Assembly (NCBI GenBank): GCA_002878315.1
Contig: PNIW01000001.1
Span: forward strand, 1 to 49,380
Length of the DNA: 49,380 nucleotides
Reading direction: 5' to 3'
Origin: Mesoaciditoga sp.
GTDB taxonomy: Bacteria; Thermotogota; Thermotogae; Mesoaciditogales; Mesoaciditogaceae
Below are positions 1 to 49,380 of this stretch, in pieces (the first letter of the stretch is position 1; the number at the start of each line of letters is the position of its first letter). Both the position numbers and the translations under genes were made by a program. The notes under the pieces were generated by a model. It saw only the letters and a program-made list of their open reading frames with translations, searched no databases and was not told the DNA's origin.

Positions 1-16
1 GGGCTGAAAGGCCCGC
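1..16. other. Short stem at window edge
   Basis: GGGC and GCCC flank a six-base loop just beyond the MFS stop codon. On the minus strand it could be the start of a terminator hairpin, but the window ends before any T-tract could be seen. Confidence 0.2.
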
Positions 17-1225
17 TTATTCTTCAACCGATCCTTTGAAAAATTTCCAGAAAAAGACGGCATTTAAAAATTGAAATGCTGCCGCAATAAGCAATGGCAT
101 CTCTACCATCGAAAGGTCTATAAGATAACCTCCTATCGCCGGTCCGAAAGAGGAAGTTATCTGCTGTGGAAGGTTGCTCAACGACGCTACAGTGGCCCTT
201 TCTTCGCTTTTTGCCTGACTCATCACGAATGATTGGCGGAGAGGATTTCCTATCGCGATTACCATCATCCTTATCGCAAATAAAATGCTCGCAAGCAAAA
301 AGGTTGGCATAAAGGCCATCAAAACAAGGGATGCAACACCCAAAAGCCTCGTAATGACTATAGTTCTAATCGATCCCCATATCTTTGCAAGAAGTGGCGC
401 TATTAAAAAGGGAATTATCGCCATGATATTGATTACAGTGTAAAGAATTCCAATAGAGGCAGTATTCGCACCGTATCTAATGAAAAACCAGTAAACAAGT
501 ATCGGGCCTAAAAATCCTATTCCGAAGCCATTTAAAGCGTTTGTTATAGAGAGTTTTCCCACAAGGCCCCATGAAATTTTGAACGCGCCGGCTCTTTTTT
601 GCCTGTTTTTATCTTCCTTTATTGGAATGGTCAAAAAGACCATTACAACGTAGATAGCAGATGCGAGCGCCATTAAAAAGAGATAACTTCCACGCCATCC
701 AAGGTTAAATAGGTTATCGTAATAAGAAGGAATAAGCGCTAAAAGAGAGCCGACAGCGCTTCCTATCGTTCCAAAGATCGAAAGATAACTGAAGGCATGA
801 TTTCTAAAGGCAGGTTTGACGCTTTCGCTTATCAAAGCCTGCTCGGCTGGGTAAAATGGGCCAAAAGCACCTCCACTACCGGCTCCCCCACCCCGGCCAA
901 TCGTTCCGGCAGCAATAAGTGCCATCAGAATATAGTAATTCGTGGTAAAGAGAAAACCAGCGGCACTGATGGCACTTATAACCGTCATAACTATAATGAC
1001 GAGTTTTCTTCCGTACTTATCGGCAAAAAAGCCAACCAAAATTGAAAAGAAGAGCGAAACGACTATCGTGACAGTGAAAATAAAACCTATCTGGACTCCC
1101 GAAAAGCCCAATTTTGAAAGGTAAATCGCGACTATTATTACCAAGAATCCCTGGGCCATACTTCTTAAAAGACGGCCCATCATTAAAAGAGCGAGGTTAT
1201 GGTTTAGCCATTCTATTTTTTTCAA
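17..1225 (-). CDS. MFS family transporter, probable drug/metabolite exporter
   Basis: A 402-residue, very hydrophobic protein with about 12 predicted membrane spans. It has the major facilitator loop signature between spans 2 and 3 (GFFADKYGRK, near residue 65), so it should be a proton-coupled inner-membrane transporter. A glycine-rich loop (near residues 106-120) and the tail KFFKGSVEE are visible; the substrate cannot be deduced. The start is TTG at 1225, overlapping the TGA of padR in a TTGA arrangement, so translation is probably coupled to the regulator. PadR-MFS pairs are often self-regulated exporters of toxic compounds; that role is inferred from context only. Confidence 0.85.
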   Translation of the reverse strand: MKKIEWLNHNLALLMMGRLLRSMAQGFLVIIVAIYLSKLGFSGVQIGFIFTVTIVVSLFFSILVGFFADKYGRKLVIIVMTVISAISAAGFLFTTNYYILMALIAAGTIGRGGGAGSGGAFGPFYPAEQALISESVKPAFRNHAFSYLSIFGTIGSAVGSLLALIPSYYDNLFNLGWRGSYLFLMALASAIYVVMVFLTIPIKEDKNRQKRAGAFKISWGLVGKLSITNALNGFGIGFLGPILVYWFFIRYGANTASIGILYTVINIMAIIPFLIAPLLAKIWGSIRTIVITRLLGVASLVLMAFMPTFLLASILFAIRMMVIAIGNPLRQSFVMSQAKSEERATVASLSNLPQQITSSFGPAIGGYLIDLSMVEMPLLIAAAFQFLNAVFFWKFFKGSVEE

Positions 1226-1602
1226 TTGCCTGTGTCATCTGCCCTTCTAACATTTTCGAATATCTCAAGGAAATTTTTGTAAATTTGAATATTGTCCTTT
1301 ATCTCTGAAGCGAGAATATCGAGCGTTTCAATTCCTGCCTGCGTGATCTCGTAGATGTGACGTGCGGGACCAGAGCCCGAGGTATCCCACCTTGAGGTTA
1401 TTAAACCCTTTTCTTCTAAACTTCTAAGCATTTTATATATCGCGGTTTGATCCGGTAGATACTCTTCAAATCCAAATTCTCTCAATTTATCCATCAACTG
1501 ATATCCGTAAGATGGCTCTTTGTAAAGGGCGAGAAGCAAAAATGGCCCTATGAATCTCACTCTCATTCCGTGTCTTCTTCCAAAACCACGTCCCTGACGC
1601 AT
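1222..1602 (-). CDS. PadR family transcriptional regulator
   Basis: A 126-residue winged-helix regulator. The segment YKEPSYGYQLMDKL followed by the recognition helix region LPDQTAIYKMLRSLEEKGLI is the typical PadR N-terminal domain; a short helical tail (residues ~90-120) would form the dimer arm. An in-frame ATG further upstream (1674) exists, but the ATG at 1602 has a strong Shine-Dalgarno (GGAGG at 1608-1612) and starts just before the basic N-terminus MRQGRGFGRRHG. It overlaps the downstream MFS gene by 4 bp and is divergent from the suf operon. It probably represses its own operon; the ligand is unknown. Confidence 0.88.
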   Translation of the reverse strand: MRQGRGFGRRHGMRVRFIGPFLLLALYKEPSYGYQLMDKLREFGFEEYLPDQTAIYKMLRSLEEKGLITSRWDTSGSGPARHIYEITQAGIETLDILASEIKDNIQIYKNFLEIFENVRRADDTGN

Positions 1603-1633
1603 TTTAACCTCCACTTTATCTTTATCAACGTAT

Positions 1634-1642
1634 ATTTTATCA
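1634..1642 (-). promoter_or_regulatory. Candidate padR promoter (extended -10)
   Basis: On the minus strand the sequence TGATAAAAT is an extended -10 element about 30 bp upstream of the padR ATG at 1602. No convincing -35 was found. It faces the suf promoter within the same 130-bp divergent region, so a PadR operator could affect both. Confidence 0.4.
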
Positions 1643-1659
1643 TTTTTTAACGGTTTTTC

Positions 1660-1688
1660 TTGCTTTTGTTTCAAAATAATGGTAAAAT
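1660..1688 (+). promoter_or_regulatory. Candidate suf operon promoter
   Basis: TTGCTT (1660-1665) and TAAAAT (1683-1688) are separated by 17 bp, and the -10 is extended by TGG. Predicted transcription start is near 1695, leaving a leader of about 35 nt with AAGGAGG before the sufC ATG. No clear operator was identified. Confidence 0.45.
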
Positions 1689-1730
1689 TAATCTGGATTA
1701 AAAAGGTATAGATTTACAAGGAGGCCTAAT

Positions 1731-2468
1731 ATGGAATTAATCAAGATTATCGATCTTCATGCATCGATTGGCGAAAAGGAAGTCATAAAGGGAGTTAACC
1801 TTACAGTGAACAGAAACGAGATCCATGCGATCATGGGACCTAACGGTGCTGGCAAAACCACACTTATAAATGTCATAATGGGAAATCCAAAATACAGAGT
1901 TACATCCGGAGAGATTTTATTTGAAGGTAAGAGTATACTCAATTTAAGCGTTGATGAAAGGGCAAGATTGGGCATATTCCAGTCCTTTCAATATCCCGAA
2001 GAAATATCCGGAGTAACCTTCATGAATTTTTTACGTCTCGCCTATGAAAAAATGCATCCTGATCAGAAGATGAGTGTGCTTGAATTTGGAGACATGATGG
2101 TAAAGATCGCCGATTCTCTTAAGATGGATCATAATTTCCTTAAAAGATACGTCAATCTTGGCTTTTCAGGAGGAGAAAGGAAAAAATCCGAGATTCTTCA
2201 ATTGAGCGCTTTAAATCCAAAGATAGCATTGCTCGACGAGACGGATTCTGGTCTTGATATAGACGCTTTAAAGATAGTATCCGAAGGAATAAACAATGCA
2301 TCCAAGAATGGCATGGCAGTTGTACTGGTGACACATTACAAAAGAATCTTAGATTATGTGAAACCAAAATTCGTACACATATTCATAGACGGGCGCATAG
2401 TAAAAACCGGTGGAATAGAACTTGCCGAAGAATTGGAAAGAAATGGGTATGAGGAAGTGAGAATATGA
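1731..2468 (+). CDS. sufC: Fe-S cluster assembly ATPase SufC
   Basis: A 245-residue ABC-type ATPase that energises the SufBCD scaffold for Fe-S cluster assembly in the cytoplasm. Visible motifs: Walker [10 protein letters not shown] (near residue 37), Q-loop [10 protein letters not shown] (near 83), ABC signature [11 protein letters not shown] (near 140), Walker [13 protein letters not shown], and the switch histidine VTHYKRIL. The LDETDSGLD form is typical of SufC rather than of transporter ATPases. AAGGAGG lies 6 nt before the ATG. It is the first gene of sufCBDSU and its stop overlaps the sufB start (ATGA). Confidence 0.97.
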
Positions 2469-3814
2469 CAAATAACGCGCTTTCGAAAACAGAACCTGGT
2501 TTAAATAGGAGGATCATAGAGGAAATATCCGAATCAAAAAATGAGCCTTTGTGGATGAAAGATATAAGAATGAAATCTCTTGAATATTTTTTAAATAGGC
2601 CTAATCCAAACTTTGGAGTGGATATATCGGCCCTTGATCTCAACTCTATAGTCAATTACGTAAAGCCTGGTGCTCAAAATGAAAGATCGTGGGAAGATGT
2701 GCCGGAAGATATAAGAGAAAACTTCGAAAAACTCGGAATACCGCAGGCAGAAAGAGAAGCCCTTGCGGGCGTTGGTGCCCAGTATGACTCCGAAATGGTA
2801 TATCACAACATGAAAGAGTCCTTAAAAAAACTCGGCGTCATCTTTCTCGAGATGGGAACGGCCGTCAGAGAATATCCAGATCTCGTTAAAAAGTACTTCA
2901 TGCACCTTATTCCGCCAAATGATCACAAATTTGCCGCACTCCATGGTGCAGTATGGAGCGGAGGCACTTTTATATATGTGCCGCCAAATGTAAATGTGCC
3001 TATGCCGATACAATCGTATTATCTCATGGGATCTCCCGGAATGGGCCAATTTGAACACACGCTTATAGTTGTCGATAAGGGATCAAAATTGGAATTCATA
3101 GAAGGATGTTCGGGCCAAAATTATTCGGTAAGCAATTTACATGCCGGTGCCGTTGAAATATACGTTGAAGAGGGTGCAACCGTTAAATTCTCAACGATAG
3201 AAAACTGGGCAAAGAATACCTACAATCTGAACACAAAACGCGCTTCTGTTGACAAGGACGGAACTATAATATGGATCTCCGGAACTATGGGATCGGCCAA
3301 AACCATGCTGTATCCGTCGAGCATACTTAAAGGCAAGGGCGCAAGGGCAGAATATACAACTATAACCTATGCAGGGCCCGGCCAGCATCTCGATACCGGA
3401 ACGAAGGTCTTTCACTTTGCCCCATACACGTCTTCAAAGGTAGACTCGAGAAGTATAAGTTTTGGTGGAGGATACGCATTTTACAGAGGACTTGTGAGGG
3501 TATCGGAGTCGGCGATCCATTCAAAATCTTCGGTCGATTGTTCTGCCTTAATGGTCGACAACGTCTCAAAGTCCGATACTCTTCCTATAATAGAGGTTAT
3601 GAATAATCAATCGGAAATAGGCCATGAGGCATATGTTGGAAAAATAAATGAGGATCAAATATATTACCTTATGAGCAGGGGACTTACAGAAGATGACGCA
3701 AAGGCACTTATAGTAAGAGGATTCCTCGATCCATTTATAAAACAGTTGCCTTTCGAATATGCAGTCGAATTCAACAGAATAATAGACATGCATTTCAATT
3801 CAAAGATAGGGTGA
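2465..3814 (+). CDS. sufB: Fe-S cluster assembly scaffold protein SufB
   Basis: A 449-residue SufB protein, the scaffold on which the nascent cluster is built with SufC and SufD. Family features include the N-terminal region with [11 protein letters not shown], the beta-helix core (roughly residues 130-380; [10 protein letters not shown] contains a cysteine near residue 218), and the C-terminal block [20 protein letters not shown], which is shared with SufD. It is somewhat shorter than the E. coli protein (495). The start overlaps the sufC stop by 4 nt, and the TGA overlaps the sufD start, consistent with translation of SufBCD subunits in one operon. Confidence 0.96.
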
Positions 3815-4959
3815 TGGACATGTTTACAAGGGTAGAGCCGAAAAGGCAAAGTTTCACCGTAAAGGAAGATTATGGATGGGAAGATATACAAAACAAAGAC
3901 GGATCTCTTTACGATCTGCTTTCGGATTATTTATCTTATGATTTTCCACTTTGGAAAAGACTTGAATTTTCCGATTTCAAAAAATATCCCATTAAAAAAT
4001 ATTCAGGGAATTTTTTGAGGAATGGGAATTTGCTTCTTACGCAAGATGCCATGAAAACCGAATTAAGAGATTTTACAACGGGAAAATTCGCTGGCGTTGA
4101 TCCAAAATTCGTCATGATGGCTCTTATTTTTTTTAACAGCGGCGTCTTTGGAAAGATCGATAAAAATGAAAGGATAAATCTCGATTATGATTTGAAAGAC
4201 AACAAAGTTGTAATAGAGAATTCCGGCCTCATTTTGGAAGAAGACTCCTCTGTCATAATGATAAGATCGTACAGAGGGGAAGGAAAACTTTTAAATTCGG
4301 CTTCAAAATACCTGCTCAGGGCCGGATCGAAGTTGAAAATCTTCAACGTCATAATAAGTCCAAAGACCGATCTTGTAATCTCTTCAAGTTTATATAACCT
4401 CGAGGAGAACGCATCTTTAGAGGTTTACGATGTTATCTTCGGGGGCGAGAAGACGGCCATAGATCACACGGCGAATCTGAATGGAGACTTCTCAAGGGCC
4501 ACATTCAAAACAGTTTACTTTGCACGTGGAAAAGAAAGGATGGATCTAAGAAATTCTCTAAACCATTTTGGAAGATCCACGTACGGAAGAATAGAAACAA
4601 ACGGCTCCCTCTCAGATGAAGGATACTCCGTCGTCAGGGGAAATATAGAAATAAAGAGTACGGCCGTCGGAGCAGACTCAGAAGAAAGAAGCAATACCAT
4701 CAGCCTTTCGAAAAAAGCCAGAGCCGATTCGATCCCTTCTCTTTACGTTGATAACAACGACGTGATTGCAAAGCACGGTGCCTCCATTGGAAATATAGAC
4801 GAAGATAAGTTATACTATCTTATGTCAAGAGGACTCGATGAGAGGTCTGCGATAAGATTGATAGTGTCGGGCATTTTCGAACCTATAATAAATGAGATCC
4901 CTCCTGACAATTCTAATCTAAAAGAGGAGATCGAAAATGCAATATCCGTTAGGATCTGA
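3814..4959 (+). CDS. sufD: Fe-S cluster assembly protein SufD
   Basis: A 381-residue SufB/SufD family protein that pairs with SufB in the SufBC2D complex. The N-terminal 150 residues are divergent, while the C-terminal half shows the beta-helix and the conserved end block [19 protein letters not shown], matching the equivalent block in SufB. The ATG at 3814 overlaps the sufB stop (TGATG); a second ATG at 3820 has a better distance from the upstream AGGG and may be the true start. The last 23 nt overlap sufS and carry the sufS ribosome binding site. Confidence 0.92.
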   Translation: MDMFTRVEPKRQSFTVKEDYGWEDIQNKDGSLYDLLSDYLSYDFPLWKRLEFSDFKKYPIKKYSGNFLRNGNLLLTQDAMKTELRDFTTGKFAGVDPKFVMMALIFFNSGVFGKIDKNERINLDYDLKDNKVVIENSGLILEEDSSVIMIRSYRGEGKLLNSASKYLLRAGSKLKIFNVIISPKTDLVISSSLYNLEENASLEVYDVIFGGEKTAIDHTANLNGDFSRATFKTVYFARGKERMDLRNSLNHFGRSTYGRIETNGSLSDEGYSVVRGNIEIKSTAVGADSEERSNTISLSKKARADSIPSLYVDNNDVIAKHGASIGNIDEDKLYYLMSRGLDERSAIRLIVSGIFEPIINEIPPDNSNLKEEIENAISVRI

Positions 4960-6172
4960 GGTAAAAAAAGATTTTCCAATTCTTTCGACGATTTTACCTA
5001 ATGGAAAGAGACTCGTTTATCTTGATAACGCGGCCACGACACAAAAGCCTATTCAGGTTATAAATGCGGTGGCAGATTTTTACAAATTCACCAATGCAAA
5101 TGTCGCAAGAAGCGCTCATTACCTTGGTGAAAAAACAACCATTGCTTACAACGATGCAAGAAAAGAGGTTGCAAAATTCATAAATGCTGACTACGACGAA
5201 ATAATCTTTACCTCCGGAACGACCGAATCGATAAACACGGTAGCCTATGGATGGGGAGATGAAAATCTGTCGGAAGGTGACGAGATCGTCGTTATGACAA
5301 GCGAGCATCACAGCGATTTCGTTCCATGGCAGCAACTTGCGTTAAGAAAAAAGGCGCATTTTAAAGTGGTACCTCTGCGCGAAGATGGAACAATAGATAT
5401 CGATACGATAAAACGATACGTAAGTCCAAAGACAAAAATCGTCGCATGCGCCGGAATGACGAATTCATTTGGCGTTATAAATCCCATCCAGGAGATAGGC
5501 CATATAGCCCACAAATTAGGCGCAGTTTTTGTCGTGGACGGAGCCCAGTCAGTTCCATCAATGCCGACAGATGTAAAACAAATAGATGCCGATTTTCTCT
5601 CCTTTTCGGGGCATAAAATGCTCGCTCCCATGGGAATAGGGGTGCTTTACGTAAAAAGATCAATAATCGAGAGTTTAAAGCCATTTCTTACCGGTGGCGG
5701 GATGATAGATGAGGTAAAAAATGATTCAACGACCTTTGCCTGTGCACCGGACAGGTATGAGGCCGGGACTCCGAATGTGGAAGGCGCCATAGGTCTTGCA
5801 ACTGCCATAAAATATTTGAAAAAAATAGGAATGGGAAGGATTTTGGAACACGAAAGAGATTTACTTGCTTACGCGTATGAAAAATTAAGCTCTGTAGATC
5901 GCGTCATACTCTACGGCCCAAAGGACATAGAAAAGAGAGGTGGAATCCTGTCTTTTAACATCAAAGGTATCCATCCCCATGACGTTGCCTCGATATTGGA
6001 CGCAAACGGGGTGGCAATAAGAAGCGGTCACCATTGTGCCCAGCCGATTTTAAGATCTCTGAATGTGGAATTTATGGCAACGGCAAGGGCAAGTTTTTAC
6101 GTTTACAACGAAAAATCAGACATAGATGTACTTGTAGATGCAATTGAAGATGCAAAGAGGCGATTTTTATGA
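4937..6172 (+). CDS. sufS: Cysteine desulfurase SufS (type II)
   Basis: A 411-residue PLP-dependent enzyme that takes sulfur from cysteine as a persulfide and hands it to SufU. Visible: N-terminal VYLDNAATTQKP, the nucleotide-fold aspartate VVDGAQS, the PLP lysine in FSGHKMLAPMG (near residue 230), and the catalytic cysteine in RSGHHCAQP (near residue 366). The RSGHHCAQP context and overall length fit the SufS/CsdA group rather than IscS. AGAGGAGA inside the end of sufD lies about 6 nt before the ATG. The stop overlaps the sufU start. Confidence 0.96.
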   Translation: MQYPLGSEVKKDFPILSTILPNGKRLVYLDNAATTQKPIQVINAVADFYKFTNANVARSAHYLGEKTTIAYNDARKEVAKFINADYDEIIFTSGTTESINTVAYGWGDENLSEGDEIVVMTSEHHSDFVPWQQLALRKKAHFKVVPLREDGTIDIDTIKRYVSPKTKIVACAGMTNSFGVINPIQEIGHIAHKLGAVFVVDGAQSVPSMPTDVKQIDADFLSFSGHKMLAPMGIGVLYVKRSIIESLKPFLTGGGMIDEVKNDSTTFACAPDRYEAGTPNVEGAIGLATAIKYLKKIGMGRILEHERDLLAYAYEKLSSVDRVILYGPKDIEKRGGILSFNIKGIHPHDVASILDANGVAIRSGHHCAQPILRSLNVEFMATARASFYVYNEKSDIDVLVDAIEDAKRRFL

Positions 6173-6588
6173 GAGATTTTTCAGATCTTTATGCGGAAAT
6201 AATAATGGATCACCAGAAACATCCAAGAAATTTCGGGACGCTTCCGATTTTCGATAAAGAAGTCCAGATGACCAATTCTTCGTGCGGTGATCAGATCTCG
6301 TTGCAAGTAAAATTCGAAGATGGAAAGATAAAGGACATAAAGTTCATGGGAATTGGATGTGCCATAAGTATGGCCTCGGCCTCTGTAATGACAGAAATTG
6401 TAAAGGGAATGGATGTGAAGGAGGCAAAAAAGATATCAGGTGAATTCATAGAAATGGTAACAAACGGCAAAGAACCTGCCGATGATCTCAAAGACGCCCG
6501 GGCCTTCAGTGGCGTTAACAAATATCCAATGCGCGTGAAATGCGCCACGCTCGCATGGCATGCCATCCAAAAGGCACTTAGCGATTAG
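6169..6588 (+). CDS. sufU: SufU-type sulfur acceptor / Fe-S assembly protein
   Basis: A 139-residue IscU-fold protein. The three conserved cysteines are in SSCGDQ, GIGCAIS and VKCATLAW, and the aspartate after the first (CGD) is the usual zinc or cluster ligand. The extra segment of about 20 residues between the second and third cysteines (VTNGKEPADDLKDARAFSGV) marks it as SufU rather than IscU. In Gram-positive bacteria SufU accepts persulfide sulfur from SufS; the same role is inferred here. It is last in the suf operon and overlaps, tail to tail, the end of the minus-strand prepilin gene by 11 bp, with no terminator hairpin seen between them. Confidence 0.94.
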   Translation: MRDFSDLYAEIIMDHQKHPRNFGTLPIFDKEVQMTNSSCGDQISLQVKFEDGKIKDIKFMGIGCAISMASASVMTEIVKGMDVKEAKKISGEFIEMVTNGKEPADDLKDARAFSGVNKYPMRVKCATLAWHAIQKALSD

Positions 6589-7108
6589 AGGCCTTCCCTA
6601 TATATGTTTTTAATTTTCCGAATTTGAAGGCTATGTACCTTTCCTCTATTTTGAAAGATAAAGGTTCCTTTCCGTTGTAAAGGGAGTTAAAACCAGAAAA
6701 GTGGGTGTTAAAGTAAATACTTCCCGGCCTTAATTCAGATAGTTTGTGGATATCCTCATGGCCATTTGCCACAAGCCTTCTCAGAGAAGATCTGCCTTCT
6801 GTACAGAACAACTGGTAGGCAATAACCGGATCGGACCCTATCAAAAGTATTGAGTGTTCGATATAACTATCGTTGTAGACTATTAATTCGAGTTCCCGGC
6901 CCTTCACATCTTTGTGCATGTAAAGTATGACATCTTCAAAATCTTGAACAAATTGATTAGAATTTGAGAACTCTTGGATCATCTTTACCAAGATCATTAT
7001 GGATTCATAAGTTATCGCAGCGCCTGTTGCATAGATCGAAAAGGCGACGAGTAATTCAATTATTACCGATCCTGAAAGTTTCCCCCGTGACTGTGGATTT
7101 GTATTCAC
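6578..7108 (-). CDS. Type IV prepilin-like protein (minor pseudopilin)
   Basis: A 176-residue protein with a class III signal: a short basic leader, then G|SVIIELLVAF with glutamate at position +5 of the mature protein, followed by a hydrophobic helix. The C-terminal part ends in a beta-rich segment (FKIEERYIAFKFGKL) like ComGF/PulJ-type minor pilins. The probable start is GTG at 7108, after a G-run, inside the preceding prepilin gene (53-bp overlap). It is the last gene of its minus-strand run and converges on sufU. Function in pilus assembly, secretion or DNA uptake is inferred from the N-terminus only. Confidence 0.65.
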   Translation of the reverse strand: MNTNPQSRGKLSGSVIIELLVAFSIYATGAAITYESIMILVKMIQEFSNSNQFVQDFEDVILYMHKDVKGRELELIVYNDSYIEHSILLIGSDPVIAYQLFCTEGRSSLRRLVANGHEDIHKLSELRPGSIYFNTHFSGFNSLYNGKEPLSFKIEERYIAFKFGKLKTYIGKASNR

Positions 7109-7310
7109 TGGTTTCCCCCAAATTTATCAATGAAAGATCATCGTAAGACAGATTCGAAATCGAGATGATCTGAGATAGTTCTGTAGATCCTTTCTCTATC
7201 TGTCTTTGATTTCTCATCAAGGATAAAAAGGCAGAATTAACTATCAAAAACAAAACAAAAGACAAAATCAAAAATAAAAGAGATTCAATGAGTACGGATC
7301 CTTTTTTCAT
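7056..7310 (-). CDS. Short type IV prepilin-like protein
   Basis: An 84-residue protein beginning MKKG|SVLIESLLFLILSF: a two-lysine leader, glycine cleavage site, glutamate at +5 and a long hydrophobic segment, which is the prepilin peptidase substrate pattern. The mature part is only about 50 residues after the helix, so it would be a very small minor pseudopilin. Its ATG overlaps the TGA of the upstream 325-residue gene, and its 3' end overlaps the next prepilin-like gene in another frame. No other pilus gene (ATPase, PilC, peptidase) lies in the window. Confidence 0.65.
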   Translation of the reverse strand: MKKGSVLIESLLFLILSFVLFLIVNSAFLSLMRNQRQIEKGSTELSQIISISNLSYDDLSLINLGETSEYKSTVTGETFRIGNN

Positions 7311-8284
7311 TTTATGAAAAAAAAGTACATTATCACCATGGCTGTTCCGACTATTCCCGCGACAAGGATAACCGCTATAAAGATATCCGCAAGATGGAGA
7401 TGTACCTCTTCCTCATCATTTTTAACCCTTGTTTGACGTGGCGCTGTGGACTGAGAACTGCCTATGATCGGAACTCCCACAGATGTCGTCATCAAATTCA
7501 TGCTGTTTAACACTATGGCTTTGAAGTAAAAATTCTGGCATTCTATTTTTATAAGAGTGAAATCCTCTCCAAACTCCGGAACGAATTCTTTTGATATTAT
7601 CCTTCCGACAAGAGGGGAAAGATTTTCACCCTGTGCGTTAAAATCGTCCGGAAACTTTTTAAGCATTTCTGCTTTTACCTGATCATTTGCGAATCTCAAA
7701 ACGGTAAAATAAATCTTCTCTCCTATTCTGAAATCATTTATCGATTTTCCGGCAATTGGATCAACTATAGGATAGGCCTCCGAAAGGTCCTTGAGATCGT
7801 CCCTCTTTATGGCCTTGAAAGCATCTTCGCTGTTTCCAACTTTAGACAGTTGCTTCGAAAACTCGGCAAATGTCATCTCCTGGATGTCCACACTCATCTT
7901 AATTGAATCGACCCATTCCTTGAAAAAATCTTCTATTATAGAACCTATAACTTCGACGTCGGCATTTTGAATCGCGATTTTAATTCTGTGCTTAAAGGAT
8001 ACGTCCGAATTTATCTTTTTGCTTATGAATTTTTCAAGATCGCTGTTCATCTCCTTTATCTCGGGAGAACTTTTGACCATCCTGTTTTTTATCTGCGGTA
8101 TCCTCAACTGGATCAACTTGAAATCATCTTTGAAACTGACATTTATCATCGAAGAAAAACTCAGCGGATATTGAATAACATCGTACTTGAAATCTCCGCT
8201 TCCTGTGATAAGGAAGTATCCTATGTACCCTTCAAGCGTTACCTTGCTCTGGCCCGCGAACTTTATAATGGATATATCGCTCAT
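7307..8284 (-). CDS. Conserved-looking protein of unknown function with C-terminal membrane anchor
   Basis: A 325-residue protein I do not recognise. Most of it looks soluble (mixed alpha/beta, charged). Near residues 265-285 there is a low-complexity linker with APRQTRVKNDEEEVH, then a single membrane span at the end (IFIAVILVAGIVGTAMVIMYFFF), so it is probably tail-anchored with the bulk in the cytoplasm. It overlaps the GGDEF-like gene upstream and the short prepilin gene downstream by 4 nt each, suggesting coupled translation and a shared job with those proteins. Confidence 0.6.
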   Translation of the reverse strand: MSDISIIKFAGQSKVTLEGYIGYFLITGSGDFKYDVIQYPLSFSSMINVSFKDDFKLIQLRIPQIKNRMVKSSPEIKEMNSDLEKFISKKINSDVSFKHRIKIAIQNADVEVIGSIIEDFFKEWVDSIKMSVDIQEMTFAEFSKQLSKVGNSEDAFKAIKRDDLKDLSEAYPIVDPIAGKSINDFRIGEKIYFTVLRFANDQVKAEMLKKFPDDFNAQGENLSPLVGRIISKEFVPEFGEDFTLIKIECQNFYFKAIVLNSMNLMTTSVGVPIIGSSQSTAPRQTRVKNDEEEVHLHLADIFIAVILVAGIVGTAMVIMYFFFIK

Positions 8285-8946
8285 TCTGAAAAGATCACCA
8301 TATTCTTACCTTTTTGCTTTCCTATCTCGAGCAATTTTTCTCCCAAATCGAGAAGTTTTGCGATTTCTTGTGAATCCTCTGGAAAGGTAACGACGGAAAT
8401 AGTACATGTCATACCGATCATCTTGCCATCTATTTCGAACTTTTGAGCGGCGAATGATTTGTTTATTCTTTTCGCTATGGATATGACATTTTCTCTCGGA
8501 GTTTCAGTCACAAGTATCAAAAATTCATCAACCCCTATCCTCGCTACCATGTCAAGAGGAACTCTTACGGCATTTTTGAGAAATTTACCAATTTCCCTCA
8601 TCAAAATATCTATCTCCTGCTTTTCAAGCATCTTCGTTCTCTGCTCAAAGTCATCTATATCAAAGAAGATCAGGGCGCACTTCAGGTTCATTTCAAAGGC
8701 CTTAGAATAAATGAAGTTCAAATATGCAAGCATGTGATCGCGCGAGTAAACCCTCGTTACGGGATCTATAACCTCATGTGTGCCTATTTTGTTAACGACA
8801 TTTTCGAGGTTATCAAATTCGCGCCTGACAAGTTCGTTGTACTGATTTATGAGAGTCTCCATTTGCTCTATCTGGCTTTCGTACCATTTTATCCTTTCTT
8901 TGAGATGCTCATTTTCCCTCTTTAAATTTTCAATCTCATCTGCCAT
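8281..8946 (-). CDS. GGDEF-domain protein with altered signature motif
   Basis: A 221-residue soluble protein. Residues 1-55 form a coiled coil (heptads rich in E, K, L), residues ~60-220 a GGDEF domain with FFDIDDFE (substrate/metal aspartate) and RIGVDEFLIL at the signature position. GVDEF replaces the usual GGDEF/GGEEF, so diguanylate cyclase activity is uncertain; it may be a weak enzyme or a GTP/c-di-GMP-sensing relic. The second ATG (8946) is preferred because GGGGG lies 7 nt upstream. The gene follows ndk, a GTP-producing enzyme, and precedes the prepilin-like genes, whose systems are often controlled by c-di-GMP. Confidence 0.75.
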   Translation of the reverse strand: MADEIENLKRENEHLKERIKWYESQIEQMETLINQYNELVRREFDNLENVVNKIGTHEVIDPVTRVYSRDHMLAYLNFIYSKAFEMNLKCALIFFDIDDFEQRTKMLEKQEIDILMREIGKFLKNAVRVPLDMVARIGVDEFLILVTETPRENVISIAKRINKSFAAQKFEIDGKMIGMTCTISVVTFPEDSQEIAKLLDLGEKLLEIGKQKGKNMVIFSE

Positions 8947-8948
8947 TT

Positions 8949-9365
8949 TCATTCCCCCTTAGATGGAAAGAACCTGTCTATTTCCCTTTTCGCATTCTCC
9001 TGAGAATCGGAAGCGTGGACTAAATTCACAGTAACGTTGAGTGCGAGATCGCCTCTGATAGTTCCCGGCAAGGCCTCAAGAGGAGAGGTTTTACCTATCA
9101 TCATTCTTACGATTTCGACGGCATTATCACCTTCTAAAACCATCGCGACTATTTTGCCACTTGTAATGTAATTTATGAGTTTTTCGTAGTAAGGCCTTCC
9201 CTTGTGTTCTTCATAGTGGGCCTCGGCAAGCTTTTTGTCCATCTTAAACATTTTCATTTCAACGATTTTAAAACCTTTTTTCTCAAAGCGCGAAACTATC
9301 TCTCCGATAAGGCCCCTTTCAACGCCGTCTGGCTTTATAAGGACCAGCGTTCTTTCCAACATCAT
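8949..9365 (-). CDS. ndk: Nucleoside diphosphate kinase
   Basis: A 138-residue enzyme that moves the gamma phosphate from ATP to other NDPs through a phosphohistidine. The N-terminus [20 protein letters not shown], the segment [17 protein letters not shown] and the catalytic histidine in NLVHASDS are all present. Length is normal for the family. AAGGAGGG lies directly before two consecutive ATGs (9365 and 9362). The first 47 bp overlap the end of the MBL-fold gene in another frame, so its ribosome binding site sits in that gene. Confidence 0.96.
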
Positions 9366-10152
9366 CCCTCCTTAAATATTCAATAAGACTATCCTCAAAG
9401 AGCAACGGAAAGCCTCTTTGCGCAAAGACGGGATCATCACCGAATTTTTCGATAACATCATCAATTTTATTAGATTTTATCATAAAAGAAAGGGATTTAA
9501 ATTTTTCGAGATAAATCATCATTTCATCCACTTCTTTTACGCTTCCGATCGAACCATGGCCTGGGACAAACCACTTCAAATTTTCATTTTTCAACTTACC
9601 AAGGATCTTTATCCATGAGTCTATATCAGATTCAGAAGTTATTTCTGCGTGATAACCGGAAAAGAGAAGATCACCACAAAAACATATTCCATTTGGCCAA
9701 ACTTTGATTATCGAAGAATCGGGCGTGTGGCCTCCAACGCGCAAAATCTCGATCTTTTTATTTCCGAGATCTACGGTCATCTTTCTGTTAAATGTGATCG
9801 ATGGAAAGACTATGCGTGCATCTTTCAATTCTTTTTGAATAATGGGCTCAAGCGAGGATCGAAATTTCTCGAAATCTATTCGTTCTAAATAATCCTTCGT
9901 CATTTCACTCGAGATGACTGGTGCCTCTATGGCGCAATTACCGAGAGTATGATCAAGGTGATAATGTGTGTTCACAACGTACAGGATAATCTTTGACGAA
10001 ATCGAAGAGATAAAATCCATCAATCTGATGGCCTTTGATGGGAAAAAGGTCGAATCGACAACGATGATTCCCTTTTTTCCTATCACAACGCCTGCATTAG
10101 ACGCCCCGTTAAGATTTTCCGTGACAAATACGTCTTCACCTATGGAGATCAT
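9319..10152 (-). CDS. MBL-fold metallo-hydrolase
   Basis: A 277-residue metallo-beta-lactamase-fold protein. The zinc motif is [12 protein letters not shown] (HxHxDH), followed by GGHTPDS, the bridging aspartate in [10 protein letters not shown] and the late histidine in VPGHGSIG. These are all the ligands of a binuclear hydrolase of the glyoxalase II/quinolone-sensor branch; the substrate is not predictable. There is no signal peptide, so it is cytoplasmic. Start ATG at 10152 with GAGAGGT upstream. The last ~15 residues (YKARRR end) overlap ndk. Confidence 0.85.
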
Positions 10153-10154
10153 TT

Positions 10155-10445
10155 CTACCTCTCAAAACGCTCGACTATCTCTACAGAGATCACAGAATCG
10201 ACTATGAGCAAAGAACTCTCCTTGTATTTATCTGGGCAGAGGGCTGTAAAATCATTCCCTATCTCCATTTCGAATCTTTCTGAATCCGATTCGACGGAAA
10301 AATCGTAATTCGTACCGTTGAATTTCAAACTTATCTTGCTCGGATACCTGAAGAACTCAACGGAATCTTTTGAATTTATAACCACAAATTGAGGTTCATG
10401 ATTGAATAACCATTCGGCCACAAATCTTCTTGATTTTTCACTCAT
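10155..10445 (-). CDS. Small protein of unknown function
   Basis: A 96-residue soluble protein I do not recognise, with an aromatic N-terminal segment (FVAEWLFNHEPQFVVI) and probably mostly beta structure. The ATG at 10445 is chosen because GGGGG lies 5 nt upstream; another ATG at 10460 would add five residues. It is the first gene after the terminator of the nifJ operon and has a possible promoter overlapping that terminator. It is followed 2 bp later by the MBL-fold hydrolase, so the two are probably cotranscribed. Confidence 0.6.
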   Translation of the reverse strand: MSEKSRRFVAEWLFNHEPQFVVINSKDSVEFFRYPSKISLKFNGTNYDFSVESDSERFEMEIGNDFTALCPDKYKESSLLIVDSVISVEIVERFER

Positions 10446-10456
10446 CTTTTCCCCCA

Positions 10457-10490
10457 TCAAAAAATAAGAACGGATCCTTCGATCCGTTCT
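10457..10490 (-). terminator. Intrinsic terminator of the nifJ-rubrerythrin operon
   Basis: A perfect 10-bp stem (10467-10476 with 10481-10490, loop of 4) is followed on the minus strand by TTATTTTTTG. It lies 17 bp past the stop of the rubrerythrin-like gene. Confidence 0.85.
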
Positions 10491-10520
10491 ATTTTACCAT
10501 AGTTTTTCAATACTTGTCTC
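10491..10520 (-). promoter_or_regulatory. Candidate promoter for the unknown gene/MBL/ndk run
   Basis: On the minus strand GAGACA (10520-10515) and TAAAAT (10496-10491) are 18 bp apart and the -10 is extended by TGG. The predicted start (~10484) falls inside the terminator hairpin of the upstream operon, so terminator and promoter are interleaved. Confidence 0.4.
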
Positions 10521-11016
10521 TTTGGGAAAATTTATCGAATTCGTCAAGATGGGAAAACTCGGGCGATTCGACCCATTCGTCTCCCTTTCTTATGAATTCC
10601 ATCAAATTTTCAAGTATCGTTTGATGCTTTTTTTCTTCTTCGGACAATTTCAAAAGTATCTCTTTTTCATCCTTGTTTGTCGATTTTTTTGCCTCGTTAA
10701 GGTATAGATCGACACTCCGCTTTTCCATCTCTATTGCCTGTTTGTAGATATCAAAGACATTGACATCTGCTTTGAAATTCTCCTTTTTGTTTATCATCTC
10801 TGAAAAGAGGTTTTTTGTCGTTTTAAAGGTGTCCGTACCTTTGTAATTGTAAGATGATTTTTTGAATCCATTTATTATGTCATAATGTCTCTGTTCATCG
10901 CGCGCGAGCATGTCAAAGATCTGCTTTATTCGTAAATCTTTGCTCTCTTTTGATTGCTTTTCATAAAAGGCTTTTCCGTCTAATTCCATCTTTAAAGCAT
11001 AATCTATGGCATTCAT
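10507..11016 (-). CDS. Rubrerythrin-like ferritin-family protein without rubredoxin domain
   Basis: A 169-residue four-helix-bundle protein. Di-iron ligands are visible as ALKMELDGK (E11), ARDEQRH (E41 and H44), IEMEKRS and SEEEKKH, the two ExxH pairs of the rubrerythrin family. No C-terminal CxxC rubredoxin centre is present; the tail is acidic and aromatic instead. Such proteins act as peroxide-reducing or iron-handling enzymes in anaerobes. The ATG at 11016 overlaps the nifJ stop and has AGGAGG upstream. Coupling to NifJ suggests protection of an oxygen-sensitive enzyme or electron supply from ferredoxin; this is inference. Confidence 0.8.
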   Translation of the reverse strand: MNAIDYALKMELDGKAFYEKQSKESKDLRIKQIFDMLARDEQRHYDIINGFKKSSYNYKGTDTFKTTKNLFSEMINKKENFKADVNVFDIYKQAIEMEKRSVDLYLNEAKKSTNKDEKEILLKLSEEEKKHQTILENLMEFIRKGDEWVESPEFSHLDEFDKFSQRDKY

Positions 11017-14000
11017 CACAACGCCTCCTCGCTCAATTTTTTGTAAATCTCATATCTTTCCTTTGCCTGTTCGGCCGCCAATTTGAACAGTTGATCGGCG
11101 ATCTCGGGAAAGGTGATCTTAAGTGAAGAGTACCTTACCTCGCTCATGAGAAAGTCTTCGAATGAAGCCTTAGGCTCTTTCGAATCAAGCACGAACGGAT
11201 TCTTTCCTTCTTTGCGTAGCAATGGATTGTACCTGTAAAGATGCCAATATCCTGATTCGACGGCGCGCTTTTCCTGTTCGGCCATCTTTCCCATACCAGC
11301 CTTTATTCCGTGATTTATACACGGAGAGTAAGCGATTATCAAAGAAGGACCGGGATAACTTTCCGCTTCCAAAAATGCTTTGAGAGTCTGGTTCATATTT
11401 GCACCCATAGCAACCTGGGCCACGTAAACGTATCCGTAAGTCATCGCCATCCTTCCAAGATCCTTTTTGACAGTCTTCTTTCCGGATGCCGCAAACTGTG
11501 CGACGGCCGCTTCCGGAGTAGACTTTGATGCCTGGCCTCCAGTGTTTGAGTAAACTTCGGTATCAAAGACAAGCACATTTATATCCTCACCGGAGGCGAG
11601 TATGTGATCGAGACCACCATATCCTATGTCGTACGCCCATCCATCTCCTCCGAAGGCCCAGATGGACTTCTTAACAAGCATGTCTCTTCTTTCCTTTATC
11701 TCTTTTAAGATCTCCATAGCCCTTTTGTTTTCAACCTTTGTATCGAGAACCTTCAAAATCTTGAGAGTCGCGGCTTTTGAATTTCTTGCGTCATCCTTTC
11801 CATCGAGCCATTCTTTGAAAGGCGCTTTAATTTCTTGTGGTATATTCAAAGTTATGAGTTCATTCATCAAATCAGCAAGTCTGTTTCTTGCGTATTTAAC
11901 AGACAAAGTCATACCGAATGCATACTCTGCATTATCCTCAAAGAGTGAATTTGCCCATGCAGGACCCTTTCCCTCGGCATTAACAGTGTAAGGCGTTGAA
12001 GGTGCGGAGGCTCCCCATATTGATGAACATCCCGTTGCATTTGCGATTATCATTCTGTCTCCAAATAACTGGGTAACAAGCTTCGCGTAAGGCGTCTCTC
12101 CGCATCCGGGACATGCTCCAGAGAATTCAAGAAGCGGCCTTGCAAACTGGCTTCCCCTTATCGTGTCGATAGGAACACGATCTGATTTGTCCGAAATCTC
12201 TTTTATGGCGAAGTCCCAATTTGAAATTTCTCTTTCCTGATCTTCAAGAGGTTTCATGACGAGAGACTTCTTCGGAGTCGGACAAACATCCACGCAGACA
12301 CCGCATCCAGTACAATCTAACGGGGAGATCTGAATTCTGTACTGAAGGCCTTCGAGTCCTTTACCAGTTGCCTTCTTTGTGACAAAATCCTTCGGTGCTT
12401 TTTTAACCTCTTCATCGTCGAGTAAAAATGGCCTTATAACGGCATGTGGACAGGCAAAGGCGCACTGGTTACACTGAATGCAGGTATCGGGCTGCCATTC
12501 AGGCACCTCAACGGCAATTCCTCGTTTTTCGTAGGCTGCCGTTCCCTGAGGAAATTCTCCATTTTCTCTGCCGACGAATACCGAAACCGGCAATTTGTCT
12601 CCTTCCTGTCTGTTCATGACATCGGCTATGTTTTTGACAAAATCAGGTCTTTCTGGAAGAACTGGCATATTTTCGTCATCTTTTGCGTTCTTCCATGAAT
12701 CGGGCACTTTAACCTTGACAAGAGCATTTATTCCCTCATCGACGGCTTTGTAATTCATTTCGACGACCTTTTCTCCTTTGGAGCCGTAAGAATGAACTAT
12801 GGCTTCTTTTAAATATTTAACGGCATCCTCTATTGGAATGACATTTGTGAGTTTGAAAAAGGCCGCCTGCATTATCATGTTTATTCTTCCACCGAGCCCT
12901 ATGTTCATCGCAATGTGGGTAGCATCTATTATGTAGAAATCTATGTTATTTTGAGCGATATACTTCTTCATCTTTCCCGGCAATTTCTTGTCGAGATCCG
13001 CCTGGGACCATATCGTGTTGAGGACAAAAGTGCCACCCTTTTTAAGACCATCGAGTATATCGTACTGATAAACGTAAGATTGTTTGTGGCAGGCTATGTA
13101 ATCGGCCTCCTCTATAAGATAAGTCGATCTTATAGGTTTCTTTCCAAACCTCAAATGCGAAATCGTTACTCCACCGGATTTATGGGAATCATACGCGAAA
13201 TATCCCTGCGCGTACATATCAGTGTTGTCCCCAATGATCTTTATGGCATCTTTATTGGCACCGACAGTTCCGTCAGAACCATACCCCCAGAACTTGCACC
13301 TTATAGTGCCTTCCGCAGAGGTATTTATCTTTTCCTTAACGGGCAGAGATGTGTTTGTGACATCGTCAACAATGCCTATCGTAAACCAGTTCTTTGGCGT
13401 CTTCTCTTCCAGATTGTCAAAGACGGCCTTTATCTGGGCTGGCGTCGTGTCCTTGGAACTTAGTCCGTAACGGCCGCCCACGATGAGAGGAGCATTTTGC
13501 TTTCCATAGAACAACGTTCTGACATCCTCGTACAAGGGTTCACCTAAAGCACCAGACTCTTTGGTTCTGTCAAGGACTGCTATTTTTTTGACATTTTTCG
13601 GAAGAACATCAAAGAAGTACTTTTCGGAGAAGGGTCTGTAAAGATGAACCTTCATAACACCAACACGTTGGCCTTTTGAATTCAAATAATCAACGACCTC
13701 CGAAATCGTTTCAGTAACCGATCCCATTGCGATTATGATACGATCGGCATCGGGATCTCCGTAATAATTGAAAGGTTTGTATTCTCTTCCGGTTATCTGT
13801 GATATGCTTTTCATGTATCCGGCCACAATATCCGGCACGGCCATGTAAAATCTGTTAGATGCCTCTTTTGCCTGAAAGAATATATCAGGATTTTGGGCAG
13901 TTCCCATCGTTTTAGGATGTTCGGGATTTAGTGCCCTATCTTTGAACGCCTTTAGAGCATCCCTATCAAGAAGATTTGCCAGCACATCGTAATCAAGTAC

Positions 14001-14552
14001 CTCTATCTTCTGAATTTCGTGAGATGTTCTAAAGCCATCGAAAAAGTGTACAAATGGTATTCTCGATTTTATGGCGGCAAGATGGGCTATGCTTCCAAGA
14101 TCCATAACTTCCTGAACACTTCCGGAAGCAAGAAGAGCGGCACCAGTCTGCCTTAAAGCCATGACATCAGAATGATCGCCGAATATCGAAAGCGCGTGGG
14201 CTGCGACAGTTCTTGCGGCAACATGAAATACGCCGGGCAAAAGTTCACCCGCTATTTTGTAAATATTTGGAATCATCAAAAGTAATCCCTGCGAAGCGGT
14301 ATAGGTAGTGGCAAGAGAACCAGCGACCAACGCTCCGTGCATCGCTCCTGCGGCACCACCTTCAGACTGCATCTCAACGACATTTACCCTCTGGCCGAAA
14401 ATATTCTTTCTCCCCTGGGCAGACCAAAGATCCGTGAGTTCGGCCATTGGAGAGGATGGTGTTATAGGATATATCGTTGCAACCTCTGTAAAAGCGTATG
14501 CCACATGGGCTGCAGCGGTATTCCCATCCATGGTACTCATTTTCTTTGCCAT
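11016..14552 (-). CDS. nifJ: Pyruvate:ferredoxin (flavodoxin) oxidoreductase, single-chain
   Basis: A 1178-residue homodimeric-type PFOR that converts pyruvate and CoA to acetyl-CoA, CO2 and reduced ferredoxin. In order: N-terminal pyruvate-binding domain (TIYPITPSSPMAE), CoA domain, two ferredoxin-type clusters (CIQCNQCAFACPHA and CTGCGVCVDVCPTP, roughly residues 690-760), the proximal cluster motif starting ACPGCGETPY, and the TPP-binding GGDGWAYDIGYGGLDH near residue 970, plus the late cysteine in SPCINHGIKAGM. Length is standard. AGGAGG precedes the ATG. Only ~35 nt separate it from the upstream GH57 terminator, so its promoter must lie close to or inside that terminator or gene end. Key step of fermentative energy metabolism. 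Confidence 0.97.
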   Translation of the reverse strand: MAKKMSTMDGNTAAAHVAYAFTEVATIYPITPSSPMAELTDLWSAQGRKNIFGQRVNVVEMQSEGGAAGAMHGALVAGSLATTYTASQGLLLMIPNIYKIAGELLPGVFHVAARTVAAHALSIFGDHSDVMALRQTGAALLASGSVQEVMDLGSIAHLAAIKSRIPFVHFFDGFRTSHEIQKIEVLDYDVLANLLDRDALKAFKDRALNPEHPKTMGTAQNPDIFFQAKEASNRFYMAVPDIVAGYMKSISQITGREYKPFNYYGDPDADRIIIAMGSVTETISEVVDYLNSKGQRVGVMKVHLYRPFSEKYFFDVLPKNVKKIAVLDRTKESGALGEPLYEDVRTLFYGKQNAPLIVGGRYGLSSKDTTPAQIKAVFDNLEEKTPKNWFTIGIVDDVTNTSLPVKEKINTSAEGTIRCKFWGYGSDGTVGANKDAIKIIGDNTDMYAQGYFAYDSHKSGGVTISHLRFGKKPIRSTYLIEEADYIACHKQSYVYQYDILDGLKKGGTFVLNTIWSQADLDKKLPGKMKKYIAQNNIDFYIIDATHIAMNIGLGGRINMIMQAAFFKLTNVIPIEDAVKYLKEAIVHSYGSKGEKVVEMNYKAVDEGINALVKVKVPDSWKNAKDDENMPVLPERPDFVKNIADVMNRQEGDKLPVSVFVGRENGEFPQGTAAYEKRGIAVEVPEWQPDTCIQCNQCAFACPHAVIRPFLLDDEEVKKAPKDFVTKKATGKGLEGLQYRIQISPLDCTGCGVCVDVCPTPKKSLVMKPLEDQEREISNWDFAIKEISDKSDRVPIDTIRGSQFARPLLEFSGACPGCGETPYAKLVTQLFGDRMIIANATGCSSIWGASAPSTPYTVNAEGKGPAWANSLFEDNAEYAFGMTLSVKYARNRLADLMNELITLNIPQEIKAPFKEWLDGKDDARNSKAATLKILKVLDTKVENKRAMEILKEIKERRDMLVKKSIWAFGGDGWAYDIGYGGLDHILASGEDINVLVFDTEVYSNTGGQASKSTPEAAVAQFAASGKKTVKKDLGRMAMTYGYVYVAQVAMGANMNQTLKAFLEAESYPGPSLIIAYSPCINHGIKAGMGKMAEQEKRAVESGYWHLYRYNPLLRKEGKNPFVLDSKEPKASFEDFLMSEVRYSSLKITFPEIADQLFKLAAEQAKERYEIYKKLSEEAL

Positions 14553-14589
14553 TTTAACCTCCTGATCTTTTTTATTTTTTTCCTCACAC

Positions 14590-14617
14590 CAAAAACAGGG
14601 TTATGCGTAAACCCTGT
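14590..14617 (-). terminator. Intrinsic terminator overlapping the end of the GH57 gene
   Basis: An 8-bp stem ACAGGGTT/AACCCTGT (14595-14602 with 14610-14617) and a T-run on the minus strand. The 5' arm of the transcript is formed by the last codons of the GH57 gene, whose stop codon (14601-14603) lies in the hairpin. It separates the rpoN-GH57 run from nifJ. Confidence 0.75.
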
Positions 14618-16181
14618 AATCTATGTAAGGAAAAATCGGATCGAGCCACTCGTAAAGCTCTATTGACCTCTCATCTATATTATGCGACTTTATTGCATCA
14701 TATATCTCAAGAAAACGTGATAAATGTGTGTTAGTTCTGTTAACTGCATATTCAACAGAGGTGCCCGTCGTCATTATGAAGGCCCAATCGCTCGATTCCG
14801 CAAGCAAAAGTTCCCTCGCACACATGTTCAAAGCACGTATGTAAAGAGGATCGGAGGTATGGTAGTACTCATTCGCAAGTTCTGTCATCCTGATTTCGGC
14901 TTCGTGAAGATGCGGATATATCCAGTCATTTGAACCGTTAATCCATGTTTCGTTGTACCCATTAGCACCCCAACTCGACTGGGCCGGCGTCAAAATCTGT
15001 ACCTCGTCGATAGAATTTATAACCCTGTCTGGCGTTGATGTTTCAAAAAGTTCTGACCCGGCAGATTCTTTAAGAAAAAATTCGAGAAATTTAGGCCCTT
15101 CGTACCACCAGTGTCCAAAAAGTTCGGCATCAAACGGGGCGACTATAATGGGATCTATTCCCATCTGGTCTTTCAATCTTTTTACCTGTAATGCCTTTTT
15201 TTGTGCGAAATCTCTCGCATGTCTTAGAGCAGTTTGAATTCCGATATCCGGATCGTATAATTCTTTCTCTCCAAGAGATACATTACCGGTTATTTTATGG
15301 TACTTTATTCCTGTATTCGTTCTGACGCCTGAAGGATCTATGTAAGGTCTTACGTAGTCGAATGGCCTATCGAACCCTATATCCCTGTAAAATTCTCTGT
15401 AATTCCAGTCTCCGGGGTATCCCAACTGGGCAGACCATATCTGTTCACTCGATTCCGGATCTCTTGCAAAAACGAAGACGCCAGATGGAGTCATAACAGG
15501 CCTGTAAACATCGTAATGTGGAGGAATGTCGGCATACCAGAGGGCGTGAGAATCGACGAAAAAGAACTTGACATTTTGATCGGCGAGTTCGTTGTCGAGA
15601 CCCGGATAATAGCCGGATTCTGCAAGCCACATACCATTTGGATGCATTTTGAATCTCTCTTCGAATGCTTTAACGCCAATAGCAATCTGGGCATGGACTG
15701 CCCTTGGATTAATCCTCATGAGTGGCAAAAACCCATGTGTTGCATTGCAGGTTATAAGTTGAACATTTCCGTCCTTTGCAGATTCTTTAAATGCGTTTAT
15801 TAAATTTCCATATTTTTCGAAAAATGAAAGGTATGATTCAAAATCCTCGAGATATTTCAAAGCCATTTTGTGTTTCAGAGGTTCTTCATTCTTTGTCAAA
15901 GAGACCTCTTTTTCGGCGAGTTCTATTAAAGATTGAAGATGCCTTTTATATTTGTCCATCAGCGTACGATCTGCTAACATTTCTATGAGCGGTGGACTTA
16001 CCGAGACCGTTATGCCAAATGAAACATTTTCATTTCTCAATCCTTCAAAGACCATTAAGAGAGGTATATAAGTTTCCGTTATCGCCTCAAAAAGCCAGTT
16101 TTCTTCGAGAAAGTAAGGGTGATCTGGATGGTTAACGTATGGCAAATGCGCATGAAGCATCAAAATTATCTTACCTTTCAA
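14601..16181 (-). CDS. GH57 family 1,4-alpha-glucan branching enzyme
   Basis: A 526-residue glycoside hydrolase family 57 protein. GH57 landmarks: HAHLPYVNHPD at the N-terminus, GFLPL, the nucleophile glutamate in MWLAESGYYPG (E188), and the acid/base aspartate in PFDAELFGHWWYEGP (D351); the C-terminal helical domain contains the tryptophan-rich QSSWGANGYNETW. The residue pattern matches branching enzymes of the TT1467/AmyC group rather than 4-alpha-glucanotransferases, so a role in glycogen-like polymer branching is likely. Start is TTG at 16181, in TTGA overlap with the DUF4912 gene, with GGAGG upstream. Cytoplasmic: no signal peptide. Confidence 0.9.
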   Translation of the reverse strand: MKGKIILMLHAHLPYVNHPDHPYFLEENWLFEAITETYIPLLMVFEGLRNENVSFGITVSVSPPLIEMLADRTLMDKYKRHLQSLIELAEKEVSLTKNEEPLKHKMALKYLEDFESYLSFFEKYGNLINAFKESAKDGNVQLITCNATHGFLPLMRINPRAVHAQIAIGVKAFEERFKMHPNGMWLAESGYYPGLDNELADQNVKFFFVDSHALWYADIPPHYDVYRPVMTPSGVFVFARDPESSEQIWSAQLGYPGDWNYREFYRDIGFDRPFDYVRPYIDPSGVRTNTGIKYHKITGNVSLGEKELYDPDIGIQTALRHARDFAQKKALQVKRLKDQMGIDPIIVAPFDAELFGHWWYEGPKFLEFFLKESAGSELFETSTPDRVINSIDEVQILTPAQSSWGANGYNETWINGSNDWIYPHLHEAEIRMTELANEYYHTSDPLYIRALNMCARELLLAESSDWAFIMTTGTSVEYAVNRTNTHLSRFLEIYDAIKSHNIDERSIELYEWLDPIFPYIDYRVYA

Positions 16182-17053
16182 GATCCTCGCCTCCCACTAA
16201 GAAAAAAGAATGATCCTCCACCCGATCTTGCGCCACTTGTCGGCATAGATGTCGAGCCTATAAGTCTTTCTATTCTTAACATCTTCCTCGATGGCCCCAT
16301 TTCGGTGAATTTGCGCTTTGTTCTCAGATCCATCCACAATTCCATCTGAGCCATTCTTGGCATCGATGGAGGTGTCGAGACTAGATTGGACCTTAAGATC
16401 GGAATGAATCTTTCATTCTCTTTGTATCCTATTTCAGCAAGATAATCGGCTCCGGGTTGAGGAACATAAACGTAATATTTTCTCATCTTTTCATCTATTT
16501 CCATTTCAAAGGTTCTGTGGGCATTTGTACCGTTGAATTCTATGTACGTGACATCGTAAACTCTTAAGACTACACGAGGATGGTTTTTGATGATCTCATA
16601 AGTTTGAGGAGAAAAGTCCCAATAAAGATAGATCCAGTTCTGGTTGATTTCGAGGCCAACTAATTTGTCTTTGTAATAAGTGGAAGGAAGAGATTGTTTT
16701 GGAACGGCTGTAACTTTTTCTTCGTAGGTAGATTCGTAGGCAGATATTGAAGAAATGGAAGGAGGCGCTTTTTCAATTTCCTGGCTCAATTTTAAATCTT
16801 CAAAAAATCTCTTTAATTTCTTAATAAAATTAGCCTTTGTCGATTTCCACGGAATCTTTAGATTGAACTCTTTGGAAAGATTCCTCAACTCTTCAATCTC
16901 CATCCTCTCGATTTCGCGCATCTTTTTTGCGAGTTCCATTCTTCTTTTGGAAATAGCCTCAGCAAGTTCGGCCTTCGTCATGTTGTAATAACCTTTGATC
17001 CTGAGAGACATAGCCTCCTTTTTTAACTGACGGATCGTTTTCTCTTCCTTCAC
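16178..17053 (-). CDS. DUF4912 domain protein with N-terminal SAP/Rho-N-like helices
   Basis: A 291-residue protein. Residues ~5-75 hold two short helical units resembling SAP/Rho N-terminal motifs (IRQLKKEAMSLRIKGY...TKAELAEAI and EELRNLSKEFNLKIPWK). Residues ~125-235 form a DUF4912-like domain with LYWDFSPQTYEII, RVYDVT and GADYLAEIGY, which resembles an immunoglobulin/carbohydrate-module fold. The tail is basic and glycine-rich (RSGGGSFFFLSGRRGS). Start is GTG at 17053. It is translationally coupled to the GH57 branching enzyme, as in other bacteria with this pair, so a role in alpha-glucan binding or regulation is suspected but not shown. Confidence 0.75.
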   Translation of the reverse strand: MKEEKTIRQLKKEAMSLRIKGYYNMTKAELAEAISKRRMELAKKMREIERMEIEELRNLSKEFNLKIPWKSTKANFIKKLKRFFEDLKLSQEIEKAPPSISSISAYESTYEEKVTAVPKQSLPSTYYKDKLVGLEINQNWIYLYWDFSPQTYEIIKNHPRVVLRVYDVTYIEFNGTNAHRTFEMEIDEKMRKYYVYVPQPGADYLAEIGYKENERFIPILRSNLVSTPPSMPRMAQMELWMDLRTKRKFTEMGPSRKMLRIERLIGSTSMPTSGARSGGGSFFFLSGRRGS

Positions 17054-17065
17054 CTTACCTCACCT

Positions 17066-17731
17066 CTATTTTAATTTGGAATAAAATTCATCTATCCATC
17101 CGACATCTCTCGAATGGTATCTGAAGACAAGCAACCTTCCATTCCCTGGATCTATAAAAACCTCTTTTCCCTTCGATTCATTGCTTATGCCGTAAGGTCT
17201 GAGATATTCCATCTTTTTTCTGTCTAAATTGTATTTGAACCCCTTCAAAGAGACATTTTCCACATCTCTTTGAAGTGGAATGACAGACCATCTTTCTCCG
17301 GCACGACTTTCAAGGTAAAGAGGCCGATCTATGACAAATGCACACAAATCTTCGTTAAAGGTGATACTTGCCTTAAAACGTTCCATCAGTCTAAAAACTC
17401 CGAGGGTTTGATCGAGTCTTGTTCCAAAAGCACCTGCTATGAAAAATGCGTCTGCACCATTTTTTTGCGCTTCGATGAGTGCAAGTTCTGTATCTATCTC
17501 ATCCTTTTCGGAAGGAAATCTCACGATCCTCACTTTATTCCTTTGACACAGATCGAGGGTATCCTTTTCTATCGAATCCATGTCTCCTATCAAGATATCC
17601 GGCAATATTCCAAGAGAATTCAAAAAATTTGCACCGGAATCAGCGGCTATCTTTAGATCAAAAAATCTCAAAACCTCTTTGTAAAAAGGTGGGAATCTGT
17701 AATCTCCTCCCGCAAAAATGACTGCCTTCAC
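17066..17731 (-). CDS. thiN: Thiamine diphosphokinase
   Basis: A 221-residue thiamine pyrophosphokinase that makes the TPP cofactor from thiamine and ATP. Motifs: FAGGDYR at the N-terminus, AADSGANFL, LIGDMDSI (catalytic aspartates), FPSEKDEIDTELAL, and GAFGTRLDQTLG. The GTG start at 17731 overlaps the rpoN stop (GTGA), preceded by GAGAAGG. TPP is the cofactor of NifJ encoded nearby, although a terminator separates the two transcription units. Confidence 0.9.
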   Translation of the reverse strand: MKAVIFAGGDYRFPPFYKEVLRFFDLKIAADSGANFLNSLGILPDILIGDMDSIEKDTLDLCQRNKVRIVRFPSEKDEIDTELALIEAQKNGADAFFIAGAFGTRLDQTLGVFRLMERFKASITFNEDLCAFVIDRPLYLESRAGERWSVIPLQRDVENVSLKGFKYNLDRKKMEYLRPYGISNESKGKEVFIDPGNGRLLVFRYHSRDVGWIDEFYSKLK

Positions 17732-18996
17732 TTTAACCTTCTCCTCGATGAGCCCGGAATACCGAGTTCTTCTCTGTACTTTGCAACAACCCTTCTGCTT
17801 AGATCTATTCCTTCATCCTTGAGTTTTTTTTGAATTTCAAAGTCCGATAAGGGCGAATTTTTGTCTTCTTCCCTTATGTATTTGGCGATCTTTTCTTTAA
17901 CCTCTTCTCTCGATATTTCTTTATCTTCATTTCTGTATATAAACCTTTCAAAAAAATACTTTAGAGGATATATTCCATTTGGGGTTTTAACGTATTTTGA
18001 AGAGATGATTCTTGTCACGGTCGAAGGGTTTACCCCGATTTCATTTGCGATCCATCCGACTTTCAACGGTACTAACTTCCCACCCTTAAAAAATGTCTCT
18101 TCCTTTTGCGCGATGATCTGGCCAAATTTAATCAGGGTCTCCTTTCTTTTGACAAAAGACTCGATCAAGTTCTTTGCCTGATCGTATTTTAATTTCGCGA
18201 ACTCGATCTGCTTTTTGTCTCCGCTTTCAATCATCTTTTCGTAAAGTTCTAAATCTGCAAATCTCAAATCGATCCTTTCATTGACATACGCTTCAAACCC
18301 GTTATCTCCCTTAGAAATAAAAATATCAGGTTCAACGTACTGCGTGTACAGAGAATCGTAAAACCCATTCGCCGGATATGGATTTAACTTTTTTAGTCTC
18401 TCGAGTGCTTCCTGAAATTCTTCCCTTTCCATTCCTGATTTTGCCAAAGCCGTGGCGGGATCTTTATCAAGAAGTTCGAGCATATTTATGAGTGTATGTA
18501 ACCGGGGATCATCAGTCTGCGCAAGGAGCGCTTCTTTAACATCTCTGCTTCCGATTCCCGGCGGATCGAAGGATTTCAAAATTTCGATCATCCTTTCAAC
18601 CTGCCGCGGATCAACTGCTAATTCTTTAGCGATCTCGGTGATTTCCGATTTTATAAAGCCGCGATCGTCTATAAAATCAATCAAATAGAGGAAGATTCTC
18701 TCTTCCTCCTTTGTAAAATCCATAAGATAAAGTTGATCGATCAAATGAGATTTCAAAGAACGATTTTCAATCTCGTAATTTTCTATATCGTATTCTTCCT
18801 CTGTGTCTGTTTTTCTTACAAAATTTAAATTTGGAAATACTTCAAATTCTATAAAAGGATTCTCCTGTGCGATCTTCTCTATTTCATCTTCAAGATCGAT
18901 GATATTCATGTTGAGTAATTTCAAAGAAAGCAACATTTTGTTGCTAAGAAAAAGCGTGTTTTTCAATTTCAACCTTTGGTGAATGAAATGGCCCAT
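17728..18996 (-). CDS. rpoN: RNA polymerase sigma-54 factor
   Basis: A 422-residue sigma-54. Region I (LFLSNKMLLSLKLLNMNIIDLEDEIEKIAQENPF) interacts with activators and -12 melted DNA; an acidic region II follows; the core-binding part covers ~75-230; the helix-turn-helix is near residue 330 (NEIGVNPSTVTRIISSKYV); the RpoN box is SRRVVAKYREELGIPGSS near the end. All parts needed for activity are present, and it is slightly short for the family. The ATG at 18996 has GGAGTG upstream. It begins a minus-strand run with thiN, DUF4912 and GH57. The window also holds one strong -24/-12 site and one sigma-54 activator. Confidence 0.96.
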   Translation of the reverse strand: MGHFIHQRLKLKNTLFLSNKMLLSLKLLNMNIIDLEDEIEKIAQENPFIEFEVFPNLNFVRKTDTEEEYDIENYEIENRSLKSHLIDQLYLMDFTKEEERIFLYLIDFIDDRGFIKSEITEIAKELAVDPRQVERMIEILKSFDPPGIGSRDVKEALLAQTDDPRLHTLINMLELLDKDPATALAKSGMEREEFQEALERLKKLNPYPANGFYDSLYTQYVEPDIFISKGDNGFEAYVNERIDLRFADLELYEKMIESGDKKQIEFAKLKYDQAKNLIESFVKRKETLIKFGQIIAQKEETFFKGGKLVPLKVGWIANEIGVNPSTVTRIISSKYVKTPNGIYPLKYFFERFIYRNEDKEISREEVKEKIAKYIREEDKNSPLSDFEIQKKLKDEGIDLSRRVVAKYREELGIPGSSRRRLK

Positions 18997-19153
18997 TTAA
19001 TTATTCACTCCAGATATTGTAAAATAAGATGATATGATTCGCGTGTTGTGCGTCCATTTACATAAAAGAAAGCACAGTTAAAAACTGTTACATAGAGATT
19101 ATATCATGATTAACATCAAAAATCAAGATCGCGATCTGATTGGGGGTGAAAAA
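18997..19153. promoter_or_regulatory. Divergent rpoN/mnmA intergenic region
   Basis: About 157 bp, AT-rich, which must hold promoters for both directions. A possible rpoN -10 (TACAAT, minus strand, 19021-19016) lies too close to the Shine-Dalgarno to be convincing, and TTATAT at 19099-19104 is a weak candidate for mnmA. No sigma-54 site was seen here. Confidence 0.35.
19074..19088. repeat. Short inverted repeat in the rpoN/mnmA divergent region
   Basis: ACAGTT-AAA-AACTGT, a perfect 6-bp dyad with 3-bp centre. There is no T-tract on either side, so it is not a terminator; it could be an operator. It lies ~25 bp upstream of a weak -10-like sequence for mnmA. Confidence 0.35.
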
Positions 19154-20188
19154 TTGAAAGTTTTGGTTGCAATGAGTGGAGGAGTTGATAGCGCGGTAAG
19201 TGCTTTTTTGTTGAGAAAGCAGGGGTACGAAGTTGTGGGAGTCCATTTCAAAATGGAAGATGATCTGTTCTTTTCGAGATATTCATTAAATCATAAAGTA
19301 TGTTGCAGTCCTGACGATACCTCTGACGCGATCAAGATCGCTAAAAAAATAGATATACCGATCAAAATAATAGATTTAAAGGCCGAGTTCAGAGAAAGAA
19401 TAATAAAAGATTTCATAAAAGATTATCAGATGGGAATAACTCCCAATCCGTGTGCATGGTGTAATAAAAAGATGAAATTCTGGGCTCTTGAAAAGATCGG
19501 AAAAGAATTTGGAATCGAACTATTCGCTACGGGCCATTATGCTTTTGTAAAAGGCGGAAAGATCTACATGGGATCGGATACAAAAAAAGATCAATCCTAC
19601 TTTCTTTCCCTTCTTACAAAAGATATTCTGAAAAAACTTATTCTGCCAGTTGGAGAGATGAAAAAAGAAGAGGTAAGAAAGATAGCGATAGAGAACGAAC
19701 TCTTGGTTGGTACAAAGCCTGACAGCCAGGATATATGCTTTATTCCAGATGGAAATCTCAAAAAATTTTTTGAAAATGAAGGAATTCCAATCAGGTCAGG
19801 TCCGGTAAAGGACATACATGGAAATATCATAGGCACCCATGAAGGCTATCAAATATACGCCAGGGGACAGAGAAAAGGAGTAGGCATTGCGGCTGGAAAA
19901 AGGGTTTACGTCATAGGCGTCGATCCTGCCACAAATACCGTAATCGTTGGAGACAAAAGCGATCTGGTAAAGGAAAGTATAAAAATCGATGATCTTAATC
20001 TTTTGTACGATGTAAGTAAACCATTCGACTGTATGTGCAAATTAAGAAGCACAGGACCTCTAATAAGATGCCGTCTCGATCCCGTGGAGAAAAGCGTTTT
20101 ATTTTACGAAAGCGCGATTCCCGTTGCCGGTCAGGTTATAGCCTTTTACAAAGAAAAAGAATTGATTGGCGGCGCAATTCAAATGTAA
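19154..20188 (+). CDS. mnmA: tRNA-specific 2-thiouridylase MnmA
   Basis: A 344-residue enzyme that thiolates U34 of Lys, Glu and Gln tRNAs using ATP and persulfide sulfur. The PP-loop AMSGGVDSAVSA lies at the N-terminus, the first catalytic cysteine in NPCAWCNKKMKF, and the second in PDSQDICFIPDG. The TTG at 19154 is chosen: it has GGGGGTG 5 nt upstream and gives the family N-terminus (KVLVAMSGG). The upstream ATG at 19106 adds 16 residues and lacks a ribosome binding site. The sulfur source is likely the SufS/other desulfurase system. Confidence 0.93.
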   Translation: MKVLVAMSGGVDSAVSAFLLRKQGYEVVGVHFKMEDDLFFSRYSLNHKVCCSPDDTSDAIKIAKKIDIPIKIIDLKAEFRERIIKDFIKDYQMGITPNPCAWCNKKMKFWALEKIGKEFGIELFATGHYAFVKGGKIYMGSDTKKDQSYFLSLLTKDILKKLILPVGEMKKEEVRKIAIENELLVGTKPDSQDICFIPDGNLKKFFENEGIPIRSGPVKDIHGNIIGTHEGYQIYARGQRKGVGIAAGKRVYVIGVDPATNTVIVGDKSDLVKESIKIDDLNLLYDVSKPFDCMCKLRSTGPLIRCRLDPVEKSVLFYESAIPVAGQVIAFYKEKELIGGAIQM

Positions 20189-20204
20189 AAAAGGAGGTTT
20201 GATC

Positions 20205-21053
20205 ATGAAGATCTTCATTTCGACTGATATGGAAGGATTGCCGGGCATAAATTCATGGCATCATGTCGAAGAAAAAGATCCGAGGTACCTTGGCAGATAT
20301 ATGGCAGAAACTCTAACATGGATATTGGATGGAATAAAATCGTCGGATCTCAATTCCAAGATCGAACAAATACTAATATGCGATTCACACTCAAAGGGAG
20401 AAAATCTCTCTTACGATTTTACTGAAAATGATGACAGGATATATCTCATAAGCGGCGGATTGAGAGATTATTACATGATGACAGGTCTCGATGCGAGTTT
20501 CTCGACGGTTTTCTTTGTCGGATACCATGCCAGCATTGGATCCATGAAAGGAACGATGGATCATACATACTCGACGGACGTTTACGAAATAAAGATAAAT
20601 GGGAAACATATGAGTGAATCGACGATAAACGCGGCCTTCGCAGGGAATTACGATGTCCCGGTATCAATGGTTATAGGCGATCATGCCCTCATCGAAGAAT
20701 TAAAAGGAGAAATGCCGCAGAGCGTACTTATAGAGACAAAACGTGGCCTTAGCAAATTCGCCGCTATAATGAAACCTAAAAATCTTTTGAAAAAGGAGAT
20801 CATCGAAGGGACAAAGGAAGCGCTTTTGAGAACCTCTAAGATGCTCATAAAACCTTACAAAATAATTTCTCCATACGATGTCGAGATAAGTTTCAAATCC
20901 ACCGCGATGGCAGACGAGGCAACGCTCATCCCCGGAGTAAAGCGAAGAGACGGTACGACTGTAACATTTAAGACCAATTTTTACGATGAGTTAATGCAAA
21001 CGCTTCTTGCCGTAGTTTACGCTGGAGAAATAGGGGAAAGTATGGGAAGATAA
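20205..21053 (+). CDS. M55 family D-aminopeptidase (DppA-like)
   Basis: A 282-residue zinc peptidase. Motifs of the M55 family: N-terminal ISTDMEGLPGI (metal-binding D and E), CDSHSKGEN, GYHASIGSMKGTMDHTYS (histidine ligands), and SESTINAAFAGNYDVPVSMVIGD. Family members cleave D-Ala peptides and form ring-like decamers. The ATG at 20205 follows AAAGGAGG at ideal distance; a TTG further upstream overlaps mnmA and has no support. It is cotranscribed with mnmA (16 bp gap) and converges on nadD with only 2 bp between stops. Confidence 0.9.
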   Translation: MKIFISTDMEGLPGINSWHHVEEKDPRYLGRYMAETLTWILDGIKSSDLNSKIEQILICDSHSKGENLSYDFTENDDRIYLISGGLRDYYMMTGLDASFSTVFFVGYHASIGSMKGTMDHTYSTDVYEIKINGKHMSESTINAAFAGNYDVPVSMVIGDHALIEELKGEMPQSVLIETKRGLSKFAAIMKPKNLLKKEIIEGTKEALLRTSKMLIKPYKIISPYDVEISFKSTAMADEATLIPGVKRRDGTTVTFKTNFYDELMQTLLAVVYAGEIGESMGR

Positions 21054-21055
21054 GG

Positions 21056-22863
<1,808 letters not shown>

Positions 22864-22868
22864 TCACA

Positions 22869-23597
22869 TCACCATTTCGCAGACACTCTGAATCCATTTA
22901 ATTGCTCTGGATTATAAGTTCCCCATGCATTCCTGTACAAGTAGGCAAAACTTATCGATCCTATCGAACTTTCCACGTTAAGATCAAAAGAATTCTGGCT
23001 CAAAGAAGGAATTTGCGGAACGTATCCGCCACTTAGCCTTGCAAGAATTTGAAAATTGAAAATGGATAAGTTCGCAAGCACGCCGCCACTGACCATCTGT
23101 CCTATCGAAAGAAAAGCCCCAGCATTCCAGTAAGCGTTAAGAAAATTGACTCCGGCCTCAAAATTTGGATAAACTGATATGCCTTTTTGATAGGTATAAG
23201 TAAGCACCTGTGGCATTCTAACGGACAGATCAAAATTTTGCGAGATCTGCTCAACCATTCCAAGGCCCAAAGTAACAGATAGATCTGTACCGTAATTGGA
23301 AATCAAAAAGTCAGATCCGATATTCAAATTTCCGGCCTTTGTCGCCACAGAATATGCAACGCCACTTGTCGCTCCGAATGTGTAAAGTCCTATCTTCCCC
23401 GCAAAACCATCCTTGAATGGCTGGAAGATCAAAAGGTCAGATTCATTCTTTCCAAAGTACATCTCGTAAGAGATGGACCAATTTTTGTTGTAAACCATAT
23501 ATGCCGGATTGAAATTCATGACCGATCCGTAAGGAAAGGACATAGCAAAAGTTAGGACAGGGATAAAAAGTAAAATGAATGAAAGCGCCTTTTTCAT
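22869..23597 (-). CDS. Putative envelope/outer-membrane beta-barrel protein
   Basis: A 242-residue protein with a signal peptide (MKKALSFILLFIPVLTFAMS, cleavage near residue 19) and a mature part of alternating hydrophobic/polar strands rich in glycine, asparagine, tyrosine and phenylalanine, ending in a tryptophan (RVSAKW). This is the pattern of outer-membrane barrels. I do not recognise a named family. The ATG overlaps the yjbQ stop by 4 nt, so it is embedded in a housekeeping operon. Presence of such a protein supports a diderm-like cell envelope. Confidence 0.6.
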   Translation of the reverse strand: MKKALSFILLFIPVLTFAMSFPYGSVMNFNPAYMVYNKNWSISYEMYFGKNESDLLIFQPFKDGFAGKIGLYTFGATSGVAYSVATKAGNLNIGSDFLISNYGTDLSVTLGLGMVEQISQNFDLSVRMPQVLTYTYQKGISVYPNFEAGVNFLNAYWNAGAFLSIGQMVSGGVLANLSIFNFQILARLSGGYVPQIPSLSQNSFDLNVESSIGSISFAYLYRNAWGTYNPEQLNGFRVSAKW

Positions 23598-23995
23598 TTC
23601 CCCACCTCCATCATCGTAATCTCAACGTTTCTTCTTCTTGGCCCATCGAACTCGCAAAAGAATATGCCCTGCCACCTTCCAAGATGAAGATTTCCTTCCC
23701 TTACTGGAATTTCCATTCTCACCCCCACAAGGGTTGAGAGAATATGGGCGGCAGAATTTCCCTCCATATGCGAATAATCGCCATTCCACGGAACGAGTTT
23801 TTGCAAAAATGAAATTAAGTCATTTTTGACCGCGGGATCTGCATCTTCGTTGATTGTTATACCTGCCGTGGTGTGTGGCACATAAAGAAAGCATATTCCT
23901 TCCTTTATGCCGCTATTCCTGACTACCTTTCGGACCTCTTCGGTTATATCTATCAATTCAAAATGTTTCGAACTATTTATGACTATCTCGATCAT
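23594..23995 (-). CDS. yjbQ: YjbQ/UPF0047 family protein
   Basis: A 133-residue protein with the family signatures PHTTAGITINEDADP, HMEGNSAAHI and LGRWQGIFFCEFDGPRRR, including the conserved histidines and aspartate at the putative active site. Members show weak thiamine phosphate synthase activity in vitro, but their true role is unclear. The ATG at 23995 follows directly after the minE stop; an upstream TTG at 24004 is possible. Its ribosome binding site is weak, suggesting coupling to minE. Confidence 0.88.
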   Translation of the reverse strand: MIEIVINSSKHFELIDITEEVRKVVRNSGIKEGICFLYVPHTTAGITINEDADPAVKNDLISFLQKLVPWNGDYSHMEGNSAAHILSTLVGVRMEIPVREGNLHLGRWQGIFFCEFDGPRRRNVEITMMEVGK

Positions 23996-23996
23996 T

Positions 23997-24287
23997 TCAT
24001 TCAAAGTTTATATTCGTTATTATTATAACGTAACCATTGTGCTCTTCGACAACTATCTTGATCTTGTCCGCATCTGTCTTAAAAAGTTCCAAAGCTTCTT
24101 GCTGGATCTTTTTCTTTATTTCCTCTGTTTTTCTCTCAAGATCAGCCCTATCCTCAAACTCGTCTATTCTGTAGACTAACCTTCTTCCAGATCCAACAAG
24201 TGTGCCAAGCCTCTCCTTTGCAGACTCTCTCGCCGATTCTTTATCCGTGTCTTCTTTTCTTTTTTTGAAGAAATCAAAAAAGCCCAT
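23997..24287 (-). CDS. minE: Cell division topological specificity factor MinE
   Basis: A 96-residue MinE. The N-terminal amphipathic membrane-targeting segment MGFFDFFKKRKE is followed by the anti-MinCD region (SAKERLGTLVGSGRRL) and the beta-strand dimerisation domain ending KIKIVVEEHNGYVIII. It stimulates MinD ATPase to produce oscillation that places the division site. It follows minD by 14 bp. Confidence 0.88.
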   Translation of the reverse strand: MGFFDFFKKRKEDTDKESARESAKERLGTLVGSGRRLVYRIDEFEDRADLERKTEEIKKKIQQEALELFKTDADKIKIVVEEHNGYVIIITNINFE

Positions 24288-24301
24288 ATCGGATCATCTC
24301 C

Positions 24302-25114
24302 TCAATCCCGTCTGAAAAGATTTCTGAAATTTTTCCACCAACTTTGCTTTTCCTCAAGTTCTTCAAGGGTCGGGATTGGAACTTCTTCTCCTTTAAGTCT
24401 CAGGACAATTCCTTCGAGTATCTTTCCCATCTTATCCTTTCCATCCATTAAAGCGAGAGGAACTCCCTTGTTTGTTGCCACTATAACATCTTCGGAATCC
24501 GGAACTATCCCTATTATATCGATCGAGAGTGCGGACTTTATATCATCAACCGTTAGCATGTCTCCATGTCTTACCATGTGCGGCTTGAACCTGTTGATTA
24601 TGAGATGTATTTTTGAATCCTCAAAGTTCATATTTTCGAGAAGTCCTATAACTCTGTCCGCATCAGTTATCGCGGGCAATTCTGGCGTGGTAACGACGAT
24701 CGCCTCTTCTGCCGGAGCGACGGCATTCCTGAATCCTCTCTCTATGCCGGCAGGGCAATCTATTAAGATATAATCGAATTTTTCCGAGATCTGAGACACT
24801 ATCTTTTTCATATCGTCCGGCGATATCATCTCTTTGGTTGCAACCTGAGATGCCGGCAAAAGACTTAAATTCTTCAGTTGCTTGTGTCTGACGAGTGCAT
24901 CGAATACATCTACCTTCCCGTTGACAACATCCATGCTCGTGTAGACGATTCTATTTTCAAGGCCTAAAACAACATCGAGATTCTTCATCCCTATGTCGGC
25001 ATCTATAAGGGCGACCTTGTCTCCTTTAGAAGCCATTATAGTCCCGAGATTGGCCGTAAGTGTTGTCTTACCGACCCCTCCCTTTCCGGACGTAATGACG
25101 TAAACTTTTGCCAA
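24302..25114 (-). CDS. minD: Septum site-determining ATPase MinD
   Basis: A 270-residue deviant-Walker ATPase: KGGVGKTTLTANLG near the N-terminus with the signature lysine, ALIDADIGMKNLD, IDCPAGIERGF, and a C-terminal amphipathic membrane helix (SWWKNFRNLFRR). It inhibits off-centre FtsZ assembly. The probable start is TTG at 25114 with AGAGGTGA upstream. minE follows directly, but minC is not in the window; the upstream gene is of unknown function. Confidence 0.95.
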   Translation of the reverse strand: MAKVYVITSGKGGVGKTTLTANLGTIMASKGDKVALIDADIGMKNLDVVLGLENRIVYTSMDVVNGKVDVFDALVRHKQLKNLSLLPASQVATKEMISPDDMKKIVSQISEKFDYILIDCPAGIERGFRNAVAPAEEAIVVTTPELPAITDADRVIGLLENMNFEDSKIHLIINRFKPHMVRHGDMLTVDDIKSALSIDIIGIVPDSEDVIVATNKGVPLALMDGKDKMGKILEGIVLRLKGEEVPIPTLEELEEKQSWWKNFRNLFRRD

Positions 25115-25127
25115 TCAAATCACCTCT

Positions 25128-25757
25128 TTAAAACTTTAGACCAGAGGCATTTACCTTCTCGATAATCGCCTCCGCGACGTCTCTAACTGAATTGAACTCT
25201 ATCTTGCCGGCAAAGACGAGTTCTCTCGTCATACCGGTACCAGATATAACTGTCATGGTGCCTATGAAGAACTTCCTATCTTCTATCGTAACCTCTCTTA
25301 TCTCGTCGAGAGAGAATTTCAATTTAGAATCCGAAACATTCTCCATCGCTTCCATGGCCGCTTCACCGGCAAGTTTAAGCACATTCTTAAAAGATTTTAC
25401 GCCACGTTTCTTTGATTCTTTGGAAGACAGGCCAAAACTTATTTCGACGCTAATCTCGATTTCGCTACCGTCTTCCGAAAGGCCTGCGGATTCAACCTTA
25501 AAAGATGGATTCTCACTGCTTTCATTTCCACCTATTTGCGCTATGCTTATTATTCTCCTGTCTATTCTTTCTCCGGCAACTGTTAATATGGCAGTTTCGA
25601 CATCTCTTACTATTTGCTTCGGATTCTTGTCTCCGTAAGCAAGAATGTGAACTTCCGTCAGTTCTCCACTTTCCGGATCGACCACAACCTTTGCCTTCAT
25701 AACCCCATCAAGAGTTGAAAGCATCTTCGATAATTCTTCCGCTTGCTTGACTTCCAT
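25128..25757 (-). CDS. Protein of unknown function upstream of minD
   Basis: A 209-residue soluble protein. The first ~80 residues have the pattern LSTLDGVMKAKVVVDPESGE...VHILAYGDKNPKQIVRDVETAILTVAGERIDRRI, a small alpha/beta module also seen, as far as I recall, in unrelated regulatory proteins. The rest (residues ~90-209) is a separate alpha/beta domain. No catalytic motif is evident. The ATG at 25757 is favoured by GGGGG 6-7 nt upstream over a TTG at 25775. It sits 13 bp before minD, in the position where minC might be expected, but does not look like MinC. Confidence 0.65.
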   Translation of the reverse strand: MEVKQAEELSKMLSTLDGVMKAKVVVDPESGELTEVHILAYGDKNPKQIVRDVETAILTVAGERIDRRIISIAQIGGNESSENPSFKVESAGLSEDGSEIEISVEISFGLSSKESKKRGVKSFKNVLKLAGEAAMEAMENVSDSKLKFSLDEIREVTIEDRKFFIGTMTVISGTGMTRELVFAGKIEFNSVRDVAEAIIEKVNASGLKF

Positions 25758-25771
25758 ATTTTTGCCCCCGA

Positions 25772-26290
25772 TCAATGATATCTTTGAACGGTGAATTTGT
25801 AAATTTTATCGTATTTTCTTATTCCCGCCTTGGCCATCGCTATTCTTATCTGTTCTTCAACCGTATCAACGCCCTCAAGGTCAGGAAGTAATAATCCTCT
25901 TCGCCATCCACTTTCAACGATAATACCATATTTTTTCGGATCCAGTTCACTTTCAGACTTAACTTCCTCAGGAGCCGATAAAATATCGACGCTTACGACT
26001 ATTTTATCGAGTTCATCAGCGCTGACCGGCTCAAATCGAGGATCTTCAAGGGCCGCCGCGATGGCATTTTGCGCTATTTCGTGCGCAAGATCGGCAGTTG
26101 TTGGCAAAAATGTGCCTATACATCCTCTCAAATCTCCATCGATCGTGTGGAGCGTTACAAAGGCCCCTGCCCTCTTTTGAAACAGGTCGGCGGGAGTAAT
26201 TTTTGGATCCGGCTCGATATCCTTTCCCTCTTTTATCTTGGACTCTATAACCCTTATTGCCCACTTGACATAAGGATGTTCTCCAATCAT
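25772..26290 (-). CDS. AMMECR1 domain protein
   Basis: A 172-residue protein with the AMMECR1 hallmark GDLRGCIGTFLPT, followed by HEIAQNAIAAALEDPRFEPVS and SGWRRGLLLPDL. The domain is found in all domains of life; in bacteria it is often linked to radical-SAM AmmeMemoRadiSam systems, but no radical-SAM or Memo gene is seen here. The molecular role is unknown. The ATG overlaps the pfp stop by 4 nt. Confidence 0.9.
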   Translation of the reverse strand: MIGEHPYVKWAIRVIESKIKEGKDIEPDPKITPADLFQKRAGAFVTLHTIDGDLRGCIGTFLPTTADLAHEIAQNAIAAALEDPRFEPVSADELDKIVVSVDILSAPEEVKSESELDPKKYGIIVESGWRRGLLLPDLEGVDTVEEQIRIAMAKAGIRKYDKIYKFTVQRYH

Positions 26291-27309
26291 CCGAAAAACA
26301 TCTCCGCAAGCTTATAATATTCAAACGGAACGAGTTTCTTAGTCGTTACCCCATATTCTATAGGAATGGAAATTATGTTATTCCCGCTCAAGGCAACCAT
26401 TCTACCGAAATCCTCCTTTTGAACGAGTTTCATCGCCTCAACACCGTATCTTGTGCCGAGAATCCTGTCAAAAGCCGTTGGCGTTCCACCTCTTAGGAGA
26501 TGGCCGAGAACCACAGATCTCGTCTCGTAACCTGTCCTTTCCTCTATGACCTCAGAAAGGTAATGCGCAATGCCACCAAGTTTTATGTGGCCAAATGGAT
26601 CTATGGTGGATTTGTCGCCAATAGCACTTTCGAGATCGGTGGGTTTAAACCCTTCCGCAACGGCAACGACAGCATATCCCTTTGCCTTCATCCTTTTGAC
26701 AAGTATTTCTATTATCTCCTCTATAGTCCTCGGAAATTCCGGTATCAATATAAGATGTGCCCCTGCGGCAAGGCCTGCCTCAAGAGTTATCCATCCGGCA
26801 TCCCGTCCCATGAGTTCCACTAACATTATACGCCCATGTGACTTGGCAGTTGACTGAAGTCTATCTATTGCGTCTGCTCCGACATTGACAGCGGTATGAA
26901 ACCCAAAGGTGTAATCGGTATTCGAAACATCATTGTCTATAGTCTTTGGAACTCCAACGATTTTCAATCCAAGCCCGCAAAACTTCGTTGCAACGCTTAA
27001 GGTATCATCACCGCCGATGGCTATTAGGGCGTCTAATTTGTCTTTTTCAAAGTTTTCTAAGATTCTCTTTTCGCCATCTTTGACACTGAAAGGATTCGTC
27101 CTCGACGTGCCAAGTATAGTACCACCGAGCAGGTGTATACCCTCGACATCGTCTTCCGTGAGATTCACATAATCGTTGTTTAAGGCTCCTTCCCACCCTC
27201 TTTTGAATCCGATTACCTCATCTTCATTCCTCTTTGCCTTGACTATGCCCCTTATAACGGCATTTAAACCTGGACAGTCTCCTCCACCCGTTAAAATAGC
27301 GATTTTCAA
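26287..27309 (-). CDS. pfp: 6-phosphofructokinase, predicted PPi-dependent
   Basis: A 340-residue group-A phosphofructokinase. TGGGDCPGLNAVIRG and GRDAGW are family motifs. In the phosphoryl-donor site IGGDDTLS carries D102 and VPKTIDND carries K122, in place of the two glycines found in ATP-dependent enzymes; this Asp/Lys pair is the known marker of pyrophosphate-dependent PFK. It should therefore use PPi reversibly in glycolysis and gluconeogenesis. It overlaps the end of atpC, linking an energy-saving glycolytic step with the ATP synthase operon. Confidence 0.9.
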   Translation of the reverse strand: MKIAILTGGGDCPGLNAVIRGIVKAKRNEDEVIGFKRGWEGALNNDYVNLTEDDVEGIHLLGGTILGTSRTNPFSVKDGEKRILENFEKDKLDALIAIGGDDTLSVATKFCGLGLKIVGVPKTIDNDVSNTDYTFGFHTAVNVGADAIDRLQSTAKSHGRIMLVELMGRDAGWITLEAGLAAGAHLILIPEFPRTIEEIIEILVKRMKAKGYAVVAVAEGFKPTDLESAIGDKSTIDPFGHIKLGGIAHYLSEVIEERTGYETRSVVLGHLLRGGTPTAFDRILGTRYGVEAMKLVQKEDFGRMVALSGNNIISIPIEYGVTTKKLVPFEYYKLAEMFFG

Positions 27310-27716
27310 TCTGATCGCCTCTCCCTCTTTTCAGAGATTTTGAGCCTAACAAGGGCTCTTTGAATCTTCATCTCAAGTTCCTTTCTCCTTATTTTCTCAA
27401 CAGATTCAATGTCAATCTTCGCACGCTCAAGACTTTTTCTTGCCCTTTCGACATCTATTTCTTCGGGCCTTTCGGCGGCGTCAGAGAGAATTGTAAAGGT
27501 ATTGTTGAAAAATTCCCCAACTCCACCGTGAACGGCAAAAAAAGTCCTTCTCCCATCTGCTTCCTCTATCTCGAGTTCCGAGATTGCCAAAGCGGCAAAG
27601 AGTGGAATCCTATTTTGTAATGTGCCCATGGCACCATCGACAGTTCTAAATTCAACGAATTTTACATCTCTGTCAAAGACTGTCTTTTCCGGGGTTATTA
27701 TCTTCAACCTAAACAT
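27306..27716 (-). CDS. atpC: ATP synthase epsilon subunit
   Basis: A 136-residue epsilon subunit of F1: N-terminal beta-sandwich beginning FRLKIITPEKTVFDRDV, with GAMGTLQNRIPLFAAL (the family's MTVLPGHAPLVAAL position), and a C-terminal helical hairpin (residues ~90-136) that can inhibit the enzyme. The ATG at 27716 lies 1 bp after the atpD TGA; a longer reading frame starting inside atpD is not supported. Confidence 0.93.
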   Translation of the reverse strand: MFRLKIITPEKTVFDRDVKFVEFRTVDGAMGTLQNRIPLFAALAISELEIEEADGRRTFFAVHGGVGEFFNNTFTILSDAAERPEEIDVERARKSLERAKIDIESVEKIRRKELEMKIQRALVRLKISEKRERRSD

Positions 27717-27717
27717 A

Positions 27718-29979
<2,262 letters not shown>

Positions 29980-29980
<1 letters not shown>

Positions 29981-31488
29981 TATCTACCACCAAAATTCTT
30001 CTTGAAATCTTCAATAAATTTTTTCAATTCTTCCTCTGTCTCGGTATCTATATCCTTTTTTTCACGTATCTCATCGAGGATTTTGGTCTCTTTTTTCATC
30101 TTTTCGATCATATCTTTTTCGAACTTTCTGACTTCCCCCATTGGAAGATCATCAAGATATCCTTTTACACCGGCATATATTGAGACTGTTTCTTCTTCAA
30201 ATGGCATCGTTGCAGATTGTTCCTGCTTGAGCAACTCCATAAGATGCTGGCCCCTTTTTATTTGGGCTTGCGTTGACGGATCGAGTTCCGTCGAGAATTG
30301 AGCAAAGGTTTCAAGTTCCCTGTACTGGGCAAGCATTATTCTAAGATTACCCGCTATTTTTTTTATGGCCTTTGTTTGCGCCGATCCACCGACACGCGAG
30401 ACTGAAAGTCCCACGTTTATAGCAGGTCTGAATCCTGCGTAAAATAGAGACGGCTCAAGGTATATCTGACCATCCGTTATAGATATAACGTTCGTCGGAA
30501 TGTAGGCACTCACATCATTTGCCTGAGTTTCTATTATTGGAAGGGCTGTCATCGATCCGCCCCCAAGTTCATCGCTTAACCTCGCAGATCTCTCTAAAAG
30601 CCTTGAATGCGTGTAGAATATATCGCCGGGATATGCTTCTCTTCCGGGGGGTCTTCTCAAAAGCAGGGCAAGTTCCCTGTAAGAAGCGGCGTGCTTGCTC
30701 AAATCATCGTAAACGACGAGCGTGTCCTTCCCCGAAAACATCCACTCTTCAGCCATAGTCGCTCCTGCGTAAGGGGAAATGTACCTTAAAGCGGCCGGAT
30801 CACTTGCGTTTGCGACGATAACTGTTGTGTAATTCATGGCACCTGTCTTTCTGAGTTTTTCAATTGTTCTTGCAACTTCAGAGTTTTTTTGCCCTATGGC
30901 CACATAAACGCAAATAACGTTCTGATTCTTTTGATTTATTATGGTATCTATTGCTATCGCAGTCTTTCCTGTTTGTCTGTCTCCTATTATAAGTTCCCTC
31001 TGCCCTCTTCCTATAGGTATCATCGCGTCTATTGCCTTTATACCGGTGTGCAAAGGAATCTTGACAGGTTGCCTTTCTATAATTCCGACAGCCTTTCTTT
31101 CTATAGGCATTGTTTTCCTGGAATTGATCGCAGGTCCTCCGTCGAGCGGTTTGCCGAGTGGATTTACCACCCTCCCTATGAGTTCATCGCCAACAGGCAC
31201 CTCAACAACCCTTCCCGTTCTTTCAACGAGATCTCCTTCTTTTATATTCTTGTAGTCTCCAAGCACAACAACGCCAACGCTGTCTATTTCGAGACTCATT
31301 ATCATGCCCATCTGCCCCTTGTTAAATTTGACAAGTTCTCCATACATAGCATTCTCAAGTCCGTAAACATGGGCTATGCCGTCTCCCATTTGAACAACAT
31401 GACCAACTTCTTTTAGATTGGGAATCCGTTCAAAATTTTCTATCTTCTCAAGCAAAACCTTGGATATTTCATCCGGATTTATCCGCAC
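29980..31488 (-). CDS. atpA: ATP synthase alpha subunit
   Basis: A 502-residue non-catalytic F1 subunit. P-loop [15 protein letters not shown] (near residue 170), the alpha-type arginine-finger region (near residue 360), [15 protein letters not shown] and the signature [17 protein letters not shown] are present. Starts with ATG just after atpH. Confidence 0.98.
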
Positions 31489-31489
31489 A

Positions 31490-32002
31490 TCACATACCCC
31501 CAGATATAAAGGATTCCAGATCTCTTAAAGCACCAAGCGCACTCAAATCTATCATCAGATCCTCAAAATTGATCACAATTCCAGCAATAAGAGAAGGATC
31601 TTCGCGAATCACCAAAACTGGTTTTATATCTTTGATCTTTTTTATGGCCTCGATAATCGCCTCTTTATCATTTTCATCGAGTTTTGTCGCGCTTTTTACA
31701 TAAACCCTTTCCATCCCATTTTCACGCAAAGATATATCCTGAACTATCTCTCTTATCTCTTTTAAAAGATGAATCCTTTTGTGGAGGAATAGAAGTTCAA
31801 AAAACCTCTTAGATCTTTCGTCTAAACCAAAAACTCCAGCGAGAATATCGCTCTTTTTCTTCGGAGAGATCGTTGGATTGTAAAAAAAAGATCTTAGACT
31901 TTCATCTTTAACATTCACGAGTGCGTCGATTGCCATCATGAGTTTTCTATTTTCTATCTTTCTTAAAGCAACTGCGTATTTGTAAGATAAGTAACTTGTC
32001 AT
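31490..32002 (-). CDS. atpH: ATP synthase delta subunit
   Basis: A 170-residue peripheral-stalk subunit (OSCP/delta family). The N-terminal helical domain ([13 protein letters not shown]...) and the C-terminal conserved block [22 protein letters not shown] are seen. It overlaps the end of atpF by 4 nt, as usual in F-type operons. Confidence 0.92.
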
Positions 32003-32496
32003 TTGTCATCACCGATTTTTGAAAGTTGTTTCATCAAAAACTCTTTTTTAGATTTCTCGTCTATCTCCTGCTGAATTATCTTAGAGGCAAGCGCTATCGC
32101 AATGGTAACAGCGCTCTTTTCGATGATCTGCCGGGCTTTTTCCTTTTCACTTTCTATTTGAGATCTGGCGTTTTCCATCATTTCTTTTATCTCATTATCG
32201 ATGCGCGCTTTTTCTCTCAATTCATATTCCCTGATTCTTTCTTTTGCCTCTTCTTCGTAAATGGATATCTTCTGTTTTATTTCATCGAATTCTTTCTGGG
32301 CATTTCTTCTTAGATTCTCGGCCTCTATCCTTTCAGATGTAGCCTTTTCATACTCTGCTTTGACACTTTCCTTTCTTTTATCGATCATCGAAAGAAAGGG
32401 CTTGTAAAGCAGCTTAACCATGAAGTACATCAAGATGAAGAAACTCATCAACTGAAGAATAGAAGTTCCGTTGAAATTCAAAAAGATACCCGACAT
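31999..32496 (-). CDS. atpF: ATP synthase b subunit
   Basis: A 165-residue stator subunit: one N-terminal membrane span (LQLMSFFILMYFMVKLLYKPF) followed by a long, charged coiled coil (residues ~35-125) and a delta-binding C-terminus. Only one b-type gene is present, so a homodimeric stalk is expected. Confidence 0.95.
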   Translation of the reverse strand: MSGIFLNFNGTSILQLMSFFILMYFMVKLLYKPFLSMIDKRKESVKAEYEKATSERIEAENLRRNAQKEFDEIKQKISIYEEEAKERIREYELREKARIDNEIKEMMENARSQIESEKEKARQIIEKSAVTIAIALASKIIQQEIDEKSKKEFLMKQLSKIGDDK

Positions 32497-32505
32497 ATTC
32501 TTCTC

Positions 32506-32757
32506 CTAAAAAAGGAGTATCATAAAAGCGATCAACAACGCGTAAAGGCCCGTTGTTTCTGTTATAGCGTCTGCAAGGATCATTCTCGTCGTTATAGTTC
32601 CAACCATCTCCGGCTGCCTTGCCATTGCCTCCATCGCTTTGCTACCTATATTTCCCTCTCCCAAAGCCGGCCCGAGTGCTCCCAAACCCATCACTATACC
32701 TGCTCCTATGTACTTCCCTGCCTGCACGATGGCCTGTGCCATTGTGAAATCTGTCAA
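32506..32757 (-). CDS. atpE: ATP synthase c subunit, predicted sodium-binding two-carboxylate type
   Basis: An 83-residue hairpin proteolipid with two membrane helices and the loop ARQPE. The ion site contains E34 in GPALGEGN (helix 1) and E67 in ITETTGLY (helix 2), with T68 and Y72. Helix 2 follows the Na+-ring pattern E-S/T-T-G-x-Y, and helix 1 carries glutamate where classical Na+ rings have glutamine, as in the two-carboxylate rotor known from Fusobacterium. Sodium coupling is therefore predicted. Order within F0 is atpB-atpE-atpF. Confidence 0.95.
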   Translation of the reverse strand: MTDFTMAQAIVQAGKYIGAGIVMGLGALGPALGEGNIGSKAMEAMARQPEMVGTITTRMILADAITETTGLYALLIAFMILLF

Positions 32758-32773
32758 GATAATCCCTCCTTAA

Positions 32774-33598
32774 TTATTCAAGTTGAGCATTTATGTAAGC
32801 GACTGCAAGTATCGTAAAAACATAGGCCTGAACAGCGCCTATGAAAAAGCCAAAAAATCCCCATACCACAATGGGGACTAAGGTGTACTTTGTAAGGTAA
32901 GAAAGCATCAATGCTATCAATGAACCACCGCCTATATTCCCAAAAAGCCTGAAAGAATGAGATATGGGCCTCGAAATTTCTCCAAGTATGTTCATGGGAA
33001 GCATAAAAGGATTTGGAGAAATAAGACCCTTTGCCCATGCTTTCAACCCTTTATGCTTTATGGCGAAGACATAACTCGCTACAAAAACAACCAAAGCGTA
33101 GGTAAGATTTGTATTCAAATCTGCGGTCGGCGGATACCAAGTGTCATTAAAAAAATTGATAGATAAACCTCCACCGGTCGGGCTCACCGATATGCCAGGG
33201 ATGCCTCCAAGGATATTTGAAAAGATGATAAATAGAAAGAGCGTCGAGACAAAATAAAAAACAGGTCTTACAAGTTCTTCAACCGGTATCGTGTCCTCGA
33301 CAAGATTGTAAAGAAAGGAAAGCAACAATTCAATGGCACTCTGAAATCTTGACGGTATGAAAGAAAGACTTTTTTTGAACTTTATCCCGATTGAAATCAG
33401 GACAAAAACTATGACAACGGTCATGATAACGGTCAGCGGATTTATTACAATTCCTAAAACAGGGAGATTTGCCTGCCAGACAAGACCTACTCCCTCCGGG
33501 AATTCCACCGTTCCGGCATTCCATATGGCAAATGCAAAATAAAAGGACAAAAAAACCATCAAAAAGATCTTCTCCGCTTTCGAAAAGTGCAATTTCAT
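32774..33598 (-). CDS. atpB: ATP synthase a subunit
   Basis: A 274-residue F0 stator channel protein with about six membrane spans. The essential arginine lies in HSFRLFGNIGGG (near residue 217), and the last helix includes FGFFIGAVQAYVFTILAVAYI. It forms the ion half-channels facing the c ring. It follows the atpI-like gene by 4 bp. Confidence 0.96.
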   Translation of the reverse strand: MKLHFSKAEKIFLMVFLSFYFAFAIWNAGTVEFPEGVGLVWQANLPVLGIVINPLTVIMTVVIVFVLISIGIKFKKSLSFIPSRFQSAIELLLSFLYNLVEDTIPVEELVRPVFYFVSTLFLFIIFSNILGGIPGISVSPTGGGLSINFFNDTWYPPTADLNTNLTYALVVFVASYVFAIKHKGLKAWAKGLISPNPFMLPMNILGEISRPISHSFRLFGNIGGGSLIALMLSYLTKYTLVPIVVWGFFGFFIGAVQAYVFTILAVAYINAQLE

Positions 33599-33602
33599 CT
33601 GT

Positions 33603-33956
33603 CTACCCTCCTTTATCCCTTACGAGATCGGGTGAAACAAAAAGTGTCAAAGACAGAATCTCAAGGCCCAAAAAGGCAGAAAAGAAGCCTTCAACTGACA
33701 TGATCAAAAATGACATCAAGAGTAAAATAGAAAAAAGCAAATACCTTTTAAAAAATCCAATTAGAATGGCTCTGCGCTTTCCATTCTTGAATTTTTCTAC
33801 ATCTTCGCCAAGAAGAAGCCATCCGATCTCCGAAAACACAAAACCAAAAGAAAAACCGACGAAAACTTTCCATCCCCACATTGAAAGGATGGGAAGGAAA
33901 AACAAATAGGTCAAAAAAATATTAAAGGAAAAATCAATCTTTGTCATTCTTTCCAT
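33603..33956 (-). CDS. atpI: AtpI-like small membrane protein
   Basis: A 117-residue protein with about four membrane spans and a basic loop (EKFKNGKRRAILIGFFKRY). Position between atpZ and atpB and topology match AtpI, which assists c-ring assembly; sequence similarity is weak, so the assignment rests mainly on context. The start overlaps the end of the upstream gene; an alternative ATG lies 9 nt further in. Confidence 0.6.
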   Translation of the reverse strand: MERMTKIDFSFNIFLTYLFFLPILSMWGWKVFVGFSFGFVFSEIGWLLLGEDVEKFKNGKRRAILIGFFKRYLLFSILLLMSFLIMSVEGFFSAFLGLEILSLTLFVSPDLVRDKGG

Positions 33957-34203
33957 CGACTTTTTCTACCTCTTTTAGGAGATACTTTATCCCATTGTAT
34001 ATACCAGAAATGATTCCCAAAAAAAGTAAAAGAATAAAGATTATTTTGTTGTTGAATGTCCACTTATCGATGTAATAACCTAAAAATCCCCCTACTGCTG
34101 TGTTGGCAATGATTATTGTGATAAAAGAAGTTAATATATTGACGCTTTTGAAAAGATTTACGAGTTCTCTCGATTTCTTTTTACGGTCTCTATCCTGATC
34201 CAT
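33934..34203 (-). CDS. atpZ: AtpZ/AtpI-family ATP synthase accessory protein
   Basis: An 89-residue protein: a charged N-terminus (DQDRDRKKKSRE), two membrane helices with GGFLGYYIDKW between them, and a short charged tail. This is the ATPase_gene1 (AtpZ) pattern, thought to handle Mg2+/Ca2+ import or c-ring assembly. It begins inside the end of ruvX (46-bp overlap) with AGGAGG just before the ATG, and heads the ATP synthase cluster. Confidence 0.75.
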   Translation of the reverse strand: MDQDRDRKKKSRELVNLFKSVNILTSFITIIIANTAVGGFLGYYIDKWTFNNKIIFILLLFLGIISGIYNGIKYLLKEVEKVDGKNDKD

Positions 34204-34931
34204 CTGCCTCCTATCGATAAACCCTCATTTTCAGAACATTCACTTACAATCAATGTACCCTCTCGAAAGATCTCTTTTACTTTCTCAACGTATCTTTCAG
34301 AACATATAACCATATCAATGTTATTTGCACTTTGCAAAATTATATCCCAATCTATGCCAAAATGTAAAGTACAATTTTTACAACTCGATCTTAACACAAA
34401 AAAGGCCGGATCTTCCTCAAAGATCAAAAAATTAAGGCCGTTAGACTTACATTCTATGCCTCTTAAATCTTCTCCTATGACACATATGTTATTAAAGTGC
34501 CCAAGCGAAAAGAGAGATGCTATTTTGTCAGACAAAAAAGGAAGTGACCAAAAAACTCTCTTTCCCTTTGATCCATTTAACCTTTCTTCAAGCAAAATAG
34601 AGGCGCTTATTCCATCTATTATATGTTTTTTTCTCATTTCGCTTGCGATCTTCGTGGTAAACCTTTCATCCATCAAATACACCGGTACTGGAACAAAAGT
34701 TTTTGCAATCTCGATGGCTCTGTTAACTGCCATATAAGTAGAAGGGGTGAAATGATTTTGTAAATTGATCGGAAAGCCCACGATGATCTCCGATAAGGGC
34801 ATATTTTCACTTATTTCGCGGTCTATATCTGAGGTATCGACAGTTCTGACCTTGGAGATTATCTTTTCTTCGGGATCCGTAAAGGCAAAACCAGTTCTTT
34901 TTATTCCTATATCAATGGCCGCTTTTTTCAT
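34158..34931 (-). CDS. ruvX: YqgF/RuvX-type nuclease with long C-terminal extension
   Basis: A 257-residue protein. Residues 1-118 are the YqgF RNase H-like domain: AIDIGIKRTGFAF (D7), EIIVGFPINLQ, YLMDERFTT (D88) and DGISASILLEERL (D106), so the catalytic acids are kept. The usual protein stops near residue 140; here ~115 extra residues follow, with a CKNC pair (184-187), several other cysteines and a beta-rich segment. This extension matches no family I recognise. The ATG at 34931 gives the family N-terminus MKKAAIDIG; it overlaps the end of recJ by 20 bp. Holliday-junction or rRNA-processing roles are known for relatives. Confidence 0.82.
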   Translation of the reverse strand: MKKAAIDIGIKRTGFAFTDPEEKIISKVRTVDTSDIDREISENMPLSEIIVGFPINLQNHFTPSTYMAVNRAIEIAKTFVPVPVYLMDERFTTKIASEMRKKHIIDGISASILLEERLNGSKGKRVFWSLPFLSDKIASLFSLGHFNNICVIGEDLRGIECKSNGLNFLIFEEDPAFFVLRSSCKNCTLHFGIDWDIILQSANNIDMVICSERYVEKVKEIFREGTLIVSECSENEGLSIGGRWIRIETVKRNRENS

Positions 34932-37836
34932 GAATTTCAAAGGGTTTCTGGAAAATTTTTGCTATATTCCTGACGTGAGAATTCATAAGATCTCTTTCGA
35001 GAAACCTTAAATTCAACCTTTCCATCTTGCCTTCTCTTTCCCTTGAACTTTTTTCTATTTCATTCAGCGAAGGTATCCTCGTTATTTTTTTGCCATCAAA
35101 GGCTGATATTTCAGAAAGTATCGAAAGGTATATCCTCGCGATGGATCTCGATGATGCTATCTCCGACCTAACGAGTACATCGATTGGATCCTCATTTTCA
35201 AACTTATGTATACTCTTTGCACTTTCAATAACCCTGTAAGGAGATGGAAAGATCTCGTCAAGATCTCTGAGATTTTGTTCAAAATCTTCGTATCCAAAGG
35301 CTATATGAAGGGTAATGAATCTCTCTTTTAGAATCGCCGGAGGCTTAAGAAATTCCATGTGATTCCTCGGAAAATCGTAATAAACTATCCTATCAAATTC
35401 CATTTTTGGAATGTTCATTCCATTGACCAGCAAAAGATTGACCTTTGAGTATTTCAAGAAAACATTTTTCACGCCGTTGTAAACGGTTATTTCCTGATTC
35501 GAACACATTCCCGGATAAATCTTGCAAAGTTTAGAATAAAAAGATTTAAGACTTTGAGCGTTGGAAAAAATAACGGCGGTCTTCATTTTACTTTCTATGA
35601 GATCGATTATCATTTCAGTTTTGTTTTTGACATTTCTATCGTCTATTATCCCCACATTTTGTTTCTGGAAGATCTTCACTACCTTGCAATTGAAATCCCT
35701 GATTATCTTATCCTCTTCCTCCCGGTTTACGAAAGAAGAAAAGAAGACAAGTGTTTTTGGATTTAACCTTTCTACGTTGTACAACATTTCATCAAAAGCA
35801 AAAGAGTGAATCATCATCTGGGGCTCACAGATGATCAAGTTCGGGGAATTTTTAATTCTCCCAAGCGATAGCGCGTTTGTAAAGACGATATCCATTTCAT
35901 CCGATGGCGGATGGAGAGCATCAACGTACCCGAGTTTGAAATTCAAAAGAGAGGATTTAACAGAATTAAATAGATCGGCAAGCATCGAATTGGTCGGAAG
36001 AACGATGACAAGATTTCTAACCTTTTTAGACATTTCGATGATCATCTTCTCGATGACATCGGCTGAGCCGATCACAAAGGAGTTTTGATTTATTATGCTT
36101 TCTATCTCTATCTCGTCGAAATGGTGATCATGACGGACAAGATTATCCTTTACATCTAAATCTATTATATTCAACTGGTATCTCTTTCTGTCATTCCACG
36201 AGTTTATCCAAATATTTGCAACTACATCTGCAGTTTTGTATCCGGGAGAGAATCTGAACGCATTGGTCGATTCCAAAAGGCCAAATCCAACGCCTTCCAT
36301 CCTGCTTTCCTTCGATCTAAGCAATACCTTAAAACTACTTTTTCCAACAGGCCTCAACTGTTCTATTCTGAGATCTCTTATGAGAAACACCGGCTCGGCA
36401 TTTCCATTCCCGAATGGTTTCAGCCTTTCGATGCCATTTACAAATTCTTCATTTATATCCTCCAAAGCGATCTCGTCATCTATAAGTAATTCACTCTTCA
36501 GCAATTCGGAATCGTAATCGGCCATAATCTCATTTATTCTCTCTTTAAAAGCGCCTATCATTTCTGTCCTGAGAGAAAATCCAGCCGCCATTTTATGGCC
36601 ACCAAATTCCTCAAGAAGATCCTTTGCCATGCTTAGCACATCGATTATGTTAACGTTATCGATGCTTCGCGCCGATCCTCTCGCCATCTCTCCATCTATA
36701 CTTATCATAAATGTGGGCTTGTGATATATCGAAAGTATTCTCGATGCGACTATCCCTATAACGCCCGGATGCCAGTTTTTGTGATCTATGACGAGAGCCT
36801 TTAATTTGTCTATTTCGAGATTGTCGAGACTTGCCATAGCCTCTTGGTATATCTGATTCTCTATGAACTGTCTTTCCTGATTCTTTCTTACAAGTTCATC
36901 GGCGAGTTTCGCGGCTTCCTTCGAATCTTCTTCGATTATCAACTGAAGGGCTGTAACTGCGTTGTCTATTCTTCCGACGGCATTTATCTTTGGCGCTATT
37001 CTAAAGCCCACATCGTGGGCCTTTATATTTTCAAAATCAACATTTGATGCTTCCATAAGTGCAGAAAGCCCCACTCTGTTTTTTAAGGAGAGAAGTTGGA
37101 TACCTTTATAGACAAAGTACCTGTTTTCCCCCATCAAAGGAACGATATCTGCTATCGTTCCAAGGGCGACTATATCCAAATAATTTTCGAGATCATCATC
37201 GGTTTGAAGATATTCCTTTAAAGCCTCGACTACCTTGTAGGCAACTCCAACGCCGGAAAAGGATTTAAAGGAGTAGGTGTCCTGCGGGCATTTGGGATTA
37301 ACTATTGCTGTGGCTTCTGGAAGTACATCCTTAGGTTCATGATGATCGGTTATTATGATCTTGCATCCCAGATCATTTGCATAACATACCTCATCTATAG
37401 AGGTTATCCCACAATCGACCGTTAAAAAATTTTTCTTTCCTTCATCTGAAAATTTCTTTATGCTTTCCTTGCTGAGACCGTATCCTTCTTCAAGCCTGCT
37501 TGGAATGTGATATTCAACATTCCATCCCCATTTTTTCAAAAGCAAATAATACAGAGCAGTTCCGGTAACACCGTCAACATCGTAATCGCCGTATATGACA
37601 AGAGGCTCTTTTTTCTCCCTGATCTTGATCAGTTCCCTTACGACATCGTGCATTCCGAACATATCGTAGGGGTTACCAAGTTTTATTCGTTCGGGAAAGA
37701 GCAATTCTTCGGCCTCTTGAATATTTTTTACCCTTTTTGAAAGTAATCTTGCAAGAAAAGGACTTACACCAAATTTCTTACTTAAGATCTGCTCTAAATC
37801 TTTATCAGAATCTACTATCCTCCATTCACTTTTCAA
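34912..37836 (-). CDS. recJ: Single-stranded-DNA-specific exonuclease RecJ, long form
   Basis: A 974-residue 5'-3' exonuclease. The DHH phosphoesterase domain has VIYGDYDVDGVTGTALYY and ITDHHEPKDVLP; the DHHA1 part has GHKMAAGFSLRTE; an OB-like region follows to ~570. Residues ~590-960 form an extra domain resembling a degenerate helicase core (LVIVLPTNSMLADLF, KTAVIFSNAQSLKSF, FDRIVYYDFPRNHMEF), like the C-terminal domain of long RecJ proteins. The start is taken as TTG at 37836, giving MKSEWRIVDS, with AGAGAGG 8 nt upstream. A further upstream TTG lies inside a hairpin and has no ribosome binding site. Confidence 0.9.
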   Translation of the reverse strand: MKSEWRIVDSDKDLEQILSKKFGVSPFLARLLSKRVKNIQEAEELLFPERIKLGNPYDMFGMHDVVRELIKIREKKEPLVIYGDYDVDGVTGTALYYLLLKKWGWNVEYHIPSRLEEGYGLSKESIKKFSDEGKKNFLTVDCGITSIDEVCYANDLGCKIIITDHHEPKDVLPEATAIVNPKCPQDTYSFKSFSGVGVAYKVVEALKEYLQTDDDLENYLDIVALGTIADIVPLMGENRYFVYKGIQLLSLKNRVGLSALMEASNVDFENIKAHDVGFRIAPKINAVGRIDNAVTALQLIIEEDSKEAAKLADELVRKNQERQFIENQIYQEAMASLDNLEIDKLKALVIDHKNWHPGVIGIVASRILSIYHKPTFMISIDGEMARGSARSIDNVNIIDVLSMAKDLLEEFGGHKMAAGFSLRTEMIGAFKERINEIMADYDSELLKSELLIDDEIALEDINEEFVNGIERLKPFGNGNAEPVFLIRDLRIEQLRPVGKSSFKVLLRSKESRMEGVGFGLLESTNAFRFSPGYKTADVVANIWINSWNDRKRYQLNIIDLDVKDNLVRHDHHFDEIEIESIINQNSFVIGSADVIEKMIIEMSKKVRNLVIVLPTNSMLADLFNSVKSSLLNFKLGYVDALHPPSDEMDIVFTNALSLGRIKNSPNLIICEPQMMIHSFAFDEMLYNVERLNPKTLVFFSSFVNREEEDKIIRDFNCKVVKIFQKQNVGIIDDRNVKNKTEMIIDLIESKMKTAVIFSNAQSLKSFYSKLCKIYPGMCSNQEITVYNGVKNVFLKYSKVNLLLVNGMNIPKMEFDRIVYYDFPRNHMEFLKPPAILKERFITLHIAFGYEDFEQNLRDLDEIFPSPYRVIESAKSIHKFENEDPIDVLVRSEIASSRSIARIYLSILSEISAFDGKKITRIPSLNEIEKSSREREGKMERLNLRFLERDLMNSHVRNIAKIFQKPFEIHEKSGH

Positions 37837-37838
37837 TG

Positions 37839-37889
37839 AAAAAACCTCTCTTGTTATTCTCTCGAAGAGATTATATAACAAAAGAGGTT
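37839..37889 (-). terminator. Terminator/attenuator hairpin directly before recJ
   Basis: On the minus strand a long hairpin (37889-37883 and 37881-37875 pairing with 37857-37851 and 37849-37843, one mismatch, inner stem AGAGA/TCTCT, 4-nt bulge) ends in TTTTTT and is followed at once by the recJ TTG. It can stop transcription from the M18 peptidase gene. Its 3' arm is the recJ Shine-Dalgarno, and the TATAAT at 37875-37870 lies inside it, so it may also set recJ expression. Confidence 0.75.
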
Positions 37890-37906
37890 AAAACTCATAA
37901 CGAAAC

Positions 37907-39307
37907 TTATTCGTAATCCTTTATAAAGGCAAGATACGCAAGATATGTCTGGTAGAGATCGGCCTTTGAGACGATCTCAAATGGAGAATGCATGCCAAGC
38001 AAAGCCGGTCCGACATCAAGCACGTGCATACCGTATTCGGCAAAAAAGAGCGCTATCGTGCCGCCGCCACCAACGTCGACCTTTCCGAGTTCACCCGTCT
38101 GCCATATCACTTTGTTGTCATTTAAGATCTTTCTTATCTTTCCGACGAATTCGGCATCGGCATCGCTCGAGCCTGCTTTTCCGCGTGCACCGGTATACTT
38201 GGTAATGACAACGCCATTTCCAAGGTATGGCGTGTTGTTAGCCTCAAAGACATCCTTAAACGTCGGATCGAAAGCCGCATTCACGTCAGATGAAAGAACG
38301 GCCGTATCTTCGATTATGTCTTCGAAGGCAACTTCCGTTTCTATATTTCGTGCTTTCAATATCTTTTTTATCCATGACATCCAGAACTGATGAGACGCTC
38401 CCGTACTTCCATAACTTCCTATCTCTTCTTTGTCAAAAAAGAGAATCACAGTTGGTCTTGAAATCTTGAGACTGTCGAGAATAGCCTTAAGGCTTGCAAA
38501 AGCACATATCTTATCGTCATGGCCGTAAGCGCCTATCATACTTCTATCAAAGCCTATCTCTTTCGGTTCGAAAGCAGGCACTATCTCAAGTTCTGAACTC
38601 ACAAGATCTTCTTCAACGATCCCGTATTTGTCATTGAGCAATTTTAAAACATTCAATTTCAAAGCGCCTTCCATTTTTTCAAAAGTTATCGGCTTTGACC
38701 CTATTATGAGATTAAGCATCTCTCCCGTTATATCCGAAATCTTTTTGTTTTCATTCCTGTCAAGGTGCGGCAGCAAATCGCTCATTACAAAGACCGGATC
38801 TCCGGGCTCATTTCCGATATCAATTTTCACGACCTTCCCATCTCTTTTGACGACCACACCAACGATGGCAAGAGGGATATTGAACCATTGATATTTCTTT
38901 ATGCCACCGTAATAGTGTGTCTTCGCAAGCACCATATTTGAATCTTCGTAAATCGGCTTTGGCTTGAGATCGATCCTTGGAGAATCTATATGAGATGCTA
39001 TTATGTTAAGGCCACCGGTGAATTTGTTCGGCATTCTGAAGATCGCAAGCGTCTTTCCACGATAAAGATAATATGCTTTTATCTCTTCTTTCAAATCGAC
39101 CTTTTCAATGGGTCTGTAACCGTTTTTTTCAAGCAATTTGACGCTTTCTTCTGCAAATGTCCTCTCAGTTTTGCCGCGAGACATGAATTGTATGTACTCT
39201 TTTGAAAATTCATCTACCTCTTTTTCGTTGAGGCCGATCCACGCACTTTTGTACTCGAACTCAAGGTCTTTTTTCATCTGTGAATAGTCACTTTTCTTTT
39301 TTGGCAT
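37907..39307 (-). CDS. M18 family aminopeptidase
   Basis: A 466-residue zinc aminopeptidase of the aspartyl aminopeptidase family. Metal-site motifs: IASHIDSPRIDLKP (His-x-Asp), the FDKEEIGSYGSTGA block with the catalytic and bridging glutamates, SDVNAAFDP, and a late histidine in LGMHSPFEIVSKAD. Family members are large dodecameric cytosolic enzymes that remove N-terminal acidic or neutral residues. A strong AAGGAGGAG precedes the ATG. It follows the flagellar block and precedes the recJ hairpin. Confidence 0.93.
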   Translation of the reverse strand: MPKKKSDYSQMKKDLEFEYKSAWIGLNEKEVDEFSKEYIQFMSRGKTERTFAEESVKLLEKNGYRPIEKVDLKEEIKAYYLYRGKTLAIFRMPNKFTGGLNIIASHIDSPRIDLKPKPIYEDSNMVLAKTHYYGGIKKYQWFNIPLAIVGVVVKRDGKVVKIDIGNEPGDPVFVMSDLLPHLDRNENKKISDITGEMLNLIIGSKPITFEKMEGALKLNVLKLLNDKYGIVEEDLVSSELEIVPAFEPKEIGFDRSMIGAYGHDDKICAFASLKAILDSLKISRPTVILFFDKEEIGSYGSTGASHQFWMSWIKKILKARNIETEVAFEDIIEDTAVLSSDVNAAFDPTFKDVFEANNTPYLGNGVVITKYTGARGKAGSSDADAEFVGKIRKILNDNKVIWQTGELGKVDVGGGGTIALFFAEYGMHVLDVGPALLGMHSPFEIVSKADLYQTYLAYLAFIKDYE

Positions 39308-39321
39308 AAAAACTCCTCCTT

Positions 39322-39804
39322 TTAAATATTGATTTTGTCCGAGTTAAGGTTAAGTATTAACTCTACCTCTCCGACACCTATACTCAAACTCTCGGCTATT
39401 TTTTTGGTATTCCATCCTTTTTTCGCAAGATCGAGAACTTTTCCCTCTTTATCTATATCGTTAAAGATCTCCTCTTTTGATTCAACATTAATGAGATCCT
39501 CGTGAATTACATTTTGAGGAGTTTCGGAAATTTTATTCATTCTATCTGCCATATTCTCATTTAATTTAATGTAAAGTTCATTTGCTTGGTAAATCACACT
39601 TCTCAATTCGGATATCTTTTTGTCTAAAGTATCGACATTCGTATTCGTAACATGCTGGATCTTTCCTATAAGGCGTGATACGTCCTCGATTACGTTTAAA
39701 TTGTCATATTTATCACGGTCACGAACTTTGGAGATCAAAAAATAAGCAATTCCTCCCGAGATCCCACCGATTAATGCCCCGATCACAAACCACGCCAGAT
39801 TCAC
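39322..39804 (-). CDS. SwrB/DUF6115-like membrane protein with C-terminal HTH
   Basis: A 160-residue protein: N-terminal membrane span (LAWFVIGALIGGISGGIAYF), coiled coil (residues ~50-95), and a C-terminal helix-turn-helix unit LAKKGWNTKKIAESLSIG followed by VGEVELILNL. This order and the GEVELILNL ending match SwrB-type proteins of Firmicutes fla operons, which help activate the flagellar export apparatus. The GTG at 39804 overlaps the upstream TGA (GTGA) and is preferred over a longer frame. It is the last of the flagellar-block genes. Assignment is by architecture. Confidence 0.55.
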   Translation of the reverse strand: MNLAWFVIGALIGGISGGIAYFLISKVRDRDKYDNLNVIEDVSRLIGKIQHVTNTNVDTLDKKISELRSVIYQANELYIKLNENMADRMNKISETPQNVIHEDLINVESKEEIFNDIDKEGKVLDLAKKGWNTKKIAESLSIGVGEVELILNLNSDKINI

Positions 39805-40388
39805 CGTGTGAATACCACCTCCGGAAAGGACAGATCCATCGGACCTTGCCATGTAAGAGTTGAATTTGAAATCGTCGTTGGAGTCGGGCTTACAGAGATT
39901 ATCCTACTATCCAGAGGAAATTCAAAGGTCACAATGGAATTCTTATCGAGTTTCATTCCAATCTTTCCCATCGAAACGTAATAATTCGATCCTTTCACAG
40001 TTACTATCCCATCTACAACGCTGTGCTCCGTAAATTGGAGAGTATTAGGATTCAAAACGGTGGCCGTTGAATCGTAACTTACAGGAACAAGATTTAGTTT
40101 GGTCGATTTTGAAAGGTTATCGAACATCTGCTGGTAAGATTTGAATTTGTCCTGAGGACTCAATTTGTTGTATTCGTCAAGCGCCTTTTGAAGATCGTTC
40201 GAATTTGCATAATAAAGTTTCACGCTGTCATTTATGACAACGGGAGTTGAGTAAGTGAAAATGTATTCTGCCTGGTAGGCAATTTGTTCGTATGGCGGCT
40301 TTTTGTTTGCAGTTATCACAAACTGGACTACCATAACGACTACAAGCACGCCAACCATTATCCACAAAAATCTGTTATACTTTGACAT
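39801..40388 (-). CDS. Membrane-anchored protein of unknown function in flagellar block
   Basis: A 195-residue protein with one N-terminal membrane span (FLWIMVGVLVVVMVVQFVI) and an exported, beta-rich C-terminal part (for example HSVVDGIVTVKGSNYYVS). It may belong to a Thermotogota DUF family (DUF4897 comes to mind, not verified). No catalytic motif. It lies between the 89-residue gene and the SwrB-like gene, overlapping the latter by 4 nt, so a link to motility or cell surface is possible. Confidence 0.55.
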   Translation of the reverse strand: MSKYNRFLWIMVGVLVVVMVVQFVITANKKPPYEQIAYQAEYIFTYSTPVVINDSVKLYYANSNDLQKALDEYNKLSPQDKFKSYQQMFDNLSKSTKLNLVPVSYDSTATVLNPNTLQFTEHSVVDGIVTVKGSNYYVSMGKIGMKLDKNSIVTFEFPLDSRIISVSPTPTTISNSTLTWQGPMDLSFPEVVFTR

Positions 40389-40402
40389 TCAAAAACCTCC
40401 AT

Positions 40403-40672
40403 TTAAAATTCATGTGTTTTTCTCCACAAATCAACGAGGTATTCTCCTAAATATTTAACCTCTTCTATTGAATCGAATTTCGATATTTCCTCCTCAAGTA
40501 TTTTTTTTAAATCGTTGCTGTCTTTATTCTTCTTATCGAAAACCTTTATCTGATTTCTTATCTCATTGACTATTTCTGTCGCAATAAGGCGGGTTAGTTC
40601 ATGAACAAGATCTTCAATACGTGCCTGATCTTTTGGTTCCTTTTTTCCGTAAGAAAAAAAGTAATCAGCCAT
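40403..40672 (-). CDS. Small helical protein downstream of fliH, function unknown
   Basis: An 89-residue, probably all-helical, charged protein (RIEDLVHELTRLIATEIVNEI; EISKFDSIEEVKYLGEYLVDLW). It is not FliI or FliJ, which often follow fliH. The ATG at 40672 overlaps the end of fliH and has GGTGG 6-7 nt upstream. No family recognised; its position suggests a flagellar assembly or regulatory partner. Confidence 0.55.
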   Translation of the reverse strand: MADYFFSYGKKEPKDQARIEDLVHELTRLIATEIVNEIRNQIKVFDKKNKDSNDLKKILEEEISKFDSIEEVKYLGEYLVDLWRKTHEF

Positions 40673-41327
40673 TTTTGCCACCGCTTACGCCAAAACTCTT
40701 TCTCATCAATTCTTCAAAGGCCTTTAACTGTGAAGCGACTCTCAAATCCATTACACCGAAATCGACCTCTGCTTTCAAATCATTGGGCCCGAAAGAAGGA
40801 TCGACGATTACATCAATAGACCTATTCTTTAGATCCTCCAAAATTTCTTCAGGCAGATTTGACGGAACATACAACTTGACATTTTTAGAGGATTTGACCA
40901 TTTCGAGCACTCTCTCTATTTTTTTCGAAATGGAAGAAGGTTCTACTTCTGAGAGGACTATCTCTTTTACAACGCTTATGGAAAGTTCGAGCAAATAAGG
41001 GGTAAGATCGTCAACGGATTTATCGATATTTTTCTTTACTTTCTCGATAAATGGATCAAGATCAAAAAATTTCTTTTTCCATTCATTTAAACCCTTTTCG
41101 TATCCGGACTTGTATCCTTCATCGTAAGCATTCGCTTTTATCTCTTTCGACTCAGCAATGGCCGAGTTCAATATTTTCTCGTACTCTTTCTTTGCACTTT
41201 CAAGGATGAACCTGGCCCTTTTTTCGGCCTCTTCTAAAAGATCGAACTTTTCCTCCATCTTTTGATCTTGATGGCCGATTTTGATTTTGTCTTCAAAAAT
41301 AGAGGGCTTTTTTATTATCTCAGACAA
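40665..41327 (-). CDS. fliH: Flagellar assembly protein FliH
   Basis: A 220-residue FliH/HrpE-family protein: a long charged coiled coil (residues ~25-90, LLEEAEKRARFILESAKKEYE) and a C-terminal domain with the family tail VDPSFGPNDLKAEVDFGVMDL. It binds the export ATPase FliI at the cytoplasmic side. The start is TTG at 41327, overlapping the fliG stop, with AGAGG upstream. fliI is not next to it. Confidence 0.85.
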   Translation of the reverse strand: MSEIIKKPSIFEDKIKIGHQDQKMEEKFDLLEEAEKRARFILESAKKEYEKILNSAIAESKEIKANAYDEGYKSGYEKGLNEWKKKFFDLDPFIEKVKKNIDKSVDDLTPYLLELSISVVKEIVLSEVEPSSISKKIERVLEMVKSSKNVKLYVPSNLPEEILEDLKNRSIDVIVDPSFGPNDLKAEVDFGVMDLRVASQLKAFEELMRKSFGVSGGKNG

Positions 41328-42333
41328 TTATATCCTCTCCCCCTCCGTGGCTTATGACTATTTCCCCTGCATCCTCAAGTTTTCTCACTATCGCAACGAT
41401 CTTTTGCTGCGCCGTTTCAACATCTTTGACCCTGACAGGCCCCATATATTTCAATTCATCTTCGAGCAAAGCGGCGGCCCTCTTGGACATATTCGACATC
41501 AATTTGTTCTTGACCTGTTCTGTCGTGCCTTTTATTGCAAGCGCAAGATCGTGTGTGTCCACCTCTCTCATTATCAACTGGACAGATCTATCGTCAAGTT
41601 TAAGTATATCCTCAAAGACGAACATTCTCTTCTTTATCTCCTCGGCAAGATCCGGATCCGTCTTTTGAATATCATCAAGAATTCTCTTTTCGGCAGTCCT
41701 GTCGAGGGCATTGACGATCTCAACTGCGACATCTATTCCGCCAACATTGCTGAAATCCTGTGTTACAAAAGAAGAGAGCCTCTTTTCCATATTTTTCTCT
41801 ATCTGCTTTACCACCTCCGGAGAGGCTCTCTCGAGAAGAGAAAGCCTTTTTATAACCTCAGCCTGCAATTCCTCCGGGAAGGAAATTATTATCTGGGCGG
41901 CCTGTTTCGGTTCAAGATATGCAAGGACAAGTGCGATCGTCTGAGGATGTTCATTCTGTAAAAAGTTCACAAGTTGGGCAACGTCAGATTTTTTCATAAA
42001 ATCAAAAGGTTTGACCTGCAAATTTGAAGTTAATTTTCCTATTATCTCGTAAGCCTTTTGTGGCCCTAAAGCCTTTTCAAGTATCTCTTTTGCGTACTCT
42101 ATGCCGCCCTTGTTTATGTACTCTTTGGCCTGCATCATTTCTGAGAATTCTCTCAGCGCTTCCTGCCTTTCCTGCTCTGAGATGTTTTTCAAGTTCGCAA
42201 TTTCAAGCGTGAGAGATTCTATCTCTTCTTCACTTAAATTCTTCAGGATTTTGGCTGCCCTTTCGGGGCCTATTGTAAGAAGAAAAATGGCTGCCTTGCG
42301 CTTGTTAGAACTTTCCTTTTTATTTTCGGCCAT
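41320..42333 (-). CDS. fliG: Flagellar motor switch protein FliG
   Basis: A 337-residue torque-generating rotor protein. N-terminal FliF-binding domain, middle ARM repeat with EHPQTIALVLAYL (EHPQ motif, near residue 127) and the C-terminal domain with MFVFEDILKLDDRSVQLIMREVD, which carries the charged residues that meet the stator. Length is standard. It lies directly after fliF. Confidence 0.97.
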   Translation of the reverse strand: MAENKKESSNKRKAAIFLLTIGPERAAKILKNLSEEEIESLTLEIANLKNISEQERQEALREFSEMMQAKEYINKGGIEYAKEILEKALGPQKAYEIIGKLTSNLQVKPFDFMKKSDVAQLVNFLQNEHPQTIALVLAYLEPKQAAQIIISFPEELQAEVIKRLSLLERASPEVVKQIEKNMEKRLSSFVTQDFSNVGGIDVAVEIVNALDRTAEKRILDDIQKTDPDLAEEIKKRMFVFEDILKLDDRSVQLIMREVDTHDLALAIKGTTEQVKNKLMSNMSKRAAALLEDELKYMGPVRVKDVETAQQKIVAIVRKLEDAGEIVISHGGGEDIIV

Positions 42334-42336
42334 TCT

Positions 42337-43905
42337 TCACTCCTTGTTTAGCCATAATTTTATTATCTGGGCAACATCTTCTGGATCCTTATCTACCCAT
42401 GTGGTAATATTATTTTCAAGTTTGAGCATCTCTCCATTTTGAGGCTCCACCTGCTGTGCCTTTTTGGCAATTTCCGCGGCCTCTGCCTCTATTCTTTTTC
42501 TTCTTTCTTCCACTTCTTTTATCTTCTTTTTTCTTCTTAACCTAACAGCCATGTAAAAGATCGCAATCGTTATAAGTATTGAAAGAAGAATCGAGTATAT
42601 CACTATAAGTCTAAATCTTTGCGTTTCTGCCGATTGCTCAAGTGCCTTCTGAGCCATTATCTCTGCACTATTGTTGAATGGCATAGCCAAAACCTTTATA
42701 TTGGATGTCGAAGCGCCTACAGACATTGCAACGGCAGATTGAATTGTCGGAATAATAGATGTGTTTGTCGAATTCAAAAAGACAGTCATTGTCAAATCTT
42801 TGATATCTCCTGATTTGTCATTTATTATCTTTTGATAAACCTGAGAAACATCGTAATTCGTTATCGTGTTAGAATAACTCGATACAGCCGAAGAAGGATT
42901 TGTGCTGACGTAAGTGGGCGGTATATTTGAAGCCATTCCAACAGGACCGGAAGGCACGCCATTGGAGGATATGCTTGTTTGCTGTTGCTGATTTGCAATG
43001 ACGCCGGTGTTATTTTTAGTGTCATAAGGAACGTAAGTTTTGTTCTCTTCCGTTATCTGCTGCCAGTCAAGTTGAACGTTGGCCGCAACCGCAACGTTTC
43101 CGTATCCGAAAACGTTGTAAAGCATTCCTAAAACCTTCGAAACGTAGTATTTTTCAACCATTTGCTGGAGTTGAAGTTTTGAAGTTGCAACCATTGCGTT
43201 TTGAGAAAGATCTATTTCATTGCTTAAAACATTCGAATACTGGTCAACGATCTTAACATCGGATATTGACATATTACCAACTGCGCCAGCAACAAGATTG
43301 GCAATGCCGAGAATCTGATTTTGAGAAAGTTGCATGTTGGGCTTTAAAACGACCAAAACGGAAGCAGTAGGTTTCTCTTCCTGACCCGGAACATAATAAG
43401 TGTACTTCGGCAAAGAAAGGAAGACCTTAGAATATTGCACGGGAGAGAGCATATCTATGCTTCCCTCGAGTTCCCCGGCAAGGGCTATCTGGTACTCGAC
43501 CTGCCTGTCAAAACTCGTCATGCCAAGAGAGGCAAGGGAATTGTTCGTAAGAAGTTTGTATCCCTGAACGCCAGCAGTCGGCCCAAGAAGGCCATCCGTT
43601 GCGAGTTTCATTCTGACCTCGTAAACATTTTGGGAGGCCGGAATGTATATGGTGCCATTAGGACCGGCCTTGTAAGGGATTCCAAGCTTTTGAAGATCGT
43701 TTATTATGCTTCCCGCATTTGAATCAGAAACGTTTGAAACAAGAACAACGTATTTTGGAATGGAATTAACGTAGATCAAAATGGAAAAGACAACTATAAT
43801 TCCGGCAAAAAGGCTTATCCACAAAATCTTCTGATTTGTGTTAAGAGGTTTAAAACGTTCGTTGTAAAATTGCTTTACCTTTGACCAGATATCGTTGAAA
43901 TTCAT
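42337..43905 (-). CDS. fliF: Flagellar MS-ring protein FliF
   Basis: A 522-residue MS-ring protein: membrane span near residues 27-46, ring-building motifs (YEVRMKLATDGL; YQIALAGELEGSI; VFLSLPKYTYYV), a disordered Ser/Asn-rich loop (~305-345), a second span near 430-455 and a cytoplasmic FliG-binding tail (ITTWVDKDPEDVAQIIKLWL). The start overlaps the end of the degenerate amidohydrolase gene by 4 nt. Confidence 0.96.
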   Translation of the reverse strand: MNFNDIWSKVKQFYNERFKPLNTNQKILWISLFAGIIVVFSILIYVNSIPKYVVLVSNVSDSNAGSIINDLQKLGIPYKAGPNGTIYIPASQNVYEVRMKLATDGLLGPTAGVQGYKLLTNNSLASLGMTSFDRQVEYQIALAGELEGSIDMLSPVQYSKVFLSLPKYTYYVPGQEEKPTASVLVVLKPNMQLSQNQILGIANLVAGAVGNMSISDVKIVDQYSNVLSNEIDLSQNAMVATSKLQLQQMVEKYYVSKVLGMLYNVFGYGNVAVAANVQLDWQQITEENKTYVPYDTKNNTGVIANQQQQTSISSNGVPSGPVGMASNIPPTYVSTNPSSAVSSYSNTITNYDVSQVYQKIINDKSGDIKDLTMTVFLNSTNTSIIPTIQSAVAMSVGASTSNIKVLAMPFNNSAEIMAQKALEQSAETQRFRLIVIYSILLSILITIAIFYMAVRLRRKKKIKEVEERRKRIEAEAAEIAKKAQQVEPQNGEMLKLENNITTWVDKDPEDVAQIIKLWLNKE

Positions 43906-45188
43906 CTTAGATTGGATATCACTTTCCTTCTTATCTCTTCAAGTCTATCCTCAAGATCGCTTTCGTAGGCCTTTCCTGAATCGTAAGCGATCTTACCATC
44001 CACAATGGTCATATAAACTTTAGCGTCTCTTAAAAAATCGAAGATCAACTTTCTCAAAATGGGCCTTTTTCCATCTCCAAGCGAACAATCGCAATCGTAT
44101 ATCGCCATATCTGCGGCATACCCGGGTATCAATTTGCCCATCGGCTTATCAAAGAGTTTTGTACCGAGCCGGTAACTATTTTCAAGTAGCATCTTTTTCG
44201 TCTGGTATATCGAATCGAAGTCCTCGCCTTCCTTTAACATCTTTCTCAAAAGAAATGTAACCTGAGCCTCCATGAGAATCGAAAGATCTGGTATAGTGCC
44301 GGTTCCCAAAGAAACATTTATACTCCTTCCCATCATTCCATCTATATTCGGGAACTGACTTCCATGCGTCATCATCTGCCTTGTGCAGTAAATGGCCATC
44401 GTACCCGACGCAGCCATAACGTCAAGGTCTGTTTCTGTAAAGTGCCTTGCGTTGACTATAAGCATTTTATCATCTAAAAGGCTAAGATGTCTCAACCTTT
44501 CAAGGTTGGACATTCCGTATTTGGCGAAAGCCTCCTGTTCCTCTCTTTTTTCGTCCGATAATAGTATAACAACAAATGCGTCTATCGACTTTGCGAAATC
44601 TCTGAGCAAACTCATGAAATGATCATCGAAATTCGTTATCGAATTGAGCGGAATGTATTTCGGCCTTTCTCCCGATTTCAAAAGCCTTTGAAGATCCTCG
44701 GGTGTCTGAACACTTTCGCCGACTGCAAACTTAAAAGGCCAAATATTCGATACAGCCTCAAGGGTTTTTTCAACCTCTATTTTGTGCAAATATCTTTCTA
44801 TCGATCCGGCAACACAGGTTATGCCGTGTCTTAATCCTTCCCATGCAACCTTTTCGGCGACCGTAAAGAAAACCTCATCGTTAAAGATATTCTGGAAAAC
44901 ATCGTATATCTTTTTCTTCAAATCCTCATGAGAAATTCCCGTCTTTTCTTCTATTCCAAAATCGGGAAAGATCAAAGATTCGAAATTCACGTAAGCATCT
45001 ATAAAACCCGGCAAAACAATTCGTCCCGCACCATCTATTATTTCTTTTTCAACATGGAGATATTTTTTCTCCAGATCTTCCTTTTTTCCAATATCTACTA
45101 TTTCGTCTCCATTTATCTCTAACGCACCGTCTTCTATCATTCCAGTTTCAAGATCGTTGGTAACGATCTTAACATTTGTAATGAGCAT
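43902..45188 (-). CDS. Amidohydrolase-fold protein lacking metal ligands (probable pseudoenzyme)
   Basis: A 428-residue protein with the layout of SsnA/chlorohydrolase-like amidohydrolases: beta-sandwich N-terminus (LITNVKIVTNDLETGMIEDG), IVLPGFIDA, barrel, and C-terminal PGYAADMAIYD. The metal-binding HxH after the PGFIDA motif is changed to AYVNFE (Y66, N68); the later histidine position reads LIVNARHF, and the conserved GTD aspartate is GTGTIPD. It is therefore probably not a metal-dependent hydrolase. The ATG at 45188 has GGGGG upstream; a longer frame (from 45236) would begin upstream of the predicted transcription start. It is the first gene of the flagellar run and overlaps fliF. Confidence 0.8.
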   Translation of the reverse strand: MLITNVKIVTNDLETGMIEDGALEINGDEIVDIGKKEDLEKKYLHVEKEIIDGAGRIVLPGFIDAYVNFESLIFPDFGIEEKTGISHEDLKKKIYDVFQNIFNDEVFFTVAEKVAWEGLRHGITCVAGSIERYLHKIEVEKTLEAVSNIWPFKFAVGESVQTPEDLQRLLKSGERPKYIPLNSITNFDDHFMSLLRDFAKSIDAFVVILLSDEKREEQEAFAKYGMSNLERLRHLSLLDDKMLIVNARHFTETDLDVMAASGTMAIYCTRQMMTHGSQFPNIDGMMGRSINVSLGTGTIPDLSILMEAQVTFLLRKMLKEGEDFDSIYQTKKMLLENSYRLGTKLFDKPMGKLIPGYAADMAIYDCDCSLGDGKRPILRKLIFDFLRDAKVYMTIVDGKIAYDSGKAYESDLEDRLEEIRRKVISNLR

Positions 45189-45226
45189 TGATGCGACCCC
45201 CTCATTTTTGGATTTCTCGATAATCA

Positions 45227-45235
45227 ATTTTACCA
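45227..45235 (-). promoter_or_regulatory. Candidate promoter for the flagellar run
   Basis: TGGTAAAAT on the minus strand, an extended -10, 40 bp upstream of the ATG at 45188; the region where a -35 would be is occupied by the tRNA terminator tail and matches poorly. Predicted start ~45220. Confidence 0.4.
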
Positions 45236-45242
45236 CTTTGAA

Positions 45243-45273
45243 TTATAAAAATAAAAGCGGTCTTAAGACCGCT
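45243..45273 (-). terminator. Intrinsic terminator of tRNA-Leu
   Basis: A perfect 7-bp stem AGCGGTC-TTAA-GACCGCT (45256-45273) followed on the minus strand by TTTTATTTTTATAA. It begins 2 bp after the tRNA CCA end. Confidence 0.85.
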
Positions 45274-45275
45274 AA

Positions 45276-45365
45276 TGGTGCCGAGAGTGGGAATTGAACC
45301 CACACGAACCTTTCCGGTTCACTGGATTTTGAGTCCAGCGCGTCTGCCAGTTCCGCCATCTCGGC
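45276..45365 (-). tRNA. tRNA-Leu (anticodon CAA)
   Basis: A 90-nt class II tRNA. Acceptor stem GCCGAGA/TCTCGGC with discriminator A and encoded CCA (45278-45276). The anticodon stem is CTGGA/TCCAG with loop CTCAAAA, giving anticodon CAA, which reads UUG. The long variable arm has a GAACC/GGTTC stem, typical of leucine tRNA. The T loop TTCAATT is normal. TTG is also used as a start codon in many neighbours, but initiation uses tRNA-fMet, not this tRNA. Confidence 0.97.
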
Positions 45366-45375
45366 GCACTATTTT

Positions 45376-45404
45376 ATTTTATCATAAGGATAATAAAAAT
45401 TCAA
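45376..45404 (-). promoter_or_regulatory. Promoter of tRNA-Leu
   Basis: On the minus strand TTGAAT (45404-45399) and TAAAAT (45381-45376) are 17 bp apart, and the -10 is extended by TGA. Predicted start near 45369, just before the tRNA 5' end. The -35 overlaps the stop codon of the response regulator gene. Confidence 0.6.
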
Positions 45405-46741
45405 CCATTAAGATGCTTTATCATATTTTGAAGAAGGCGCCTATCCATCTTTGCCATTTCTGCGGCCTTTGAAACATTTCCTCCGGCTTTAAAAAGTAAT
45501 GAAGAGACAAATTGATTCTCGAGTTGGCGGTAAAGTTTGTCTCTCTCAATTCGTTTTCTAAGAAGAAAGGCTCTGTAATCGATAATCTCTTCTTCAGACA
45601 CCTCCAATGGCAAATCCCTTGCTTTTATCTCTCCTTCTGCATTCAAAACCGCTCTCAAGATCACATTCTGTAATTCTCTAACGTTACCAGGCCATCTGTA
45701 AGTTTTTAACATTTCCATCGCCTTGGGAGAAATTGATTTCACGTTCTTTTTCATCTGTTCCGCATATCTGTTCATGTAATACTCTGCGAGAATTTCTATA
45801 TCTTCGGGCCTTTCTCTCAAAGGTGGAATCTCTATCCTTATAACGTTTATCCTGTAATAAAGATCTTCTCTGAATTTTTTATCATCTATCATCTTCTCAA
45901 GCGGTTTATTTGTGGCACTTATGAGTCTAAAATCGATCTTCCTTTCCTCAACGCTTCCGAGTCTTGTTATTTTGAAGTCCTGAAGTACCCTGAGTAACTT
46001 TGCCTGATCTTCGAGCGGCATATCTCCTATCTCATCGAGAAAAAGCGTGCCTCCGTTAGCCGCTTCAAACTTTCCTATTTTTCTTGAATTTGCCCCCGTA
46101 AAGGCCCCCTGCTCGTATCCGAAAAACTCACTTTCGAAAAGTTCTACGGGAATTGCCGACATGTTAACCGCCATAAAGGGACCAGTGCATCTTGGACCTT
46201 GATCGTGGATTGCGCGCGCGATGAGTTCCTTTCCGGTCCCGCTCTCTCCAAGGATAAGAATTGGAAGATCGAGATTTGCGTACTGCGGAATCTTATCGAG
46301 AATTTTGAGGATCTTTTCGCTCTTCGTTATGATATTCGAAGACCTCTTTATTCGTTCTCTTAATATAGAATTTTCCCTTTTTATGTTGACGTAATTTATA
46401 CTTCTGTCTATTTTTGTCTCGAGATCTTCCAAATTCACAGGTTTTGTTATGTAATCGTATGCTCCCTTTTTAATGGCTTCGACGGCATTTTCTATCGTTC
46501 CAAAAGCCGTGATTATTATGACAGGAATGTCGAATTGATCCCTTACAATTCTTAAAAGTTCTATTCCGTCCATCTTTGGCATCTTTATATCGGTCACGAT
46601 GAGATCTACCCGGTTTTTTCGAATTATCTCAAGGGCTTCGAGCCCGTTCTGTGCCGTCAAAACATCGTATTTCTTCGAAAAATTCATCCTCATAAGTTCT
46701 AACATGTAACTTTCATCGTCGACGAAAAGTATTGTGTTCAC
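45401..46741 (-). CDS. Sigma-54-dependent response regulator, NtrC family
   Basis: A 446-residue regulator in three parts: receiver (residues 1-120, phosphorylation site D51 in LIVTDIKMPKMDG, conserved VDDE), AAA+ activator domain (~140-375) with Walker A GESGTGKELIA, the sigma-54 contact loop GAFTGA, Walker B LFLDEIGDM and the RPEDIEILAEY region, and a C-terminal Fis-type HTH (FKAGGNVSKAAEMAKMDRRLL). All residues needed for sigma-54 activation are present. Its start overlaps the end of the kinase gene, forming a typical two-component operon. Target: probably the SPW gene upstream (see its promoter). Confidence 0.95.
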   Translation of the reverse strand: MNTILFVDDESYMLELMRMNFSKKYDVLTAQNGLEALEIIRKNRVDLIVTDIKMPKMDGIELLRIVRDQFDIPVIIITAFGTIENAVEAIKKGAYDYITKPVNLEDLETKIDRSINYVNIKRENSILRERIKRSSNIITKSEKILKILDKIPQYANLDLPILILGESGTGKELIARAIHDQGPRCTGPFMAVNMSAIPVELFESEFFGYEQGAFTGANSRKIGKFEAANGGTLFLDEIGDMPLEDQAKLLRVLQDFKITRLGSVEERKIDFRLISATNKPLEKMIDDKKFREDLYYRINVIRIEIPPLRERPEDIEILAEYYMNRYAEQMKKNVKSISPKAMEMLKTYRWPGNVRELQNVILRAVLNAEGEIKARDLPLEVSEEEIIDYRAFLLRKRIERDKLYRQLENQFVSSLLFKAGGNVSKAAEMAKMDRRLLQNMIKHLNG

Positions 46742-48687
46742 GCTTTCACCTCCAGAGGGAGAATTATAGAAAATCTCGTTTGATTTTCATCGCTTTTGAC
46801 GTCAATATGACCTCCCATGGCATTTACATAATTGTATACTATAGAAAGTCCAAGGCCCGTTCCATTTTCCTTTGTGGTGTAAAATGGCTCGAAGATACGC
46901 TGAAGATCTGATTTTGGTATAGCCTTGCCGTTGTTGGAAACAGAGATTTTAAAATAACTTTCAAATTTTTCAACCTCAAAGGATATCCATTTCCCTTCTT
47001 CAACTGCATCGAGCGCATTTGTGCCTATGTTAAGGAGTATCTCCATAAGCATGGATTTGTCGAACTTCGCAATAAAGGGAGAAGGAAAAGATGTTCTTAT
47101 CTCAATGGACCTTTTTGACGCATTTTCCCTTAAAAGCAGCGCGATCTTCTTGACTATCTCGACAGGATCTCCTTCTTCAACGACAGGCGGTTTTTGACGG
47201 GCAAAATAAAGGAAATTTTCGAGAATTGAATTGATTCTTGCGAGTTCTTCGTCTATGTACTTCCACAGTTTTTCATTTTGATTTGGATCCGTTCCCTTTC
47301 TTAGCATCTGAATAGACGTAGAAATTATGTTAAGGGGATTTCTTATCTCATGTGTAACACCGGAAGAGAGTTTGCCAAGGGCAGCCATTCTTTCCTGAAA
47401 GATCATCTGCTTTTCGATCTTCACGACTCTCTGAATGCTTCTGTACCTTGATAGAAAGAAGGTTAAGTGATTTGAGAGCGTTTCGATCCACTCGAGATCT
47501 TCTGAAGAGTACCTTCCGCTTTTTTTGTGGCCTAAGACCATGAATCCTTCAACTTTACCGGCATTTTTCATCCAAACAAGCAACTCTTTGCCGGAAAATA
47601 TCCCTGCAGATGGCAAACTGTAAAGATCCACAATCTTGAGTATATCTCCGCAAGGTATTTCCTTTTGATCAAGAACGCTTTTTACAGATCTGTAATTCCC
47701 ATCATCATCCTTAAAGAACAATTCTATGTCTTCCGTGTTTAAAACACTCGATGCGTAATCAACTATAAGATGCTCAAGATCCTCGAGAGAATCTGTTTCA
47801 AGGCTTTTCTTGACAAAATTTATTGTTTTCTCTCTTTTATAGCCGCGTCCCGTGCGCAGGATTTTTTCAAAGAATTCGTCTATTTTTTGAAGATAATCTC
47901 CGAATACCAAAAAGGACAAAAATATCACGACAAAGGATATTGAAAACAACTGGATCAGACTTGAGGTCTTTGAAAAGTAGAAATTGGTGTAATAACTTAT
48001 TATCAAAATAAAGGATATCAAAAGGGAGATCATCAATCCGTAAAGGGCATTCTTCAAAAAAGCCTTTGAAATCTGGATCATTCTTATCTCGTAGACAAGA
48101 TTCACTATAGTGTAAAGATAAATTGGAATAAGGATAGAGTTCATTGCCGAAATATACGGCCACATTCCGTTATGATAAATCCACAGCCAGAAAATTATAA
48201 CTTCAAGCGTCTCGAAGAGCCCGTAAAAAACAATGTAAGTCTGCACCTTAGATCTTGCAAAAAAGGAAATTATGTCGGTATACTTTCTTGTCATGAAAAA
48301 TATCGAAAAGATAACGTTTAACGTTGATAGTATTCCCAAAAAAACAAGATCTGCTTTTGAAAGCAGAAAAAAATAGATTAAAATGGAGCCAACCAAAAGT
48401 ATTCCGAATTCAAAAAAGTAAAGTACTTTAAACCTAAAAGCGTAAGATATCATAAGAACTGGGATGCTTCCAAAAAGAATAAAGAAAACGGACAAAAGCG
48501 CTATCGGTAACGGAAAATCGATCATATCGAAGAAAAGCGCCACATTCCAAAGGAAAGAGGTTGCTATCATCAAAATAAGGTAGGGATTCAAAGCCTTCTT
48601 GACGTAAAAATAATATCTCAAAGAAACGAAAAACAAAGTCAAATTGGCAACAAAACTCAAAGAATTGAAATAAAACCTTGCAGGCAC
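46738..48687 (-). CDS. Membrane histidine kinase with N-terminal multi-span sensor
   Basis: A 649-residue kinase. Residues 1-265 hold about eight membrane spans without a large outside loop, so the signal may be membrane-borne or internal. Residues ~290-415 look like a GAF-type domain; HisKA is LGKLSSGVTHEIRNPLNII (H446); the ATPase domain has NIGTNALDAVEEG, ISVSNNGKAI, and GTGLGLSIVYNYV. The layout resembles PrsK-like kinases that partner sigma-54 regulators. Start GTG at 48687, with GAGGGG upstream. Cognate regulator is the next gene. Confidence 0.92.
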   Translation of the reverse strand: MPARFYFNSLSFVANLTLFFVSLRYYFYVKKALNPYLILMIATSFLWNVALFFDMIDFPLPIALLSVFFILFGSIPVLMISYAFRFKVLYFFEFGILLVGSILIYFFLLSKADLVFLGILSTLNVIFSIFFMTRKYTDIISFFARSKVQTYIVFYGLFETLEVIIFWLWIYHNGMWPYISAMNSILIPIYLYTIVNLVYEIRMIQISKAFLKNALYGLMISLLISFILIISYYTNFYFSKTSSLIQLFSISFVVIFLSFLVFGDYLQKIDEFFEKILRTGRGYKREKTINFVKKSLETDSLEDLEHLIVDYASSVLNTEDIELFFKDDDGNYRSVKSVLDQKEIPCGDILKIVDLYSLPSAGIFSGKELLVWMKNAGKVEGFMVLGHKKSGRYSSEDLEWIETLSNHLTFFLSRYRSIQRVVKIEKQMIFQERMAALGKLSSGVTHEIRNPLNIISTSIQMLRKGTDPNQNEKLWKYIDEELARINSILENFLYFARQKPPVVEEGDPVEIVKKIALLLRENASKRSIEIRTSFPSPFIAKFDKSMLMEILLNIGTNALDAVEEGKWISFEVEKFESYFKISVSNNGKAIPKSDLQRIFEPFYTTKENGTGLGLSIVYNYVNAMGGHIDVKSDENQTRFSIILPLEVKA

Positions 48688-48712
48688 ATTCTCATCCCCT
48701 CATATCGATCCT

Positions 48713-48747
48713 AACACAAAAGAAGGCCGGTAAAAGCCGGCCTTCTT
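48713..48747 (-). terminator. Intrinsic terminator after the SPW-repeat gene
   Basis: A perfect 11-bp GC-rich stem (48720-48730 with 48737-48747) with a 6-nt loop, then TTGTGTT on the minus strand. It separates the SPW gene from the kinase gene 25 bp further on, so the kinase needs its own promoter or read-through. Confidence 0.75.
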
Positions 48748-48761
48748 GACAATCAGATCTA

Positions 48762-49085
48762 TTATGCTGTTTTCTTTGGCCTTTCGAACAAGGAAACGAT
48801 AAGGACTATTATACCGACGATCAAATCATTGACAAGATTGACAGTGTAAGAATGTGTGATTCCCGGAATGAAAGCCGCTATTATCATCCATACTCCGCCT
48901 ATCAAACCTATGATCCATCCTTGCCATGACGCATGTTCCGGAATCATCATGAATCCAAGTATCGCCACTATTATTCCAACGATCAGATCGTTGACAAGGT
49001 TCCCTGTTCCACCAAGAGGAATAAATGATGCTATGATAAGCCATATTCCTCCTATTATCAAAGTTGTCCAGCCTCTCCATGTCAT
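48762..49085 (-). CDS. SPW-repeat small membrane protein
   Basis: A 107-residue protein with four membrane spans built as two similar halves: WRGWTTLIIGGIWLIIASFIP...NLVNDLIVGIIVAILGF and WQGWIIGLIGGVWMIIAAFIP...NLVNDLIVGIIVLIVSL. This is the SPW repeat type, whose function is unknown. The ATG at 49085 follows GGAGGTGA. Its promoter is a consensus -24/-12 site, so expression should depend on RpoN and an activator. A small homologue-like membrane protein next to a two-component pair suggests a stress or envelope role. Confidence 0.85.
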   Translation of the reverse strand: MTWRGWTTLIIGGIWLIIASFIPLGGTGNLVNDLIVGIIVAILGFMMIPEHASWQGWIIGLIGGVWMIIAAFIPGITHSYTVNLVNDLIVGIIVLIVSLFERPKKTA

Positions 49086-49124
49086 AAAAATCACCTCCAT
49101 CGAATTTTCTTTCCACTTTTAATT

Positions 49125-49141
49125 AGCAACGATCGTGCCAA
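49125..49141 (-). promoter_or_regulatory. Sigma-54 (-24/-12) promoter of the SPW-repeat gene
   Basis: On the minus strand TTGGCACG-ATCG-TTGCT: GG at 49139-49138 and GC at 49127-49126, exactly 10 nt between, and all flanking positions match the sigma-54 consensus (YTGGCACGrNNNTTGCW). Predicted start ~49114, giving a leader of ~29 nt that contains the Shine-Dalgarno. Confidence 0.9.
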
Positions 49142-49146
49142 TATAC

Positions 49147-49160
49147 GAAGATCAATCTTC
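49147..49160. repeat. Inverted repeat next to the -24 element
   Basis: GAAGAT-CA-ATCTTC, a perfect 6-bp dyad 6 bp upstream of the -24/-12 site. It is closer than a typical activator site (-80 to -150) but could be an operator or a degenerate activator half. Confidence 0.4.
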
Positions 49161-49161
49161 T

Positions 49162-49190
49162 CAACGATTTCAAGACAATCTTTTCCGTTG
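49162..49190. repeat. Spaced inverted repeat, possible activator site
   Basis: CAACG (49162-49166) and CGTTG (49186-49190) are separated by 19 bp, about 36-64 bp upstream of the -12 element. Short arms, so it may be chance. Confidence 0.25.
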
Positions 49191-49191
49191 T

Positions 49192-49224
49192 TGAAATGAA
49201 AAGTGCGAAGAAAATCTTCGCACT
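49192..49224 (-). terminator. Intrinsic terminator of the last minus-strand gene
   Basis: A perfect 10-bp stem AGTGCGAAGA/TCTTCGCACT (49202-49211 with 49215-49224) and a 3-nt loop, followed on the minus strand by TTTCATTTC. The T-run on the plus side (GTTTTTG) is also present, so it could work in both directions. The ~80 bp between it and the stop at 49304 holds no gene. Confidence 0.7.
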
Positions 49225-49303
49225 GTTTTTGAAAATACTCGTTAATTATGAAGATTCGCTGCGAACTTTTTCTTCACACATGATAGTTTTGTTGCTTTTG
49301 ACA

Positions 49304-49380
49304 TTAACTTACTCTCCTGACAAATCTTTCTATTCCCTTGAGGATGTATTCGGGAGAAAGATGTGCCTCTTCCATGACCT
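49304..49380 (-). CDS. C-terminal fragment of an unidentified gene
   Basis: The window ends inside a minus-strand reading frame whose last 25 codons end in TAA at 49304. The visible end includes EEAHLSPEYILKGIERFVRR, a charged amphipathic helix. There is too little sequence to name the protein. It is followed by an intrinsic terminator ~80 bp downstream. Confidence 0.45.
   Translation of the reverse strand, partial: VMEEAHLSPEYILKGIERFVRRVS

Follow-up and report, generated by a model that had tools for sequence, protein, structure and literature searches.

Two-component systems that pair a membrane kinase with an NtrC-type regulator include ZraSR and AtoSC, and a small envelope protein is among the targets of ZraSR. 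The activator of the phage-shock (Psp) response, PspF, is not known to have a receiver domain or a partner kinase. In the Psp response, a sigma-54 activator drives small membrane-associated proteins under inner-membrane stress (PMC3068692), and in the XrtA/PEP-CTERM system a PEP-CTERM gene is reported to be RpoN-dependent (PMC9850573). According to a published generalisation, what sigma-54 controls tends to concern the cell exterior (PMC3162934). The only paper on the SPW family found in the literature is a structural model, in which the family consists of two repeats of two membrane helices (PMC8078820); the proteins are present in both bacteria and archaea and have no known function. Our literature search found no prior report on SPW regulation, and nothing functional on SPW repeats or sigma-54 in Mesoaciditoga.

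We analysed a stretch of 49,380 nucleotides from Mesoaciditoga sp. (the window). It makes up contig C70 of an assembly of 1.77 Mb that is 84% complete. We put at about 85% the probability that the locus described below (Table 1) is a dedicated two-component/sigma-54 switch, the apparently single target of which is an SPW gene.

The SPW gene and its -24/-12 element

Table 1. Features of the SPW locus and of its putative regulators, in positions of the window
Feature	Position	Strand	Description
Sigma-54 -24/-12 promoter element TGGCACGATCGTTGCT	49125..49140	(-)	Exact consensus, kept in relatives
Enhancer-like palindrome 1 TGCGAAGATTTTCTTCGCA	49204..49222	(-)	Exact TGCGAA-N7-TTCGCA, centre near -99, kept in relatives
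Enhancer-like palindrome 2 TGTGAAGAAAAAGTTCGCA	49260..49278	(-)	One mismatch, centre near -155
Ribosome-binding site GGAGGTGA	49091..49098	(-)	Direct reading of the sequence
SPW-family membrane protein gene	48762..49085	(-)	107 aa, PF03779 profile and hydrophobicity
Intrinsic terminator-like hairpin 3' of SPW	48720..48747	(-)	Stem of 11 pairs
Membrane sensor histidine kinase	46738..48687	(-)	649 aa, ~7 predicted membrane segments, GAF-like region, HisKA, HATPase
NtrC-type response regulator	45401..46741	(-)	446 aa, receiver, GAFTGA AAA+ domain, C-terminal helix MDRRLLQNMIK
rpoN (sigma-54)	17728..18996	(-)	Only genome copy, all three domains

The profile search gave the SPW protein 42.1 bits against PF03779, above the curated cut-off of 31.5, and its four hydrophobic segments are predicted membrane segments. 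Like the published model of the PF03779 family (PMC8078820), it has two repeats with two membrane helices each. It differs in the namesake motif, since the literal S-P-W tripeptide is absent and the two repeat positions read SFIP and AFIP. Membership rests on the profile score, and the description of the product as an SPW-repeat membrane protein in the original prediction, which had been made from this DNA sequence, stands for the family and fails for the literal motif. The AlphaFold model of the protein had a mean pLDDT of 60, and no solved structure that matches it by sequence was found. The nearest named relative found was Athalassotoga saccharophila (Thermotogota, Mesoaciditogaceae), with an SPW protein that is 91-92% identical.

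The start codon, picked from the ribosome-binding site and the alignment, is likely the ATG at position 49085 (MTWRGW...), 5 nt past GGAGGTGA and 40 nt past the -24/-12 element; an in-frame ATG at position 49100 was disfavoured on the same grounds. The terminator-like hairpin was rated strong and parts the SPW gene from the kinase gene, so that SPW is probably a separate transcription unit. The kinase and regulator genes overlap by 4 bases and probably form a second one.

The comparison of TGGCACGATCGTTGCT with TGGCAC-N5-TTGCW showed zero mismatches and a GG-N10-GC spacing, which bears out the original claim of a match at every informative position with exact spacing; transcription would be expected to start near position 49114. 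This was the only zero-mismatch sigma-54 site in the window and the only one that scored at least 16 on a weight matrix, which approximates the published sigma-54 consensus and gives relative scores only. None of 2000 shuffles of the 200-bp SPW upstream region reached its score. Of the five exact matches in the 1.77-Mb genome, two were at SPW genes, two fell within coding frames, and one stood ~36 bp 5' of a ketosynthase gene.

The original prediction had been staked in part on conservation of the element in relatives. We found it at the SPW orthologues of nine of the ten family genomes, including that of the window (8/9 others), as well as at those of G013 and G019, which belong to a second family. 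When the shuffle test was applied to the orthologues of G001-G007, G009, G013, and G019, the score was reached in 0/2000 shuffles or nearly so, the weakest results being those of G006 (13/2000) and G019 (1/2000). A built-in negative control is given by the SPW paralogues in these genomes (L001/L015/L023/L025 and L004/L021/L022/L027), which had no such element. It is extremely improbable that the match arose by chance and that a sigma-70 promoter serves SPW. The AT-rich DNA does contain many sigma-70-like matches, and the element is missing from two SPW genes of G008. However, of the same-strand matches listed, none falls in the stretch from the palindromes to the start of SPW, and the element is kept between genera and in both families although the sequence on either side of it has diverged.

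Several other loci were recorded. The sigma-54 elements TGGCACGAATATTGCT (L211:1590-1605, G000:C8:12589) and TGGCACAAATTTTGCT (L210:4034-4049, G019:C99) are located just before fabF-type ketosynthase genes in the two families, without the TGCGAA palindrome, and the ketosynthase gene of G019 comes after an NtrC-type regulator. Fatty-acid synthesis may thus hold a second target of sigma-54. A one-mismatch element, TGGCACGAATAATGCT (L215:1398-1413, G000:C24:19398), is located directly 5' of an aminotransferase gene in the correct orientation. The assembly of the window also holds a second sigma-54/palindrome/SPW locus (L177, G000:C13:1-5664), which may come from a co-assembled strain or be a duplicate, because its protein and neighbours resemble those of G002. 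Two near-identical SPW-paralogue regions, L001 (G000:C87) and L003 (G000:C105), may be duplicates or an assembly artefact; in the latter, the SPW match contains a TGA in frame.

Palindromes upstream of the promoter

A pair of TGCGAA-N7-TTCGCA palindromes, absent from the original prediction, is located upstream of the SPW promoter. Two copies were present at most Thermotogota SPW loci, 55-57 bp apart, and at the SPW loci of KSB1, 67-70 bp apart, while G013 and G019 had a single copy each; the contig of G002 starts too near the SPW promoter to show a second one. Between genera, in the 14 loci with clear sites, the half-sites were 94% identical and the promoter 87%, against 31% (background) for the 56 bp before the promoter. 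Matches with at most one mismatch occurred at six places in the genome of the window, and four of these were at the two SPW promoters. Over 17 loci, the distance from the start of site 1 to the -24 element took only values of 80-82, 92-93, or 104-105 bp. This periodicity of ~12 bp was strong when compared with uniform placement, in a test where the loci share ancestry and the period was scanned, and which includes two weak KSB1 sites (3 mismatches) and omits the 'Proteobacteria' locus (123 bp).

The palindromes could in principle be terminators of the upstream gene and not an enhancer, and palindrome 1 of the window did score like a terminator on either strand. However, the upstream gene varies among loci while the half-sites, the spacing of the copies, and the distance to the promoter are kept, and most copies, usually two per locus, have imperfect arms and a variable centre, like a protein-binding site. 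We consider the terminator explanation very unlikely.

The membrane kinase and the GAFTGA activator that had been placed beside SPW, and the rpoN gene placed in the same window, were all found there; rpoN is about 27 kb from the SPW locus. The regulator scored above the cut-offs for PF00072 and PF00158, contains GAFTGA, and has an aligned Fis-type helix, as in the NtrC family, and HTH_8 was scored in its KSB1 orthologue. The conserved palindromes are candidates for the upstream enhancer sites of an activator of that family.

Distribution of the kinase, regulator and sites in other genomes

Orthologues of both the regulator and the kinase were found in nine of the ten family genomes, those with the promoter and the palindromes, and the regulator helix MDRRLLQNMIK was identical in all nine. 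The tenth genome, G008, has neither gene, and its two SPW genes have neither the promoter nor a matching palindrome pair; this joint absence speaks for the circuit, with the reservation that it is one loss event in a genome that is 89% complete. The kinase gene adjoins SPW in three of the genomes that belong to the genus, is 3 kb away in a fourth, and is unlinked to it in the others. In G004-G007 and G009 the two genes are not neighbours, which was counted against the circuit. No regulator of the window's clade was found in the G013 and G019 assemblies, though the promoter and one palindrome are kept; this too was counted against the circuit, and could reflect incomplete assemblies or a replaced activator. 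A long kinase of G019 with its regulator (C18) was rejected as the missing orthologue because of differences in the sensor region and in the DNA-reading helix.

SPW matches in a KSB1 MAG and in a 'Proteobacteria' MAG had similar upstream sites. The search of the KSB1 phylum (82 genomes) gave six SPW loci in five genomes, and all six were directly 3' of an NtrC-type regulator, itself preceded by a multi-pass kinase, in the same direction (some frames of L223 and L224 are interrupted in the assembly). The kinase, activator, and SPW genes are in a row in the one 'Proteobacteria' MAG as well. Kinase, regulator, and SPW genes thus stand side by side, in that order, in another phylum; the original prediction had proposed to look for the order of these genes in relatives. 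These loci mostly had the same palindromes and a -24/-12-like element; the weak palindromes of two KSB1 loci and the degenerate -12 elements of KSB1 were counted against the circuit. GT or other changes replace the -12 GC of KSB1 SPW promoters (L047:4944-4959, L217), which is not usual for sigma-54 and may be a variant of this lineage. Because of this degeneracy, RpoN dependence is less certain in KSB1; RpoN was present in the L047 MAG and as a fragment only in the 'Proteobacteria' MAG.

The KSB1 regulators carry the helix [MY][DN]RRQ[LI]QN, and the SPW-linked regulators overall [MY][DN]RR[QL][LI]QN. SPW-linked regulators, including that of the window, formed one clade (support 100/99); the remaining activators in the tree, which were all from Thermotogota, fell outside it. 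The sensor regions of the window-type and KSB1 kinases aligned by profile with a probability of 98.6. From linkage, co-distribution, and shared clade we infer that the palindromes are binding sites of the window regulator.

It is unlikely that SPW is sigma-54-dependent with a C92- or C31-type activator bound to the palindromes while the neighbouring pair controls something else. The genome does encode two other full-length sigma-54 activators, of these two types, and G013 and G019 have the palindrome with activators only of other clades, including relatives of both types. However, G008 has both types and neither the promoter nor the palindromes, the KSB1 SPW genes adjoin regulators of the window's clade and not of other clades, and the window-type regulator and the palindrome share their distribution within the family.

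No such promoter was found at the SPW genes of other Thermotogota, WOR-3, Acidobacteria, and Latescibacteria. Sigma-54 control is therefore not universal in the SPW family and appears to be a property of one of its branches and of the KSB1-type modules.

Proposed circuit and comparison with described systems

In the switch that we propose, the kinase would sense the state of the membrane and phosphorylate the NtrC-type regulator. The latter would bind the two TGCGAA-N7-TTCGCA sites, which are defined by conservation, and loop to an RpoN-RNA polymerase presumed to wait at the -24/-12 element. The resulting short transcript would encode SPW alone and end at the terminator-like hairpin. The order kinase, NtrC-type regulator, RpoN, SPW of the original prediction is sustained by the element, the palindromes, the co-distribution, and the KSB1 gene order. 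Its term 'self-contained' for this regulon should be qualified, since other promoters probably depend on RpoN as well and the genome encodes two further full-length activators.

The SPW protein may be an effector or a feedback partner in a membrane-homeostasis response of the Psp or ZraSR-ZraP kind. We offer this role tentatively, with the odds somewhat against it, on the basis of the location of SPW in the membrane, the membrane-embedded sensor, the analogy with Psp and Zra, and the general tendency of sigma-54 (PMC3162934). A cross-phylum, single-output sigma-54 system that makes SPW on demand, with the membrane state read by a multi-pass kinase, is likewise possible and still doubtful. If this is true, SPW would be a stress effector or a feedback subunit of the kinase in an envelope response that has not been described before. 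A family without known function would gain a regulatory handle, as an inducer of the promoter would show when SPW is needed, and the conserved pair of helix and site would be a clean candidate for the enhancer code of one activator clade.

The locus is like AtoSC and ZraSR in its membrane kinase and NtrC-type regulator. The proteins scored below the equivalog cut-offs of both systems (AtoC, 416/714 bits; AtoS, 188/646 bits; ZraR, 344/760 bits; ZraS, 149/479 bits), and the target here is a four-segment membrane protein and not ZraP. PrsK/PrsR of the XrtA/PEP-CTERM systems shares with the locus a multi-pass membrane kinase with a GAF-like region, an NtrC-type regulator, and RpoN, whereas the inferred target here is an SPW protein; the scores of 91.6/300 bits (TIGR02916) and 396.1/502.6 bits (TIGR02915) were also well below the equivalog cut-offs. 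With Psp, the locus has in common a sigma-54 activator that would drive a small membrane protein, in a comparison of protein families that covered the activator core. In contrast to the Psp system and its activator, PspF, the Mesoaciditoga locus contains a two-component pair.
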